From NCBI GenBank assembly GCA_021791715.1, contig JAJYWB010000008.1, forward strand, positions 1 to 64,000: a stretch of 64,000 nt of DNA, in the 5' to 3' direction. The notes under the pieces were generated by a model that worked only from the letters and a program-made list of their open reading frames with translations, ran no database searches and was not told where the DNA came from. The position numbers and the translations under genes are program-made. Below, one piece after another: positions 1 to 64,000 of the stretch; positions within the stretch are counted from its first letter, which is position 1, and every line of letters starts with the position of its first letter. Source of the DNA: Planctomycetota bacterium. Lineage in GTDB: Bacteria > Planctomycetota > Planctomycetia > Isosphaerales > Isosphaeraceae.

Positions 1-285
1 CCTCGCCCCGTCGGGGTGCGCTCGCCGATGTGATTCCAATAACGAAGAACGCCGGCTCGGTCGGCGCCTCGCCCTCCCGGAAACGCTCTGGTCGACTCCT
101 CGCCCCGTTGGGGTGCGCTCTCCGATGTGATTCCAATAACGAAGAACGCCGGTTCGGTCGGCGCCTCGCCCTCCCGGAACCGCGCTGGTCGACTCCTCGC
201 CCCGTTGGGGCGCGCTCTCCGATGTGATTCCAATAACGAAGAACGCCGGCTCGGTCGGCGCCTCGCCCTCCCGGAAACGCCTTGA
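1..285. repeat. 97-bp tandem repeat, about 3 copies
   Basis: A unit of 97 bp starts at 1, 98 and 195. The landmark GATGTGATTCCAATAACG begins at 27, 124 and 221. Copies differ by only a few substitutions, and the array runs off the left edge. Each unit contains a small CCCC-GTT-GGGG palindrome and ends in GCCCTCCCGGAA, which faintly resembles the GCCCTCCCAA arm of the palindromic elements at 17-18 kb. The array reads open on the + strand for 65 codons, but the reading simply repeats the unit and is not a credible gene. Confidence 0.9.
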
Positions 286-302
286 TCGGCGAGTGAATTT
301 GT

Positions 303-330
303 GTGGAGAGCGAACCGCCGCGTGAGCCTT
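303..330. repeat. Degenerate arm of the GGGAGGGCGAACCTCCCGG element
   Basis: The stretch GGAGAGCGAACCGCCGCG followed by TGAGCCT is an imperfect match to the left arm of the palindromic element that recurs at 17-18 kb and 56 kb. It is followed by a similar TTTTC stretch. No right arm is seen nearby. Confidence 0.5.
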
Positions 331-392
331 TTCAGAAAGGATTGTCGCATTCGATGCCGCTTAAACCGAACCTCGCGGATGACCGCGATCCG

Positions 393-671
393 TTAATTCG
401 ACGACGAAACGTCGATCACGTTTTCGATCGACTTCACACCGTCGACATGCGAGACGATCGTCTGCGCGAGCTGCTTGAGATAATAAGACGGCAGCCGGCC
501 GCGGAGGCGTACCCTGCCGTTTTCGGCCTCGAACGAGATCGATTGCAACGCCGAATAGCCGCTATCGCGGAACCGTTCTTCAATCGCTTCCAGAAGCGAC
601 CTGCGCGATCGAAATCGCTCGGGAAAATCGCTGATCGCCGATTGCGTGAGAAAGGCGTCTTGTACCGCCAT
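393..671 (-). CDS. BON-domain protein
   Basis: A 92-residue protein made almost entirely of one BON domain, a small alpha/beta fold found in OsmY-like and secretin-associated proteins and thought to bind phospholipid surfaces. The C-terminal half shows the typical pattern: a strand with GRVRLRGRLPSYYLKQ, a helix, then VDGVKSIENVI. There is no clear signal peptide, so the location is uncertain. The ATG at 671 was chosen because an AGGA lies upstream (spacing about 11). A GTG at 749 would add 26 polar residues and has no ribosome binding site. The gene stands alone on the minus strand. Confidence 0.7.
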   Translation of the reverse strand: MAVQDAFLTQSAISDFPERFRSRRSLLEAIEERFRDSGYSALQSISFEAENGRVRLRGRLPSYYLKQLAQTIVSHVDGVKSIENVIDVSSSN

Positions 672-1081
672 GATCGTGTCATCCTGGGAGAGAGAATCGG
701 GGGGAAACGGTCTTTCGCGGACCTCGCGCCGATTTCGCGGCGTCAGCACCGCGGGACCAAAAGAACGGTCCGATCATGGGACATTGAAAACGCGGCGCGT
801 GAAAAAACCCCTCGCGTGGTATCCCTTAAGGATCATCCGCCGCAGGGGCCGTCACGACCGATTTTGCCGCCCCTCGCGAGCGACAACCAGAATGCTAAAC
901 CGGATTCGCCGTTCGACGCAATACCCTTCCGCCGGAAAATGGCTAATCGGACGATTCGCCGCCGGCCCGAGTTTTCCGCCGCGCCTCGTCTCTTTTATTT
1001 GTTAAAAGTGAGTATGCGAGAAAATAATTATCGGAAAATATCGGCGACGACGACGAACAGTATGGCGATAAAATATCTGTA
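672..1081. other. Intergenic stretch, no gene recognised
   Basis: Open frames here are shadows with biased composition. The part from about 1000 to 1081 is AT-rich. It lies downstream of the minus-strand gene at 1082-1450 and upstream of the BON gene, so a promoter for the BON gene is expected, but no clear -35/-10 pair was identified. Confidence 0.4.
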
Positions 1082-1450
1082 TTACGTCACCCATAAATCG
1101 ATCTTGCTCGGCTTGAAAGGACTTCGGAGAACGATCATCAGCACGTCGATCGCATGCGCCGCCGCGGCGATCAAGCCGATTCGAAATAAGACTCCGCCGT
1201 CGAGGATCGTCGACGTGATCAAAAGCGTGATCGCCTTACCGAAGAGCGCCGCGTCAATTGCGGATCGATATCGGCGGTCGATCGCCGAAGGGTCGAGGTT
1301 TTTCGGCTTGAGTGAAACGTTCCAAACTTCGAGCGGATCGCGCACGCTCGACCAATCGTCTTCTGAACACGGGTTTTCCTTCGGTTTGTTTCGATGCGAA
1401 GAGCGAAATGCGACCGCGGAATGAACCGAGGCGACGATCGTTACGGACAC
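1082..1450 (-). CDS. Small membrane protein, unknown function
   Basis: A 122-residue frame starting at GTG 1450. The N-terminal half is polar. The second half holds two hydrophobic stretches, roughly residues 70-88 (FGKAITLLITSTILDGG) and 90-108 (LFRIGLIAAAAHAIDVLMI), followed by a basic tail with KPSKIDLW. This looks like a real two-helix membrane segment and not a shadow, but no family is recognised. The start is uncertain because no convincing ribosome binding site precedes the GTG. Confidence 0.4.
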   Translation of the reverse strand: MSVTIVASVHSAVAFRSSHRNKPKENPCSEDDWSSVRDPLEVWNVSLKPKNLDPSAIDRRYRSAIDAALFGKAITLLITSTILDGGVLFRIGLIAAAAHAIDVLMIVLRSPFKPSKIDLWVT

Positions 1451-1756
1451 GACGCCGAACGCGAGTTCCGGTTCCGTTTGCCAGGCGCATCCTAAACCGA
1501 GTAAAGATCGATCCCGTTAAGCTAGTTATGAAAAAAGATATGTATAAATATGAAATATTTGTCGATTTCATCGTCCGCCTCTCTATCAATCGATTTCACG
1601 CTCGATTGTATAGCGATCGCACCGATCGGTCGAGCGATTTTCATCTCCGGATCGAAACGTCGCCGATCCGACTTTTTTTTCTCGGCGCGAGCCGATATGA
1701 TCCCGATATCGATGACGTCGGGGTTCTCGCTTACGGACCTCGATTTTGGGTTACGA

Positions 1757-1803
1757 AAGCCCGCGTGGTCGTTCCGATGTGGGAACGCGCGCGGGCTTTT
1801 TTC
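1757..1803 (+). terminator. Terminator-like hairpin in the leader of the kinase operon
   Basis: The outer stem AAAGCCCGCG (1757-1766) pairs with CGCGGGCTTTT (1790-1800). An inner stem GTTCC/GGAAC closes a six-base loop GATGTG, and a run of six T follows. This is a textbook intrinsic terminator, yet no plus-strand gene is seen between 1451 and 1756. The ribosome binding site of the kinase gene (AGGAG, about 1812) starts only about ten bases later. It may therefore be a transcription attenuator in the 5' leader and not the end of an upstream gene. Confidence 0.7.
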
Positions 1804-1824
1804 GTTTTAAGAGGAGACACGCGC

Positions 1825-3024
1825 ATGCCGAAGACTCGTTTCTTCGAGCGATATCGCGAGCTGCAGGCGTACGTCGATTGGACCGAGGACGACGCGGCGC
1901 GGGTCGTCGCTATCAGGCCGTTGCTCGAACCGTACCTTCGCGAACTTGTCGACGATTTCTACGCGGCGATCGGTCGAAATCCCAACGCTCAGCGCGCCAT
2001 CACGGGAGGCCAAGAGCAGATCGAGAGGCTTAAGGGAACGCTGATTCTCTGGCTGGAAGATCTTTTATCGGGTCGATACGACGCTGAATACGTCGATCGC
2101 CGTCGAAAGGTCGGCAAGCGCCACGTCGACATCGGCCTGGAACAAGTTTATACGAACGTCGCTTTATCACGGCTTCGTTCGGGAATGATACGACTGATTC
2201 AAGACAAATGGAGCGGGTCGATCGACGATCAGCGCGCCGCGGTTCGGTCGCTCAATAAATTGCTCGACCTCGATTTGGCCATCATTGAAGATGCATATCA
2301 AAATGAATACTCGCAAAAGTTGCAACTAACCGAGCGGCTCGCGGCGCTGGGGCAGGTGGCGGGAGGGGTGGCGCACGAGCTGCGCAATCCGCTCAACGTC
2401 GTAAAAACGTCGGTTTATTATTTGCTCAACGCCAAGAACGCGACCGCGGAGAAAAAGATCGAGCATCTCAAGCGGATCGAGCGACATGTGGATTTGGCCG
2501 ATAATGTGATCTCGGTGCTTTCGAGCTTCGCCAAGCAATCGGCGCCTCATCTGACGCCGGTCGATATGGCCGAGTTGACGCGCGAGACGCTCGCATCGAA
2601 CCCGGTCGATCCCGCTGTGACGGTCGTCGTCGATCATCCCGACGGCCAAACGACGGCGCTGGCCGATTCGGATCAATTACGGATCGTGCTCGGCAATTTG
2701 ATACGGAACGCGTCGGACGCGATGGAACGATCAACCGATCGCTTGCTGAAGATCCGGCTGGTTCGGCTCGACGGAGCGGTCGAGGTCGAGGTGAGCGATA
2801 CGGGGGTCGGGATCGAGAGCTCGAAGCTTGAACGGATCATGGAGCCGCTTTATACGACAAAGGCGCGTGGGTTGGGGTTGGGGCTTGCGATCGCCCGCGC
2901 GATCCTGGATAAGAATCAGGGAAGTTTGCGCGTGATGAGTGAGCCGGGTAAAGGTAGCACGTTCACCGTTCGGCTCGCCGCGCCTCGCTCCGGAACCGCG
3001 AGGGAATCGTCCGATGAAACCTGA
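1825..3024 (+). CDS. Globin-coupled sensor histidine kinase
   Basis: A cytoplasmic kinase of 399 residues. Residues about 1-160 form a protoglobin (globin-coupled sensor) domain, with likely proximal heme ligand His100 in GKRHVDIGL. Residues about 168-235 are the HisKA dimerisation domain, with phospho-acceptor His184 in GGVAHELRNPL. The rest is the ATPase domain, with an N box (NLIRNASDAM), a G1 box (DTGVGI) and GLGLGLAIARAI. No membrane segment is present. The family usually senses O2 or redox gases through heme, so that role is inferred. The ATG at 1825 is preceded by AGGAG. The stop overlaps the next gene's start by 11 bases, so the two are translationally coupled. Confidence 0.9.
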   Translation: MPKTRFFERYRELQAYVDWTEDDAARVVAIRPLLEPYLRELVDDFYAAIGRNPNAQRAITGGQEQIERLKGTLILWLEDLLSGRYDAEYVDRRRKVGKRHVDIGLEQVYTNVALSRLRSGMIRLIQDKWSGSIDDQRAAVRSLNKLLDLDLAIIEDAYQNEYSQKLQLTERLAALGQVAGGVAHELRNPLNVVKTSVYYLLNAKNATAEKKIEHLKRIERHVDLADNVISVLSSFAKQSAPHLTPVDMAELTRETLASNPVDPAVTVVVDHPDGQTTALADSDQLRIVLGNLIRNASDAMERSTDRLLKIRLVRLDGAVEVEVSDTGVGIESSKLERIMEPLYTTKARGLGLGLAIARAILDKNQGSLRVMSEPGKGSTFTVRLAAPRSGTARESSDET

Positions 3025-3778
3025 GGAAGCGAAGATTCTTCTCGTCGACGACGATCGTGATATTTGTCGCAATCTCTGCGATATTTTGGGAGACATGGGG
3101 TATTCGGTCGATACGGCGCACGACGGAGCGACGGCGCTCGAGATGGCTCGCAAACGCGCCTACGATTTGGCGCTTTTGGATCTGAAGATGCCCGGCATGG
3201 ACGGATTGACGCTCACGCGTGAGATCCGCAAGATCCGCGCGGGAACGGTTTCGTTGCTCGTCACGGGATACGCGAGCGATCAGACCGCGGCCGAAGCGAT
3301 CACCGCGGGGGCGTGGCGGGTTTTTAATAAACCTGTGAACATTCAAGGGTTGTTAAATGTCGTGAACGAGGCGATCGAGCAGCCGTTCGTGTTGATCGTC
3401 GACGACGACCCCGATTTATGCGCCAATTTGTGGGATTTGCTTCGCGACCGCGGTTATCGCGTTTGCCTGGCGGGGACGCTCGCCGAGGCCGAGGCCGAGC
3501 TCAAGGATCGATCGTTTTCGATCGTGTTGATCGATATGAAGATCCCCGACGCCGACGGCGAGATCGTTTTTCGGCGCGTCCGAGCGGTCGATCCCGAGGC
3601 GCGCTCGCTGTTGATCACGGGGCGTCCGATCGAGGCGAAAGATCAGATCGAGGCGGCGCTCGCCGAAGGCGCCGACGCGGTATGCTACAAGCCGTTCGAC
3701 GTTCCCTCGTTGTTGAACATTCTTGAAGATCTTATGAAACATAGAAATAAGAAAATTGACGTCTCAAGCTCTTATTAA
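3014..3778 (+). CDS. Double-receiver response regulator
   Basis: A 254-residue protein made only of two CheY-like receiver domains. The first (residues about 6-120) has acidic pocket DDD and phospho-acceptor Asp56 in LLDLKMPGMDG. The second (about 125-245) has acidic pocket DDD and Asp174 in LIDMKIPDADG. There is no output domain, so it probably passes phosphate between the kinases on either side of it, or buffers it. ATG 3014 overlaps the end of the globin kinase gene. Confidence 0.9.
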   Translation: MKPEEAKILLVDDDRDICRNLCDILGDMGYSVDTAHDGATALEMARKRAYDLALLDLKMPGMDGLTLTREIRKIRAGTVSLLVTGYASDQTAAEAITAGAWRVFNKPVNIQGLLNVVNEAIEQPFVLIVDDDPDLCANLWDLLRDRGYRVCLAGTLAEAEAELKDRSFSIVLIDMKIPDADGEIVFRRVRAVDPEARSLLITGRPIEAKDQIEAALAEGADAVCYKPFDVPSLLNILEDLMKHRNKKIDVSSSY

Positions 3779-5258
3779 TCCTTTGGGATCGACCGCGGAT
3801 TCGCGGGGGACGGACCGATCGGCGGTTCTCGTGATCGAGGACGACGCCGACGCGCGTGAGAACCTGCGCGATATCCTCGAACTAGAGGATTACACGGTCG
3901 AGGTGGCGGGGACCGCCGAAGAGGCGCTGGGACGCGACGATTGGTCGCGGTACGACGCGATCATCCTCGATCGGCAATTGCCCGACGCCAACGCCGATCT
4001 CGTGCTGCCGATCCTCCGTCGCAACGCGCCTCAGGCCGCGGTGATCGTCGTCACCGGGCACGCCGACCTGCAAGGCGCGATCGAGGCGCTTCGAGAAGGT
4101 GCTGTTGATTATATTTTGAAGCCTTTGAGCGTTGAGGCGTTGACCGCGAGCCTGATCCGCGTGACGCAGCGGCGTAGGCTGGCGCTCGCCAAAGAGCGGA
4201 GCGAGGCGGCGTTTCGCAATCTCGTCGAGGCCGCCGAGTGTTTGATCTTGATTCTGGATCCCGACCTTCGTGTCGCGTATTTCAGCCCGTTCGCCGAGGA
4301 GTTGACGGGCTTTTCCGCCGCCGACGCGACGGGACGGCGTTTAAGCGAATTGTTTCCGCCGTGCGACGGGCGTCCCTCGCTTGATCAGGAGCTCGCCAAG
4401 TCTTTCGACGCGGGGCCGATTCAAGGGATCGAATATCCGGTCGATTGTAAACTAGGACATGAGTGCTGGACCGTCTGGAACGCTCGACCGCTGACCGATC
4501 CCGATGGACGAAAATCGATACTCGCGGTTGGACAAGACATCACCAAGGTGAAACAGGCTCAGGAGAGGGCGTTGCAGGCCGAGCGACTCGCCGCGATCGG
4601 CCAGATGGTAACGGGATTGGCGCACGAGAGCCGGAACGCGCTTCAGCGCGCCCAGGCGTGTTTGGAAATGCTCGCTCTCGCGGTTAAAGATCGTCCCGAG
4701 GCGCTCGATCTGATCCAACGGCTTCAGAACGCGCAGGATCATCTCCATTTCTTGTATGAAGACGTGCAGGGTTATGCCGCTCCGATCGTTCTCAAGCGAG
4801 CCGATTGCGAGCTGAGCGAGATTTGGCGCGACGCGTGGTCGCAGCTTGAGCCGGTTCGCAAGGGGCGGAGCGCCGAACTGATCGACGGCGAGGCTGTTCA
4901 GGCTTCGCGGCGAGCGTTCGTCGACCGCTTTCGCCTGGCGCAAGTCTTTCGTAATATCTTGGAGAATTCGCTCGCGGCGTGCGACGATCCCGTGCGGATC
5001 GAGATCACGACCGAAGACGATTCGATCGACGGCTGCGACGTGGTTCGGATCGTCGTGCGCGACGACGGACCGGGGCTTTCCGTCGAACAAATCGATCGCG
5101 TTTTCGACCCGTTTTACACGACGAAGGCGCGGGGTACGGGGCTCGGGCTGGCGATCGCTCGGCGGATCGTCGACGCTCATTGCGGACGGATCGTCGCCGA
5201 AAAATCGACGCGACCGGGGGCGGTCTTCTCGATCATTTTACCAAAAGGGAATATATGA
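3756..5258 (+). CDS. Hybrid REC-PAS-histidine kinase
   Basis: A 500-residue soluble hybrid kinase: an N-terminal receiver (phospho-acceptor Asp72 in ILDRQLPDANAD), a PAS domain at about 150-265 (VAYFSPFAEELTGFS then VGQDITKVKQAQ), HisKA with His290 in TGLAHESRNAL, and a C-terminal ATPase domain (NILENSLAAC, DDGPGL, GTGLGLAIARRI). The best start is a TTG at 3756, inside the preceding gene. No later start would keep the receiver intact. The receiver-first order suggests it takes phosphate or a signal from the upstream proteins. It ends in an ATGA overlap with the ANTAR regulator gene. Confidence 0.88.
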   Translation: MTSQALINPLGSTADSRGTDRSAVLVIEDDADARENLRDILELEDYTVEVAGTAEEALGRDDWSRYDAIILDRQLPDANADLVLPILRRNAPQAAVIVVTGHADLQGAIEALREGAVDYILKPLSVEALTASLIRVTQRRRLALAKERSEAAFRNLVEAAECLILILDPDLRVAYFSPFAEELTGFSAADATGRRLSELFPPCDGRPSLDQELAKSFDAGPIQGIEYPVDCKLGHECWTVWNARPLTDPDGRKSILAVGQDITKVKQAQERALQAERLAAIGQMVTGLAHESRNALQRAQACLEMLALAVKDRPEALDLIQRLQNAQDHLHFLYEDVQGYAAPIVLKRADCELSEIWRDAWSQLEPVRKGRSAELIDGEAVQASRRAFVDRFRLAQVFRNILENSLAACDDPVRIEITTEDDSIDGCDVVRIVVRDDGPGLSVEQIDRVFDPFYTTKARGTGLGLAIARRIVDAHCGRIVAEKSTRPGAVFSIILPKGNI

Positions 5259-5842
5259 GTAAATCTCTTCGCATCGCCGTCGCCGACGACGAACTCGACA
5301 TGCGTGATTATTTTCAGAGGATTATTCCTTTATTGGGTCATCAGGTGGTCGTCGTGGCGGAGAACGGCGAGCGGCTTATCGAATTGTGTCGAACGGCGAA
5401 GCCCGATCTGGTGATCACCGACATCAAGATGCCCGAGATGGACGGAATCGAGGCGGCGAAGCGGCTTTCCAAAGAGGGTCCCGTTCCGGTGATCCTGGTT
5501 TCGGCGCATCACGACCCGGAGTTCATCGATCGAGCGGCGGCGGATCATATTCTCGCGTATTTGATCAAGCCGATTAAGCAGGCCGATCTCGAGCCCGCGA
5601 TCACGATCGCGATGCGACGGTTCGCGCAATTCCAGGAGCTGCGCAAGGAGACGGCCGATCTTCGCCAGGCGCTCGAAGATCGCAAGGTGATCGAAAAGGC
5701 CAAGGGGTTGCTGATGAAGAAAACGGGCCTCGACGAACACGACGCGTTCCGTAAATTGCAGAAACTCGCGAGCGAGAAGAACAAGAAACTTGTCGAGATC
5801 GCGCAGATGCTCCTCACCGCCGAGGAGGCGTTCGGGGCGTGA
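5255..5842 (+). CDS. ANTAR-domain response regulator (AmiR/NasT type)
   Basis: A 195-residue regulator. Residues about 1-125 are a receiver with Asp56 in VITDIKMPEMDG. Residues about 130-190 are a coiled coil plus the three-helix ANTAR domain (KVIEKAKGLLMKKTGL, then DAFRKLQKLASEKNKKL). ANTAR proteins bind paired hexaloop RNA hairpins and stop transcription from ending, so the likely output of this four-gene phosphorelay is antitermination and not promoter binding. The gene overlaps the previous stop (ATGA) and is the last of the operon. Its RNA targets are unknown; a leader hairpin at 1757-1803 is one candidate. Confidence 0.9.
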   Translation: MSKSLRIAVADDELDMRDYFQRIIPLLGHQVVVVAENGERLIELCRTAKPDLVITDIKMPEMDGIEAAKRLSKEGPVPVILVSAHHDPEFIDRAAADHILAYLIKPIKQADLEPAITIAMRRFAQFQELRKETADLRQALEDRKVIEKAKGLLMKKTGLDEHDAFRKLQKLASEKNKKLVEIAQMLLTAEEAFGA

Positions 5843-5935
5843 ACGGCTTCGGCCGCGGCGAAGTAAGACAAGGTGGTAAAACACGTCGACCGGGTAAAAT
5901 CGGCGGAAATTTCGGCCTGATCGCGATTGATCGAT

Positions 5936-5941
5936 TATAAT
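5936..5941 (+). promoter_or_regulatory. Possible -10 box upstream of the binding protein gene
   Basis: A perfect TATAAT lies within a short AT-rich patch 57 bases before ATG 5998, in the 155-base gap between the ANTAR regulator gene and the binding-protein gene. No good TTGACA-like -35 was found 17 bases upstream. This is only a candidate start for the sensory cluster. Confidence 0.3.
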
Positions 5942-5997
5942 AGATCGACACGCTCAGTTGAGCCGACGACGATCACCCTCGGATCGAGCGCGACGTT

Positions 5998-7275
5998 ATG
6001 CGAAAGCATTGGATATGGCCGACGATTCCGCTGATCCTTTTGATCGCGGCGGGCGCGTGGTACGCCTTCAGCGAAAACGCCAAAGCTTCCATTCGGGTGG
6101 GGATTCTCCATTCGAGGACGGGGCGGATGGCGATGAGCGAGAGCTCGATGATCGACGCCGAGGTTATGGCGCTCGAGGAGATCAACGCTCGGGGGGGCCT
6201 GCTGGGCGGAAAGCTCGAATGGGTGATCGCCGACGGCGGATCGGATTGGCCCCGCTTCGCCCGCGAGGCGCGGCGGCTGATCGAAAGCGAGAACGTGAGC
6301 GTGGTGTTCGGCTGCTGGACCTCGGCGAGCCGGAAAAGCGTTAAACCTGTATTTGAGGAAAAAAATCACTTACTTGTATACCCGATGGCTTACGAGGGGA
6401 TCGAGCGATCCCCCAACATCGTTTACACGGGCGCGGCGCCGAATCAACAAATTATACCGACGGTGAAGTGGTGTTATGATAATCTCAAGGCGCGGCGATT
6501 TTTTCTGGTCGGTTCCGATTACGTTTGGCCGCGGTGCGTGGGGGCGATCGCTCGGGATCAGATCAAGGGGCTCGGCGCCGAGGTCGTCGCCGATCGTTAT
6601 GTTTTTTTTGATTCGTCGGACGTCGAGGGATTGATTAACGAGATCAAAATAAAAAAGCCCGACGTCGTGTTGAGTTCGCTGGTGGGAGAGACGAACGTCG
6701 CGTTTTACACCGAGCTCGCCGCGGCCGGGATCACCCCCGCGCGGGTTCCGATCGTTTCGTTTTCGATCGCCGAGGAGGAGCTGCGTAAGTTGCCGGCGGC
6801 GAGCATGGCGGGCGATTACGCCGCATGGACATATTTTCAGTCAATCGAGCGGGACGATTCGAATTCGTTTGCGCGGCGGTTTCAGGCGCGGTACGGCGCC
6901 GATCGCGTCGTTTCGAGCACGATGGCTTCGGCTTACGACGGCGTGATGCTTTGGTCGAAGGCGGTCGAGGAGGCCGATTCAGCGGAGGTCGGGAGGGTTC
7001 GTCGTTTCATCGCTCGGCAAAGCCTGGGGGCGCACGGGGGAGTGACCGCGATCGACGAGGAGACGCAACACGCCTGGCTGCCGGTTTATATCGGCAAGAT
7101 TCGAAGCGACGGTCAATTCGACGTCGTTTGGTCGTCGTCGAAGCCCGTCCGACCCGTCCCGTATCCGATCTCGCGGACGCGATCGGAATGGGAGGAGTTT
7201 TTGAACGCGCTTTATCGGGGTTGGGGCGGAAATTGGTCGAACCCCGCGGATCGGCCGCCCGCTCCCTCGGGGTGA
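5998..7275 (+). CDS. Urea/amide-type periplasmic binding protein (UrtA/AmiC-like), stand-alone
   Basis: A 425-residue protein with one N-terminal hydrophobic segment (about 5-24) that serves as signal peptide or anchor, followed by a Peripla_BP_5 fold. Signature stretches match the urea/amide group: [55 protein letters not shown] and YTGAAPNQQ. In ordinary urt or fmd operons this protein feeds an ABC transporter, but no permease or ATPase gene is present. The neighbours are an ANTAR regulator gene upstream (as in the amiC-amiR pair) and a chemoreceptor gene 80 bases downstream. It is therefore more likely a sensor partner than a transporter subunit. Ligand identity is inferred from family only. 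Confidence 0.88.
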
Positions 7276-7355
7276 CGATTCGACCGCCGCGACCGATCGC
7301 CTATTCTTACTTTTATGATCATATCACTTTAGTTGTCCGCTTCATGAGGACCGAG

Positions 7356-9398
7356 ATGACCGACGCACGCGGCGTTTTGATGCGAATGAGCCTGGCCTCG
7401 CGGCTCTTGATCGGTTTTCTTTTCGTTTCGATCGTTCCCTGTTTGATCCTCACGGGGGCTTCCTGGAGGATCGCCAAACAGGCGGTCGAGAAGATGGCTC
7501 GAAATAATCTTATGGTTATTTCCGAATCGAAAGCGAGCCGGATCGAGTCGTTCGCGCTCGAGCGGAGGAGGGATATGCTTACGCTTTCGCGGTTACCCAC
7601 GCTCGTCGAAGCCGCGACCAGGCTCGCGGCGGTTTTGAAGTCGAACGATCCCGCGGCCGAAGTCGAATCGGTTAAGAAAACTTATCGACCTTTATTAGCT
7701 CATATTACCGAATCATTAGGATATAGTAATTTTTATCTTTTTTCTCCCGGGGGGGATTTGCTCGTTCGGTATCGCAAGGATCTCGACGTGGGGGCGAATT
7801 TACCGACGGGTCCGCTTAAATCGAGCGAGATGGCGAACGTTTTTGATCGCGTTCGCACGTTGTTGCAGCCCGAGATGTCGGATTATCGGACGTATCCCGG
7901 GCTCGATCAACCCGCTGCGTTCATCGCGGGGCCGATTCTCAAAGACGGCGCGCCCGTCGCGATCGCGATTCTTCAGATCGGCAACGAGCAAATTTATCAA
8001 ATCGTCAACGATTACACGGGGCTCGGCGACACGGGGGAGACGGCGCTCGGCGCCCGGATCGGCAACAAGATCGTCGTCGTGGCGCCGATGCGGAGCGATC
8101 CCGACGCCGCCTTTCGCCGCGAGGCCGAGCTCGGCGACTCGGGAGGGTCGGCGCTTCAAAAAGCGACCGGGGGCGAACGAGGATTCGGAATCGTGAAAGA
8201 TATTCAAGGGCGCGAAGTTCTGGCGGTCTGGAATTATCTGCCGTCGTTTCGCTGGGGGATGGTCGTCAAGCAATCGCCGGCGGAGGCTTATGAACTTGTT
8301 TATCGACAACGCAATCTTATGTATATTTTGTTGGGATCGATCATACTTCCCGCGGGGCTGCTGGCGCTTTGGAACGCGCGATCGATTTCTCGGCCGATCT
8401 CGCTCGCGGCGAAGGTGGCCGAACGAATCGCCGAGGGGGATTTGACGCAACGCGTGAACGTTCAGGCGCCGGGCGAGGTGGGGGCTTTGATCGCCGCGAT
8501 CGAATCGATGACGTGCAACCTTTGTTCGCTCATCGGTCGCGTGCAACGATCGAGCATCGCGCTCGTATCGACCGCGACCGAGATCGCCGCGACATCAAGA
8601 CAGCAGGAACAAACGATCGCCGAGTTCGGCTCGTCGACGAATCAGGCCGCGGCCGCGGTCAAGCAGATCTCGGCGACCTCGCAAGAACTGCTCAAAACGA
8701 TGACCGAGGTGAGCGCGCTCGCGAATCAAACCGCGGCGACCGCGGCGACGGGGCAGGGGAGCCTGGGGGGCATGGACAAAACGATGCACATCCTCGCCGA
8801 TTCGACGACTTCGATCAGTAACAAATTGTCCGTTATCAGTGAACGCGCGTCAAATATCAATCTGATCGTGACGACGATCACCAAAGTGGCCGATCAAACG
8901 AATTTGCTTTCGATCAACGCCGCGATCGAGGCCGAGAAGGCGGGGGAATACGGGCTCGGGTTCCTGGTGGTGGCGCGCGAGATCCGCCGCCTGGCGGATC
9001 AAACCGCGGTCGCGACGCTCGACATCGAGCGGATGGTGAAAGAGATGCAAACGAGCGTCTCGGCGGGGGTGATGGAGATGGACAAGTTCAGCGAGCAGGT
9101 GCGTCAGGGGGTCGTCGACGTCGCCAAAATCGCCGAGCAACTCGGCAGGATCATTCAGGCGGTGCAGGGATTGACGTTCCGGTTCGATCAGGTGACCGAG
9201 GGGATGACGGTGCAATCGCAAGGCGCCGACCAGATCCGCGAGGCGGTCATTCGCATCAACGAGGGAGCGGGCCGGACCTCGCAATCGCTTAAGGAATTCA
9301 ACACCGCGACGGGGCACATGCGCGAGGCGGTCTCGAGCCTGAAAGACGAGGTTTCCAAATTCACGATCGGGACCGCGTCCGATCGCTCCGTCACGTGA
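7356..9398 (+). CDS. Chemoreceptor (methyl-accepting protein) of a Wsp-type system
   Basis: About 680 residues: transmembrane helix 1 (about 15-35), a large periplasmic dCACHE-like sensor region (contains [20 protein letters not shown] and [19 protein letters not shown]), a second helix ([15 protein letters not shown]), a HAMP domain and a long cytoplasmic signalling coil. The hairpin tip reads [19 protein letters not shown] followed by [18 protein letters not shown], the conserved CheA/CheW contact. ATG 7356 was chosen because GAGGA sits five bases upstream. ATGs at 7344 and 7380 are alternatives. It heads the cluster and corresponds in position to wspA, although its sensor domain is CACHE-like and not the usual four-helix bundle. 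Confidence 0.9.
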
Positions 9399-9503
9399 AA
9401 TCAAACCCCCGACGCGGCGAACCTCGACGAGGGCCGAAAAGAAATTGAAGGCTGAAATAATTATTATATGTCGGATCGACTGAAGGCGTCGTCGGGTTAA
9501 TTT

Positions 9504-9971
9504 ATGATTGTATTAATGGTGGAAATCGGCGGCGAAACGTTCGCGATCGACGCGGCGACGATCGTCGAAGTGGCTCCGCTCGTCGCGGCGCGGGAGATTC
9601 CGGGTTCCGCGGCGTCGGCTCGCGGGCTCGTCGTCTTTCGCGGAGCGATCACCCCCGTGTTCGATCTCGGAATCGTTCTTTTTGGAATTCCGACCGCCGA
9701 TCGGCTGGGGGCGCGGATCGTCGTTCATCGGTTGAAAACCGACGATCGATCAAAGCGGACGATCGGCCTGATCGTCCCTCGAGTCGGCGAGATTTTACAT
9801 GTGGATGCGACAAAATCAAGTCGAACGACGTCTCGGTTTCATCTGGGTGGGGCGGCATATCTGGAGACGACGCTGAAGATCGGCGAGTCGATCGTTCCGC
9901 TGATCGATCTGAATGCGATGATCGCCGAGCTCGCGGTGTTCAAGACCGAGGACGGGAGCTTACAGGGATGA
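9504..9971 (+). CDS. cheW: CheW-like coupling protein (WspB position)
   Basis: A 155-residue single CheW domain that links the chemoreceptor to the CheA kinase. It shows the family pattern: a start strand (VLMVEIGGETFAIDAATIVE), VAPLVAAREIPG, RGLVVFRGAITPVFDLG, and a final strand with IVPLIDLNAM. It lies about 105 bases after the receptor gene, and its stop overlaps the following cheR start (ATGA-type overlap). By gene order it is the first of two CheW proteins, as in wsp clusters. Confidence 0.9.
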   Translation: MIVLMVEIGGETFAIDAATIVEVAPLVAAREIPGSAASARGLVVFRGAITPVFDLGIVLFGIPTADRLGARIVVHRLKTDDRSKRTIGLIVPRVGEILHVDATKSSRTTSRFHLGGAAYLETTLKIGESIVPLIDLNAMIAELAVFKTEDGSLQG

Positions 9972-11320
9972 TTTTTCAACGGATTGAAGCGATCGTCGCG
10001 CGAGCCTCGGGGCACGACGTTTCGACGCTGGGTTCGAAACAGGTCGAGCGCGCGGCGCTGGGCAGGATGACCGAACTCGGCCTGGTCGATCCCGCCGATT
10101 ACGAATGTCTGCTCAACGAATCTCCCGCCGAGCTCGCCGAGTTGATCGAGCGCGTGGTCGTGAACGAGAGCTGGTTCTTCAGAGATATCAAGCCATTTGA
10201 ATATCTTGTTAAGTTATTCGATCGGTCGTTCGCGCGGCGGGGCGCGGCGGACCCCGTGCGGATTTTGAGCGTTCCTTGTTCGGCGGGGGAGGAGGCGTAT
10301 TCGATCGCGATCGCGCTTTCCGACCGAGCGATCGAGGCCGCGCGGTATCGGATTGAAGCCGCGGATATCAGCGATCGCATGATCGCGCGAGCGCGGCGGG
10401 GGTTGTATCGCGCGAACGCTTTTCGATCGACGAGTCCGGAGTCGCATCGTCGCTGGATTCTCGATCGAGGCGATCAATTCGAGGTCGCTCAATCGATTCG
10501 CGACTCGGTTCGGTTTTTCCGAGCCAATTTGCTCGAGATCGACCCCTCGACAGTCGCACAAAAGTATGATGTTGTTTTTTGCCGTAATCTGCTGATATAT
10601 CTCGATACCGATGCGCGGAGGCGAGCGGGCTCGATCCTCGACGGTTTGATCGCCCCCGGCGGTTACTTGTTTCTCGGCCACGCCGACCCGATCGCGACGC
10701 TCGGCGAGCGATTTTCCCCGGTCGAGGCGAGCGGCGTTTTCGCGTTCCGCGACCGCTCGGCGAACGAAGCCTCGTCGCAAAAACATTCAATATTATCGAT
10801 TAAATCATATGATCACGCCGCGGCGTTCGAGCGGATCTTTCCGGCGAAATCGGCGCAAGCGAAAGCGGATTCTTCGCTTCCCGCCGCGATAAAAGGTTTT
10901 GACGCGAAGCTCGATGAATCCAAGCGATCGGAGTTATCCGTCACAGAATCCCCGCCGATTTCGGGGCGTTCGATCGAGACTTCGGGTGAGGAAGTCGAAT
11001 CGAATCGATCGTTGCTGGAGCGCGCGACCGAGGCCGCGGATCGAGGATCGATCGATCTCGCGCTTTCGCTTTGCGAGCGAGATCTCGCTCGTTCGGGGCC
11101 GACCGCCGAGGCTTATTTCTTGATGGGAGTGTTGCATCAGGCGCTGGGCGATTTTCTTCGGGCCGAGACCGACCTCGGCCGCGCGGTGTATCTCGATCCC
11201 GATCACGAAGAGGCTTTGCTCGCGCTTGCGGGATTGGCGCGAAGGCGCGGCGACTCGGCTCAATCGCTCGCTTACGCGCGTCGCGCGCGTCGCGCCGCGG
11301 ATCGGAGGAATAACACGTGA
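9968..11320 (+). CDS. cheR: CheR methyltransferase with C-terminal TPR (WspC-like)
   Basis: A 450-residue receptor methyltransferase. Residues about 1-260 carry the CheR fold: the helical N-terminus, ERVVVNESWFFRD (the TxFFR-like motif), the SAM-binding loop ILSVPCSAGEEAYSIAIAL and VVFCRNLLIYLD. A low-complexity linker follows (about 265-345), then TPR helices (LLERATEAADRGSIDLAL, AEAYFLMGVLHQALGDFLRA). The CheR-TPR fusion is typical of WspC. It would methylate glutamates of the receptor gene upstream. It is coupled to both neighbours by 4-base overlaps. Confidence 0.9.
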   Translation: MIFQRIEAIVARASGHDVSTLGSKQVERAALGRMTELGLVDPADYECLLNESPAELAELIERVVVNESWFFRDIKPFEYLVKLFDRSFARRGAADPVRILSVPCSAGEEAYSIAIALSDRAIEAARYRIEAADISDRMIARARRGLYRANAFRSTSPESHRRWILDRGDQFEVAQSIRDSVRFFRANLLEIDPSTVAQKYDVVFCRNLLIYLDTDARRRAGSILDGLIAPGGYLFLGHADPIATLGERFSPVEASGVFAFRDRSANEASSQKHSILSIKSYDHAAAFERIFPAKSAQAKADSSLPAAIKGFDAKLDESKRSELSVTESPPISGRSIETSGEEVESNRSLLERATEAADRGSIDLALSLCERDLARSGPTAEAYFLMGVLHQALGDFLRAETDLGRAVYLDPDHEEALLALAGLARRRGDSAQSLAYARRARRAADRRNNT

Positions 11321-12066
11321 ATATCAATCAACTTCAGGTGATCGAATCGATCGGCGTCGTCGACGCGTGTTGGAACCGGATCGGCGTCGCGGGGGATCGG
11401 AGCTGTCCCGAGCTGATTCGGCATCATCATTGTCGCAACTGTCCGGTTTATTCGGACGCGGCGCGGTCGTTTTTCGATCGTCCCCCTCCCGAAGGTTATC
11501 GCGACGAAGCTGCGCGGCGGTACGCGGCGACGATCGAGGCGGAAGACTCTGAAAAAGAGAGCGTGCTCGTTTTTCGGCTGGGAAACGAACGGCTCGCCCT
11601 GCCGCTCGCGGCGATCGACGAGGTGTCCGAGCCGCGTCCCGTGCACAGGATTCCGCGACGAATGTCGAACGTTCTTCGCGGTCTGACGAATCTTCGCGGT
11701 CAATTGCTTTTGTTTATATCGTTACATGGTTTGATTCATGTGGTCGAGACCGACGCCGAACGAGGAGGGGTTGGAATCGACGAATCGCGCGGCGGAACGA
11801 TCGTCGACGACCGTACGCGGGCTCGCGCGACGGCGAAAGAACGGTTCGTCGTTTTACGGAGGCGGGACGATCGCTGGGTTTTCCGCGCCGATCATGTCGT
11901 CGGGATCGATTACATCTCACGTTTAGATTATCTTGCCGTTCCTTCGACCTCGGCCGACGTTAAATCGAGCTTTTGTCGTTCGGTTTTTCTTCGCGAAGGG
12001 GGGACGATCGGCAGGCTCGACGAGGATCGCATCCTCGACGCGCTCGCGGAGATACGCCATGAGTGA
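11317..12066 (+). CDS. cheW: CheW-like protein with N-terminal Cys cluster (WspD-like)
   Basis: A 249-residue protein. The first about 60 residues carry DACWNRIGVAGDRSCPEL and CRNCPVY, with Cys18, Cys30, Cys39 and Cys42. This matches the N-terminus I know from WspD proteins of Pseudomonas. The CheW domain follows (LVFRLGNERLALPLAAIDEV, RGLTNLRGQLLLFISLHGLI). The four Cys plus neighbouring His residues could hold a metal or act as a redox switch; that is inference. It is the second coupling protein of the cluster and overlaps the cheA-type gene by 8 bases. Confidence 0.9.
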   Translation: MNINQLQVIESIGVVDACWNRIGVAGDRSCPELIRHHHCRNCPVYSDAARSFFDRPPPEGYRDEAARRYAATIEAEDSEKESVLVFRLGNERLALPLAAIDEVSEPRPVHRIPRRMSNVLRGLTNLRGQLLLFISLHGLIHVVETDAERGGVGIDESRGGTIVDDRTRARATAKERFVVLRRRDDRWVFRADHVVGIDYISRLDYLAVPSTSADVKSSFCRSVFLREGGTIGRLDEDRILDALAEIRHE

Positions 12067-14635
12067 CGACCTGAGCGGGTTTTCGATGCACGAACTGTTC
12101 AAGGTCGAGGCCGAGAGTCAACTCGCGATTCTCTCGAACGGTTTGCTTGCTCTCGAAGCCGAAAACCGGACCGCCGAAACGTTTGAATCGCTGATGCGCG
12201 CCGCGCATTCGCTCAAAGGCGCGGCGCGGATCGTCGGAGTCGATTGCGCGGGAAAGATCGCTCATGTGCTTGAAGATTGCTTTGTTGAGGCGCAACACGG
12301 TCGCATCGTGTTGAACGAAGCCGATATCGATCTGCTGCTCCTCGGGGTCGATTCGATCGATCGGATCGCGAAACTTGATGAAAATGAAATCGCATCCTGG
12401 GAAGTCGAACACGCCGACGAGATCGATCGGCTCGTCGCGGATCTCGCCGCGATCGCCGCGGGAACGAAGGAGGAAAGCCGAGCGGCGAGCGCGATCGTCG
12501 AGCCCGAAAGCCGACCCGCCGAAGACGAGAGCTCGGCTTTCGCCGAATCGCCTCAAGAACCCGAGGCCGAGGGCGGCGAGGTTCAACGCGAGCGAGCGAT
12601 CGAGGATTTTACCGGACCCTCGGCCGAAAGCGAGAAAACCTATATTGATCAATATGATTCGCAATCACAAAAAGATCTTAAAATCGCCGATATAGCGATG
12701 CGATCGAGCGTCGTGATGATCGACGAAAACGAGAACGTGCGGGAAAAGAAGATTGAATCGGGCGAAGGCGAAAGCGAAGGGGACGATCGAAGCGTCGCGA
12801 CGAGGCCCAGGCGTCCGCCGCGCGACGAGCGCGACGCGTCGGACGGGGTGGTGCGGGTTTCGGCGGCGAGTTTATCGCGGCTGACCGCGCTCGCGGGCGA
12901 ATCGCTTGTCGAATCGCGTCGGTTGCGACCGTTCGTCGCGGCGATCGGCCGGCTGCGTCGACGCCAGACGATGGTATTGGAGGGGCTTCGCGCCGTCGAG
13001 GATAAGGCGATCGCCGATTTCGCGCGGTTCGGCGCGGTCGTTGCGCCGAGCGCGGTCGCGGTCGTTCCGGGAGGGGCCGCGATCGAACTGCTCGCACGAG
13101 CCAAAGAAGAAGCCTTGCGGTGTCTTGAACTCGTGATCGGACAAACCGAGGAGCTCGAATCGTTGGCGCGGCGGATGGAGGACGTCGCGGATCGATTGAA
13201 TCATGAGGTGCTTAAAAGTCGAATGAGGCCGTTCGGCGAGGGGATCAAAGGATTTCCCCGGCTGGTGCGCGACGTCGCCCGGCAGTTGGGCAAATCGGTT
13301 CGGCTCGAGGTCGAAGGCGAATCGACGGGGGTCGATCGCGACATTCTCGACAAGATTGAATCGCCGCTTAATCACATGATACGAAATTCAATCGATCATG
13401 GAATTGAAACTCCGGACGAGCGTACGGCGGCGGGGAAGCCCGCGACGGCGACGATTCGGCTTGAGGCTCGGCATCGCGCAGGGATGTTGCAGATCACGCT
13501 TTCGGACGACGGTCGGGGGATTGATCTCGAAAAATTGAGGCGTCGGGTCGTCGAGCGGGGTCTTCTCGGCGCCGCTCCGGCTTCGCGATTGAACGAGGCC
13601 GAGCTGCTCGACTTTTTGTTTCTTCCCGGTTTTACGACGAAGGACGAGGTTTCGACGGTATCGGGGAGGGGAGTCGGTCTCGACGCGGTGCTGACGACGG
13701 CGCGCGAGATCGGCGGGACGATTCGGATTCAGAATCGACCCGGTCGCGGGGTCCGTTTTATTTTACAATCGCCGATCACGAAATCGGTCGTGCGGGGCTT
13801 GCTTGTGGAGATCGATCGCGAACCGTACGCGTTTCCGCTCAATCGCATCGATCGGATCACGGCGTTACAGGCGGATCAGATTCAAAGGCTTGAAGGATAC
13901 AGGCATTTTTTGATGGAGGGAGAGCCCGTCGGCCTCGTCGACGCCGCGGGGGTGCTGGAATTGGGGGTTTCGCAGGTTGAATCGGGCGTTTATCAGGTGG
14001 TTGTGGTGAGCGATCGTTCGCATCGATTCGGCCTGATCGTCGACCGGATTCTGGGGGAGCGCGATATGGAGGCTCGTCCGCTCGATCCGAGGCTGGGGAA
14101 GGTTCCCAATTTTAACAGCGCCTCGGTGCTTGAGGACGGCAGGCCGGTGTTGATTTTCGACGTCGAGGATCTTGTGCGATCGATCGATCATTTGTTAGAG
14201 AGTAAAAAGCTGGGACGGTCGACCGAGAGCCGCGTCGGCGAGGCGAAATCGAAGACGACGAAGCGGGTGTTGGTGGTCGAGGATTCGATCACGGTGCGCG
14301 AGCTCGAGCGTCAATTGCTCGAGGCTCACGGTTATCTGGTCGATGTCGCGGTCGACGGGGTCGACGGTTGGAACGCGGTCCGATCGCGCGACTACCATCT
14401 TGTGATCAGCGACGTCGACATGCCTAGAATGAACGGGTTGGAACTCGTCGCGCGGATCAAGCGCGAGCCTCGGCTGAGTCGCGTTCCGGTCGTGATCGTT
14501 TCATACAAGGAGCGCGATGAAGATCGTCTTCGCGGTCTCGACGCGGGGGCGAACGCTTATCTAACGAAGAGCAGTTTTCGCGATCAAACGTTTCTTGAAA
14601 CCGTTATTGATTTAATCGGGGAGTCGAACCAGTGA
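12059..14635 (+). CDS. cheA: CheA-REC hybrid kinase (WspE-like)
   Basis: An 858-residue hybrid. The N-terminal HPt domain has phospho-acceptor His50 in AAHSLKGAARIVG. A long acidic linker (about 135-260) follows, then the P3 dimerisation helices, the ATPase domain (HMIRNSIDHGIETPDER, DDGRGIDLEKL, VSGRGVGLDAV), a CheW-like P5 domain, and a C-terminal receiver (VLVVEDSITVRELERQLL, ISDVDMPRMNGLEL). The CheA-plus-receiver layout is that of WspE. ATG 12059 overlaps the previous stop; frames upstream of this ATG belong to the wspD-like gene. It should phosphorylate the CheB and the REC-PP2C protein. Confidence 0.92.
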   Translation: MSDDLSGFSMHELFKVEAESQLAILSNGLLALEAENRTAETFESLMRAAHSLKGAARIVGVDCAGKIAHVLEDCFVEAQHGRIVLNEADIDLLLLGVDSIDRIAKLDENEIASWEVEHADEIDRLVADLAAIAAGTKEESRAASAIVEPESRPAEDESSAFAESPQEPEAEGGEVQRERAIEDFTGPSAESEKTYIDQYDSQSQKDLKIADIAMRSSVVMIDENENVREKKIESGEGESEGDDRSVATRPRRPPRDERDASDGVVRVSAASLSRLTALAGESLVESRRLRPFVAAIGRLRRRQTMVLEGLRAVEDKAIADFARFGAVVAPSAVAVVPGGAAIELLARAKEEALRCLELVIGQTEELESLARRMEDVADRLNHEVLKSRMRPFGEGIKGFPRLVRDVARQLGKSVRLEVEGESTGVDRDILDKIESPLNHMIRNSIDHGIETPDERTAAGKPATATIRLEARHRAGMLQITLSDDGRGIDLEKLRRRVVERGLLGAAPASRLNEAELLDFLFLPGFTTKDEVSTVSGRGVGLDAVLTTAREIGGTIRIQNRPGRGVRFILQSPITKSVVRGLLVEIDREPYAFPLNRIDRITALQADQIQRLEGYRHFLMEGEPVGLVDAAGVLELGVSQVESGVYQVVVVSDRSHRFGLIVDRILGERDMEARPLDPRLGKVPNFNSASVLEDGRPVLIFDVEDLVRSIDHLLESKKLGRSTESRVGEAKSKTTKRVLVVEDSITVRELERQLLEAHGYLVDVAVDGVDGWNAVRSRDYHLVISDVDMPRMNGLELVARIKREPRLSRVPVVIVSYKERDEDRLRGLDAGANAYLTKSSFRDQTFLETVIDLIGESNQ

Positions 14636-15672
14636 GGATCGGCGTCGTCAACGATTCGATTCTGGCTCGCGAGGCGCTCAAGCGCGTGATCGAAGCGAGC
14701 GAGGATCACGACGTCGCGTGGACCGCGGCCGACGGTTTTCGAGCGATCGAGCTGGCGCGGACGGATCGCCCCGATCTCATTCTGATGGATTTGATCATGC
14801 CGGGCATCAACGGTGTGGAAACGACGCGACGCATCACCGCCGAGACGAACTGTCCGATCCTGATCGTCACCGCGACGGTGCGAAAGACGGTGGGGATGGT
14901 TTACGAGGCGATGGGTTACGGAGCGCTCGACGCGGTCGACACCCCCGTTTTGGGAGCGCGGGGCGAGATCGACGGAGCCCGGCCGTTGTTGACGAAGATC
15001 GATACGATCGCGCGGCTCGTCGGCGCGTCACTTAAAGGTTCGGCGAGTCGTCATTTACTGGAATCTCGATCTTTTGATGAAGGTTTCGAGGCGACGAACG
15101 AGGCGTTCGATTTCGACTTCGTGCTGATCGGGGCTTCGACGGGAGGTCCGAACGCGATCGCGACGATCCTCGAGCGTTTTCCGCGTGATTGGCGCGGTTG
15201 CACGGTCGTCGTTCAGCACGTCGACCTGGCGTTCGCGCCCGGACTGGCTCGATGGCTCGCCGATCGATCCGGTCGGGAGGTTAAGCTGATCGAACGGGGC
15301 GACCTTCCCCGCGCGGGAGCGACGCTTCTCGCCGGAACGAATGATCATTTGGTTGTTACTTCGTCGGGACGGTTCGCTTATGAAGCCGAGCCGCAATCGG
15401 TGTATTATCGACCGTCGGTCGACGTGTTTTTCGCGTCGGCGGCGGCGAGCCGAATGAAGCCCGGCGCCGCTGCGATTCTGACGGGGATGGGCGCCGACGG
15501 CGCGCGGGGGTTGCTCGAATTGAAGAAAAAAGGCTGGCGCACGTTCGCTCAAAACAAAGAATCGTCGATCATTTGGGGAATGCCCCGCGCCGCGACCGAA
15601 CTGGGCGCCGCCGAGACCGTCGCGTCGCTTGAGGAGATCGCCGCCGCGATCGTCGCCGGTTTTTCGCGGTAA
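14632..15672 (+). CDS. cheB: CheB methylesterase (WspF-like)
   Basis: A 346-residue receptor methylesterase: receiver at about 1-120 with Asp53 in ILMDLIMPGINGVE, then the catalytic domain with Ser169 in IGASTGGPNAI, His196 in VVQHVD and Asp289 in LTGMGADGARG. These are the complete catalytic triad. In Wsp systems it opposes CheR and resets the receptor. The start is a GTG at 14632 that overlaps the stop of the CheA gene. Confidence 0.92.
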   Translation: MRIGVVNDSILAREALKRVIEASEDHDVAWTAADGFRAIELARTDRPDLILMDLIMPGINGVETTRRITAETNCPILIVTATVRKTVGMVYEAMGYGALDAVDTPVLGARGEIDGARPLLTKIDTIARLVGASLKGSASRHLLESRSFDEGFEATNEAFDFDFVLIGASTGGPNAIATILERFPRDWRGCTVVVQHVDLAFAPGLARWLADRSGREVKLIERGDLPRAGATLLAGTNDHLVVTSSGRFAYEAEPQSVYYRPSVDVFFASAAASRMKPGAAAILTGMGADGARGLLELKKKGWRTFAQNKESSIIWGMPRAATELGAAETVASLEEIAAAIVAGFSR

Positions 15673-15723
15673 GAGAGGATGTTTCGTGCGAGAGTTGTTC
15701 GATTTATAAGGATATCATAGATA

Positions 15724-16968
15724 ATGGCTGATATGACGACCGACGCGACGATCGAACGCTCGCACGCGACGACGAAGGCTCCTTCGCTCACCGATCACCG
15801 TACCACGGTTTTGCTGATCGACGATCAGCCGATCGTCGGCGAGATGGTGCGCAGGATGCTGGCCGACGAAACCGACATCGTCTTCCATTACTGCAAAGAT
15901 CCCGCCAAGGCGATCGAAACCGCCGAATCGCTGGCGCCGACGGTCATCTTGCAGGATCTCGTCATGCCCGATATCGACGGGCTCGAACTCGTTGCGATGT
16001 TCCGTCGAACCGAGAAAACGAGCGAGATTCCCCTGATCGTGCTTTCAACCAAAGAAGAGCCGAAAATCAAGGCCGAGGCGTTCGGCCTCGGCGCCAACGA
16101 TTATCTCGTTAAGCTTCCCGATAAACTCGAACTCCTGGCGCGAATTCGTTATCACTCTAAAGGATATATTCATCGCCTCCAACGCGACGAGGCTTACCGC
16201 GCGCTCGTTGAAAGCCAACGCATTCTCGCCGGCGACATGGCTCAAGCTTCTCGCTATGTTCAATCGATTCTCCCCGCGCCGATCGTCGACGCGGGAATCG
16301 CGACCGACTGGCGATTCATACCGTCGACGCAGCTCGGCGGAGACGCGTTCAGTTATCATTGGATCGACAAGGATCGATTCGCGTTTTACCTGCTCGACGT
16401 TTGCGGTCACGGCGTGGGAGCGGCGTTGCTTTCGGTGTCGGTGCTCAACGCGCTGCGGTCGCAATCGCTGCCGAACGTCGATTTCGACGACCCCGCGTCG
16501 GTCCTCGCGGCGCTCAATCGAGCGTTTCCGATGGAACAGCATAATGATATGTATTTTACAATGTGGTATGGTATTTATAATCAATCGAGCGCGTCGATTC
16601 GTTTCGCCGGCGGCGGGCATCCTCCCGCTTTATTGTTGACGGGGGACTCGGCCTCGAATTCTCGGCTTTGCGTTCTCGATTCCAAGGGTCCGATGGTGGG
16701 GGCGTTGCCCGATATCGAGTTCGCTTCGTTTGAGCAACCCGTCGATCGATTTTCGAAGTTGTTTCTATTTTCGGACGGGGTTTATGAGATCGAGCGATCC
16801 GACGGATCGATGTGGCCGTTTCGCGATTTCGTCGAATTCATGTCGGGGTTGCGCGACGAAGAGAACGGCGACATCGACGTTCTGATCGAACACGCCCGGA
16901 GTTTGTCGGGTAAAAACGAATTCAAAGATGATTTTTCGATGGTGGAATTCCGATTTCTCAGGCCGTGA
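15724..16968 (+). CDS. WspR-like receiver fused to PP2C/RsbU phosphatase
   Basis: A 414-residue output protein. The receiver (about 25-150) has Asp78 in TVILQDLVMPDIDGLEL and the stretches IVLSTKEEP, GANDYLVKLPD and QRDEAYRAL. These closely match the WspR receiver as I remember it. WspR continues into a GGDEF diguanylate cyclase. Here residues about 185-414 are instead a PPM/SpoIIE-type Ser/Thr phosphatase: QLGGDAF, LLDVCGHGVGAALL, GGGHPPALL, LFSDGVYEIE and DDFSMVEF keep the metal-binding aspartates. Position at the end of the cluster, where wspR normally sits, supports it being the pathway's output. Such phosphatases usually act on STAS anti-sigma antagonists. Confidence 0.92.
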   Translation: MADMTTDATIERSHATTKAPSLTDHRTTVLLIDDQPIVGEMVRRMLADETDIVFHYCKDPAKAIETAESLAPTVILQDLVMPDIDGLELVAMFRRTEKTSEIPLIVLSTKEEPKIKAEAFGLGANDYLVKLPDKLELLARIRYHSKGYIHRLQRDEAYRALVESQRILAGDMAQASRYVQSILPAPIVDAGIATDWRFIPSTQLGGDAFSYHWIDKDRFAFYLLDVCGHGVGAALLSVSVLNALRSQSLPNVDFDDPASVLAALNRAFPMEQHNDMYFTMWYGIYNQSSASIRFAGGGHPPALLLTGDSASNSRLCVLDSKGPMVGALPDIEFASFEQPVDRFSKLFLFSDGVYEIERSDGSMWPFRDFVEFMSGLRDEENGDIDVLIEHARSLSGKNEFKDDFSMVEFRFLRP

Positions 16969-17042
16969 GGCGTTTGATCGGATCGGGAACGGCGCGATCG
17001 ACGGATTCGAATCGGTTGGTTGTCGCGTTGAATCGCCCATTT

Positions 17043-17348
17043 GTGAGGTCGAACCTCGCGTCGCGCCTCTTTTCGTAAACGCCTGAGTTCGAGTTTCGCA
17101 CATTCAGTTGAGACGAGGCGGTTTATTTGGACAATGATCGTTAACATCATGAATCAACTATAAATAGAATATCAAGATATCGGTTGATTCTATTTGGGAG
17201 GGCGAACCTCCCGGTGAGCCTCTTTTCGTAAACGCCCGAGACGAGGCGGTTTATTCGGACAATGATCCTGAACATCATGAAACAATTGTTCGTAGAATAT
17301 CAAGATGTCGGTTGATTCTATTTGGGAGGGCGAACCTCCCGGTGAGCC
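17043..17348. repeat. Direct repeats of about 128 bp carrying left arms
   Basis: Units begin at the left arm GGGAGGGCGAACCTCCCGG at 17196 and 17324, preceded by a decayed unit from about 17043. Each unit runs on through TTTTCGTAAACGCC, GACGAGGCGGTTTATT, GGACAATGATC and ATCAAGATGTCGGTTGATT to the next arm. The same 128-bp spacing recurs at 18139, 18267 and 18395. There are no coding signals. Confidence 0.85.
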
Positions 17349-17435
17349 TCATTTCGTAAACACCGGTGACGAGACCGTTTTTTGGTCAAAAATCGCAAAC
17401 ATCATAATGCGGCTCACCAGGAGGTTCGCCCTCCC
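17324..17435. mobile_element. Palindromic MITE/REP-like element, copy A
   Basis: The left arm (25 bp, 17324-17348) is a near-perfect inverse of the right arm GGCTCACCAGGAGGTTCGCC at 17411-17435. The centre of about 62 bp holds TTTCGTAAACACCGG and TTTTTTGGTCAAAAATCGC. Each arm also folds on itself (GGGAGG-GCGAA-CCTCCC). There is no coding capacity. It is called element-like because the whole unit recurs; movement itself is not shown. Confidence 0.75.
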
Positions 17436-17541
17436 AATTTTGGCTTCGCCCTCCCAATTTTGGCTCAGCGCTCCCAATTATGGCTTCGCCCTCAAATTTC
17501 GCCAGATATATTAAAACTATAGATGTCTGTTTTTTTTGTTT

Positions 17542-17654
17542 GGGAGGGCGAACCTCCCGGTGAGCCTCTTTTTGTAAACACCGTAGAACGGACCGTTTTT
17601 TGGTCAATAATCGCAAACATCATAGATTCGGCTCACCAGGAGGTTCGCCCTCCC
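17542..17654. mobile_element. Palindromic MITE/REP-like element, copy B
   Basis: Left arm 17542-17566 and right arm 17630-17654, with a centre like copy A (GTAAACACCGTAG, TTTTTTGGTCAATAATCGC). The right arm leads without a break into the 20-bp satellite that follows, whose unit continues the last ten bases of the arm. Confidence 0.75.
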
Positions 17655-17890
17655 AATTATGGCTTCGCCCTCCCAATTATGGCTTCGCCCTCCCAATTAT
17701 GGCTTCGCACTCCCAATTATGGATTCGCCCTCCCAATTATGGCTTCGCCCTCCCAATTATGGCTTCGCCCTCCCAATTATGGCTTCGCCCTCCCAATTAT
17801 GGCTTCGCCCTCCCAATTATGGCTTCGCCCTCCCAATTATGGCTTCGCTCTCCCAATTATGGCTTCGCTCTCCCAATTATGGCTTCGCCC
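17641..17890. repeat. 20-bp satellite array, about 12 copies
   Basis: The unit GGCTTCGCCCTCCCAATTAT repeats in perfect 20-bp register from 17661 to 17880 (11 full copies), with a junction copy at 17641 and a broken copy at 17881. Most units are identical; variants are GCAC at 17701, GGAT at 17721 and GCTC at 17841 and 17861. Because 20 is not a multiple of 3, all frames read as repetitive nonsense peptides and no gene is called. Confidence 0.95.
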
Positions 17891-17940
17891 TCAAATTACG
17901 CCAGATATATTAAAACTATAGATGTCGTTTTTTTTTGTTT

Positions 17941-18052
17941 GGGAGGGCGAACCTCCCGGTGAGCCTCTTTTCGTAAACACCGGTGACGAGACCGTTTTTT
18001 GGTCAAAAATCGCAAACATCATAATGCGGCTCACCAGGAGGTTCGCCCTCCC
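17941..18052. mobile_element. Palindromic MITE/REP-like element, copy C
   Basis: Left arm 17941-17965, right arm 18028-18052, with a centre identical to copy A over most of its length. It is preceded by the shared segment CAAATTACGCCAGATATATT and TTAAAACTATAGATGTC, which also precedes the arms at 17542 and 18139. The larger compound unit has thus been copied about three times. Confidence 0.75.
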
Positions 18053-18138
18053 AATTTTGGCTCAGCGCTCCCAATTATGGCTTCGCCCTCAAATTACGCC
18101 AGATATATTAAAACTATAGATGTCGTTTCTTTTTGTTT

Positions 18139-18419
18139 GGGAGGGCGAACCTCCCGGTGAGCCTTATTTCGTAAGCGCCCGAGACGAGGCGGTTTATTCG
18201 GACAATGATCGTGCACATCATGAAACAATTGTTCGTAGAATATCAAGATGTCGGTTGATTCTATTTGGGAGGGCGAACCTCCCGGTGAGCCTCATTTCGT
18301 AAACGCCTAGGACGAGGCGGTTTATTCGGAAAAGAATCGTATATATTATGAAAAAACTGTACGTTCAATTCCAATGTGTCGGTATAATCTATTTGGGAGG
18401 GCGAACCTCCCGGTGAGCC
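18139..18419. repeat. Second set of 128-bp direct repeats
   Basis: Left arms at 18139, 18267 and 18395 are each 128 bp apart. The spacers contain CGAGACGAGGCGGTTTATTC, GGACAATGATC and CAATTGTTCGTAGAATATC, as in the set at 17 kb. The last spacer is more diverged. Confidence 0.85.
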
Positions 18420-18508
18420 TCATTTGATTATCGCAGGCGAGAATTCCGTTTCAGCAGCAAGAATTAAAAATATACGAGAATATGGCTCACCAGGAGGTTC
18501 GCCCTCCC
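18395..18508. mobile_element. Palindromic MITE/REP-like element, copy D (diverged centre)
   Basis: Left arm 18395-18419 and right arm 18484-18508 keep the family sequence. The 64-bp centre is unrelated to copies A-C (GATTATCGCAGGCGAGAATT). Conservation is therefore concentrated in the arms. A 20-bp array again starts directly at the right arm. Confidence 0.7.
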
Positions 18509-18510
18509 AA

Positions 18511-18770
18511 GATCTGGTTCGCCGATCCGATATCTTGTTCGCCCACCCGATATCTGGTTCGCCGATCCGATATCTTGTTCGCCCACAAAATATCTGGTCC
18601 GCCGATCCGATATCTGGTTCGCCGATCCGATATCTTGTTCGCCGATCCGATATCTTGTTCGCCCACAAAATATCTGGTCCGCCGATCCGATATCTTGTTC
18701 GTCCACCCGATATCTGGTTCGCCGATCCGATATCTTGTTCGCCCGGCGGATATCGAGTTCGCCCTCAAAT
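18511..18770. repeat. Second 20-bp satellite array, 13 units, with repeated GATATC
   Basis: Thirteen 20-bp units in register from 18511. They mix TATCTGGTTCGCCGATCCGA with TATCTTGTTCGCCCACCCGA or CCCACAAAA variants. All keep TTCGCC (or a one-base variant) at a fixed phase, as in the array at 17641-17890, although the rest of the unit differs. The last unit ends GTTCGCCCTCAAAT, returning to the sequence seen at the end of the first array. Confidence 0.92.
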
Positions 18771-18874
18771 CTTGTCGAAATATTCGATCATCGTTCAGGG
18801 TCGCCACTGAAATCCCGTTGAATTCGCGGAATTCGTTTCGAATCGATTCCTGGCGACGGCCGACTCGCGCCGAT

Positions 18875-20272
18875 TCATTTCGCTTCGCGTTTCACCTTCA
18901 AATTCGACTCCTTCAACAATCGAACCGCCGCGTCGACCAGAACCTCGCCCGATCCCTGAGCGCAACGAGCGCTCACAACTTCATAATTTCCTTGCGGATA
19001 AGCGCGCCGCGAGGGGATGTAGCCGATCGAACCGTTTGCAAGCTCGGCGATGATGGTATAAGGAAATGGAGAATCCTGTTTCACCGCGAGGCCGAGTTCG
19101 ACAAAGATTTCTCCCGGTAACGAGACGAACGCGAGCTTCTCGCCCAATGCGATCGTTTGCACCTCGACCTCGAGCGGCTTGCCCGATCGATCATTCACAT
19201 CCATAACTTTGTACGCTTTAACGGTTTCGAGAAACGAGGGGGCGGGTTTGCGTTTCGATTCGATCGCCGCCAGAACCGCGCGAGCCCGGTCAAGGTCGCC
19301 GGGTTCGATCGGAGAGGTCGCGAGTTCGACCGTAACCGACCGAGCGTCGATCCGAGCGGGCTCGATCGCCTCGAGTTCGGGCCACGCCGAAAGAACCGAT
19401 CCCGCGAGGATCACCCCCATCCGCACCGCGTTTTCATGGCCGTGTTGCACCTCACGCCAGTTTGTATTGATATGATTGACATCGCCGCAACATCCCGCGG
19501 TGAAAACCGAGATCAGATCCTTCCCTTTGAATTCGGCGATCATTCTTGAGAGCGTGTACGGCATATCGGCCGAGAACGACGTCCCGCCGACGTTATCAAG
19601 ATGCACGGCGTAATTGATATAAATCGCGATCGGTTTACGATCGAGCGATTCACAATAAACGAAGGGGACTTCGGGATCGATCGTCCCCGCGGGCTTGAGA
19701 ACGTTCGGATTGAGCTTGCCCGGATTCCAACCGACAGTACCGTCTTTCATATGATAACGTCGATTAAAAGCGATCGAAGATTCACTCCCTCGAGCGGCCC
19801 AAATTTTGGCGGGGACAAGTCGATCGTCGGCGCGGCGGACGGCCTCGGCGATCCTGGCGGGAAGCTCGGCGCGAAAGCGAGTCGCAAGCTCGTTCGATCC
19901 TCCGAGCGCGACGTCGCGCGCCGTCGCCGAGGCGACGACGGGCCCGGTGTGCGTGTGCGTCGCCGAAATCATCACCGATTCTGATTGGATATGTGAGAGT
20001 CTTTCAATCTCTTTGCGGGCTTCGACGACGAGGTCGCGAGTCGTCGTGATGAGATCGAGCGATACGAGCGCGATTTTGCGTCCTTCGTTCTCGACGACGA
20101 TCGCCTTGGCGAAAAGGGGATCGTGGACGCTCTCGGCGCCTCGCGGGCTGTAATACCCGGCCATCGGCGTACCGAGCGCGGGGGTGACGTCGACCGCGGC
20201 GGCGCCGACGCGCCATTCGGCGCCCCGCGCCTCGATCGATCCGATCAATAGCAACGTCATGAAGAATCGCAC
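18875..20272 (-). CDS. Neutral/alkaline ceramidase-like secreted hydrolase
   Basis: A 465-residue protein with a signal peptide (about 1-18, MRFFMTLLLIGSIEARGAE). It starts with the family's WRVGAAAVDVTP and carries SATHTHTGP (the His/Ser site region), FTAGCCGDVNH and a late GSIGYIPSRRAYPQGNYE. This is the neutral/alkaline non-lysosomal ceramidase family (amide hydrolysis of ceramide), where many planctomycete members have unknown substrates. It is the last gene of a four-gene minus-strand operon, 43 bases after the PPC-like gene. Export to the periplasm is expected. Confidence 0.9.
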   Translation of the reverse strand: MRFFMTLLLIGSIEARGAEWRVGAAAVDVTPALGTPMAGYYSPRGAESVHDPLFAKAIVVENEGRKIALVSLDLITTTRDLVVEARKEIERLSHIQSESVMISATHTHTGPVVASATARDVALGGSNELATRFRAELPARIAEAVRRADDRLVPAKIWAARGSESSIAFNRRYHMKDGTVGWNPGKLNPNVLKPAGTIDPEVPFVYCESLDRKPIAIYINYAVHLDNVGGTSFSADMPYTLSRMIAEFKGKDLISVFTAGCCGDVNHINTNWREVQHGHENAVRMGVILAGSVLSAWPELEAIEPARIDARSVTVELATSPIEPGDLDRARAVLAAIESKRKPAPSFLETVKAYKVMDVNDRSGKPLEVEVQTIALGEKLAFVSLPGEIFVELGLAVKQDSPFPYTIIAELANGSIGYIPSRRAYPQGNYEVVSARCAQGSGEVLVDAAVRLLKESNLKVKREAK

Positions 20273-20315
20273 GATCGATCTCCTCGCTCTCTATCTGAAG
20301 GATATTACGATCATT

Positions 20316-22868
20316 TCATTTCTGAATCGGTTTATCGACGATCGTGATTCCGACGGGGTGAACCGAATCGGCCGTCGCGCCTCGGAAAGTCGTCGTCACG
20401 CGGATTTTCGCCGAGAGAACCGGACCCGGTTTGAGATCTCGCGATACGCCGAGGTTGAGCACGCCTTCGGTTCGATCGGCGGCGATCTCGACGGGTCGCG
20501 CGGTCAGGCGATCGCCGACTTTCGAGAAGAAATCGACAAGAACGGGACCCGTGAAGCCGTTTTCACGCGTGATTTTGATTGGAACGCCGAGTTCTCCGCC
20601 GCGCACGGCGGTAAAGCCGCGAGGGTCGATCGAAACCGCGACTCTCCTGGGAACGACGTCGACCTCGACGAGATTCGAGGGAACGTTCAAATCGACGTTT
20701 GTTTTCTCTTTCGCATTCGGATCTTTGCTGAACGGATAACTCGAATCGCCCTGAAAATAAAACGTGTACGAACCGGGAGGAGTGGATTGAGCGACGGCGA
20801 GATCGGCCGATCCGCGCGTTTCTTTCGCTTTGAACGAGATCCCCGCGAAGCCGGCGATGAACGGGGGGTTGTGGATCACGACGCTCACCGCCGATTCGAA
20901 TCCCGCGTCTCGCCTCACCTCGAAATCGATCGGAATCGAGCCCCCTTGAACGACGATCCGCCGATCGTTCCGAGCGATCACCGCGAGCGGAGCGGCTCGC
21001 CCCGTCGCCGCGGCGATCGTATGACGCGTCATCCGAACGATCGGCCGGCGTTGCTGATCGCCGAGCCGCACGATCGCCGCCGACTCGGCGATCCGATCCC
21101 GATCGTCGGTTAAACGTGTAATGCTTGGAACATAATTAAGAACGTCTTTGCGATCGGCGAATCGGCCGCGGCCGCGGACGACGATCGCGCCGAACGAAGC
21201 CGGAGCGCCGCGATCGGCGCTCGCGACGATCACGGTTCGATTCGATCCCGCGGGAATGATCGCGGGATCGCACGACAGACCCGACGGATGATCAATTACG
21301 TCGACATAAATGGGATCACTAAATCCGTCGATTCGTTGCGCGATCACCGTCGCGATCGATCGTCCTCCCGAATCGACGCAAAGCCCTCCCTTGAAAGACG
21401 GCTCGCCGGGCGCGACGATCAGGCGGAAATCGGGGCGTTCGGGACGAATCTTGACGACGTATTGAAACCGAGCGTCGCCTCGTCCGCTCTCATATAAATC
21501 GTGCAGGCTAATTTGATACAAGCCGTCGTCGGGGGCGACGAATCGGACCGACGCGTCGACCGAGGCCGCGGGAAAGCCCGGGAAGCCCTGCGAGGGATTC
21601 CCCTCGGGTCGATCGTCGCCGACCGCGAGTTCGCGCGGATCGCCCTGAGGCGTGATTTGCTCGATCGTAAAGAAAGGATCGGCGGGCGAGCCGATCCGCT
21701 CGGCTTCGGCCTCGACGACGAGAACTTCTCCCTTTTTGGCGCGAAATCGATACCGGTCGATCTCGCCGATCCGCGCGAACGTCCCCGAGATCTCGCATGG
21801 CGGATCTATCATTTGAACATTTTTGCCGCCGTCATTCGGTTCGCGTTCGATCGTCACGCGATCGGCGGCGAACGCGAGGAAAACGGCGTTCGACATCCCC
21901 TGGGGAGTTTCGAGGCGGTACTCGAATCCCGAACGTCCCGCGGCGACGAGCGGAACGCGTACCGTTGAAACGAACCCGGGATCGTTCGAGCTCGCTATCG
22001 CCTTGGGGACGTCGATCGTCACGGTTCGGCGTTCGATCGGTTCGCCTTCGATCGAAAGCGAGGGATCGATCGTCCCGCCCAGATTTCGCCCGATCAGCTC
22101 GAACCGGCCGGTCGCTCCGGGAACCGCGGAGCGGGGAATGATCGCGTCGATTCGCGGCGCCATGCTCGCGGTTAATCGATAAATATGTTCGTTGGAACCG
22201 TTAAAAATCACGTCTTGAATCCGAACATAATAGCGTCCGGTCGCGGGAAGAACGATTTCGACGAACGGGTCGCCGGAATCGACCTCGGTACGAACGGCGA
22301 GTTCGCCGCGGTCTGGACCGAAGGCTCGGATCGCGGCGTCGAGCGCGGAATCGATCCGCGCCGCTTCGACCTCGAGATGAACGCGGTTCCCTTTCTCCCC
22401 CTCGAACATAAACCAGTCGATATCGGCTTGTCCGTCGATGCGACCGTTCACCGTCGAGCCGAGCTTGATCGGCGTCGCGGCTTCGAATGTCGCGTTCGGT
22501 TCGCGTTCGACGGATTCGTTCAAGCGGCCGACGACGAACGCGCGAGGATTGCTGACGCCGAGCGCCGAGATCACGCGAACCTCGTGCACGCCGACGGGAA
22601 CTTCGGCGGCGATCGTCACGCGGAACGTCGTATCCTTGACGAGCGACGCGTGGATTCCGGGATGATCGAACGCGAGCGTGCGCGCGCCGTCGAGATCGGA
22701 CCCCGCGACGACGACATCGACCGTCGCGCCGGCTTTTCCCCCCGCGGGAAACACGGTCGAAAGCGCGGGACGCGGAATCGGATCGGCGAACGCGACCGCC
22801 GAGTGGAGAACAATAAGAACACAGGCGTACTTGATATTCGTTGCAAACGAGACGCTCGTCTTCATCAA
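20316..22868 (-). CDS. Large secreted protein with pre-peptidase C-terminal-like domains
   Basis: 850 residues with a signal peptide (ends near HSAVAFADP). Early residues form an IPT/TIG-like strand module (VFPAGGKAGATVDVVVAGSDL). At least two PPC-like beta modules follow, marked by REPN and an acidic strand: SVEREPNATFEAATPI with IDGQADIDWFMFEG, and TIEREPNDGGKNVQ with IGEIDRYRFRA. No catalytic domain is seen. Such proteins accompany DUF1501/DUF1549 genes in planctomycetes and probably bind surfaces or partners outside the cytoplasm. Precise function is unknown. It is third in the operon. Confidence 0.85.
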   Translation of the reverse strand: MMKTSVSFATNIKYACVLIVLHSAVAFADPIPRPALSTVFPAGGKAGATVDVVVAGSDLDGARTLAFDHPGIHASLVKDTTFRVTIAAEVPVGVHEVRVISALGVSNPRAFVVGRLNESVEREPNATFEAATPIKLGSTVNGRIDGQADIDWFMFEGEKGNRVHLEVEAARIDSALDAAIRAFGPDRGELAVRTEVDSGDPFVEIVLPATGRYYVRIQDVIFNGSNEHIYRLTASMAPRIDAIIPRSAVPGATGRFELIGRNLGGTIDPSLSIEGEPIERRTVTIDVPKAIASSNDPGFVSTVRVPLVAAGRSGFEYRLETPQGMSNAVFLAFAADRVTIEREPNDGGKNVQMIDPPCEISGTFARIGEIDRYRFRAKKGEVLVVEAEAERIGSPADPFFTIEQITPQGDPRELAVGDDRPEGNPSQGFPGFPAASVDASVRFVAPDDGLYQISLHDLYESGRGDARFQYVVKIRPERPDFRLIVAPGEPSFKGGLCVDSGGRSIATVIAQRIDGFSDPIYVDVIDHPSGLSCDPAIIPAGSNRTVIVASADRGAPASFGAIVVRGRGRFADRKDVLNYVPSITRLTDDRDRIAESAAIVRLGDQQRRPIVRMTRHTIAAATGRAAPLAVIARNDRRIVVQGGSIPIDFEVRRDAGFESAVSVVIHNPPFIAGFAGISFKAKETRGSADLAVAQSTPPGSYTFYFQGDSSYPFSKDPNAKEKTNVDLNVPSNLVEVDVVPRRVAVSIDPRGFTAVRGGELGVPIKITRENGFTGPVLVDFFSKVGDRLTARPVEIAADRTEGVLNLGVSRDLKPGPVLSAKIRVTTTFRGATADSVHPVGITIVDKPIQK

Positions 22869-22945
22869 GCAAGTCTTTCCTTATGATAATTCGATCGTCT
22901 TCGAGGCGGGTTCGGCGCCGGCTTGGGTCGAGAGATCGGGAGTGA

Positions 22946-24268
22946 TTATATCAGCTCGGGGATCGGCGCGCCCTGGTTGAGAACGCGGGTAGGCCTCCCA
23001 GAATCGTCGATGAATTCATGATTGGGATCGATTCCAAGAACATGATACATCGTTTGGATAACGTCTTCGGGACCGAGAGGGCGTTCGACGGGGAATTCTC
23101 CTTTCGAGCCCGTCGATCCGACTACGATTCCGGTTTTGAGCCCGCCTCCGGCGAGAATCGCCGACATCGCTCCCGGCCAATGATCGCGTCCCGCCGACCG
23201 GTTGACTCGCGGCGTGCGGCCGAACTCTCCCCAAACGACCACCAGGACGCGGTTTGAGAGACCTCGATCGCTCAGGTCGGAGACGAGAGCCGAGAGCGCC
23301 GAATCGAGCATCGGCGCCTGAATTCGGCATCGCTTTGGGATATTATCATGATGATCCCAGCCGCCGTCGGCCACGGTGACGAAAGTCGTCCCCGCTTCGA
23401 TTAACCGACGCGCGAGGAGGCAGCTTTGGCCGACGCTCGTCATTCCGTAACGTTCGCGCACCTTGGCGGGCTCCGCCGAAAGATCAAAAGCTCGGCGCGC
23501 TTTTGGATCTGTTATTAATTGATAAGCCTGCGCGTAGAATTCGTCGAGCCCCTCCATCATACCCGAGTCGTCGCGCGATCGATCGATCGAATCGAGTTCG
23601 TGGAGCAGACGGCGACGGTCGTCGAGGCGTTCGAGCGTGATCCCGGGAGCGGGATCGAGATCGCGGACGCGGAGCGTTTTCGTCGGGTCTCCGGTAAGCG
23701 TGAACGGGTTGTACGCGGGCCCGAGATACGCCGCGTTCGCGAACGAGGGGTCGTTGGGGAGCGCGACGTAAGGCGGAACTCCCGAACCGAGTCCGCCGCG
23801 CAGTTTGGCGGCGATCGATCCCGTGCTGGGCCTCGCGTTCGTTCGTAAGAGCGCCTGAGGCGCGGGATACCCCGTCATCACCCAATGCGACCCCGATCCG
23901 TGATCCGCGGTCGTGTGCCTTAAACTTCGAACAATCGACACTTTATCAAGATTTTTAGCTAGACGGGGAAAAAGTTCGCTCACGATCACGCCCGGAACGT
24001 CGGTTCCGATCGCTCGGAACGCTCCGCGGAATTCGGTCGGCGCGGAGGGTTTTGGGTCGAACGTGTCGATGTGCGAGGGCCCTCCGCCGAGGAAAATCTG
24101 GATCACCGCGGATCCGTCGCGGGTCGATTTCGTTTGACCGGCGCGAGCGCGAGTTCTGAACAAATCGGCCAGGTTCAGCCCCGCGATTCCAAGACAGCCG
24201 ACCCTGACGAAGCTCCGCCGGCTCACTCCGTCGCAAGTTCCGTAGCGCCCGCTTAAAACCTCGATCAT
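22946..24268 (-). CDS. DUF1501 protein, Tat-exported
   Basis: 440 residues with a Tat-type leader (SRRSFVRVGCLGIAGLNLADLF). The sulfatase-like DUF1501 core shows FLGGGPSHIDTFDPKPSAP, ADHGSGSHWVMTGYPAP, ATTFVTVADGGWDHHDN, VVWGEFGRTPRVN and GRDHWPG. The fold belongs to the alkaline-phosphatase superfamily, but the reaction is not established. It follows the DUF1549/DUF1553 gene by 43 bases, the standard pairing in planctomycetes. Confidence 0.92.
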   Translation of the reverse strand: MIEVLSGRYGTCDGVSRRSFVRVGCLGIAGLNLADLFRTRARAGQTKSTRDGSAVIQIFLGGGPSHIDTFDPKPSAPTEFRGAFRAIGTDVPGVIVSELFPRLAKNLDKVSIVRSLRHTTADHGSGSHWVMTGYPAPQALLRTNARPSTGSIAAKLRGGLGSGVPPYVALPNDPSFANAAYLGPAYNPFTLTGDPTKTLRVRDLDPAPGITLERLDDRRRLLHELDSIDRSRDDSGMMEGLDEFYAQAYQLITDPKARRAFDLSAEPAKVRERYGMTSVGQSCLLARRLIEAGTTFVTVADGGWDHHDNIPKRCRIQAPMLDSALSALVSDLSDRGLSNRVLVVVWGEFGRTPRVNRSAGRDHWPGAMSAILAGGGLKTGIVVGSTGSKGEFPVERPLGPEDVIQTMYHVLGIDPNHEFIDDSGRPTRVLNQGAPIPELI

Positions 24269-24311
24269 CGCTCGACCCTCCGCAACGGATCAAATACCTC
24301 TAGAATTCCCA

Positions 24312-26741
24312 CTAATAGATAAAAAGAAACTCTTTGCAGTTGATCAGCGACCAGAGGAGATCCTCGATCGCCTCGCGAAGCTTTCCCGCGGAGCGTTTCT
24401 CGGCGAGATGTTTCAGACAGACCGAGCGTTCCCGCGCGGTCGGCCCGCGCGATAAACAGACGCGATACAATTCGTCGACGATCGATGCGTCGTCGCGTCC
24501 CGCGGCGAGCAACGAGCCGACGCGACTCCCCGTCGCGATCTTTTTTTGAACGCTTGGAGAATTAAGCAGATGCAACGTTTGAGATAAGCTCGGCTCAAAG
24601 GAGCGTTCACATTCGCATACGCTTTCGCGTTTTGGTCTGCCGAAGATTTCGAGAAAATACGAGGCGAAACCGTCGTCGGGAAGGCGGATCGCGCCGGTGT
24701 TCGGAGGAACTCCGCGGAACGGTTCGGCCGAACCCGTCGCGCGATCGATCGCGTCGAGCAGCGCCTCGGCGGCGAGTCGACGCGGGTAAAACCGCGAGTA
24801 ATTGCGGCGATCGCGTTTGTTGTAGGCGTTCGGCAGGCTCGAACGACGATAAGCCTCGCTCGTCGCGATCGTGCGGATCAGGTGTTTCAGATCGTAACCG
24901 CTCGCGATGAAATCGGCGGCGAGTGCGTTCAACAAATCGGGATCCGACGGAGGATTCGTATCGCGCATGTCGTCTTCGGGCTCGACCAAACCTCGACCGA
25001 AAAACCGCTTCCAGTACCGATTGACGACCGATTTGGCGAAATACGGATTCGAGGGATCGCGCATCCAGGCGACGAGCGCGTCGCGCGGGTCTCGCCGCGG
25101 ATCGGTCTCTTTGATCTCGGCCGCGCCGAGGGGCTTCGGCGGCGCGGGGCGACCCGTCGCCGGATTCGTCGCGAGACTAAAAGGTTCTGTATATAAACAA
25201 GGAGTGGCCGGATCTTCACCCGGCTTGCGACCGATTCTTTGGAAAAAGGATGCGAATCCGTAATAATCGTCTTGCGTCCATTTTTCAAACGGATGATGAT
25301 GACATCGCGCGCATTGCATTCGCACTCCTAAAAATAGCTGCGCGGTGTCGTCGGTTTGTTCCTCGAGAGTCCTCACCTGGCGATACCAGACGACGGGAGG
25401 ATTGCTCGCCGCCTCGCCGCGGGCGGCGACGATCGACGCGACGAAACGGTCGTAAGGGACGTTCGCCGCGATCGACTGGCGGATCCAGCCGTGGAACGCG
25501 AACGAACCCTCCTCCGACGCGATTCCGAGCGTCCTCTTGTTGCGCAAAATCGACGACCAGAAGAGCGCGAAATGATCGGCGTATTCGGGAGTTTCGAGCA
25601 ACGCGTCGATCCGCCGCGATCTCTTATCCAAAGATCGATCGTTTTCATAAGCGACGACCTCCTCGGGAGACGGAGCGACCCCCTTGATGTCGAACGACGA
25701 CCGCCGCGCGAATTCGGCGTCGACGCAAGCTTCGCTCGGCGGTACGCCCAATTCTTTCAATCGCTTGAACACATATCGATCAACGAGGTTATCGGATTCG
25801 GGAGGGGTCCAATCGGGGGTCGATTCGCCGAGCGGCACGCCGATCCGAGCGACGGTCGTCGCTCCGCCGAACCGCGCCATGATCGCCGCGAAGCCGACTC
25901 CGTCGAACGTCTTGATCGTTCCGCGATCGTCGACCTCGTCGAGATCGGGCGCGTTCGACTGAAATTGCGCAAGCCGCGTGACGTCGACGGTCGTTCCGTC
26001 GGAATAGCGCGCCGTCGCGCGGACGCGCTGAACGCCGTTTCGCGAAACGATACGATATTTTGGATAAATATCGATATTAACAAGCGCCGGCGAATCGGCT
26101 CGATCGAGCACGGCGCCCTGGCGAATCCACCGCGCGATCACGCGAAATTCGGCGGAATCGACTTCCAACCTCCTACCTCCGCCGTGCGGAACCCGCGCAG
26201 TCGGCTTCATGAGCAGCAAACTGCGTTCGGGCGCCGCGGGAAAAATCCGCCGTCCGCGCGTCTCGTGAACGATCGATTCGTGATCGAAAGCCGAGTCGTA
26301 ACCCAAAAGGCTTAAACGGAAACCGTTTTGTCCGCTCGCCTTGCCGTGGCAAACCCCCGAGTTGCAGCCGATTTTGGTGAAGATCGGCTCGACGTCGCGG
26401 GTGAAAAGAACGCGAGGAGGATCGACGAAGCGACGCACCGAAACATTAACGCGAGTTATTTCTTTCTGATATCTAATGACGATTTGTGTCGAGCCGTCGC
26501 CCCGCGGTTCGATTCGACCCGATGTGTCGCCGACGGCGACCCTGGGATCGTTCGAGCGAAACGAGGATCGATCGGTGACGTCGATCTCGGCGCCCGATTC
26601 ATCCTTCGCGGTGACGATCAATTGTGCGTGCGCATCGCAGCCGACGAGTTCGAGCCGTGCTGGTTCGACGACGATCGCGGCCGAACCGGTCGAGGCGAGA
26701 ATCCCCGACAGAACAATCAACGGGGCGAGAGTTTGTCGCAC
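24312..26741 (-). CDS. DUF1549/DUF1553 protein with Ig-like and heme-binding motifs
   Basis: 809 residues with a signal peptide (ends near STGSAAI). An N-terminal Big-2-like beta domain (about 25-105) is followed by a cytochrome-c-like stretch with CNSGVCHGK, a second Ig-like stretch (about 225-305), then DUF1549 (DNLVDRYVFKRLKELG to CARCHHHPFEKWTQDDYYG) and DUF1553 (FAKSVVNRYWKRFFGRGL to the C-terminus). Two CxxCH motifs suggest heme c. It is the first gene of the operon with the DUF1501, PPC-like and ceramidase-like genes. Substrates are unknown. Confidence 0.92.
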   Translation of the reverse strand: MRQTLAPLIVLSGILASTGSAAIVVEPARLELVGCDAHAQLIVTAKDESGAEIDVTDRSSFRSNDPRVAVGDTSGRIEPRGDGSTQIVIRYQKEITRVNVSVRRFVDPPRVLFTRDVEPIFTKIGCNSGVCHGKASGQNGFRLSLLGYDSAFDHESIVHETRGRRIFPAAPERSLLLMKPTARVPHGGGRRLEVDSAEFRVIARWIRQGAVLDRADSPALVNIDIYPKYRIVSRNGVQRVRATARYSDGTTVDVTRLAQFQSNAPDLDEVDDRGTIKTFDGVGFAAIMARFGGATTVARIGVPLGESTPDWTPPESDNLVDRYVFKRLKELGVPPSEACVDAEFARRSSFDIKGVAPSPEEVVAYENDRSLDKRSRRIDALLETPEYADHFALFWSSILRNKRTLGIASEEGSFAFHGWIRQSIAANVPYDRFVASIVAARGEAASNPPVVWYRQVRTLEEQTDDTAQLFLGVRMQCARCHHHPFEKWTQDDYYGFASFFQRIGRKPGEDPATPCLYTEPFSLATNPATGRPAPPKPLGAAEIKETDPRRDPRDALVAWMRDPSNPYFAKSVVNRYWKRFFGRGLVEPEDDMRDTNPPSDPDLLNALAADFIASGYDLKHLIRTIATSEAYRRSSLPNAYNKRDRRNYSRFYPRRLAAEALLDAIDRATGSAEPFRGVPPNTGAIRLPDDGFASYFLEIFGRPKRESVCECERSFEPSLSQTLHLLNSPSVQKKIATGSRVGSLLAAGRDDASIVDELYRVCLSRGPTARERSVCLKHLAEKRSAGKLREAIEDLLWSLINCKEFLFIY

Positions 26742-27362
26742 GTCGCCTCCTCGAATCCGGAATCGATCGAACCGACCGAATCAAATCTCCCCGGCGAACG
26801 TCTAATCATGAAGCATTATTTTGACAAAAGTGCGGCCCGTCGACAAGGCGCGGGGCGCGACCGCGACCGGCCGAACGGCTAAAACTCACGACGATTCGAC
26901 GGCCCGACCGAGTCTCGTTTCAAATTCCACATGGAATTATCGAAGGCTTAAATGAAAATAACTCGCACTGTTCTTTCGCCGACGAATCGCCGTGAAAACC
27001 GCCGCCGATCGATCGGGCTCATCGAATCGATCGCTCCGTTATTTCACTTCGGAACTTCGCGGCCGACGAATCGCGTCAATTTCTCGGTCTCGGCGTCCTT
27101 CACGCGCACCGATCGCGTAATCGTCTTTATGGACGAGCCGAATCACTTTAAGAGAGGGACGGGGGCCCCTCGATCGCATCCTGCGTCTTTCCCCCGTCCC
27201 TCGGGACAACGCTTCCAGGCCGGGAGCGTTGATCGCTTGAATATTCAGGTTGATTTCAGGGAACGTTATGTCGCCGAAGCGACGCGTTCTTCGATGAAAA
27301 AATAAGTCGCCGGGTCAAATTTAGTACAAGCCGGCGCGGTGTCAAACGTCGGGGCGCCAAAA
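26742..27362. other. Intergenic region with a 12-bp inverted repeat
   Basis: No credible gene; a 117-codon plus-strand frame (26952-27305) has no recognisable domain or ribosome binding site. At 27154-27202 a perfect inverted repeat (GAGGGACGGGGG / CCCCCGTCCCTC, 25-base loop) stands out. It lies about 160 bases past the birA stop on the minus strand and lacks a T run on either side, so its role as terminator is unproven. Promoters for the minus operon probably lie near 26742-26900. Confidence 0.6.
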
Positions 27363-28325
27363 TCAAAAGTTCGTCAACTTTTCGATCGCATGGACCGGAA
27401 TACGCATTTCTCGCCCCTCATCCTCCACGAGAAGCGACCGAGATTCCGATTCCAAGCCGATCGCCCGCGCGATAACCTCTCCGTTCCGAGCGATTACGCG
27501 TACGTTCCGATCACGAAACTCACAACGATCAAACCACTCCCGGGCGAGCAATTCAAGCCCCTGTTCCGAGACACGATGATAATAATCATCGAGCGTGGCG
27601 ATGAGCGCGCGAACGATCCGCGATCGATCGCCGAATCGACCCGAAATCGCCCGCAACGACGTCGCTTTATCGACGAGATCGGCCGGCCACGATTCGGCCG
27701 ATTGGTTCACGTTGAGCCCGATTCCAAGGACCGTCGCGTCTCTCCTTTCGACCAAAATCCCCGCGATTTTCCGCTCGTTCACGCGGATATCGTTCGGCCA
27801 TTTGATCCGCGCGACCCCGGGCTCGCCGATCGCGTCATCGACCCCGCGCGCAACCGCGACCGCGGCGAGCGCCGTGAGCCAAAACGGATCGTCGAGCGGC
27901 GGCTTGGGGAACAACAAAACCGACATTAAGATCGAACTCCCCCGCTCGGCGCTCCAAACCCCGCCGCGTCGCCCGCGGCCCGCCGTCTGCTCTTCGGCGA
28001 GCGCCACGAACCCGTCGTTCGCATTCGAACTCGACGCTCGGAAGGCGACGTCGTTCGTGCTCGTCACGCGATCCCAAACCGCGATCCGCCTGCCGATCGT
28101 TCTCGTTTCAAGCCGCCACTCGATCTGATCGGGGCACAACCGTAACGCGGGAGCGCGAATCGCGGCCTCGATTCGATCTCCCTCGCCCTGAACATCGATT
28201 CCGAAGCCGAACGCGGCGAACTCGGCGAGAACGCGATCGAGATCGTCCGGGCTGGCCAGATAATTGAAAACCCGAACGAACGCCCCGTCGGCTTCGATCA
28301 ATCGATTTAAAAGCTCGCCGTTCAT
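27363..28325 (-). CDS. birA: Biotin--protein ligase
   Basis: A 320-residue enzyme that joins biotin to carboxylase carrier proteins through biotinyl-AMP. An N-terminal region of about 80 residues could be a degenerate helix-turn-helix domain, so repressor activity is uncertain. The catalytic core shows WDRVTSTNDVAF, the biotinyl-AMP loop EEQTAGRGRRGGVW, KWPNDIRVNERKIAGILVE and VLGIGLNVNQ. The C-terminal SH3-like domain follows. It lies 31 bases downstream of nadC on the same strand, a common bacterial pairing. Confidence 0.93.
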   Translation of the reverse strand: MNGELLNRLIEADGAFVRVFNYLASPDDLDRVLAEFAAFGFGIDVQGEGDRIEAAIRAPALRLCPDQIEWRLETRTIGRRIAVWDRVTSTNDVAFRASSSNANDGFVALAEEQTAGRGRRGGVWSAERGSSILMSVLLFPKPPLDDPFWLTALAAVAVARGVDDAIGEPGVARIKWPNDIRVNERKIAGILVERRDATVLGIGLNVNQSAESWPADLVDKATSLRAISGRFGDRSRIVRALIATLDDYYHRVSEQGLELLAREWFDRCEFRDRNVRVIARNGEVIARAIGLESESRSLLVEDEGREMRIPVHAIEKLTNF

Positions 28326-28356
28326 TATAATGAAAAATTCTATTATTATTAGAATA

Positions 28357-29295
28357 CTAATACGATGGGTTTGATTCTTGAGGGCGATGAGAGGGAAAAT
28401 CGAGGCCGAGGTCGAGCGCCCGAGCCGAATGCGTGAGCGCGCCGACGCTGATTCGATCGATCCCGGTCGCCGCGATCGCCGCGACGTTTTCGAGCGAGAT
28501 CCCTCCCGAAGCCTCGATCAAAGCCCGCGATCCGCTCCGCTCGAGCCTTCGAACCGCCTCGACCGTATCCATCAGTGAAAAATTATCGATCAAAATGATA
28601 TCCGCATCCGTATGAATCGTCCGGTCGAACTGATCGAGCGAATCGACCTCGATCTCGACGATCATCCCCGCGGGCGCGGATTCGCGCGCGCGTTTGACCG
28701 CGATCTCGATCGCGTTCGGACCGTCGCCGAGCCACGCGAGGTGGTTGTCTTTGATCAAAATCGCGTCGAAGAGGCCGAATCGATGATTCGTCCCGCCCCC
28801 CTTGCGCACCGCGTATTTCTCGAGCTTTCTATGCGCCGGAGTCGTCTTACGCGTGTCTAGAATCCTCGCCTTCGTTCCCGCGATCGCCGCGACGAACCGA
28901 TCGGTCAAAGAGGCGATCCCCGAAAGTCGTTGCAAAAAATTGAGCGCCGTCCGTTCCGCGATCAATAGATTTGTGATCGCTCCCGCGAGAATCGCGACCG
29001 GCTTTCCCGGTTCGACCCGCGCTCCGTCGCGAAAACCACCGACGCGTTTCAATTCGAGATCGAGCTTCTTGGCCAGCAGCTCGACGACGGGAAGCCCCGC
29101 GACGATTCCCGACCGCCGCGCGACGATCGCGGCCTCACCACGAGCTCCTAGCGGTATCAAAGCCGAACCCGTCGCGTCTCCTCGATCTCCCAGATCCTCG
29201 GCGAGCGCCTGATCGATCAGCCGATCGGCCTCGGCGATCTCGGCGGCGCCGAAATCGGCCTCGTCGTTTCGTGAAACTTTAGATTGATCAATCAT
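28357..29295 (-). CDS. nadC: Nicotinate-nucleotide pyrophosphorylase (quinolinate phosphoribosyltransferase)
   Basis: 312 residues from the ATG at 29295; a longer frame from 29376 would add 27 unconserved residues. It makes nicotinate mononucleotide from quinolinate and PRPP in NAD synthesis. Motifs: ALAEDLGDRGDATGSALIP, ERTALNFLQRLSGIASLTDRF cut across two helices, ILDTRKTTPAHRKLEKYAV, GGGTNHRFGLFDAILIKDNH, and late EASGGISLENV with GVDRISVGALTHSA-like GIDRISVGALTHSA. Cytoplasmic. It probably forms an operon with birA. Confidence 0.94.
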   Translation of the reverse strand: MIDQSKVSRNDEADFGAAEIAEADRLIDQALAEDLGDRGDATGSALIPLGARGEAAIVARRSGIVAGLPVVELLAKKLDLELKRVGGFRDGARVEPGKPVAILAGAITNLLIAERTALNFLQRLSGIASLTDRFVAAIAGTKARILDTRKTTPAHRKLEKYAVRKGGGTNHRFGLFDAILIKDNHLAWLGDGPNAIEIAVKRARESAPAGMIVEIEVDSLDQFDRTIHTDADIILIDNFSLMDTVEAVRRLERSGSRALIEASGGISLENVAAIAATGIDRISVGALTHSARALDLGLDFPSHRPQESNPSY

Positions 29296-29491
29296 GTCGA
29301 TATCATATTGCTTTAATGTTTGTTGGGTCGCGTTCGAGTCTCGTCGGTGTCGCCGCGATTCGGACGCGATCGTCATTCGGGCTCGATCGTGTGTCGTGAA
29401 TCGCGCGGTTGCGGAGCGAGCTTCGCGAGCTTATCTTACCCGTTCGTTCGGTTCCGGATAAACCTGGCAGGCGCGATGAGAGGCGGAAAGC

Positions 29492-30544
29492 ATGACGGGC
29501 GTGGGAATCGTCGGCGTCGGTTTCATGGGGATGATTCATTATCTCGCCGCGCAAAAGATCGGGACGGGACGAGTCGTCGCGATCTGCACCCGCGATCCCA
29601 AAAAGCTCGCCGGCGATTGGACCGACATTCAGGGGAATTTTGGACCCCGCGGCGAACAAATGAATCTCGAGGGAATCAATCGGCACGCGACCTTCCAGGC
29701 GATCCTCGCCGATCCGGCCGTAAACCTCATCGACCTTTGCGTTCCCAACGACGCACACGCGAAGATGGCGATCGAGGCGCTCGAGGCCGGTAAAGACGTG
29801 CTGGTCGAAAAGCCGATCGCGCTCGAGATTGAAGACGCCGATCGGATGATCGAAGCGGCTCGAAGAACGGGGCGATTACTGATGATCGCGCACGTTTTAC
29901 CGTTCTTTCCCGAATTCGCCTATGCGCGATCGGTCGTCGAATCGGGCGAATTCGGCCCGCTCCTCGCGGCTCGATTCACGCGCGTGATCTCCAAACCCGA
30001 CTGGTCGACGGGAATCGCCGACGCGAACCGGAGCGGCGGCCCCGCGATCGACCTTCACATCCACGACACGCACTACATCGGCCTCGTTTGCGGCTCTCCG
30101 ATCGCGGTCCGATCGACGGGCGTCGTTCAAAATGGAGCCGTTTCACATCTTTCAACCCAATACTTGTACGAACAACAAAACCTTTCTGTCTCGGCGGATT
30201 CGGGGGCGCTCAATCAGCCCGGTCGTCCTTTTATGCATGGATTTGAGCTTTGGATGGAGCGGGGAACGCTTTCGTTCGAGTTCGCGACGATCGACGGCGC
30301 GGCGCATGTCGCGACTCCGCTGACGCTGATGCCGGAAAAAGGCTCGGCGATTCATCCGCCGCTCGGTTCGGGAGATCCGATCGACGCGTTCGCCGCGGAG
30401 CTCGAAGCCGCGACGATCGGCGTCCGCGACCGAATCGTCCCCCCTCAGCTCTCGGCGACGCGGGCGCGTTTGGCTCTCGCTCTTTGCCGAGCCGAGATCG
30501 CGAGCGTGATTTCGGGAGAAACCGTCGCGGTCGCGCCCGCGTGA
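29492..30544 (+). CDS. Gfo/Idh/MocA-family oxidoreductase
   Basis: 350 residues. The N-terminal Rossmann fold has GIVGVGFMGMIHYLAA, and the family motif EKPIALEIEDA carries the conserved lysine (VLVEKPIA). The C-terminal beta-sheet domain includes GGPAIDLHIHDTHYIGLVCG with the HDxH-like site. These enzymes oxidise or reduce sugars or cyclitols with NAD(P); the substrate here is unknown. There is no leader, so it is cytoplasmic. GAGGCGGAAAGC just before ATG 29492 supports the start. It stands alone between nadC and an acyltransferase gene. Confidence 0.9.
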   Translation: MTGVGIVGVGFMGMIHYLAAQKIGTGRVVAICTRDPKKLAGDWTDIQGNFGPRGEQMNLEGINRHATFQAILADPAVNLIDLCVPNDAHAKMAIEALEAGKDVLVEKPIALEIEDADRMIEAARRTGRLLMIAHVLPFFPEFAYARSVVESGEFGPLLAARFTRVISKPDWSTGIADANRSGGPAIDLHIHDTHYIGLVCGSPIAVRSTGVVQNGAVSHLSTQYLYEQQNLSVSADSGALNQPGRPFMHGFELWMERGTLSFEFATIDGAAHVATPLTLMPEKGSAIHPPLGSGDPIDAFAAELEAATIGVRDRIVPPQLSATRARLALALCRAEIASVISGETVAVAPA

Positions 30545-30603
30545 TCGATCAAGATCGTTTTATCAAAAACGAAACGACATAACTAACAGAATGGATTTAA
30601 AGA

Positions 30604-31302
30604 TCATGAGGCCGATCGATGAATCCGTCGGCTCTCCTTGAACGTTTGAACCCAGGTTTCGGCGTCGATCATCGCTTGGTTCATGCTTTGTTCGACTTCG
30701 AGGCGATATTGTTCGATCGCGTCGCGGTCGGCGTCGGGGGGAACGACGATCGGCCTTGGGACGACGCAGGTCGCGGTTTGAAACGGCCTGGGGACGGCGA
30801 ATCGATCCCAGCTCTGGGCGCGCCAGGGACGCTCGAACGCCATTCCGGCGCCGACGATCGGCAGACCGAGCTTGCTGGAAAGATAAATCAAGCCCGGTTG
30901 CACGCTTCGTCTCGGCCCCTTGGGGCCGTCGGGGGTCACGCAAAGGTGTCCCTGATCGACCCTGCGGGTCATCTCGCGGAGCGCCCGCGCGCCGCCGCGA
31001 GTCGTCGACCCGCGCACGACTCCGAAACCGAGCTTTTTCACGACCCGCGTGATCAGCTCGCCGTCGCGGTGATCGCTGATCAGGATGTTCATTTCGGGCC
31101 ACGCCCAATAATACGCGGGAAAGAGCATTACTTCATGAAAGAATGCGTAGATGTAGCGAATTCCGAGTCTTCGCGCCGCGGCGGGATCGGCGGCGGGGTC
31201 GGCGTAGCGGAAGTGGAACCGCGTGGCGCCGACGAGTTTACGCACGGCGAAGGCGCCCGCGGCGCCGACTGCGCTCTGGAGCGCGGGGTGGGTGATTTTC
31301 AT
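30604..31302 (-). CDS. DUF374 lysophospholipid acyltransferase-like protein
   Basis: 232 residues from ATG 31302, preceded by AAGGA at good distance. The frame continues upstream to 31503 but that part includes a 10-bp tandem repeat. The core shows YAFFHEVMLFPAYYWAW, LISDHRDGELITRVV, GFGVVRGSTTRGGARALREM, VTPDGPKGPRRSVQPG and LGLPIVGAGMAFERPWRAQSWD. This is the DUF374 group of acyltransferases (KDO2-lipid A or lysophospholipid type); the first His-x-x-x motif is the usual acyl site. A role in outer-membrane lipid assembly is inferred. Confidence 0.88.
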   Translation of the reverse strand: MKITHPALQSAVGAAGAFAVRKLVGATRFHFRYADPAADPAAARRLGIRYIYAFFHEVMLFPAYYWAWPEMNILISDHRDGELITRVVKKLGFGVVRGSTTRGGARALREMTRRVDQGHLCVTPDGPKGPRRSVQPGLIYLSSKLGLPIVGAGMAFERPWRAQSWDRFAVPRPFQTATCVVPRPIVVPPDADRDAIEQYRLEVEQSMNQAMIDAETWVQTFKESRRIHRSAS

Positions 31303-31317
31303 CGCGTCGTCCTTGAC

Positions 31318-31367
31318 GATTCCGCTCGATTCCGCCTGATTCCGCTTGATTCCGCTCGATTCCGCGA
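31318..31367. repeat. 10-bp tandem repeat, 5 copies, before the acyltransferase start
   Basis: The unit GATTCCGCTC repeats five times with 0-2 mismatches per copy. It lies 15 bases upstream of the chosen start codon (on the minus strand) and inside the possible N-terminal extension. Ten is not a multiple of three, so copy change would shift the frame of any upstream start. Confidence 0.85.
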
Positions 31368-31619
31368 TCCAATCGGCGATTTCGATCCCGATCGCGTCGC
31401 GATCGTTCGGCTCAGGCCGATGTCTCGGCGGTCGCGGAGGATACGCCTTATACGCGATCGACGCGGATCGATCCAGATCGATCGTCACGCGTCGCCCTCT
31501 CAATCGAGCCTACGCGGTCGAATGTTTGAGAGGGGGATAAAGGAAATCTAGAACATGATAAAACATAATATTATGTAAGATCTTTTGAGAACAAGCCGAA
31601 TATGTGTGACCGAAACGCA

Positions 31620-32318
31620 CTACAATCCAGGCAGGCTGAGCGACTTGCCCGAGTCTTTGGCGCCGATTTGGAGCAAAAACGGAACCGCGAGCTTCGCCCA
31701 GTCGCCGGGCTCGGGATACAACTCGGCGTCGCCGCCGAAACATTCGCGAAGCATATCGGTATCGATGATTCCAGGATTGAACGCGACCGAAACCAAACCT
31801 TTCGGCAGGTCTTGAGCCAACGCTTTCGAAAGCCCCTCGATCGCCCACTTCGTCGCGCAGTACGAGGCGACGTCGGGAGATGTCGAACGCCCCCACCCCG
31901 AACTGAAATTGACGAACACCCCAGATCCCCGCTCGATCATCGCCGGAGCGAAAGCGCGGATCACATAATAAACACCTTTGATATTGATATCAATAATCGC
32001 GTCGAACTCGTCGGGGGGAACTTTCCAGAGCGGCGAATTGGCGTTGACGATCGCGGCGTTGTTGAGGATCAAATCGGGAGGTCCGAACTTTTCCATGAGC
32101 CTCGAAGCCCACGCGTCGACCTGATCGCGGCGGGAGACGTCGATGATCGCCCAATCGTGATCGGCGCCGAACTTTTTGCCGATTTTTTCGACCAGATCGC
32201 GCGATCGCCCGCAACCCAGGACGACGTGCCCGCGTTCGGCGAACTCTTCGGCCATCGCCAACCCGAGCCCGCGCGTCGCCCCCGTGATCACGACGATCCT
32301 TCGCTCGGCGTTCGACAT
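31620..32318 (-). CDS. Short-chain dehydrogenase/reductase
   Basis: 232 residues from ATG 32318 (MSNAERRIVVITG). Classical SDR features: NAD(P) loop TGATRGLGLAMAEEFA, NNAAIVNANS (the NNAG motif), catalytic Ser in FVNFSSGWG, and YCATK (the YxxxK pair). The final loop SVAFNPGIIDTDMLREC is also typical. It reduces or oxidises an unknown alcohol or carbonyl. The upstream frame to 32459 lacks conserved sequence. Confidence 0.9.
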   Translation of the reverse strand: MSNAERRIVVITGATRGLGLAMAEEFAERGHVVLGCGRSRDLVEKIGKKFGADHDWAIIDVSRRDQVDAWASRLMEKFGPPDLILNNAAIVNANSPLWKVPPDEFDAIIDINIKGVYYVIRAFAPAMIERGSGVFVNFSSGWGRSTSPDVASYCATKWAIEGLSKALAQDLPKGLVSVAFNPGIIDTDMLRECFGGDAELYPEPGDWAKLAVPFLLQIGAKDSGKSLSLPGL

Positions 32319-32565
32319 GGCGGCCGTCCTCATCATCTGAATCGCACGTCGATCGGCTCCAATCACCGGTATCATCTTACGCGAATCGGCGATTTTTTTC
32401 GAGCCCGTGCGATCGCCGCTGAAACGCGCCGAACCCCTTTCCTCGCCGAATGTGATCAAGAAAAAACCGCGTTCTCGAATTTGTATCTGTTATTTCTGCA
32501 TATTATTATATAAAAAAGCCAGCAATCAATTCAAAAGTGCATTTAGGGAATTAATCATTAAGATG

Positions 32566-32590
32566 GCGGGAGGGGATTTTTCCCTCCCGC
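32566..32590 (-). terminator. Hairpin downstream of the Tat-exported protein gene
   Basis: A perfect 9-bp stem GCGGGAGGG/CCCTCCCGC with a 7-base loop lies 42 bases past the stop of the minus-strand gene at 32632. In minus-strand reading it is followed by a weakly T-rich stretch, so it is a likely but imperfect intrinsic terminator. Confidence 0.6.
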
Positions 32591-32631
32591 GGCGCTCGCA
32601 ACGATCTGGAATCGTTCGGAGATAAACTCTC

Positions 32632-34182
32632 TTACAATTTGAGGAGCCGGGTCGCCTCGTCGACTCCGGGGGCTGGGAATCCGTGTTCGCTCGCGGTGAC
32701 GCGCGCCAGCGCCGCGAGATGGCGCCACTTGTACGCGGGCCTGGTCGTCGCGAATTCCTCGACGACGGTTCGGTAATACTTCTCGGCGTGGAGCGCTCCG
32801 TCCTCGCTGATCGCGTATCGCAGCATCAGGTCGAACGCGGGGCGCGGGGGAAGATCGAGCTCGCCGTATCGATGAATAATCGCACAAGCGCGAGTTTGCT
32901 CGTTCGCCTTGATCGCGACCTCGGCCTCGCGCAAGAGCGATTCGGGCTTGAGGCCGATAACCGATTCTCGGTGTTCGGCGAAGGGATACGGTTGCGGGTT
33001 TTGCCCCTCGGCCTGTCCCGCGGTGTGATAAGCGCCGACGATCAGGCTCGCGACGGAGTTGCGGCGATCGCTCACGCGGGAGATGTTCCGCCACGCGTTC
33101 GACGCGTCCGACGCGTGGACCCCGACCGACGCTCCGTGCACGCTCCCCTTCGGTTTTGCGGGAGAATCGTCGCGCCGGCGTCCCGGATCGTGCAAAACGA
33201 GCTGATTCGCCGCGAGCGAGATCGCCTCGCCGATCGCCTCGTGCGAGATTCCGTCGGCCAACGCGTCGGCGACGGCCTCGGCGGCTTGCTCACGCGTCGA
33301 CGCGTAAACGATATGACTCATCCGATCGATCCACGCGTCGTCGGGAACGCGTTCTTCCGCGGCGCCGCTTAAAACCCCCTTGCGATCGAGCAGCCGTGGA
33401 AGGATCGAGCGGAGCGGATCGTCGCCGCCGTTCCTCCTGATCGCCTTCTCCTCGTCGACGCAATAACGCACCGATTGCCTGAGAAGCGTGTGAGCATATT
33501 CTTTGCCCGTGATATCCAGCAAAACCCACGATCGCCACGCCAGAACCACGCGGTGAACGTTTACATGATCTTGAACCGCATATTGAAGTTCGTTGAACGC
33601 ATCGGGAAGCGGACCGCGCGCGATCGCCGCGAACGTCCGTTCGGCCTCGTCCATGTTTTGGCCGCGGATCGCCGCGCGGAGCGCCCTGGCGTCGGGGCGC
33701 GATTCGGACGAAGGCGAATCGATTTCGATCGCGTGCAGCGTCTCGCGCGATCCTCCGCCCGATCGCTGGATGTGATCGGTGTTGCGATACAGAACCTTCA
33801 ACACGGGGAGGGCGCGGCGGGAATCGGCGAGTTCGCGCGACATCTGAAGCGCCGGAGCGAGCGCCATGATCGCGTGGTAGCCGTCGTAATCTTGGCCGCC
33901 GAACGCCCGAGCGTTCGCCAAAGCCGCGGCGGAAACAAGCTCGCGAAGTTCGGTTCCTTCGTTCATCTTTTGAACGACGACCGTCAGAAATCGATCAATC
34001 GGCGTTTGCGCCATCAGATCGACGAGGGGCTCGATCGGTCCGAACGTCAGCCGGTCTTTCTCCTCCCTCGCGGTAACGGGTTTGGCCAATCCCAAATCGA
34101 GCGCGACCGACGATCCGACCCCGGCGACCAGCATTCCCTTGCCGACCTGGGCGAGGAAATCACGACGACTTCGACGATTCAT
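32632..34182 (-). CDS. Tat-exported helical protein of unknown function
   Basis: 516 residues from ATG 34182. The leader MNRRSRRDFLAQVGKG followed by LVAGVGSSVAL is a Tat signal. The rest is mostly helical, with repeated A-x-A-rich stretches (ELRELVSAAALANARAFGG, DRMSHIVYASTREQAAEAV, DALADGISHEAIGEAISLA) and several His residues (VQDHVNVHRVVLAW). No family is recognised, although the second half resembles carboxymuconolactone-decarboxylase-like helical packing only vaguely. It is a single gene with its own terminator. Confidence 0.8.
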   Translation of the reverse strand: MNRRSRRDFLAQVGKGMLVAGVGSSVALDLGLAKPVTAREEKDRLTFGPIEPLVDLMAQTPIDRFLTVVVQKMNEGTELRELVSAAALANARAFGGQDYDGYHAIMALAPALQMSRELADSRRALPVLKVLYRNTDHIQRSGGGSRETLHAIEIDSPSSESRPDARALRAAIRGQNMDEAERTFAAIARGPLPDAFNELQYAVQDHVNVHRVVLAWRSWVLLDITGKEYAHTLLRQSVRYCVDEEKAIRRNGGDDPLRSILPRLLDRKGVLSGAAEERVPDDAWIDRMSHIVYASTREQAAEAVADALADGISHEAIGEAISLAANQLVLHDPGRRRDDSPAKPKGSVHGASVGVHASDASNAWRNISRVSDRRNSVASLIVGAYHTAGQAEGQNPQPYPFAEHRESVIGLKPESLLREAEVAIKANEQTRACAIIHRYGELDLPPRPAFDLMLRYAISEDGALHAEKYYRTVVEEFATTRPAYKWRHLAALARVTASEHGFPAPGVDEATRLLKL

Positions 34183-34647
34183 GTGCGATCTCCTTGAAAT
34201 CAAGCAATGCTCATGCCGCAACGCTGGATTGTTCTTTTCACCATGAAAGACGACGCGACGATCGAGATTCTGGGACCGCTCTCGACGATCGACATCGAAT
34301 TCGATCCCGAACGATCGCCGACGCGTTCGACCCCGAGAGATCGGCGACGCTAAACCTCATCTTACCGAACCGACGCCGGCGGAAGTAAAACAAAAAATTC
34401 CAAGAATCTCGATCAACTAATTTATGATAGTTTTTACATATAAATGGTGTCTACCTAGGTTCGGTCGGGTTCGCCTGGCTCGTTCGGTTTAGATTGAGGA
34501 GCGCACGCCGAGAGTGATTTGATCGTCGCGCGATTCTCGCCTCTGGGATCGAGCGTCGCGGATGATAAGATACGTTTCATTCGCGGCTCGTCCTCAAGGC
34601 GCGGCGAATCGCTCGTTCGAGACTCATTCGCTTATGGGGTGATTTTT
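34183..34647. other. Divergent intergenic region
   Basis: No gene is seen between the Tat-protein gene (minus) and the selenoprotein gene (plus). An AT-rich patch at about 34390-34460 (TTTATGATAGTTTTTACATA) is the likely promoter area. GGGGTGA at 34636-34642 sits five bases before ATG 34648. Confidence 0.5.
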
Positions 34648-35973
34648 ATGCTTCTAAATCGATCGTGTCGCGTTCTGCCGGCGTTGTCGGCGGTTTTCTG
34701 GGGGATAATCGCCCTGATCGCGCCTTACGGAGCGGTCGCGGCCGAAGCGCCGCCGCGATCGAACGCCGAGCTTGTGATCGGATTTCCGCCGATTCCCGAG
34801 ATTGAAGCGGCTCGGCTCGCATTCGACCGGTTCAAAAAGCTCGAAGTCGGCGAGATGTTTATCGCGATCATCGAGCACGGATCGGATATGGGGCCTGGAA
34901 CGGGCTGGTTTCATCCCACGCTCTCGCGTTACGACTGGAATTGGCTTGCGAAACGATGTGGAGTCGACCCCTCGGCGGCGATTCCTCGCGACAAGTTTCC
35001 CGGTTCGGACAAGGCGTTCGATCGGCTCGATCGCGACCACGACGGTCTGATCAAGCCCGACGACTTCGATTGGTCCGAATCGTCGCCATATCTTGAACGA
35101 TTTTACATGGAAAACATGCGATTTCGCATGATTGATTCCAACAGCAACGGGCAAGTTTCGTCGATCGAGTGGGCCCGGTTTTTCCAGCGTGCGGCGAAGG
35201 GAAAATCGTTTTTGACTCCCGACGACCTGCGCGAAGCGTTCACGCCTCGCCCCGCGCCCGCCGCCGATCCCAAACAAGCCGCCGCGTCCGAAGGCCCCAG
35301 CCGCGCCGTGCTGCTTAAAGGGCTCGCCGAGGGAGAGGTCGGTTCCTGGTTCGAGGGGCCGAAATTGAACGATAAGGCGCCCGATTTCACCCTCACGACG
35401 CACGACGGCAAAGAACAAATCACGATGTCTCAATTTCGTCGAGACAAACCGATCGTGCTTGTTTTCGGCAGCTTCACGTGAGGGCCGTTCCGATCCCAGT
35501 TTGGGATCATCGAAGATATGTACCGACGTTACGGCGATCAGGTCCAATTCTTGGCGGTGTACGTGCGTGAGGCGCATCCGATCGACGGCTGGCGGATGAG
35601 TTCGAACGACCGCGCGGGGATCGCGATAAAACAGCCGACGAAGCAAAACGAGCGAGAAGCCGCGGCGCACGCTTGCAGCGGTCGGCTTGAAACTTCGATC
35701 AAAATGGTCGTCGACGAAATCAACGATCGCGTGGGGAACGCTTACAGCGGCATGCCCGACCGGCTTTATTTGCTCGACGACGAAGGTAAAGTCGCGTTCA
35801 AAAGCGGCCGAGGACCGTTCGGCTTTCATCCCGGCGAGCTCGAACAAGCTCTTTTGATGATGCTTCAAGATCGAACCGATTCAAGCAAACCGAACGATCG
35901 ACACGCCCAAGCCAAGCCGACCGACCTCAAGCTGGACGCCGAACCTCGTCGAGAGATCAAGCCTTCACGTTGA
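34648..35973 (+). CDS. EF-hand/iodothyronine-deiodinase-like selenoprotein (in-frame TGA = Sec278)
   Basis: 441 residues if TGA 35479-35481 is read as selenocysteine. A signal peptide (about 1-32) is followed by two EF-hand loops (128-139 DRDHDGLIKPDD; 163-174 DSNSNGQVSSIE) and a thioredoxin-fold domain. The TGA falls in LVFGSFT-U-GPF, matching the deiodinase active site FGSCT-U-PPF/PSF. Deiodinase-like sequence continues in the same frame: FLAVYVREAHPIDGWRM, then KMVVDEINDRVGNAYSGMPD, RLYLLDDEGKVAFKSGRGPF and HPGELEQALL. A bacterial SECIS-like hairpin follows the TGA. If UGA is not decoded, the product is a 277-residue EF-hand fragment. Substrate is unknown; thyroid hormone is unlikely in a bacterium, so peroxide, thiol or dehalogenation chemistry is open. 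Confidence 0.85.
35482..35514 (+). promoter_or_regulatory. Bacterial SECIS-like stem-loop after the UGA codon
   Basis: GATCCC (35492-35497) pairs perfectly with GGGATC (35503-35508) around the loop AGTTT. A lower helix TTC/GAA can extend it across a small internal loop. The apical loop begins 17 bases after the UGA (spacing 16) and has G at its second position. Bacterial SECIS rules as published require a G among the first two loop bases and a spacing of about 16-37, so this fits at the lower limit. The hairpin lies within coding sequence, as bacterial SECIS do. Confidence 0.7.
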
Positions 35974-36064
35974 TCTCTCGATTCGCTGATGAACACGCGG
36001 ACACTAAAAGTCGCGTGGAATCACAATCTCGCGAGGGGATGTGATTCGATGAGTCAATTTTCGA

Positions 36065-36094
36065 GGCGATTCCTTAAAACGACGAGGAATCGCC
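36065..36094. terminator. Bidirectional hairpin between convergent genes
   Basis: A perfect 10-bp stem GGCGATTCCT/AGGAATCGCC with a 10-base loop lies between the selenoprotein gene (plus) and the small basic protein gene (minus). Neither side has a long T run, but its position between two converging stops suggests it ends both transcripts. Confidence 0.6.
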
Positions 36095-36101
36095 CGAAAT
36101 C

Positions 36102-36191
36102 TTAGCGTTTGCGATGACGAATTCGGCTGCGCATCCGGCGTTTCTTCTGTCCGACTTTGCGACGACCCTTACCACGGCGGCGACTGGCCAT
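36102..36191 (-). CDS. 29-residue highly basic protein, possibly ribosome-associated
   Basis: Starting at ATG 36191 with AGGAG six bases upstream, the peptide (MASRRRGKGRRKVGQ, ending in RMRSRIRHRKR) has about 18 Arg/Lys in 29 residues. Such composition and the strong ribosome binding site resemble tiny ribosomal or AURKAIP1/COX24-like proteins that bind rRNA. Family membership is not certain. The longer frame back to 36416 has no good start and no conserved look. A hairpin follows the stop. Confidence 0.6.
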   Translation of the reverse strand: MASRRRGKGRRKVGQKKRRMRSRIRHRKR

Positions 36192-36597
36192 AGCGGCTCC
36201 TGTTCCAGGATTGTTAATGTTCGACCCCGCGGGACGTATCCCGTTCATGAAATACCGGTTATATCGTGAGTCGCCGCGAGAGACAAGATCCGACGTTCGA
36301 TCGACCGCGGCGCGTTTCATTTTTTCAGAGCCGATCGTCACGATTTCAACAACACCACGAGCCGAAATACCGCGTCGCGGTCGTCCCAAATTGAACAGGC
36401 GATTTGGATTTGACACCGGATGCTTGACGATCGGAATTCGGTTTCGTTTGAACTTGATTTCGAATGCGAGGCGGCCGGGACGACTGAACTCGATCCGGCA
36501 ATTTCCGATTAATCCGGGCTTGCTACGGGCCGAGGACGTTGTTCGATCGCATCGATTGCTCTTTCATATCCGTTTATTTTAAGAGGATGAGCGCATC
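36192..36597. other. Intergenic region, no gene recognised
   Basis: Divergent promoters for the tiny basic protein (minus) and the Rpn-family gene (plus) are expected here. AGAGGATGAG sits about 10 bases before ATG 36598. No RNA gene or repeat was found. Confidence 0.4.
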
Positions 36598-37485
36598 ATG
36601 GCCAAACCGTTCGACGCCGCCGGCAAAGAACTGTTGGAACTCAAGCCCGAAGCGATCTTGGAATACGTCGGCGTTTCCGCCGAGGGGTCCGTCAGTTTGA
36701 TCGAATCCGATTTCTCGACCGTCACCGCGCAGGTCGATTCGGTTTTCCGGGTCGACGCCGAGTTCCCTTATCTCGTCCACATCGAACTTCAGGCGAACCT
36801 CGATGTCGATCTACCGCGCAGGCTTAGACGCTACAACGGCATGATCGACCTTCGTCATAAGCTCCCGATCCTAAGCGCGGTGATCTTGTTGCGCCCCGAG
36901 GCCGATCATAAAGATATCGATGGCCATTATATAATGAATATGCCGTTTGGTTTTTGTGTCGACTCGTTCAAATATTATGTGATCCGCGCCTGGAAGTATT
37001 CCGTCGAAACATTATTAACGGGAGACCTCGGCTTTTTACCGTTCGCTCCCCTGGCGGATGTTCCCGTCGACGAGGTTCCCGAGGTGTTACGGCGAGTCGA
37101 CGAACGTCTGGTGAGGGAGACGACCCGAGAGGAAGCTGGTATACTGATGCAGGTCACGCTCGTGTGGGCGGGATTGGTTTTGGACAAGGGAACGATCCAC
37201 GAGATCCTTGGAGGCCTGAAGACGATGAGCTTGATCGAGGAATCGTCGTACGTTCGTATTTGGCTCGATAAAGGCAAGGAGCAGGGCCGGATCGAAGGGG
37301 AAAAGCAGGGGAAGATCGAGGGAGAGCGAGCGATCATCGTTAGATTGGGTCGCAAGCGTTTTGGCGAACCGGACGCGGCGACGCTAGCGAAACTTGATTC
37401 GATCCAATCGGTCGATCGTCTCGACGAGATTTCCGATCGATTGATCACCGCGGCGAATTGGACCGAGGCGATCGGCGAAGATTAA
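36598..37485 (+). CDS. Rpn/PD-(D/E)XK nuclease family protein
   Basis: 295 residues of the Rpn (recombination-promoting nuclease, formerly putative transposase) type. The N-terminal PD-(D/E)XK core reads VDSVFRVDAEFPYLVHIELQA, where the Asp and the E-x-Q are the likely metal and active-site residues. A helical region follows, then a charged coil with repeated EQGRIEGE units and a C-terminal motif RLGRKRFGEPDAATLAKLDSIQ. Such genes are abundant in planctomycete and cyanobacterial genomes and often vary in copy number. The 3' third has been duplicated just downstream. Confidence 0.85.
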   Translation: MAKPFDAAGKELLELKPEAILEYVGVSAEGSVSLIESDFSTVTAQVDSVFRVDAEFPYLVHIELQANLDVDLPRRLRRYNGMIDLRHKLPILSAVILLRPEADHKDIDGHYIMNMPFGFCVDSFKYYVIRAWKYSVETLLTGDLGFLPFAPLADVPVDEVPEVLRRVDERLVRETTREEAGILMQVTLVWAGLVLDKGTIHEILGGLKTMSLIEESSYVRIWLDKGKEQGRIEGEKQGKIEGERAIIVRLGRKRFGEPDAATLAKLDSIQSVDRLDEISDRLITAANWTEAIGED

Positions 37486-37501
37486 TGAGATACGGGAATC
37501 A

Positions 37502-37812
37502 GAGGCCTGAAGACGATGAGCTGGATAGAAGAATCGTCGTACGTTCGTATTTGGCTCGATAAAGGCAAGGAGCAGGGCCGGATCGAAGGGGAAAAGCAGG
37601 GCCGGATTGAAGGGGAACAGAAGGGGAAGATCGAGGGGAAGATCGAGGGAGAGCGAGCGATCATCGTCAGATTGGGTCGCAAGCTTTTTGGCGAACCGGA
37701 CGCGGCGACGCTTGCGAAACTTGATTCGATCCAATCGGTCGATCGTCTCGACGAGATTTCCGATCGATTGTTCACCGCGGCGAATTGGACCGAGGCGATC
37801 GGCGAAGATTAA
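37502..37812 (+). pseudogene. Duplicated 3' fragment of the Rpn-family gene
   Basis: Bases 37502-37812 repeat 37211-37485 almost exactly, including the stop and the following TAATGAGATACG-GAATC. The copy has 36 extra bases, about 12 more residues of the KIEGE-type repeat, and a few substitutions. It contains an ATG at 37516 and a 98-codon frame that lacks the nuclease core. It is probably a dead tandem fragment, but it could be translated as a coil-only peptide. Confidence 0.85.
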
Positions 37813-37996
37813 TGAGATACGCGAATCGGGGGCTTGAACGGCGCGATTTTAATCAATAAGTCATCTTAATTTTGAATAAAATATGTCTGCGATCGAAGAT
37901 TCGAACGGGAGACTTTCTCGGCGCCGAACACGAAGACGATTTCTATTCATGTTTTTTGGGTAATCTTCAAAAAACTTTCGCATATCGAATCATCGT

Positions 37997-38416
37997 TCAC
38001 TCGTCTCGCGGTTCGGGGTCGACGCTCGCGGCGGATCGGGCCGCCGAGTCTTCGGCTAAAAACCGGAGAAGCTCTCCGGGTACGACGGGCTTGGGTAACA
38101 CCCGGTCGACGCTTTCGAGTCGATCGTCCTCGAGATCCCATCCTGTAATTAAATAAATACATGGACGTATTTTTCGATTGCGGGCGGCGAGCGCGACCGC
38201 CAAACCGTCGGCGTCGGGCAATAAGAAATCGGTCAAGATGAAATCGAGCGGAGCTTCGCGATGGATTTCCGCGATCGCCGCGGCCGCGGAGTCGGCGACG
38301 ACGATCGTATATCCATGAGATTCCAGATACCTGGATAAGGCGAAACGAATCGCCTCGCTGTCGTCGACGAGAAGGATTCTCACGTCGCGCGAGGCGGAAC
38401 GATTCGGATTCGTCAC
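37997..38416 (-). CDS. Single-domain response regulator
   Basis: 139 residues: one receiver domain (RILLVDDSEAIRFALSRYLE, phospho-acceptor Asp63 in FILTDFLLPDADG, YLITGWD, VLPKPVVPGELL) with no output domain. The GTG at 38416 was chosen because GGGAG lies seven bases upstream. An upstream GTG at 38527 lacks a binding site. The partner kinase is unknown; the gene is not next to any kinase. The last residues are acidic and Ala/Ser rich. Confidence 0.85.
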   Translation of the reverse strand: MTNPNRSASRDVRILLVDDSEAIRFALSRYLESHGYTIVVADSAAAAIAEIHREAPLDFILTDFLLPDADGLAVALAARNRKIRPCIYLITGWDLEDDRLESVDRVLPKPVVPGELLRFLAEDSAARSAASVDPEPRDE

Positions 38417-38655
38417 GGCTTTGCTCCCTGATCTTTCACCCGGGCGTTCCACGCCCAAAATCGATCGGACCGCGAGCGATCCACCGATCGCGACCTTCAT
38501 CAAGCGTTCATTACAATCATGGGCCACGACAAGCGAAGATTACGGAAATCCGATTCTTTAACGTCTCAAATGAGCGCGACGTCTGAAAAACACGACTCGA
38601 CGTTCCAAGTTATCGCCGAGCGACGTTTGGAATCGCATCGGTTTCCGGTGCGATC

Positions 38656-39573
38656 TCAAGCCTTCGATTTCCAATCAATCGCGGATAAGTTTGCAAGCGC
38701 GAGAATTAACGCATGCGTGCCGTCGCGCGAACGACCTTGAGCCGCGACGGCGCGATAAAGTTGCTCGGCGAGCGCCAGCCCGGGGAGCGCGAGCCCCATC
38801 CGTTTCGATTCGGCGAGCGCGATCCCCATATCTTTGAGAAAATGCTCGACGAAAAATCCGGGATCGAAGTTCCCCGCGATCATCCTCGGGCCGAGATTGC
38901 TCAGGCTCCACGACCCCGCGGCGCCGCCGCTCACGCTTTTAAGCACTTCATCAAGATTCAAACCCGCCTTGAAGCCGTAAAGCAACGCCTCGCAAACGCC
39001 GATCATGTTCGTCGCGATCAAGATCTGATTGACCATTTTCGTATGCTGGCCCGTTCCGGGAGGACCTTGATGGACGATCGTTTTGCCCATTTTTTCGAAA
39101 AGCGGGGTCAATTTCCCGACGGGACCGGCGTCGCCGCCGATCATGATCGAGAGCCGAGCCTCGCGTGCTCCGATGTCTCCTCCGGAGACGGGAGCGTCGA
39201 CCGATTCGACGCCTTTCTCCTTCGCGGCTCGATGGATTTCGACCGCGAGAGCGGGCTCGCTCGTCGTCATATCGACCAAAATCGTCCCCGGCTTGGCGCC
39301 CGCGAGCGTTCCCTCGGCGCCAAGGACGACATCGCGGACGTCGGCGGGATATCCGACGATCGTGAAGACGACGTCGGACCGTTCGCTCACCTTGCGCGGC
39401 GTATCGACCAGAACGGCGCCCCGATCGACGAGATCTTTCGCCTTCGCCGCCGATCGATTGGAAACCGTAACCGAATAGCCCGCGTCGAGCAGGTGGCCGC
39501 ACATCGACCGCCCCATCACTCCCGTACCGATCCAGCCGATTTTCGTCGTTTTGGGATCGATCTTTTCAATCAT
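38656..39573 (-). CDS. 3-hydroxyisobutyrate dehydrogenase-family oxidoreductase
   Basis: 305 residues of the beta-hydroxyacid dehydrogenase family. The NAD(P) loop is [20 protein letters not shown], the substrate loop [19 protein letters not shown], and the catalytic Lys is in [15 protein letters not shown]. Members reduce or oxidise 3-hydroxyisobutyrate, tartronate semialdehyde or succinic semialdehyde; this one cannot be assigned by eye. GGGGGAG seven bases before ATG 39573 supports the start. The protein is cytoplasmic. Confidence 0.9.
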
Positions 39574-39924
39574 GGCTCAACTCCCCCGCCGTCGGTCGTC
39601 TTCTTCGAACCGCTCCGAACCAAAAAGCTACAACGTCGGGGATCGACCGTCAATCAACCCGCGCCCCGCGATCGCGCCGTCCGCCGCAATCACGCCGTAT
39701 TCGCCGTCGTCGAGTTACCGATCGGCGCCTACGTTTCTCCGCATGCTTATACCAGGATTATAGCGATTTTTGCTGGAATCGCGTCGCGTCGGGTTTGCAT
39801 CGGCGCTGCGCCGCGTTTAGTATGTCTGAAACGAATTATCTCTTCGACTTCGACCGACACCCTCGTTTACGGAACGATCGCGAAGCCGATTCGGCGGTAT
39901 CCGAGTCGACACGGAATAAAGTCT
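39574..39924. other. Divergent intergenic region
   Basis: It lies between the dehydrogenase gene (minus) and the first STAS gene (plus). A very long plus-strand frame crosses it, but that frame is the antisense shadow of the dehydrogenase gene. No clear promoter boxes were identified; CGGAATAAAGTCT precedes ATG 39925. Confidence 0.4.
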
Positions 39925-40467
39925 ATGCTTAAACCGACGGTTCAGGTTCACAACGTCGACGGCGTTTTGTTGGCCGAATTTTGGGATTGCCTTCGGCTCG
40001 ATCCGGCGCCGGTTCAAGAGTTGCGCAAGCAGTTTGAAGCCCATTTACGCGAGAACGGCAAACCCGATCTGATCGTCGATTTGAAGGGGGTCGGTTTCGC
40101 GGGTTCGGCTTCTTTGGGAGGATTTTTGGGGCTCCATCGCGCCGCGAGTCGCGTGGGAGGAAGGCTGATTTTCTGCGAGGTCGATCCGACGGTTCACGAG
40201 GTTTTTCGAGCCAGTAAGATCGCTCCGCTGTTCGTTTTCGTCGCCGATCGCGCCGCGGCTTTGGCGAGGGTCGGGGAAGGACCGATTTCGCCGGCTCAGT
40301 CGATCAATTCGTCGGCTTCGTCGTCGGCGATCGCGCCGTCCCCCGCCTCGGCTTCGAGCTCGGCGATCGCTCCTTCTCCCCAGGCTTCGAATCCGCCTCG
40401 CCTCGACGCTCCGATTCGTTCCTCGGGTCCGCTCGGCAATCGGGGATCGCGGCGGAAAACCGAATGA
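39925..40467 (+). CDS. STAS-domain protein with low-complexity tail
   Basis: 180 residues. Residues about 1-115 form a STAS domain (LIVDLKGVGFAGSASLGGFLGLH, GRLIFCEVDPTVHEVFRAS, IAPLFVFVADRAAAL) like anti-sigma factor antagonists. The usual DxS phosphorylation loop appears as FAGSAS, which is atypical. Residues about 125-180 are a Ser/Ala/Pro linker with two copies of SSAIAPSP. It is followed 120 bases later by a second STAS gene, so the pair may work together in partner switching. Confidence 0.8.
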   Translation: MLKPTVQVHNVDGVLLAEFWDCLRLDPAPVQELRKQFEAHLRENGKPDLIVDLKGVGFAGSASLGGFLGLHRAASRVGGRLIFCEVDPTVHEVFRASKIAPLFVFVADRAAALARVGEGPISPAQSINSSASSSAIAPSPASASSSAIAPSPQASNPPRLDAPIRSSGPLGNRGSRRKTE

Positions 40468-40587
40468 CGTATGATGAAAGCGCTTTAACGACGGCCGATC
40501 GACGAACGGAAACCGTCGATCGATCCCTCGGTTTCCGATAATTTGATCAAAATACAAGAGTATTGACAACCGAAGGCGCGATAAAAC

Positions 40588-40947
40588 ATGGCGGCGATTC
40601 CCCGAATCGATCTGGAAAACGTCGACGGAGTTTGGATCGTTCGTTTTCGCGAACGGAAGATCTACGACGAACGTACGGTTCGCGAGGTCGGCGATCAAAT
40701 CTTCGCGGCGCTCCCCGGGGATCGAAGCCCGATCCGCTTGATCGTCGATTTCACCGGAGTCGAAGTGATTTCCAGTTCGTTCCTCGGCAAGCTGATTTTA
40801 TTGCTCCGGCGCGTCGACGCGTCGAGCGGAAAAATGCGCCTCTGCGAGATGAATCCCGTCGTCGCCGGGGTCTTCCGAACCTCGAATCTCGACAGGCTCT
40901 TCGGCATCGATCGCGACCGCCGCGAAGCACTCGAAAAGTTTAAATAA
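40588..40947 (+). CDS. STAS-domain anti-sigma factor antagonist-like protein
   Basis: 119 residues forming a complete STAS domain: GVWIVRFRERKIYDE, LIVDFTGVEVISSSFLGKLI (the Ser of ISSS is the expected kinase target) and GKMRLCEMNPVVAGVFRTS. Such proteins bind an anti-sigma or other switch kinase when dephosphorylated by a PP2C phosphatase. The REC-PP2C protein at 15724-16968 is a possible, untested partner. Confidence 0.85.
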   Translation: MAAIPRIDLENVDGVWIVRFRERKIYDERTVREVGDQIFAALPGDRSPIRLIVDFTGVEVISSSFLGKLILLLRRVDASSGKMRLCEMNPVVAGVFRTSNLDRLFGIDRDRREALEKFK

Positions 40948-41006
40948 GATCGTTTGTTTGAATAAGTTCACGTTTCTTTCACTCGCGAGCGTCGTCGATT
41001 CCGCAC

Positions 41007-41090
41007 GGGCGATCGAGTTTTACGTGTCGACATCAATCAAGCTTGGGCGATCGAGTTTTACGTGTCGACTTCAATCGCGCACGGGCGATC
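41007..41090. repeat. 38-bp tandem repeat, about 2.3 copies
   Basis: GGGCGATCGAGTTTTACGTG recurs at 41007 and 41045, and its first ten bases again at 41083, each 38 bp apart. The array straddles the last codons and stop of the minus-strand gene at 41071. Confidence 0.8.
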
Positions 41091-44000
41091 GCCGCGTCGA
41101 GTCGTCGGATTCTTCCGGTTCTTTTTTCCTCGATCGTTCGGGTTCGCTCCGGCCGCGAAATGCGCCTCGGAAGCGTGAGAGGATCGAAACGCGTTTGGGG
41201 CGATCGTCGATCCGCGAAGTCGAAGTCCGCGCAACCCCGTTTTTCGCTCGATCGAGAAGCTCTAGGCGATCGCTCCCGGTCGATTGGTCGGGCGAGGGTT
41301 TCGCGCCTCGGTTCGACGGTACGAAAGGACTCGATGAACTCGCGGGAGGTTGGGGAATCGTCGAGGGAACATCGGCTCTCGAAGGCGCCGGCGGCGTCGT
41401 TTCCCGCGGCGGGATCGATTCCGTCTTTGAGGGAACGTCGGGCTTCGGCGCCGAAACGTCGGCTCGATTGTCCATTTTTGGAAACGAAGAGGGTTCCGAT
41501 CTCTCCGACCGCTGTTTTTGAGGATCCGGACTCGACCCGCTCGGCGAAACCGAGGTTTCAACCACGCCGAGCGATCCGCTTGTGCCGGGCGGCAAGATAA
41601 TCACTTCGCTCGATGTTTCGATCTTGGTGGGAGAAGGTATGGCGCCGGCGGTAGCCGAGGAGGATTTCGTCTCGCCTGTCGCATTATGATCTGAAGACGC
41701 GGCGGAAACATTGATGAAGATATTGTTCGAGATTCCATTGGGCGTCGCGATATGCGCGTCGAAAACGAGGCGACCCGTGCTCGTCTTGATCGGTCGAGCG
41801 AGGGGATCGATCGTCACCTCCATCACGTTTCGGCTCAGTAAGTCGAACTTCGCATCGACGCCTCCGACGATCACGTGAGTGTTAAGCACGCTGAAGCCTT
41901 TACCCAAAAAGAACACCGACGACACGACCCCCTCCTTGGGATATTTGCCGTACCAGGCGATCAGCCACGGTTCGAGCCGCGCGTGATCCGAGCGAAAGAG
42001 ATCAAATCCGAGCAAATCCCCCTCGTCCGGCAACGGAACTCGATAAGTTTGTGAAGGAACGAACGCCTCAAGCTGTTCGAGCCTACGTGCAAGCCTGTTC
42101 AATTCGCCGGGTCGGTATTGATCGGAATCGCAGATGAGCTCGAACGCTCGACGCGTTTCTTGAACCTTGCGGCTCAAAGCCAAATTATCCGCGGCGTTAA
42201 GCGTTTGATGCGCATGTTTACCCGTTAAATCGAACCAATCGGCGACGCTCGTAAGTTCGATCGCCGGGATGAAATCGGGGGCGACGATGATCGCGTAGCA
42301 TTCTCTCGATCCCGGTTCAATTTTTAAATTCTTATCGATATAATTTGGTCCCGGTCCGCCGAAGGTTAAGAGGCCGCCGATTCGCGCGAGATTACTTTGT
42401 GTCGGAGCCGATTGAATTCTGGGAAAGAATTTCCAGCCGAAAGTCGTTTCTCCCGCGCCGAAGCCGACCGCGGTCCGACGCAGTCCGATCGTCACGAGGT
42501 CGGTATCGAGTCTGCGCGCGAACGATATCGCCTGGTCGATGTTTACGTTCCCCGAAGCGACCGCGACCGCGAGCGCCATCTGAAGCTCGCTCCGCATGCT
42601 GAAAACATCGAGCATGTTTTGCTGGTCGGCGACGGGATCGATCGTAAAGACGTGGATCGGCCACTTGAGTTCGACATATTCGTTGAAAACGCGTCTCGCC
42701 TCGTCCGACGGAATCGGGTCGTAATAATTGAGCCCCTCGCCCGGACACGCGCGGCCGGCGCGCTCGAAGACGATCGCGATATCGTGCCTGAGCTGGCGGT
42801 TGAGAATCACCGATTCCGCCATCAACGCGAAGACGAAATAATCGAGCGGCTTTCGCTCGGAATCCGCGAAACATCGAATTTTGTTTCGGTATTCTTTATC
42901 GTTTCCGAAATAATGGGCAAGATCAACATGATATCCACATCGTTTACATACTAATAGATTTAAAAAATCGTCACGGAATGTGTCGAGATTTTTTATATCG
43001 AAGTCGACGACCATCTTGTCGAATTCGACGAATTCGGCGGGGGAGAAGAATTCGGCGAGCTTTCCCCCCGACGCTTGTTCGCGGATGAAAAGCCGAGCGA
43101 TCGTGAGCTCGGATTGGAGCGTATTGAGTATGTCGGACGCTCCGGGGACGACGAGATCGTCTCCTAAAAACAAGATGTTCGCCAATTCCTGGAGATACTT
43201 CTCGCCGAAGATCGCGACGGTTTCCGCAGGCGCCGCCGATGTCGATTTCGCTCCGCTCGCCCTGGTCGATATCGGGGGAAGCACAAACGTCGAAGGTTCG
43301 CGGACGGGTTTGTTCATCGATTTGAACAACTTGCTCTTTGGTACTTTCACCTTGGCGTCGGTCGCGGGCCGTTCGTTTCGGCTTTCGTCTTTTTTTTCGG
43401 CGCTTTCATCTTGCTTCAAGTCGACGTATCGACTCATCGCGGCTTGAAGCTGATACGAAGCCTCGACGACGACCGCGTCGCCGAACGTCTGGGGCAAAAG
43501 ATCGGGAGTGAGCGTATGCCGAGCCTCGACGGTGACGATCGCGCCTTTCCCCTTGCTCGACTCGGGGCCCGGTAAGAGCGAGATCGGTATTCGCACCAGA
43601 TAGAGCCCGTAACCCGGCAAATCGGTCAGGTCGTCGCCGACGTTAATTCGTCTAAGTTCATTGAGATGATATAAATAGCTCGCTTGTTCATCAAGTTGTA
43701 TATTTGGTTCAAGAGCGACTCCGCTCGCGACGTTGTTCGGCAAATTGAGCGTCGATTTCTCGAGATTATCGAGCCGGGCGGCGATGTTCGCCAAAAGCGG
43801 GGTCGCGAGCTCTCCAGGCGTCGGGATCGATGGGGCGGTTGAAACGGGAGCGGATTGCGGCGGGTTGTTCGGTTGCGGTGTGTTGATGTTTGTAATGATC
43901 ACGGGAGAGAATGACGAGCGACGGCGACCGTTATTCCCTCCGCCACCGCCTAAAACCCCCGAAATCGGCGAGCTTGAGCCGCTCGTCGAACCTGGAGTGC

Positions 44001-44424
44001 CCGAAGAACCCGGCGTGATCGCCGCTCCGACCGACGTAGCGCTCGTAAGCGCCGCGACGTCGGTCTGTCGCATCGCTCCGTTGAGCAACACCTTGAAATC
44101 CCCGAGCCGAGAAGCCATTTCCTTCTCGAATTGCACGCGATGCCGCGTCAGTCTGTTTTGCCCCCAAACGTCGGGAGATTTAACTCCGATCGTCCCCTCG
44201 CGGAAAAGCTCACGGTCGAGTTCGTCGATTTGACGCGCGACGTCGGCGAGCCCGACCCCTTCCGGATTTTTATGCGTATGCGTCCGCGTCGATTCGTCGA
44301 CCGATTTCCGTTTATGGAACAGCCCCCCTCCCGCCGCGCGCGACTCCACGCGGCACAACGCCGCGCAGATCATGATCGCGCAGCCGGCTCGAATCGCCGC
44401 TCCGCGCACGCCGCCGATTCGCAT
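41071..44424 (-). CDS. Large secreted protein of unknown function
   Basis: 1117 residues from ATG 44424, chosen for AAGGA six bases upstream. A signal peptide or lipoprotein-like leader (AIRAGCAIMICAALCRVES) is followed by a variable Gly/Ser/Pro linker (about 130-195), a globular middle with beta-rich stretches (YGLYLVRIPISLLPGPES, GAIVTVEARHTLTPDLLP) and a possible metal site CKRCGYH. A long Ser/Pro/basic tail (about 960-1117) ends it. No known family is recognised. Secretion and a structural or surface role are inferred from the leader and low-complexity segments. Confidence 0.8.
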   Translation of the reverse strand: MRIGGVRGAAIRAGCAIMICAALCRVESRAAGGGLFHKRKSVDESTRTHTHKNPEGVGLADVARQIDELDRELFREGTIGVKSPDVWGQNRLTRHRVQFEKEMASRLGDFKVLLNGAMRQTDVAALTSATSVGAAITPGSSGTPGSTSGSSSPISGVLGGGGGNNGRRRSSFSPVIITNINTPQPNNPPQSAPVSTAPSIPTPGELATPLLANIAARLDNLEKSTLNLPNNVASGVALEPNIQLDEQASYLYHLNELRRINVGDDLTDLPGYGLYLVRIPISLLPGPESSKGKGAIVTVEARHTLTPDLLPQTFGDAVVVEASYQLQAAMSRYVDLKQDESAEKKDESRNERPATDAKVKVPKSKLFKSMNKPVREPSTFVLPPISTRASGAKSTSAAPAETVAIFGEKYLQELANILFLGDDLVVPGASDILNTLQSELTIARLFIREQASGGKLAEFFSPAEFVEFDKMVVDFDIKNLDTFRDDFLNLLVCKRCGYHVDLAHYFGNDKEYRNKIRCFADSERKPLDYFVFALMAESVILNRQLRHDIAIVFERAGRACPGEGLNYYDPIPSDEARRVFNEYVELKWPIHVFTIDPVADQQNMLDVFSMRSELQMALAVAVASGNVNIDQAISFARRLDTDLVTIGLRRTAVGFGAGETTFGWKFFPRIQSAPTQSNLARIGGLLTFGGPGPNYIDKNLKIEPGSRECYAIIVAPDFIPAIELTSVADWFDLTGKHAHQTLNAADNLALSRKVQETRRAFELICDSDQYRPGELNRLARRLEQLEAFVPSQTYRVPLPDEGDLLGFDLFRSDHARLEPWLIAWYGKYPKEGVVSSVFFLGKGFSVLNTHVIVGGVDAKFDLLSRNVMEVTIDPLARPIKTSTGRLVFDAHIATPNGISNNIFINVSAASSDHNATGETKSSSATAGAIPSPTKIETSSEVIILPPGTSGSLGVVETSVSPSGSSPDPQKQRSERSEPSSFPKMDNRADVSAPKPDVPSKTESIPPRETTPPAPSRADVPSTIPQPPASSSSPFVPSNRGAKPSPDQSTGSDRLELLDRAKNGVARTSTSRIDDRPKRVSILSRFRGAFRGRSEPERSRKKEPEESDDSTRRSPVRD

Positions 44425-44854
44425 GGGAATTCCTTTTCCGATCAAAACGACATTCGCCCGACTCCGCGGGGCGCGCATCAAAGCGAGCGACGATCACGAG
44501 ATCGCGGCTCGTCCGTCGTGAGTCATCGGCCGAAGCTTCCGGTTTCAACACATACATCAAGCTTCAGGGCGTCGATTTCTCAAAGCCCCGGCCGAACAAT
44601 CCTCGTGAACGGGACGCCTCGCACGACCCTCCCTTCCGGAAAAAGCGTCGTCGAACGCAAAAACGTAATCGCTTCGCAGTTTAGCACGCATTAATCTGTA
44701 TGCTTACTTTAATATAAATTATTCTGCATATATTAGGCGCGGGATCAATCGGTTCGGCTCGAAGCGGACGCCGGCCGAGCCTCGAATTCTTCGTCATAAT
44801 GATCGATCGTTCGACGATTCCAAACCGATACGCCCCACGCGGGAGAGCCGACGC
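44425..44854. other. Divergent intergenic region
   Basis: It lies between the large secreted protein (minus) and a Tat-exported protein (plus). An AT-rich patch at about 44690-44735 (ACTTTAATATAAATTATTC) is the best promoter candidate. No gene or RNA is seen. Confidence 0.4.
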
Positions 44855-46255
44855 ATGCGAACCGATCGAGGACGACGCGAATTTCTCAAAACCGCGGGGT
44901 TTACGCCCGCGCTGATCGCAGGATCAAGCATTCTCGGGGCGAGCGATCGCGACGAGCGCGGCGACGCCGCGAGCGATTCGGCGCGTTATCCATACGCTCT
45001 CGGCGGCGCGGCGCCCGCGGGGCGCCCCAAACGCAAACTCGCCGCGCTTTGCACCGTGTATCATTATCTCTCTCATGCTTATCATATCGTGGGACGTTTT
45101 ATCGATGGATTCGTCGTCCACGACGGTCGCGGGCTTCATCACCCCGATTTCGAGATCGCGAGCCTCTTTATCGAGCAGATTCACGACGACGATCTGGGGC
45201 GAGCCAAGGCGAAACGGCACGGCGTTCGGCTCTGTCCGACGATCGCCGACGCGCTCACGCTCGGCACGGATAAGCTCGCGGTCGACGGAGTCCTTTTGAT
45301 CGGCGAACACGGCGATTATCCGATCAACGAGAAACTTCAAAAGCTTTATCCGCGCGGCAGGTTTTTATTCGAAACCCTCGACGTTTTTCAGCGATCTCAC
45401 AAAAGCGTACCTGTTTTTATTGATAAACATCTATCGTATAACCGTTTTGAAGGAATGAAGATGGTCGCGAGATCGCATACGTTGAAGGCTCCGCTGATGG
45501 CGGGTTCAAGCCTTCCCGTCACTTATCGCAAACCTTCGCTCGAGGTTCCGTTGGGGAAGAAGTGGAAGGAGGCGCTCGTCGCCTCTCGCGGCGAGATCGA
45601 ACTGTTCGGCTTCCACGCGCTCGAATCGTTGCAATGCATGGTGGAACGACGCGAGCGGAACGGGAAACCTCAAGGGGTGATCGCGGCGACTTGCCTCGAG
45701 GGAGACGCCGTTTGGAAGGCGGGAGACGCGGGCAAGTGGTCGTGGGAGCTGCTCGACCGAGCGATCGCGCGCAGCCATTCGCACAATCCCGGCGATATCC
45801 GCCAAAACACGCTTGATTTCAACGCCTCGGCGAAGCACACGAGGCTCACGCCCAATCCGCTGGCGTTTTTGGTCGAATACGCCGACGGATTTCGCGGAAC
45901 CGTGCTGATCGTCAACGGTCACGTCGACGACACGACAATCGCCGCACGGGTTGAAAATCGGCCCGGCGTCGATTCGATCGTTTCAACGCTGTTTTACCTT
46001 CCCGCGCCTCCCGGCGCCGACTTCTTCAGCCCGCTCGTCTTACGGATCGAGGATTTTCTGGCGACCGGAAAATCGCCGTATCCCGTTGAGAGAACGATGT
46101 TAACGGGTGGAATCCTCGACGCCGCGATTCAGAGCCGATTCGAGGGTTACAAGAGGATCGAAACACCCGAACTCGCCGCGATCGATTATCCCCCTCCGGC
46201 CGACTCGGGCTACTTCCGCGGTCCAGTCGCCGACGAGCGACCAAACGAAGGATGA
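44855..46255 (+). CDS. Tat-exported Gfo/Idh/MocA-like protein, planctomycete type
   Basis: 466 residues. The leader RREFLKTAGFTPALIAGSS is a Tat signal. The mature part begins KLAALCTVYHYLSHAYHIVG and includes VDGVLLIGEHGDYPINEKL, PVFIDKHLSYNRFEGMKMV and FGFHALESLQCMVERRE. It resembles secreted planctomycete proteins distantly related to Gfo/Idh/MocA enzymes, but a standard NAD(P) loop is not visible, so an enzymatic role is unproven. No operon partner is evident. Confidence 0.75.
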   Translation: MRTDRGRREFLKTAGFTPALIAGSSILGASDRDERGDAASDSARYPYALGGAAPAGRPKRKLAALCTVYHYLSHAYHIVGRFIDGFVVHDGRGLHHPDFEIASLFIEQIHDDDLGRAKAKRHGVRLCPTIADALTLGTDKLAVDGVLLIGEHGDYPINEKLQKLYPRGRFLFETLDVFQRSHKSVPVFIDKHLSYNRFEGMKMVARSHTLKAPLMAGSSLPVTYRKPSLEVPLGKKWKEALVASRGEIELFGFHALESLQCMVERRERNGKPQGVIAATCLEGDAVWKAGDAGKWSWELLDRAIARSHSHNPGDIRQNTLDFNASAKHTRLTPNPLAFLVEYADGFRGTVLIVNGHVDDTTIAARVENRPGVDSIVSTLFYLPAPPGADFFSPLVLRIEDFLATGKSPYPVERTMLTGGILDAAIQSRFEGYKRIETPELAAIDYPPPADSGYFRGPVADERPNEG

Positions 46256-46416
46256 TTCCGATTAGTTCGAAAGTAGAGGTTTTCCCCGAGAAAGTTCAAC
46301 ATCACCAGGAGTTTAAGCCGATAAAAAATCCACTTATTCGTATCGTGGTCGCTTCCTCTCCCTCTCTCAGGCGACAAGAACAATGACGCTTTCTCCGTTT
46401 TCCCGAGACGACCCGA

Positions 46417-48354
46417 ATGAAAACTTCCGCCCGAAGTTTACGATTCTTTTTCTTTATTTGCGTGATTCAGCCGGTTTTTCTGATCTCTCAAGCGAACGCG
46501 CAATGGTTTCAACGACCCGCGCGTGATGATTCCAAACCGACGGTCGCGAGCGATTCCACGTCCGCGCCCAAGGAAGCGAAGAAAACCGAACGACCGCGAC
46601 GGAAATTTTTGCCGCGGATCTTCGGTCGGTTCGGTTCGGATCAAGGCTCGGCGAAAACCGGGTCGGGGTCGGATCGATCCGCGCCGGCGCGCATCGATCA
46701 ACGAACGGCGGACTCCGCGCAAAAGAAGCAGGAATCGCTGTCGAATCGAGAACCCGAAGGCTTAAATCGTTCGGGATCTCGCCCGTTGGTTCCCGCGCGC
46801 GCCGATCCATTGAATCCCGGCGCAAATCCATCGCAAACGGTCGCCCCAACCAATGGATCGGGGTTTGATCCCAATCAAGAAACATCATTCGATCCCAACG
46901 TCGAGCTCAACTCGACCGCCCCCTCGGCTGCGAATCAGCCGGGCGAAGGGACCTCGAACGTCCGCAACGTATCGCAAAATCCGCCTCGCAAGCCGCGAGC
47001 GGAGCACTACGAAATCGAAACCCACGGGATGCCGAAGCCGAATACGCTTTCCAACAAAGATGTGAACCCTTTGATTGAAGGCTCGTTGGGGCCTGAAGGC
47101 GTGTTCATGCAATTACCGATGGCTCTCACCGATATCGGCGGCGGCACTGCGCCCTCGGCGATCGCCAATAAGGTGCGATCCGCCGAGCAGACGGGATTTC
47201 TGGCGCGCGGGCTGGGGATCCAGAAAGCTCCGATCAAAGCTTACGGCTGGATTGAAAACAGCGTCAACGTCAACGCCAACGGCAGGCCGACGAACGATAG
47301 CAACTTCAGCGTCTATCCCGATCGTCTCGCCAATCAGTGGATGGGAAACCAGTATTACCTCGTGCTCGAGAACCCGATCGAGCAGCAAGATACGGTAAAC
47401 TTCGGCTTTCGCGTCGACACCCTGTTTGGTAACGACTGGCATTTCACCAAATCGTTCGGGATGTTCGACGGATCGTTTCCCAACAACGCGTTCGCCGGGA
47501 TCGACTTTCCCCAGATTTACGGCGAAATGCACCTGCCGATTTTCACCAAGGGAGGGATCGATATCAAAGGAGGTCGATGGTATTCGATCGGCGGATACGA
47601 AGGCGCTCCCGCGATCGCACGCCCGCTCTTATCGATTCCTTACTCGTTCAACTACACTCCGTTTACTTTCTTCGGCCTCCTCAGCACGTTCCATCTCACC
47701 GATCGAATCAACATTTTTAATGGAACAGTGAACGGCTGGGATCGATGGCTGAATGAATCATATAAATGGGGTTATATTGGCGGGTTTACGTGGATTTCGC
47801 GCACCGGGCGGAACACGCTCGGGTTCACGTTCGTCAACGGTTCGGATCAGTTGCCGTATTTCTTGCCCGCGAACACGCCGTACTCGCCCACGTCGACCCC
47901 GCCGATCGGGTTCCTGGGAGGACGGATCAATCCGTTCTACGGCGCGAGCCAACGGAGTTATTTCTCGTCGGTCTGGACGCACAAGTGGAGCGAGAAGCTT
48001 TTGCAAGTGGCCGAGACCGATCAGGTTTACGATCCCGCCGAACCGGGCTACAGCAAGAACGGAGCGGTCTCGAGCATCGCGTATTACGGCCTGGTGAACT
48101 GGTTCCTCTACTCGTTCACGCCCAAAGTGACCGGCGTGTGGCGAGCGGAAACGTTCTGGGATCCGTACGGCGCCGCGACGGGAGTGCCCAACACGTATCA
48201 CGAAATGACGGTCGGGCTCGTTTACAAACCCAAGCCCTGGCTCTGGATTCGCCCCGAGGCGCGGATCGACTGGGTTCAGGGAACCCCGGTCTTCAACGAC
48301 TCGACCCGGCGAAGCCAATTGACGTTCGCGATGGACGTCATTCTCTTGTTCTAA
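46417..48354 (+). CDS. Outer-membrane beta-barrel porin (OmpL/BBP2-like)
   Basis: 645 residues. A signal peptide (RFFFFICVIQPVFLISQANA) is followed by a long Ser/Pro/Asn spacer (about 30-190). The barrel domain follows, rich in aromatic alternation: YGWIENSVNVNANG, NQYYLVLENPIEQQDTVNFG, FAGIDFPQIYGEMHLP, GGRWYSIGGYEG, WISRTGRNTLGFTFVNG, and a final WLWIRPEARIDWVQG ending in AMDVILLF. This pattern and the terminal aromatic residue match putative beta-barrel porin-2 proteins of planctomycetes. It should sit in the outer membrane; cargo is unknown. Confidence 0.88.
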   Translation: MKTSARSLRFFFFICVIQPVFLISQANAQWFQRPARDDSKPTVASDSTSAPKEAKKTERPRRKFLPRIFGRFGSDQGSAKTGSGSDRSAPARIDQRTADSAQKKQESLSNREPEGLNRSGSRPLVPARADPLNPGANPSQTVAPTNGSGFDPNQETSFDPNVELNSTAPSAANQPGEGTSNVRNVSQNPPRKPRAEHYEIETHGMPKPNTLSNKDVNPLIEGSLGPEGVFMQLPMALTDIGGGTAPSAIANKVRSAEQTGFLARGLGIQKAPIKAYGWIENSVNVNANGRPTNDSNFSVYPDRLANQWMGNQYYLVLENPIEQQDTVNFGFRVDTLFGNDWHFTKSFGMFDGSFPNNAFAGIDFPQIYGEMHLPIFTKGGIDIKGGRWYSIGGYEGAPAIARPLLSIPYSFNYTPFTFFGLLSTFHLTDRINIFNGTVNGWDRWLNESYKWGYIGGFTWISRTGRNTLGFTFVNGSDQLPYFLPANTPYSPTSTPPIGFLGGRINPFYGASQRSYFSSVWTHKWSEKLLQVAETDQVYDPAEPGYSKNGAVSSIAYYGLVNWFLYSFTPKVTGVWRAETFWDPYGAATGVPNTYHEMTVGLVYKPKPWLWIRPEARIDWVQGTPVFNDSTRRSQLTFAMDVILLF

Positions 48355-48439
48355 ATCGTGTGTTTATGCTTATTCTCGGTTCGATCGACTCGCTCACGAC
48401 GAACCGTCGTATGCGATTTTCAGGTACGGAGGCTTGATC

Positions 48440-49360
48440 ATGTTGGTGAATCTTTTAACGGCGTGTTTGATCTGCGGCTTCATGGACGGGGAAAAGGCCG
48501 ACGCGACTCCGGCGAACCCGATCCATATCACCCCCGAGGCGCGCCAGGGAGGGGTCGAGCCGCACTCGAAACGCGAGGCGCGCGCCGACGGCGGACTGAT
48601 CGACGTCCGCATCCCCACTCCCAATTCGGTCGTCGTCGTCATGTCGGGAACCGTCGCGGCGAACGCGTACCTCGGTTGCCGCTCGTACGCCGAACAAAAC
48701 TTCCATCTCGTTCAAGAACTCGAGATCGCGAGCTCCGACCCCGCTGTGAAACAGGTTGAACTCACCGTCGAAAGCTCGATGGCGGGCTACCTGCGGGGTC
48801 GCTATAAAGGCTCCGCGGGGACGGTCAAACTCGCGAGCATGTCGCTCCGCCCCGTCTCCTGGGACGGCACGCCGCTTCAGATCGGACACCAGCCGGTCAT
48901 GATCGAAGGAACTCAAGGTCAACTTGTGAACATTCACTTGCCTCATATGGAAGGCCCGCCGATGCCCGTCGGGCGATACCTCCTCGTCGCCGATTTTTCG
49001 ATCTACGCCGAGGCGTCGGGGATTTGCGACGGCCACTCGGTCGTCGATTTCTCCCCCAGCACGGCGCTGCCGGACAACTGGGTGCGCGCCCGCGACGCGT
49101 TCCAGGGGGTCGATAAATCGGGCTTCGGCTTCGCGATCGTCGTCTCGGCGAGCCCCGTCACCACCAGCCCGTTCAAATCTACGGCGCATGCTCGCAAACG
49201 CATTTCGATCGATTCCAAAGCCGGCCGCGATTCCCGCGTCGTCGCGTCCAAACCCGATCTCCCTCCGCTTCCCGTCGAATTCGCGAATATCAAGACGTTG
49301 AATCAAAACGCTTTTGATAAAAGCATTCTCAAATCCGCAACCGCGCCTTCGCTCCGTTGA
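48440..49360 (+). CDS. Secreted protein of unknown function
   Basis: 306 residues from ATG 48440, which GGAGG (about 48428-48432) precedes at good distance; a TTG at 48434 is less likely. The N-terminus MLVNLLTACLICGF is hydrophobic and may be a short signal or lipoprotein-like leader. The body is beta-rich (VVVVMSGTVAANAYLGCRSY, VKQVELTVESSMAGYLRGRY, GRYLLVADFSIYAEASGIC). No family is recognised. It lies 85 bases after the porin gene on the same strand and may be co-transcribed with it. Confidence 0.75.
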   Translation: MLVNLLTACLICGFMDGEKADATPANPIHITPEARQGGVEPHSKREARADGGLIDVRIPTPNSVVVVMSGTVAANAYLGCRSYAEQNFHLVQELEIASSDPAVKQVELTVESSMAGYLRGRYKGSAGTVKLASMSLRPVSWDGTPLQIGHQPVMIEGTQGQLVNIHLPHMEGPPMPVGRYLLVADFSIYAEASGICDGHSVVDFSPSTALPDNWVRARDAFQGVDKSGFGFAIVVSASPVTTSPFKSTAHARKRISIDSKAGRDSRVVASKPDLPPLPVEFANIKTLNQNAFDKSILKSATAPSLR

Positions 49361-49426
49361 CCGAAGGCTTCGACCGAGCGAACGGCTCGATTTCACGCGT
49401 CGAATCGAAGTCGAATCGAATTCTAA

Positions 49427-49478
49427 GAACGCGCCGATCGCCGAAAATTCGCGGATCGGTCGGCGCGTTCATTTTATT
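49427..49478 (+). terminator. Intrinsic terminator
   Basis: A perfect 11-bp stem GAACGCGCCGA/TCGGCGCGTTC (49427-49437 with 49460-49470) is followed by ATTTTATT. It lies about 65 bases after the stop of the secreted protein gene and suits the end of the porin-secreted protein transcript. Confidence 0.75.
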
Positions 49479-49489
49479 ATAAAGATCAT

Positions 49490-49800
49490 TTTTGAATCAA
49501 GAATCGCCGCCAATCAATCCGCGACCTCGGCGTTTCGCGCGCTCTCGAATCGCGTAAACGATCACGTCGGCGTATTTATTATTATTTGAAAATTTTCTTT
49601 GAATCAACAATTGGCGTGAATCGGCGATCCACCTCGGAGCGAATCTCACGCTCTCGAATCGCGTGCGCGATCACTCTGAGCTTTCTCTCTTTTATAAAAA
49701 TAATTCTTGAATCAACGATCGCCGCGAATCAACGTTCGGCATCGGCGCGCATCCCGCGCTCTCGTATCGCGTGCGCGATCACATCGGCGAGAATTTTATC
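49490..49800. repeat. Decayed tandem copies of the epimerase gene's 3' tail
   Basis: The landmark GCTCTCGAATCGCGT recurs at 49541, 49650 and (as GCTCTCGTATCGCGT) 49758, with a period of 108-109 bp. Each copy also begins with a GAATCAA-x-AATCG-like segment. The third copy includes the true last codons of the minus-strand epimerase gene (ends 49729). The first two lie beyond its stop and are diverged, so they look like old tandem duplications of the gene end. Confidence 0.75.
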
Positions 49801-50718
49801 TAGATCGCGCGTCGGCTCGTAACCGATCAATCGACGTATCTTCGTCAGATCGGGTACTCGCCTATTCATGTCTTCAAACCCTTCGGTATACGCCTCGTGA
49901 TACGGAACCAGCCGGATCGGCGCGTTCGACCCCGTCGCGGCGCGAACGCGTTCGGCGAGTTCGAGAATCGTCACCTCCTGGTCGTTGCCGACGTTGAAAA
50001 CGTCGCCCCGGGCCTTGGGATGAACAATCAATCGCACAAGAGCCGAAACGACGTCGGCGACATGGCCGAAACAGCGGGTTTGCTTGCCGTCGCCGTAAAC
50101 CGTGATCGGCTCGCCCGTGAGCGCCTGCTCGACGAATCGAGGTATCACCATCCCGTAACGCCCCGTTTGCCTCGGCCCGACGGTGTTGAACAGCCGAGCC
50201 ACGACGACCGGAAGCCTCGATTGATGCCAGAACGCGAGCGCCAGGAATTCGTCGACCGCCTTGGCGCACGCGTATGCCCAGCGTCGCGTCGTCGTCGGCC
50301 CCAGAACGCAATCGTCCCCCTCCGAAAACGGAACCTTGATCCCCTTGCCGTAAACTTCACTTGTTGATGTGATTAAGATCGGTCGGCGATACCGCGCGCA
50401 CGCGCGCAGCACCACATCGGTGCCGTTGACGATCGTCTCGATCGTCTTGACGGGCTCCTCCACAACCAGACGCACGCCGACGGCGCTCGCCAGATGAAAA
50501 ACCGCGCCGCATTCCTGAACGCACGCCTCGACGACGCGCTGATCGGTCACGCTCGCGACGCGGAGCTCGAACCGAGGGTCCGATTCGAGCCCCGCCACGT
50601 TTTCATATCGACCCGTACTGAGATCGTCGAGTGCGAGAACCGAGTCTCCTTGTTCGAGCAAACGCTCGATCAAATGCCCGCCGATAAAACCCGCTCCGCC
50701 GGTCACCAAATAACGCAT
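49729..50718 (-). CDS. NAD-dependent epimerase/dehydratase (nucleotide-sugar type)
   Basis: 329 residues from ATG 50718. Extended SDR features: TGGAGFIGGHLIERLLEQG, LALDDLSTGRYENV, HLASAVGVRLVVEEP, Ser/Thr in STSEVYGKG, YACAK (YxxxK), and RLFNTVGPRQTGRYGMVIP with VYGDGKQTRCFGHVADVV. The sequence is closest by eye to UDP-glucuronate decarboxylase or UDP-glucose 4-epimerase-like enzymes, so a role in cell-surface glycans is likely; the exact reaction is not assignable. It begins 4 bases after the HNH gene stop, so the two are co-transcribed. Confidence 0.9.
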   Translation of the reverse strand: MRYLVTGGAGFIGGHLIERLLEQGDSVLALDDLSTGRYENVAGLESDPRFELRVASVTDQRVVEACVQECGAVFHLASAVGVRLVVEEPVKTIETIVNGTDVVLRACARYRRPILITSTSEVYGKGIKVPFSEGDDCVLGPTTTRRWAYACAKAVDEFLALAFWHQSRLPVVVARLFNTVGPRQTGRYGMVIPRFVEQALTGEPITVYGDGKQTRCFGHVADVVSALVRLIVHPKARGDVFNVGNDQEVTILELAERVRAATGSNAPIRLVPYHEAYTEGFEDMNRRVPDLTKIRRLIGYEPTRDLDKILADVIAHAIRERGMRADAER

Positions 50719-50722
50719 GAAA

Positions 50723-51388
50723 TCAGCATCTCTCTCGACCATGTTCATGACGATGCGAATGCCGAACCGGGTGCGGGTGCGGAGGAGGAGCGGGCTCCTC
50801 CATCGGCACGTTCCAGTACGCCTCGCTCAGGAACCGCGACCAGCTTTCGATCCGCGTCGTCGGGCCCGAATACATCGGCTTCCACGACGGCCGAAACGGC
50901 TTGCGGCGCAGCGCCATGTTCGCCCGCTCGGGCGTTCGGTTCGCTTTCTTGGCGTTGCACGCGACACACGCGAGCACGCAGTTCTCCCATGTCGTCGTTC
51001 CGCCCAACGAACGAGGAACGACGTGATCGATCGTCAGCTCCTCGCTCCCCGGCTGAACGCCGCAGTATTGGCACGTCGCATGATCACGCTTAAGAATGTT
51101 CCTGCGGCTGAACGTGACCGCCGCCTCGCGGTAACGATCGTACCGCGTCAGCGTGATCACCTCGGGCACGCGGAGGCGGAAAGTCACCGCGCGGATCATC
51201 GGCTCCCCTTCCCGGGGCTCGAGCCGTGCCCAATCGGACCACGAGTACAAGCGGAAATCCTCGGGGTCGACCACTTTCGCCGTCTCGTTCCAAAGCATCG
51301 TCAGAGACCGCGCGACCGTGGCCACGTTGACCGGCTGCCAATTCCGGTTCAACACCAGCGTTGGGCGCTCTAGAACCGCCTGAGACAT
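50723..51388 (-). CDS. HNH endonuclease
   Basis: 221 residues with a zinc-type HNH nuclease domain: CQYCG (first Cys pair), LTIDHVVPRSLGG (catalytic Asp-His), NCVLACVACNAKK (second Cys pair and Asn). The N-terminal 100 residues (LVLNRNWQPVNVATVARSL) match the stand-alone HNH family common in planctomycetes and actinobacteria. The C-terminus is rich in Pro and His. Role unknown; nuclease activity is inferred from the intact motif. It leads a two-gene unit with the epimerase. Confidence 0.92.
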   Translation of the reverse strand: MSQAVLERPTLVLNRNWQPVNVATVARSLTMLWNETAKVVDPEDFRLYSWSDWARLEPREGEPMIRAVTFRLRVPEVITLTRYDRYREAAVTFSRRNILKRDHATCQYCGVQPGSEELTIDHVVPRSLGGTTTWENCVLACVACNAKKANRTPERANMALRRKPFRPSWKPMYSGPTTRIESWSRFLSEAYWNVPMEEPAPPPHPHPVRHSHRHEHGRERC

Positions 51389-51931
51389 GCATCGCCTCCT
51401 GAGATCAGACCGGGTGAAAATCGTTGCGTCGTTTCACGGTGACTCGGGATTTCGGAACACGCGGGTGCGCGTGCCACTATTAAACCAAACATCCCACCCG
51501 GTTTGCCAACACCGAACGCGCGAAGATTTCAAGAAAAACGCCGCCGAGCCCCTTCCGACGCCCGTTTCTCGCAATCAACGACGTTTGGACAACAATACGA
51601 TCGATCGGGTTCAAACATTTTCGATTCACACCCGATCGTCCTCGAACATAAGCCTTTCGCCCGCCTTTTCGGTCGATTCCCAAACCCGCGCGATCCAGAC
51701 ATCACCCCGTTCTTCATTCCCACGATCACCCGATTCACCCGACTTTCGGTTTGTTCCCCAACCCCAAGGCGCCGTATAATGATTGTTGAACAACCCGCCC
51801 GCACGCCGATTGAGCGTTCGGACACGACGATCACCGCGAGCGAGCGATCGTCGCCTTACCTCGCGATCTCAACCCGCCGATGCGACCGAGAACGCCTTAA
51901 ACCCTCCCCCGAATCCGCCCGGAAGCGCCGT
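51389..51931. other. Divergent intergenic region
   Basis: It separates the HNH gene (minus) and the second DUF1549/1553 gene (plus). The plus-strand frame is open through most of it, but the stretch before ATG 51932 is polar, low in conserved look and without a leader peptide, so it is taken as non-coding. GGAAG precedes ATG 51932 by 6 bases. Confidence 0.5.
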
Positions 51932-54790
51932 ATGACAATCAAGACGTCGACCAAAAACCGCGGCGAAATCCACGCGTCGATCGTCGGAATCGTCGCGGCT
52001 GCGAGCGTCGTTCTCCTCGTCTCCACGCGTTTCGGCTTCGCCGCCGACGCACAATCTCCAGACGCGGCGGCCAAGGCCGATGCCGAGTTCTTTGAAGCAC
52101 GAGTCAGGCCCGTTCTGATCGCGAACTGCCTGTCGTGCCACGGTCCCGACAAGCAAAAATCGGGGCTAAGAATCGACTCTCGCGAGGCGATTTTGAAGGG
52201 CGGCGAAACCGGCCCCGCAGTCGTCCCCGGTAAACCGCACGAAAGCCTCCTCGTCGACGCAATCGAGGGGCGGGGGGATCTCAAAATGCCCCCCAAGAAA
52301 ACGCTTTCTCCGCAAGTCGTCGCCGATCTTAAACGCTGGATCGAAACCGGAGCAATTTGGCCCAAAACCGCGGGTTCCGCGGCCGATCCCCGCGCCGAGG
52401 CCTGGAAAAGGCACTGGGCGTTCCAAAAGATTGCCGACCCCAAACTTCCTGAAGTGAAAGATAAAGCGTGGCCCCGATCGTCGGTCGATCATTTCATCCT
52501 CGCCAAAATCGAGGAAAAAGGACTCGCGCCTTCGCCCCAGGCCGATCGCTTAACCCTCATCCGCCGCGCCTCGTTCGATCTGATCGGTCTGCCACCCACC
52601 CCCGAAGAGGTTCAGGCGTTCCAGGCCGATCCCGCCCCCACTCCGGAAGCCTTCGCCAAAATCGTCGATCGACTCCTCGCCTCTCCCCGCTACGGCGAAC
52701 GCTGGGGGCGTCGCTGGCTCGACGTCGCGCGCTACGCCGACACCAAGGGCTATGTTTTCCTCGACGAACTCGATTATCCGTGGGCGTATACATATCGTGA
52801 TTACGTGATTGAATCGTTCAATAAAGATTTGCCTTATGATCAATTTCTGATCGAACAGCTCGCCGCCGATAAAATCATCCAGGGGGACGACCGCAAGTCG
52901 CTCCGCGCGCTCGGCTTCCTCACGGTTGGAAGCCGCTTTATGAACAACAACGAAGATATCCTCGACGATCGAGTCGACGCGACGACCCGCGGGTTGATGG
53001 GGCTCACGGTCGCATGTGCTCGCTGTCATGATCATAAGTTTGATCCGATCCCGGCGAGGGATTATTACGCGCTCCGCGGGGTTTTCGCGAGCTGCGTCGA
53101 GCCCGTCGTTCCGCCGCTTTACGACAAGCCCCCCGCGACTCCCGAATACGCCGCTTACGAAAAAGAACTGGCGAAACGCGAACGCGAACTCGCCGACTTT
53201 ATCGATCAAAGATATGCCGAATTGATCGATTCAACGATCGTTCGCGTCGGCGAATACCTGCTCGCGGCGCTCGAATCGCGCGGTCGGCCCGATACGCGTG
53301 ATTTTATGATCATCGCCGAGGGTAAAGAGTTGAACCCGAAGATGACTCGCCGCTGGCGCAGGCTGCTCGACCGCACGAGCAAGGGATTCGATCCCGTTTT
53401 CGCTCCGTTGCATCGGCTCGCCGCGATCCCTCCCGCCGACTTCGAAAAACAAGCTCCCGGAGCGATCGAGGCTTGGACGCGTGAAGCCGATCCCGCCAAA
53501 CGCGTGAATCCGCTGATGATCAAAACTCTCTCGAATCCTTATCCCAAAACGTTCGCCGAATCGGTGCGCCGAATCGGCGCTGCGCTTCGCGGTAGCGAGC
53601 GAATCTGGCTCGATTACGAACGTCGAGCGAAACTCAACGGAGTTTCGGTTCAATCGCTTCCGGACCCCGCTCACGAAAGCCTGAGGCTCGTGTTTCACCA
53701 GCCGAACGGACCGCTCGATATCCCGATCAACCGCGAGGGGGATCTCGATTTCATCGCCGATCGTCCGTCGCAGGATAAGCTCAAAAAGCTCAAAGAAGCG
53801 GTTCAGCACTGGCGGGTGAAGGGAAAGGGAGCTCCGCCGCGGGCGATGACGGTCGAGGATCTGCCGAATCCCGTCGAGCCTCGCGTCTTTATCCGCGGCA
53901 ATCCGGGCAATCTCGGCGAACCGACGCCCCGCCGCTTTCTTGAAGTCTTAAGCAAACCCGACCGCAAGCCTTATCGTGAAGGCTCGGGAAGGCTTGAACT
54001 CGCTCGCGACATCGCCTCCAAAGACAATCCCCTCACCGCTCGCGTTTTCGTCAATCGCGTGTGGATGTGGCATATGGGTAACCCGCTCGTTTCAACCCCG
54101 GGTGATTTCGGCCTGCGAAGCGACCCGCCGACCCACCCCGAACTGCTCGATCACCTCGCCAAGACGTTCATCGACGGCGGCTGGTCGATCAAGGCGCTTC
54201 ATCGTAGAATTATGTTGTCATCAACATATCAACAGGCGAGCGGCGATCGATCCGAATGCCGCTCGGTCGACCCCGAGAACGCGCTCTGGTGGCGCGCCGA
54301 GCGTCGTCCGCTCGATTTCGAGGCGGCGCGCGACGCGATCCTCGCGGTATCGGGAGGGCTCGACGGTTCGATCGGCGGTCCCTCGTTTCCCGATCTCGCC
54401 GATTCCCGCTCGACCCGCCGCACGATGTACGCTCGGATCGATCGGCTCAACCTCCCCGGAATCTTCCGAGCGTTCGATTTCCCGACCCCCGATTCGACCA
54501 ACCCCAAACGAGACGTCACCTCGGTCCCTCCCCAGGCTCTTTTTTATATGAATCATCCCTGGGTGATGAACGCCGCGGCGAAAACGCTCAAACGCCCAGA
54601 GATCGTCGCCGTGAAAACGCTCGACGAGCGAGTCGACGCGCTTTATCGCCTTTGCTTCGGCCGAACCGCCGAAGCCGACGAACGAGCGCTCGCGAACGAA
54701 TACCTTAAGCGCGCCGCGCTCGACGGACCCGAATGGAAACGCTATGTTCAAGCTCTATTTATGAGCAATGAATTTTATTTTGTCGATTGA
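51932..54790 (+). CDS. DUF1549/DUF1553 protein with cytochrome-c-like N-terminus
   Basis: 952 residues with a signal peptide (about 14-38, IVGIVAAASVVLLVSTRFGFAAD). The PSCyt1-type cytochrome-like module holds ANCLSCHGPDKQKSGLRIDS and LKMPPKKTLS. DUF1549 follows (SVDHFILAKIEEKGLAPSP, FDLIGLPPTPEEV, RYGERWGRRWLDVARYADT, and heme-like CARCHDHKFDPI), then DUF1553 (ARVFVNRVWMWHMGNPLV, LDFEAARDAILAVSGGLDG). Two CxxCH motifs are intact. The function is not established; the domain order is standard for planctomycetes. It is followed 51 bases later by a DUF1501 gene. Confidence 0.94.
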   Translation: MTIKTSTKNRGEIHASIVGIVAAASVVLLVSTRFGFAADAQSPDAAAKADAEFFEARVRPVLIANCLSCHGPDKQKSGLRIDSREAILKGGETGPAVVPGKPHESLLVDAIEGRGDLKMPPKKTLSPQVVADLKRWIETGAIWPKTAGSAADPRAEAWKRHWAFQKIADPKLPEVKDKAWPRSSVDHFILAKIEEKGLAPSPQADRLTLIRRASFDLIGLPPTPEEVQAFQADPAPTPEAFAKIVDRLLASPRYGERWGRRWLDVARYADTKGYVFLDELDYPWAYTYRDYVIESFNKDLPYDQFLIEQLAADKIIQGDDRKSLRALGFLTVGSRFMNNNEDILDDRVDATTRGLMGLTVACARCHDHKFDPIPARDYYALRGVFASCVEPVVPPLYDKPPATPEYAAYEKELAKRERELADFIDQRYAELIDSTIVRVGEYLLAALESRGRPDTRDFMIIAEGKELNPKMTRRWRRLLDRTSKGFDPVFAPLHRLAAIPPADFEKQAPGAIEAWTREADPAKRVNPLMIKTLSNPYPKTFAESVRRIGAALRGSERIWLDYERRAKLNGVSVQSLPDPAHESLRLVFHQPNGPLDIPINREGDLDFIADRPSQDKLKKLKEAVQHWRVKGKGAPPRAMTVEDLPNPVEPRVFIRGNPGNLGEPTPRRFLEVLSKPDRKPYREGSGRLELARDIASKDNPLTARVFVNRVWMWHMGNPLVSTPGDFGLRSDPPTHPELLDHLAKTFIDGGWSIKALHRRIMLSSTYQQASGDRSECRSVDPENALWWRAERRPLDFEAARDAILAVSGGLDGSIGGPSFPDLADSRSTRRTMYARIDRLNLPGIFRAFDFPTPDSTNPKRDVTSVPPQALFYMNHPWVMNAAAKTLKRPEIVAVKTLDERVDALYRLCFGRTAEADERALANEYLKRAALDGPEWKRYVQALFMSNEFYFVD

Positions 54791-54841
54791 CGAGCCCGCG
54801 CCGAAGTCGAGCGACGCTTGGAGATCCAGGGAGAGATTGCG

Positions 54842-56269
54842 ATGGCTTATCATCGAGAGCGAATCGAAGACGCTTTTCTAACGCGCCGCGAGTTGTTGAC
54901 CCGCGCCGGCATGGGAATGGGAATGATCGGCCTGGCGGGCCTGACCGCCGAGCCGGGTTCGATCGCGCGCGGAGCGACGACCGATCTCCATCCGCTCGCC
55001 CCCAAGGCGCCCCATTTCCCCGCCAAAGCGAAGCAAGTTGTGCATTTATTTATGAACGGCGGTCCGTCGCACGTCGATACGTTCGACCCCAAGCCGGCGC
55101 TCACCAAATATCACGGTAAACCGCTGCCGAGCCCGAATCTTCGTACCGAACGCAAGACCGGGCACGCGCTCGGCTCGCCTTATCCGTTCAAGAAATACGG
55201 TCAAAGCGGTATTGAAGTGAGCGATCTTTTCGCCAAGACCGCGCAACATGTCGACGATATGTGCGTGATTCGGTCGATGCACGCCGACGTTCCCAATCAT
55301 GAACCTTCGCTGATGCTGATGAATTGCGGCGAGAGCCGTCAGCCGAGGCCGAGCATGGGCGCCTGGGTGACCTACGGCCTCGGTTCCGAAAATCAAAACC
55401 TTCCGGGATTCATCGCGATGTGCCCCGGAGGATACCCGATCGTCGCAACCCAGAACTGGCGGTCGGCGTTCCTTCCCGGCGCCTATCAGGGAACCTATGT
55501 CGATACCGTACATACAGACATTCGCAAATTGATTGAGAACGTCCGCAACGACGCGATCCCCGCTTCGGATCAACGCAAACAGCTCGATTTATTACGCAGG
55601 CTCAACGAGCTGCACGCCGAGAAGCGAAGCCGCGACGGCAAGCTCGAATCGCGGATCCAGACATTTGAACTCGCTTATCGGATGCAATTCGAGGCGAGCG
55701 ACGCGTTCGACATTTCGCAAGAACCCGCCAAGATCCGCGAGCTTTACGGCGACGGAATTCACGGCCGCCAGCTTTTGATCACCCGCAGGCTACTCGAACG
55801 CGGCGTTCGATTCATCCAGGTTTGGAGCGGCGAGGGTCAACCGTGGGATAATCACGACAACATCAAAAACGCGCATCGCGATCTCGCCGCCAAGTGGGAC
55901 GGGCCGATCGCGGCGTTCCTTAAGGATTTGAAACAGCGAGGCATGCTTGAAAGTACGCTGGTGATGTGGGGAGGCGAGTTCGGCCGCACGCCCGTCGCCG
56001 AATTCCCTCAATTGAACGGTCGCGATCACAATCATTATGGTTTTTCGATGTGGCTCGCGGGAGGCGGGGTTAAAGGGGGCCACGTTCATGGAGCGACCGA
56101 CGAATTCGGCTTCGCCGCGGTTGAAGACAAAATGCACGTCCACGACCTTCACGCGACGATCCTCCGTCTTCTCGGCTTCGACCACGAAAAACTGACGTAC
56201 CGTTACGCCGGCCGCGATTTCCGCCTGACCGACGTCCACGGAAAAGTGATTCAATCGATTATCGCTTGA
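54842..56269 (+). CDS. DUF1501 protein, Tat-exported
   Basis: 475 residues from ATG 54842, with GGGAGAG upstream. The leader RRELLTRAGMGMGMIGLAG is Tat-like. Core motifs: LFMNGGPSHVDTFDPKPAL, SDLFAKTAQHVDDMCVIRSM, GVRFIQVWSGEGQPWDNHDN, MWGGEFGRTPVAEFP, GRDHNHYGFSMWLAGGGVKG. It is the partner of the DUF1549/1553 gene upstream. It differs from the DUF1501 protein at 22946-24268 in length and in the loop after the Tat leader, so the two are paralogues and not recent copies. Confidence 0.94.
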   Translation: MAYHRERIEDAFLTRRELLTRAGMGMGMIGLAGLTAEPGSIARGATTDLHPLAPKAPHFPAKAKQVVHLFMNGGPSHVDTFDPKPALTKYHGKPLPSPNLRTERKTGHALGSPYPFKKYGQSGIEVSDLFAKTAQHVDDMCVIRSMHADVPNHEPSLMLMNCGESRQPRPSMGAWVTYGLGSENQNLPGFIAMCPGGYPIVATQNWRSAFLPGAYQGTYVDTVHTDIRKLIENVRNDAIPASDQRKQLDLLRRLNELHAEKRSRDGKLESRIQTFELAYRMQFEASDAFDISQEPAKIRELYGDGIHGRQLLITRRLLERGVRFIQVWSGEGQPWDNHDNIKNAHRDLAAKWDGPIAAFLKDLKQRGMLESTLVMWGGEFGRTPVAEFPQLNGRDHNHYGFSMWLAGGGVKGGHVHGATDEFGFAAVEDKMHVHDLHATILRLLGFDHEKLTYRYAGRDFRLTDVHGKVIQSIIA

Positions 56270-56381
56270 TACATCCGCCTCGCCGGCGCGGTCGTAACGT
56301 GTGATCCGTTCCGATCGCGCACCGATTATAAACATCCTCGAAAAGCCGGTTTCGCGATCGAGAATAAAAATATGAAAATGC

Positions 56382-56406
56382 GGCTCACCAGGAGGTTCGC
56401 CCTCCC
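56382..56406. mobile_element. Right arm of a half-decayed palindromic element
   Basis: The right arm GGCTCACCAGGAGGTTCGCC (56382-56401 and on) is intact, and the preceding centre (AAACATCCTCGAAAAGCCGG, TTTCGCGATCGAG) matches the complete element 230 bases further on. The left arm is not recognisable. Confidence 0.7.
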
Positions 56407-56526
56407 AATTTTCGGTTTCGCTCCGCTGTTCATTTATTTCCTCCGATGTTCATGTATTTCCACCGCCGTTAATGTATTCGCCCCGCGGATAACCGATTCG
56501 CCCTTATATATCGGTTTATGCTGATT

Positions 56527-56637
56527 GGGAGGGCGAACCTCCCGGTGAGCCTCTTTTTATAAACACCCTCGAGAAGCCGGTTTCGCGATCGGGAGTAAGA
56601 AATATCAGAATGCGGCTCACCAGGAGGTTCGCCCTCC
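56527..56637. mobile_element. Palindromic MITE/REP-like element, copy E
   Basis: Left arm 56527-56551 and right arm 56613-56637 with the same fixed one-base difference seen at 17-18 kb. The centre is a different subtype (AAACACCCTCGAGAAGCCGG). The sequence between the half element at 56382 and this copy holds decayed TTCGC-type units (56407-56526). There is no coding capacity. Confidence 0.75.
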
Positions 56638-56947
56638 CGGTTTTCGGTTTCGCGCCGCCGTTATTGCGGATCGGAATCGATACGCGAGGGGCGCTCAATA
56701 ACGATCGATTTCAATCACCGGAATCGGATCGCGAAAATCGATCCCAATCGCACGTTTCGTCGCAATTCCGAATTGCTATTATAAACGTAATCTCATCACC
56801 CGTGCGGCTCAAATCGAAGCGGCGCGAGTATCGAGGCGATTCCGATCGTCTTGATCAAATAAGCGTTCACTCGCAAATATGAATAATCGCATTCTTAGTC
56901 ACACTTTCGATAATCGTATGTGATCGATTCGTTGGAGTCGTGATCGA
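56638..56947. other. Intergenic region, no gene recognised
   Basis: It lies downstream of the TPR-protein gene (minus) and the element copy E. No hairpin with T run or repeat was found. The stretch is AT-richer than its surroundings around 56770 and 56870-56930. Confidence 0.4.
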
Positions 56948-58531
56948 TCATCGCGAGTTTCCCTGTTTTTTTCGCGTCGGAGTCGGTCTCGTTTTGCGTT
57001 TGGCGGCATTGACCGCGGCTTTCGTCCGCGGCGCTTCGGCCGGAGGCGCGGGAAAAAGCTTGGCGATCAGCTCGGGATCGGAGCGACGGAATTCGTTGAG
57101 CGCCAGGTCGTACGAGAGGCTCCGTTTGTTACCGTTTTCGGCGAGCCATTTAAGGTGCTCCGCGGCGTCGGCGTGTTTTCCGGCGATCGAGAGATCGACC
57201 GCGAGATAAGCGTGCGCCTCGCTTTTTTGATCGGGGGTCGCCGCGGCGTCAATCAATGTTTTATCATCAATCACGCGTTTCAGATATTTGATAATCGGTT
57301 TGGGCCAATCGCTTTCCGCGAGATCCTTGCCGGCGTCGTCTAGCAAAGAGTCGGCGTCTTCACGATGTTCGGCGCGAATCGCTCCAATCGCTCCGATGAT
57401 CGCCGTGGTGATCGCGTCGGGATCCGACCAGGGTCGACGTTCGAGGAACGCTCGGGCCGAATACGCGGCGTCTCCGGGGTTTTCGATCGCGTCGAGCACC
57501 GTGAGCAACAGTCGGGCGCGAGCGTCGTGCGAGTCGAGCTCTTTAATGATTTCGGCGTCTTCGCGGGCGCCGCGCAGGTCGCCTCGCGAGTATCTCGAAA
57601 AACCGCGTCGGGCGTGGGGCGTCGTATCCTTCGGAGCGATTTGTACCGCTTTATCGTGGGCGAGGATCGCTGCGCGAACGTTTCCCAGTCGATCATGGCA
57701 ATATCCGAGAATCGAATGATCGTCGGCGATTTCTCGCAGATTTGAAATGCCGGTCAATTGATTTTTTTTCCCGTGATACGAAACGCGCGCTCCGGTGAAG
57801 TTCGTTTTTCCCATCGTCGCCAGAACATAGCGAAGAGTCGCCTCGTCGTGGCGCCCGAGCCGATCGAGCAACTCCCCCTGGATTCGCCGATCCCATCGAC
57901 CGAATAGGCTGATTTTCATTCCGGCTTCAAGGTCTTTCTCGGCGAAGAGAAAACGCCCGATCCTCATCTCGATTTCGGCCTTTTTGATAAGATAAGCGGC
58001 TCGAATCGATTTTGATTCATGCTGTGATAATTCGATTGCGCGATCGATTTGTCGGATCGCCTCCTCGTCTTTATTCAATCCGATGTAAACGTCTGATCGA
58101 TCGTCGTTCGCCAGGTGGCAAGGTCTGTCGACGCGCGCCGTGTTCGCCAAATCGGGTAATGCGTTTTCATAATCATATATTTCGCAAAACGATTCGGACC
58201 TGCCGAGCAGAGCGGCGATATTTTGCGGGTCCAGATTCAACACGATCGTATATTCCTGGATCGCTTCGTCTTGACGATCGAGACAAAGCAAGGTGAGAGC
58301 GCGATCGCATCGGGAATAGGAATCGGTGGGATCGATCATGATGATCCGTTCAAAAATCGCCAGCGCCTCTTGATACCGACAATTTTCGAGCAATCTGTTT
58401 CCTCGATCGGAGAGTTCCTCGGTGAACGGGTTGACGCGGGTTGAAGCCGCGCACGATTCTTGACGAAGCGATTGCGAGGCGAGGATGATCGCGACGATCG
58501 ATAGCCCCAAAAATATACGCGATTTCATCAT
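56948..58531 (-). CDS. Secreted TPR-repeat protein 1
   Basis: 527 residues. A signal peptide (MMKSRIFLGLSIVAIILASQ) is followed by TPR helices: GNRLLENCRYQEALAIFERI, YSRCDRALTLLCLDRQDEAI, AALLGRSESFCEIYDYENAL, and later DNHDRLGNVRAAILAHDKAV-like ILGYCHDRLGNVRAAILAH. A basic tail (KRKTRPTPTRKKQ) ends it. It is a paralogue of the next gene: the last 110 residues are nearly identical, and the N-terminal half is more diverged. TPRs imply protein binding; partner unknown. Confidence 0.88.
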   Translation of the reverse strand: MMKSRIFLGLSIVAIILASQSLRQESCAASTRVNPFTEELSDRGNRLLENCRYQEALAIFERIIMIDPTDSYSRCDRALTLLCLDRQDEAIQEYTIVLNLDPQNIAALLGRSESFCEIYDYENALPDLANTARVDRPCHLANDDRSDVYIGLNKDEEAIRQIDRAIELSQHESKSIRAAYLIKKAEIEMRIGRFLFAEKDLEAGMKISLFGRWDRRIQGELLDRLGRHDEATLRYVLATMGKTNFTGARVSYHGKKNQLTGISNLREIADDHSILGYCHDRLGNVRAAILAHDKAVQIAPKDTTPHARRGFSRYSRGDLRGAREDAEIIKELDSHDARARLLLTVLDAIENPGDAAYSARAFLERRPWSDPDAITTAIIGAIGAIRAEHREDADSLLDDAGKDLAESDWPKPIIKYLKRVIDDKTLIDAAATPDQKSEAHAYLAVDLSIAGKHADAAEHLKWLAENGNKRSLSYDLALNEFRRSDPELIAKLFPAPPAEAPRTKAAVNAAKRKTRPTPTRKKQGNSR

Positions 58532-58680
58532 GTGTATTCCCTATGACGGCGGGTTCGTCTCGGCTCGATCGACCGGGCGGAAATCGGCCCGATGGATTCA
58601 AACATCTCGGTAAAAGTTTGTTTGTATTGGTTTGTACTCGTTAACCGATTCGGTTTAAAGAACGATACCGACGGATCGCC

Positions 58681-60252
58681 TTATCGCGAGTTTCCCGGTT
58701 TTTTTCGCGTCGGGGTCGGTCTCGTTTTGCGTTTGGACGTTTTGACCGCGGCTTTCGTCCGCGGCGCATCGGCCGGAGGCGCGGGAAAAAGCTTGGCGAT
58801 CGACTCGGGATCGGCGCGACGGAATTCGTTGATCGCCAAGTCGTACGAGAGGCTCCGTTTGTTTCCGTTCTCGACGAGCCGTTTAAGGTGTTCGGCGGCG
58901 TCGGCGTGTTTTCCGGCGATCGAGAGATTAACCGCGAGATACGCGTGCGCCTCGCTTTTTTGATCGGGGGTCGCCGCGACTTCAATCAGTTTTTGTTCAT
59001 CAATCTCGCGTTTCAGATATTTGAGAATCGGTTTAGGCCAATCGGTTTCCTGGAGCGGCTTGCCCGCTTCGTCGAGCAAAGGATCGGCGTCTTCACGATG
59101 TTCGGCGCGAATCGCTCCGATCGCTCCGATGATCGCCGCGGTCGTCGACTCGGGATCGGACCACGATCGAAGATCGATGTAGGCGCGCGCCGCATATATC
59201 GACTCGCCGGGCTTTTCAATCGCGTCGATCGCCGCGCGTAAAAGCGACGAGTTCGCGTCATGTTGATCGAGTTCGTGCGCCGCGACGACGTCGTCGCGAG
59301 CTCCTTTCAGATCGCCGCGGGTGAAGCGGGCGAACGCCCTCGCCACATAAGCCGAGGCGTTTCTGGGATCGATCGCGATCGCCATATCGAAAAACTTGAT
59401 CGCCGCCGAGGGATTGCCCAATCGCTCATTACAAAATCCCATCGCCGATAAACTCGACGATCGTCCGCGAACCCCCGCGATCGTCACGAGCTTGATCCTC
59501 GGGCCGTTGTAAGATGGAGCGACCGCTTCGATCTTCGGGCCGAGTCGAAGCGCGGTTTTATAATCATTCGTCGCGTCCTCGTGCCTTCCCAGACGATCGA
59601 GAAGTTCGCCGCGGGTCGCGTATCCCGCGTATCCCTCGGGCGCCAATTCGATCGCCGCGTCGACGTCTTTTTCGGCGATCGGCGTGCGGTTGAGCCTCAT
59701 TTCAACGCTCGCTCGCGAAAGCAAATAACCCGATCGAACGTTCGCGGGTTCGCGCTCGGCGAGTGCGATCGCCTGATTCAAATCCTCCAGAGCTCGCTCG
59801 TCTTGATTCAACCCCAGCCGAGCCCACGCCGATTTCTGATACGCCACATGACACCCGGGATCGATCGCCAACGTTTTTTCAAGCCAAGGTAACGATAAAT
59901 CGTATTCATAGATTGACAAAAATGCTTGCGATTTGCCGAGCAGCGAAACGATGTTTTTCGAATCGACGAAGAGCGCTTTATCGTATTCGATGAGCGCGTC
60001 GTCGAACCGACCCATGCACAATAACGTGAGCGCTAAATCGATACGCGCGTTGATGTTGAGCGGAAAAAGCTTGAGGATTCGGTCGAAAACCGCCAGCGCC
60101 TGAACGTAATCTCCCCGATCGAGCAGCCGATGCCCCTCGATCGAAAGCCGATCGATCTCTCCCCCCTCGGAGCGACGCGGAATCGTCCCGACCGCGGCGA
60201 TCGCAACGGCGATCACCACGACGATCGGGGTTTTTCGGATCACCTTCACCAC
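58681..60252 (-). CDS. Secreted TPR-repeat protein 2
   Basis: 523 residues from GTG 60252, chosen because GGAGG lies seven bases upstream; a longer frame to 60315 is not supported. A membrane or signal segment (IVVVIAVAIAAVGTIP) is followed by TPR helices (LLDRGDYVQALAVFDRIL, DLALTLLCMGRFDDALIEYD, GYLLSRASVEMRLNRTPIAE) and a basic tail RKTRPTPTRKKPGNSR. It is a tandem paralogue of TPR protein 1, upstream of it on the same strand, with a 149-base gap between the genes. Confidence 0.9.
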   Translation of the reverse strand: MVKVIRKTPIVVVIAVAIAAVGTIPRRSEGGEIDRLSIEGHRLLDRGDYVQALAVFDRILKLFPLNINARIDLALTLLCMGRFDDALIEYDKALFVDSKNIVSLLGKSQAFLSIYEYDLSLPWLEKTLAIDPGCHVAYQKSAWARLGLNQDERALEDLNQAIALAEREPANVRSGYLLSRASVEMRLNRTPIAEKDVDAAIELAPEGYAGYATRGELLDRLGRHEDATNDYKTALRLGPKIEAVAPSYNGPRIKLVTIAGVRGRSSSLSAMGFCNERLGNPSAAIKFFDMAIAIDPRNASAYVARAFARFTRGDLKGARDDVVAAHELDQHDANSSLLRAAIDAIEKPGESIYAARAYIDLRSWSDPESTTAAIIGAIGAIRAEHREDADPLLDEAGKPLQETDWPKPILKYLKREIDEQKLIEVAATPDQKSEAHAYLAVNLSIAGKHADAAEHLKRLVENGNKRSLSYDLAINEFRRADPESIAKLFPAPPADAPRTKAAVKTSKRKTRPTPTRKKPGNSR

Positions 60253-60657
60253 GCGAACACCTCCTTCATGGCGGGGGCTCGTTGTCGTGCGTCGGCGTAT
60301 CGAAATCCGCTGCAAGTTTCCGGCGTGATTTCAGGGGGGAATTACGGCGGTATGGAGCCCTGGTGGTCGTCGGTCGTGTTCTGTCATAAGTTCGTGATTC
60401 CTCCGCGCGAAGATCTCAATCTCGGCGCGAAGCGTTATCCATCACTCGATCAATCCTAGCTTACAAAAAGCTCGCGTCCGCCGGCAAGCATCGATCCATT
60501 CGACGATCGAGGCGATCGCGAGCGAACGGCTGAAATCGACGGAATACTCAACAATTCAACACCGAAAAGATCGCTGAGTTTCGCCTGATTCCCTCGTATC
60601 TCGTCTTCCCGTTGAGAATCGAGCTTGCGACCGCGACGACGCCAAGCGTTTCGCCGC
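60253..60657. other. Intergenic region, no gene recognised
   Basis: It lies between TPR protein 2 and the DUF2079-like gene (both minus). AAGGAGGTG (60260-60268 in reverse) serves the TPR gene. The rest shows no domain, RNA or repeat. A promoter for the TPR pair is expected here. Confidence 0.4.
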
Positions 60658-62094
60658 TTATCTCGCCTTTCCCGCCGATCGACGATAAATCCGCACGCCG
60701 CGGCCGGAATGCACGAGTTCAAACCCCTGATTGATCCAGATCGATTCGGGTATATCTTTCGCTCGCGTGAAAACCCAATGATACTCGGGTTTGAGAATTG
60801 GAAAACCGATCGGTTTGTTTTGATCCAAAATATAACTCGAAAGTAATCGACGCGACGAAAGCTGGGCCGAGACGTCGTAAACCGCCAGTACGCCTTCGGA
60901 GGGGGCGATTTGATCGATCCATCTCCAAACGATCGCGGCTTCATCGGCTTCGATCCGCGTCGGCGTGCGATCGAGCTTGCGGGCGATCTCGATCTGAGGA
61001 ATCGCCAGGCTCGCGAGGACGAGGATCGCGAAAAGCGCGACGAATACGCCGCCGCGACGGAGTGAGATCAGGCGCTTCGCGATCCGAGCGTAACCCGAAA
61101 TCCCCGCGGCGAGCGCGGTCGCGGCGAACGGAGCGGCGTATCGAACTCCGTGCCATTCCTCGGTCTCGAGCAACCGGATCGCCCACCGACCCGTCGCCAA
61201 TCCCCACAACCAGGGGAGGGAAATCAACATCAATCGAGGCGCCGCGCAGCCTAGGAGAGCCCAGCCCCCCAGGCCGACGACGACGATCCCCGTCGCGGTG
61301 CGAGCGATTTCGTCCCACGGCGGCTTCGGTTTCATAAACTCTTCAAGGAAATGATCGGGGGCGTTGGGACCGATCATCCAACCGAGATAGCCCAGATAAA
61401 TGTAGCAGAGCCAGACGACGCCGATCAGCACGACGGTTTGCCGCCAAACGAGCGATTTTCCGGGATCTTCACGATTCCTTGGGGGAAGGAACGCGAGCGA
61501 GGCGACGACGATCGCGTATTCTTGCCGGCAACACAAAAGCCCGCCGATTCCCCACGACGAAAGACCGAGACGCCGCGAGCGATACCCTTCGATCGCCCAC
61601 AAAACAAAGGGGATCGCGATTTGAAGCTCGCGGAAATCGTCGATCGCGAGCGGCCGGAGCAGGGGAACGAAAGTCGCCGAAACCGCCGCGGCGACCGCGA
61701 TCGCTCGATCGACTCCCTCCGATCGCGCCGATGCGTACGCCGCCGGAATCAACAACCAAAAAAGGATCGCATGAATCGCCAATAATGTTTTTGGATGAGG
61801 ATATAAACAATAAATAGGAAGAATGAGGGCTCGGATCGGCGCCAGGTAGTTCATTTTCCAGATCGACGGACCCTCCTCGCCGAACGACGCGACGGGGCGA
61901 ACGCTGATCGTGCCGATCCCGTGCGATGTCGACCAGAACCACTGGTTGTAATACGCTAGATCCCACGACCAGCCGAGCCGAAATTCGTCGTAACGGCGAA
62001 ATACGTCGAAGATCGTCGCCGAGGTCGCGAGCGCGTAAACCAGGGCGATCAGCAAATAAGGCCATAATCGCGCGATCGACCGCGATAATCTCAT
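60658..62094 (-). CDS. DUF2079-like polytopic membrane protein
   Basis: 478 residues with about 9-10 hydrophobic helices. Characteristic stretches: FRLGWSWDLAYYNQWFWSTS, YLAPIRALILPIYCLYPHP, LAIDDFRELQIAIPFVLWAIEG, EYAIVVASLAFLPPRN. This is the DUF2079 pattern, related to membrane glycosyltransferases of the GT-C type, but a sugar donor or acceptor is unknown. The C-terminal soluble part (about 370-478) contains IAPSEGVLAVYDVSAQLSSR. It sits in a cluster with two other membrane protein genes. Confidence 0.85.
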   Translation of the reverse strand: MRLSRSIARLWPYLLIALVYALATSATIFDVFRRYDEFRLGWSWDLAYYNQWFWSTSHGIGTISVRPVASFGEEGPSIWKMNYLAPIRALILPIYCLYPHPKTLLAIHAILFWLLIPAAYASARSEGVDRAIAVAAAVSATFVPLLRPLAIDDFRELQIAIPFVLWAIEGYRSRRLGLSSWGIGGLLCCRQEYAIVVASLAFLPPRNREDPGKSLVWRQTVVLIGVVWLCYIYLGYLGWMIGPNAPDHFLEEFMKPKPPWDEIARTATGIVVVGLGGWALLGCAAPRLMLISLPWLWGLATGRWAIRLLETEEWHGVRYAAPFAATALAAGISGYARIAKRLISLRRGGVFVALFAILVLASLAIPQIEIARKLDRTPTRIEADEAAIVWRWIDQIAPSEGVLAVYDVSAQLSSRRLLSSYILDQNKPIGFPILKPEYHWVFTRAKDIPESIWINQGFELVHSGRGVRIYRRSAGKAR

Positions 62095-62133
62095 GGGTGA
62101 TCTCTACGATTTTTTAAATAACGGATATGATCG

Positions 62134-62694
62134 TCAGCGATTGAAGATCAAAGCCCCCGCGAAGATCGCGCCGAATGTCGCCGCCATGAGCCAGATCAGC
62201 ACCTGTACGCCGGGCTCGGGTCCATGAAAACGACGACGCTTGCCCGATCTGCGACGTTCGGCCGAGATCGGGCAATTGTGCACGGGCCAGGCGTTCAACG
62301 GTCCCGAACCGCCGCAATCCAAACAATGATAACGAAACGATCGAACGATTCTTCCACCGAACCAGAACAGAAACGCCGCTCCGACGAAAATCGTAAACGG
62401 ATGAGCAGATAAATAAATTATTGAAATTATCAACAAAGCGAACCAAAACGCGATCATCGCGAACGCCAGAAACGGATTGGCGACGATCCGGAGGAAATCC
62501 TCGGGATCGTGATCGAGAACGACCGGATCGAGCTCGCGCGGCGGGGGAAGATCGGCGAGCGGCGCCGAAAAATCGACATCGACCGACCGGTCGACCGAAG
62601 CGTCGGCCGACGCGGAGATCTCGGCATCGATCGCGTGCGAGATCTCCGTTCCAATCGCGTTGGATTCACGATCCGATCCGTTCCCAGACGTCAT
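62134..62694 (-). CDS. Small membrane protein with zinc-ribbon-like motif
   Basis: 186 residues from ATG 62694; the upstream ATG 62748 is less likely. A variable acidic N-terminus (about 1-75) is followed by a hydrophobic pair (AFAMIAFWFALLIISIIYLS, FTIFVGAAFLFWFGG), a short cytoplasmic loop with CLDCGG and HNCP (possible metal-binding Cys), and one final helix (LIWLMAATFGAIFAGALIF). No family is recognised. Its start overlaps the stop of the next gene upstream by 29 bases, so they are coupled. Confidence 0.7.
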   Translation of the reverse strand: MTSGNGSDRESNAIGTEISHAIDAEISASADASVDRSVDVDFSAPLADLPPPRELDPVVLDHDPEDFLRIVANPFLAFAMIAFWFALLIISIIYLSAHPFTIFVGAAFLFWFGGRIVRSFRYHCLDCGGSGPLNAWPVHNCPISAERRRSGKRRRFHGPEPGVQVLIWLMAATFGAIFAGALIFNR

Positions 62695-64000
62695 AAGGGC
62701 CGTACCGTGCCGCGTGGGCGTAACCGAGCTCGGGAAGCTTTTCATCAAGGCCGGGAATCTCGCCCGATTTCATCACGGGAGTGACGACAAGCCGAACCCG
62801 GCCGTCGGTCAACTTCGCCTTCAGCCAAACGCTCCTCGGTTCAACCGCGTGGATCGCCTCGTAAGACGAGTACAACCAGTCGTCGACGATCGCGTCGTCG
62901 CGGCCGTACATGCGATTATACTGCGGCAATCGCGCGAAGAATCGTTCATTGCGATTAAGGGCCGACACGCGCGGATCGTTGAGCAAATAACGCAGCGCCG
63001 CCTGTTCTCCAAAGCGATTCCGCGCCGCCTTGACGACGATCCGAACGTCCGAGACGAGAAGCGCGAGCGTCGCCAGGCACAACGCCGCCGGCCGAACGAG
63101 CGATATCGAACTCCACTCGATCGATCCGACGATTCGCGCCGCCAAAATCGAACCGCAAACCGTCGCCTGCATCGCGTAATTATACCACGCTCCCGAGCTT
63201 TTCTTGCAAAGCGCGATCGTCATCGCGATTTCAAGAATCAAACAAACGAGTAAATAGCGATCAGTTGTGCGAAACCGCTTGTTCGAGCCGATCACAAGCG
63301 GGATCGCCGCGGCGCCGATCGCGATCGGTCCGACCGACCGTTTGGCGATCTCGCCGAAGACCGTCGCGACATAACGCCACGATCCCGCCGAAACTCGGCC
63401 GAGCAGCCCTGGGATCACGAAAATCGATTCGATCAGCATCCCGCGCGTCGTCGCCTGCTCGATCGCGAAATAAACGAGCACGATCGCCGACCCCGCCGCG
63501 ATCGGAACCACGAGCGTTTTCAGATCAATATTTTTACGCGTGTAATTATAAATAAGAATAAGAATCGATAATCCCCAGCCGACGACCAGGTGTTGTTTCA
63601 CGCAAAAAGCGAGCGCGAACGCGATGAACGGGGGGATGAAGCCGTGATAATCGCGGCTCGGCCGATTGAGGCCTCGAATTGTGAGCGCGATTCCAAGCGT
63701 TTGGAGCGCGATTCCGAGCGTATCGGGACGAACCGAGACGGGAAAGCTCGATATCACCGCCGACGCCGCGAGCATCGCCGCGCTCCACGCCGCGGCTAAG
63801 CGAGAACCGCCGTCTCCCGCGGCGATCCGGGCGACGATCACCAGCAACGCGATCAACGACAGATACGAAAGCGTTCGCCCCGCGGCGAGCGTCGCGGCGA
63901 CGCGATCGATCCCGAGCGCGACGAGCGGCTTGGCCGCGATCCACGTCAACCGGTAATAAAGCGGCGCCTGAATCACGACATGAGGATTTGATCCCGAAAA
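62666..64000 (-). CDS. Polytopic membrane protein, GT-C/glycosyltransferase-39-like (partial)
   Basis: At least 444 residues; the frame is open to the right edge (GSNPHVV then IQAPLYYRL), so the start lies outside the window. It has many hydrophobic helices, then a soluble tail with RMYGRDDAIVDDWLYSSYEA. The SNPHVVIQAPLYYRL stretch is typical of dolichyl-phosphate-mannose-type or ArnT-like transferases, which have acidic residues in the missing N-terminal loop. It may be a lipid-linked glycan enzyme; unproven without the N-terminus. Confidence 0.8.
   Translation of the reverse strand, partial: FSGSNPHVVIQAPLYYRLTWIAAKPLVALGIDRVAATLAAGRTLSYLSLIALLVIVARIAAGDGGSRLAAAWSAAMLAASAVISSFPVSVRPDTLGIALQTLGIALTIRGLNRPSRDYHGFIPPFIAFALAFCVKQHLVVGWGLSILILIYNYTRKNIDLKTLVVPIAAGSAIVLVYFAIEQATTRGMLIESIFVIPGLLGRVSAGSWRYVATVFGEIAKRSVGPIAIGAAAIPLVIGSNKRFRTTDRYLLVCLILEIAMTIALCKKSSGAWYNYAMQATVCGSILAARIVGSIEWSSISLVRPAALCLATLALLVSDVRIVVKAARNRFGEQAALRYLLNDPRVSALNRNERFFARLPQYNRMYGRDDAIVDDWLYSSYEAIHAVEPRSVWLKAKLTDGRVRLVVTPVMKSGEIPGLDEKLPELGYAHAARYGPYDVWERIGS

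Follow-up and report, generated by a model that had tools for sequence, protein, structure and literature searches.

The in-frame UGA at positions 35479-35481 of the window (the whole stretch of planctomycete DNA analyzed here, 64,000 nucleotides long) is in all probability decoded as selenocysteine (Sec); on the sequence evidence, we put the probability at roughly 97%. Decoding would proceed via a SECIS element and use the genome's own SelA, SelB, SelC and SelD. The gene encodes a deiodinase-like protein fused to an EF-hand module, and the product is predicted to be exported. A preliminary description of this DNA had proposed just such an exported selenoprotein, and this core claim passes the computational tests suggested with it, namely a search for the Sec machinery, an analysis of conservation downstream of the UGA, and a comparison with relatives.

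Reading frame and gene layout

With the internal TGA read as Sec, translation of 34648-35973 on the forward strand yields 441 codons and a terminal TGA. Codon 278 is the single internal TGA, and the frame around it is open on either side, which bears out the earlier claim of one in-frame TGA in an otherwise continuous gene. The catalytic position of mouse Dio3 and Dio2 aligns to codon 278, so that the TGA was also correctly placed at the deiodinase active site. The features of the locus are as follows (evidence in brackets).

34636..34642, + strand: possible ribosome-binding site GGGGTGA, 5' of the ATG at 34648 (suggested by the sequence)
34648..35973, + strand: selenoprotein coding sequence with signal peptide, EF-hand module and deiodinase-fold domain (translation, PF00837, NF038285, dN/dS)
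34648..34743, + strand: predicted export signal, residues 1-32, a hydrophobic core followed by AVAA (sequence; helix 4-27 of the structural model)
35029..35064, + strand: EF-hand loop DRDHDGLIKPDD, residues 128-139 (Pfam EF-hand matches)
35134..35169, + strand: EF-hand loop DSNSNGQVSSIE, residues 163-174 (Pfam matches)
35356..35853, + strand: deiodinase-like thioredoxin-fold domain, residues 237-402 (PF00837, E-value 1.7e-28; AF2 model)
35479..35481, + strand: in-frame UGA, read as selenocysteine U278 at the catalytic position (translation, Dio alignment, tree, codon survey)
35492..35508, + strand: putative bacterial SECIS hairpin GAUCCCA/GUU/UGGGAUC, starting 11 nt past the UGA (comparison of Sec and Cys forms, covariation)
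35674..35676, + strand: Cys343 (U+65), conserved distal Cys and candidate resolving residue (homologue comparison)
35971..35973, + strand: terminal TGA, ordinary stop (translation)

The predicted export-type leader at the N-terminus of the protein reads MLLNRSCRVLPALSAVFWGIIALIAPYGAVAAEA. Mechanical ORF calling splits the gene in two, as had been anticipated, with the pieces at 34519-35481 (TTG start) and 35518-35973 (ATG start) and not at the expected 34648-35481 and 35484-35973. An antisense ORF of 404 amino acids (34654-35868, - strand) overlaps the selenoprotein gene and has the look of a shadow ORF. The divergent neighbor (32632-34221, - strand) encodes 529 amino acids without a Pfam match; it is 91% identical in L132, an independent assembly of a relative, where the gene order is kept. 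The upstream neighbors in general (an SDR dehydrogenase, a DUF374 protein and the 529-residue protein) are conserved between the two assemblies, and none of the three provided a functional clue. An Rfam search of the locus gave no match.

Selenocysteine machinery and conservation in relatives

All components of the Sec machinery that the preliminary description had asked about were found. A genome search identified a tRNA-Sec with UCA anticodon (70.1 bits), SelA (504 bits) with SelB adjoining it, and SelD (348 bits). The SelD gene itself has an in-frame UGA in the active site (CAG-U-AGK; L018:1396-2757, - strand, contig G000:C129), and a SelW-like gene with a CxxU motif (CAT-U) lies directly 5' of it. 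Across relatives, all 20 tested genomes with a Sec form had selA (19 above the cut-off, one with the gene split across two contigs), compared with 1 of 7 genomes that have Cys forms only.

The UGA is conserved, and so is the sequence behind it. L132, which shares the upstream gene order, contains an 82% identical gene with TGA at the same codon, which argues against a chance occurrence. The dN/dS ratio between the two genes falls from 0.285 before the TGA to 0.148 after it, indicating purifying selection on the downstream part; five further pairs of Sec genes behaved alike. Together with the PF00837 match, which crosses the TGA, this substantiates the claim that homology continues in frame. 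Relatives with an ordinary stop and no conservation beyond it, which would have spoken against the selenoprotein, are contradicted by L132 and its downstream ratio. Among the 166 homologues for which the codon at the catalytic site could be read, it was TGA in 98, TGC in 50 and TGT in 18, a ratio that does not estimate natural frequencies because members of the set were fetched partly for showing TGA. The proposed alignment with deiodinases and Cys homologues thus gave Sec or Cys at this site in all 166, and never another codon.

Putative SECIS element

A bacterial SECIS is expected as a hairpin just past the UGA whose apical loop contains G, and the window gene has such a hairpin with a GUU loop. 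The A-GUU-U apex recurs in this genome in the SECIS of the SelW-like gene. Compared with dinucleotide shuffles, the minimum free energy of the hairpin was not significant, and a comparison of Sec and Cys forms in a fixed register was used in place of this test. As plain folding energy is unremarkable, the support for the SECIS is comparative.

Within the EF-hand family, 21 of 22 Sec genes but 0 of 63 Cys genes can form 6 or more of the 7 stem pairs (Fisher test 5e-19, with the true significance lowered by the relatedness of the sequences). Synonymous shuffling within the same family gave stem z-scores of -1.84 for Sec and -0.24 for Cys genes. Stem covariation in 15 deiodinase-like Sec genes, chosen for this hairpin register, was 0.574 versus 0.181 after shuffling; 0 of 500 shuffles scored as high, and slid versions of the stem reached at most 0.12. 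Of 85 Sec genes taken without regard to register, 48% had 6 or more of the 7 pairs when either of two fixed registers was allowed; elsewhere in frame within these genes, the figure was 2.8%.

Machinery, conservation, hairpin and selA co-occurrence together make it very unlikely that the TGA is an ordinary stop, a sequencing error or the mark of a pseudogene, with a shortened EF-hand protein as product and a nonfunctional 3' half. Other genes of the window do usually stop at TGA, as does this gene at its end, but the internal TGA is shared with an independent assembly at 82% identity and recurs at the same codon in the 98 homologues, the hairpin covaries in the TGA forms, and the genome has the full Sec machinery; we rejected a pseudogene or ordinary stop on the dN/dS values and the codon distribution.

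Domain architecture and fold

The catalytic domain is deiodinase-like by sequence and by predicted structure. Residues 237-402 match PF00837 (T4_deiodinase) across the TGA with 100 bits against a gathering threshold of 27, far above Redoxin and AhpC-TSA (PF00578, 3.4e-7). The best PDB matches by sequence were mouse Dio3 (1e-18) and Dio2 (4e-18). In the AF2 model (mean pLDDT 87.5), U278 is located at a helix start, as in thioredoxin-fold enzymes, and the best structural matches were Dio3 (4tr3) and Dio2 (9h48), followed by ResA and AhpE, with DsbE also near.

In a set of 170 homologues, T277, E308 and H310 are conserved at about 99%, position 278 is Sec or Cys throughout, and 158 have a distal Cys at +58 to +72. 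The EAHPxDGW insertion motif of deiodinases is nearly invariant. The bacterial proteins thus share with animal DIO1-3 the fold, the Sec position, the T-U-x-P-F motif, the EAHPxDGW loop and a distal Cys. They differ in that the position of Dio3 H219 is Pro (P330) in 93% and that of the Dio2 substrate-site residue F224 is Pro (P370, the cis-Pro position) in 99% of the 170 homologues, in that Phe or Tyr replaces the proximal Cys, and in the bacterial SECIS just past the UGA. The window protein, moreover, has EF-hands and is predicted to be exported, whereas DIO1-3 are membrane-anchored.

The EF-hand loops at residues 128-139 and 163-174 are as first described. Both are canonical 12-residue calcium loops with an acidic position 12, and the module is predicted to bind calcium. 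D128 and D139 are invariant in the alignment rows that cover them, and G168 and E174 are conserved at 98% and 91%. Two further loops in relatives are degenerate in the window protein.

The fusion as such is already catalogued, as residues 65-408 match NF038285 (339 of 347 model positions, 473.5 bits against a cut-off of 250). This model, 'deiodinase family protein' (deiodinase_rel), has the same EF-hand plus deiodinase architecture. Its name has no selenoprotein label and its best-scoring genomes carry Cys, whereas the window member has Sec.

AhpD-like partner

Genes of the EF-hand-deiodinase family are frequently linked to an AhpD-like sequence. At 26 loci such a sequence was fused or abutting, and at 22 more it lay on the same strand at most 1 kb away, altogether 48 of 87 loci (about 55%), compared with 0 of 23 control loci from the window's own genome. 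Wherever a Sec-deiodinase locus had an AhpD-like gene, the latter contained Sec too. Three loci (L133:5448-7952, L134:5386-7989 and L136:5917-8502) are single ORFs with two in-frame TGA codons, one each for Sec in the deiodinase and AhpD-like domains.

The module was modeled as a bilobal double AhpD that resembles Sestrin2, AhpD and Bmp8, and 32 of its 33 members match TIGR01926 (peroxidase-related). Among solved structures, that of the debrominase Bmp8 is closest to the Cys/Sec lobe (E-value 3.3e-6, aligned at CxYCxxH). With AhpD and the AhpD-related (seleno)proteins of TIGR01926 and NF041238, the partner has the AhpD fold and the CxY[C/U]xxH motif in common; it differs from TIGR01926 and NF041238 proteins in being a tandem double AhpD, in scoring below the curated cut-offs, and in being fused to or located beside a deiodinase-like gene.

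No AhpD-like gene was found near the window gene within 64 kb, and a partner for it is therefore assumed. Contig C113 of the same genome has three full-length AhpD modules. The first is fused to a Cys paralogue of the window gene in a predicted selenoprotein of 891 residues (L055:7532-10207, G000:C113), which comprises EF-hand, Cys-deiodinase and tandem AhpD-like parts and has its TGA at CFY-U-MGH, the second Cys of CFYC. The second module stands alone, with an in-frame TGA (CFY-U-MGHSEM; L220:5762-7162), and the third, also stand-alone, has Cys and the lobes in reverse order (L220:1299-2633). ORF callers cut the L055 gene at its TGA. Pilin-like N-terminal-methylation proteins are encoded around the L220:5762-7162 gene, which is separated from the Cys paralogue by a few kb.

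Past the UGA of the AhpD-like module, the Sec forms L055, L133, L134, L136, L052, L137, L145, L151 and L220 share the sequence CUCGCGGUCGCGGG, which was absent from the Cys AhpD forms that we looked at. It is probably a SECIS, and its GGUC loop is the same as in the second deiodinase SECIS register.

Proposed function and alternatives

For the function, we lean towards an exported seleno-peroxidase or thiol-redox enzyme with an AhpD-type partner, favoring peroxide-type chemistry. The protein would run a selenol redox cycle, peroxiredoxin- or deiodinase-like, with Sec278 as nucleophile. Placed at the start of a helix, next to Thr277 and with Glu308 and His310 close by, Sec278 would attack a peroxide-type or other oxidized substrate, and the distal Cys343 would resolve the selenenylated intermediate. 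An AhpD-type CxxC/CxxU partner, fused or adjacent in relatives and encoded on C113 here, would then re-reduce the enzyme. The EF-hands with Ca2+ would probably stabilize or regulate it outside the cytoplasm.

This redox role is suggested by the fold (nearest to Dio3 and Dio2, then to ResA and AhpE), by the conserved Glu308, His310 and distal Cys, and by the AhpD linkage. Against it, Cys343 is about 8 residues off the animal distal Cys in the sequence alignment. The animal residue is found 69-76 positions after Sec and has no detectable role in DIO1 (PMC9141512). The Glu and His retained in the loop also count against it, as they are deiodinase proton-relay residues too, which keeps dehalogenation in play. 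With peroxiredoxins (AhpC-TSA/AhpE) and ResA, the window protein shares the thioredoxin-fold core, and AhpE and ResA are among its top structural matches, but the sequence match is much weaker than that to PF00837, and the peroxiredoxin signature PxxxTxxC is absent from the active site, which reads FGSFT-U-GPF. The protein may work like a peroxiredoxin without being filed as one.

The main rival to the redox enzyme, though unlikely on balance, is an enzyme that reductively dehalogenates small molecules carrying iodine or bromine. As in animal deiodinases, Sec278 would abstract the halogen; the partner of AhpD type would either regenerate Sec278 or be a second, Bmp8-like thiol/selenol dehalogenase. 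Its standing as main rival derives from the retained deiodinase loop, with the nearly invariant insertion motif, and from the partner's active lobe, which among solved structures is closest to Bmp8 (E-value 3.3e-6); Dio3 and Dio2 are, in addition, the closest solved structures of the catalytic domain. However, Pro replaces Dio His219 in 93% and Dio2 Phe224 in 99% of the bacterial proteins, AhpD-family proteins without known dehalogenase role match the module comparably, and no halogen-metabolism gene was recognized beside the annotated genes.

The pocket roles of Dio3 His219 and Dio2 Phe224 are those given in PMC11592359. The change of H219 to Pro is compatible with deiodination, since the DIO1 mutant H174A stays active, H174 being equated with H219 by its place in the loop. 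Deiodination itself is nevertheless not supported by the comparisons, given the replaced animal pocket residues and a genomic partner that is a redox protein of the AhpD type.

A specific version, in which the deiodinase-like domain and the AhpD/Bmp8-like partner make up an exported system with two sites, for seleno-dehalogenation or the handling of halogens, appears doubtful. If true, one calcium-binding protein would unite two unrelated folds, each abstracting halogens by thiol/selenol chemistry, and in some planctomycetes (L133, L134, L136) this protein would have two selenocysteines.

Slightly less probable still is a role outside the cytoplasm as a thiol-disulfide oxidoreductase or repair enzyme of the ResA/DsbE type, with proteins as substrates instead of peroxides or halides. 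ResA and DsbE are the next structural neighbors, position 370 has the thioredoxin-type Pro, and an export signal is predicted; the protein, however, has no CxxC (the catalytic residue is followed by G/P-P-F), it retains the deiodinase insertion, and it matches PF00837 far better than Redoxin or AhpC-TSA.

Distribution, evolution and relation to known families

In a tree of 97 members, three changes between Sec and Cys suffice, one of them in the outgroup; Sec is basal, and the Cys forms make up two derived clades. Sec was thus likely ancestral in the EF-hand family and replaced by Cys twice, a direction that falls short of proof because the tree is a quick one with open forks. The window gene lies among the basal Sec branches, and its genome has both types, this Sec gene and the C113 paralogue with a Cys deiodinase domain. 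According to their records, the relatives are planctomycete MAGs, including Isosphaeraceae and Singulisphaera, a group to which the host probably belongs too.

The Sargasso Sea study of 2005 (PMC1088965) already described deiodinase-like selenoproteins of bacteria, and current reviews list them (PMC13188914). The Sargasso Sea and GOS 2008 proteins, as far as these reports were available to us, resemble the window protein in the PF00837 domain, the catalytic in-frame UGA and the bacterial SECIS (PMC1088965, PMC2398784). EF-hands are nowhere mentioned in PMC1088965, and a linkage to AhpD is not described in the available parts of the two reports. The literature that we searched contained no work combining deiodinase, EF-hand and planctomycetes, and assigned no function to bacterial deiodinase-like proteins since 2005.

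The expectation that such a selenoprotein would be unusual in a planctomycete did not hold, given that NF038285 covers the fusion, that relatives have been on record since 2005 (PMC1088965), and that Sec forms are common in Planctomycetota. The suggestion of a new family branch fared better in part: the Sec members look ancestral and are an apparently undescribed part of NF038285, even though that model already includes the fusion. Within the literature searched, four points are new: that the EF-hand family has Sec members, that these probably hold an ancestral place in it, that AhpD is linked to the family, and that some fusions contain two Sec.

The window protein belongs to a large, overlooked planctomycete group that probably carries out redox rather than hormone chemistry. 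The family supplies a recurrent AhpD-type partner (CxxC/CxxU), a candidate resolving Cys and natural Sec/Cys pairs in one genome, which makes the role of bacterial deiodinases directly testable, and it bears on the origin of animal deiodinases from redox enzymes. There is also an annotation gap: standard ORF calling cuts such genes at the UGA, and databases will therefore be biased towards the derived Cys forms of a family that seems to have had Sec originally. At one further locus (L048:1084-2019), a PDZ domain takes the place of the EF-hands at the N-terminus of a Sec deiodinase-like domain.
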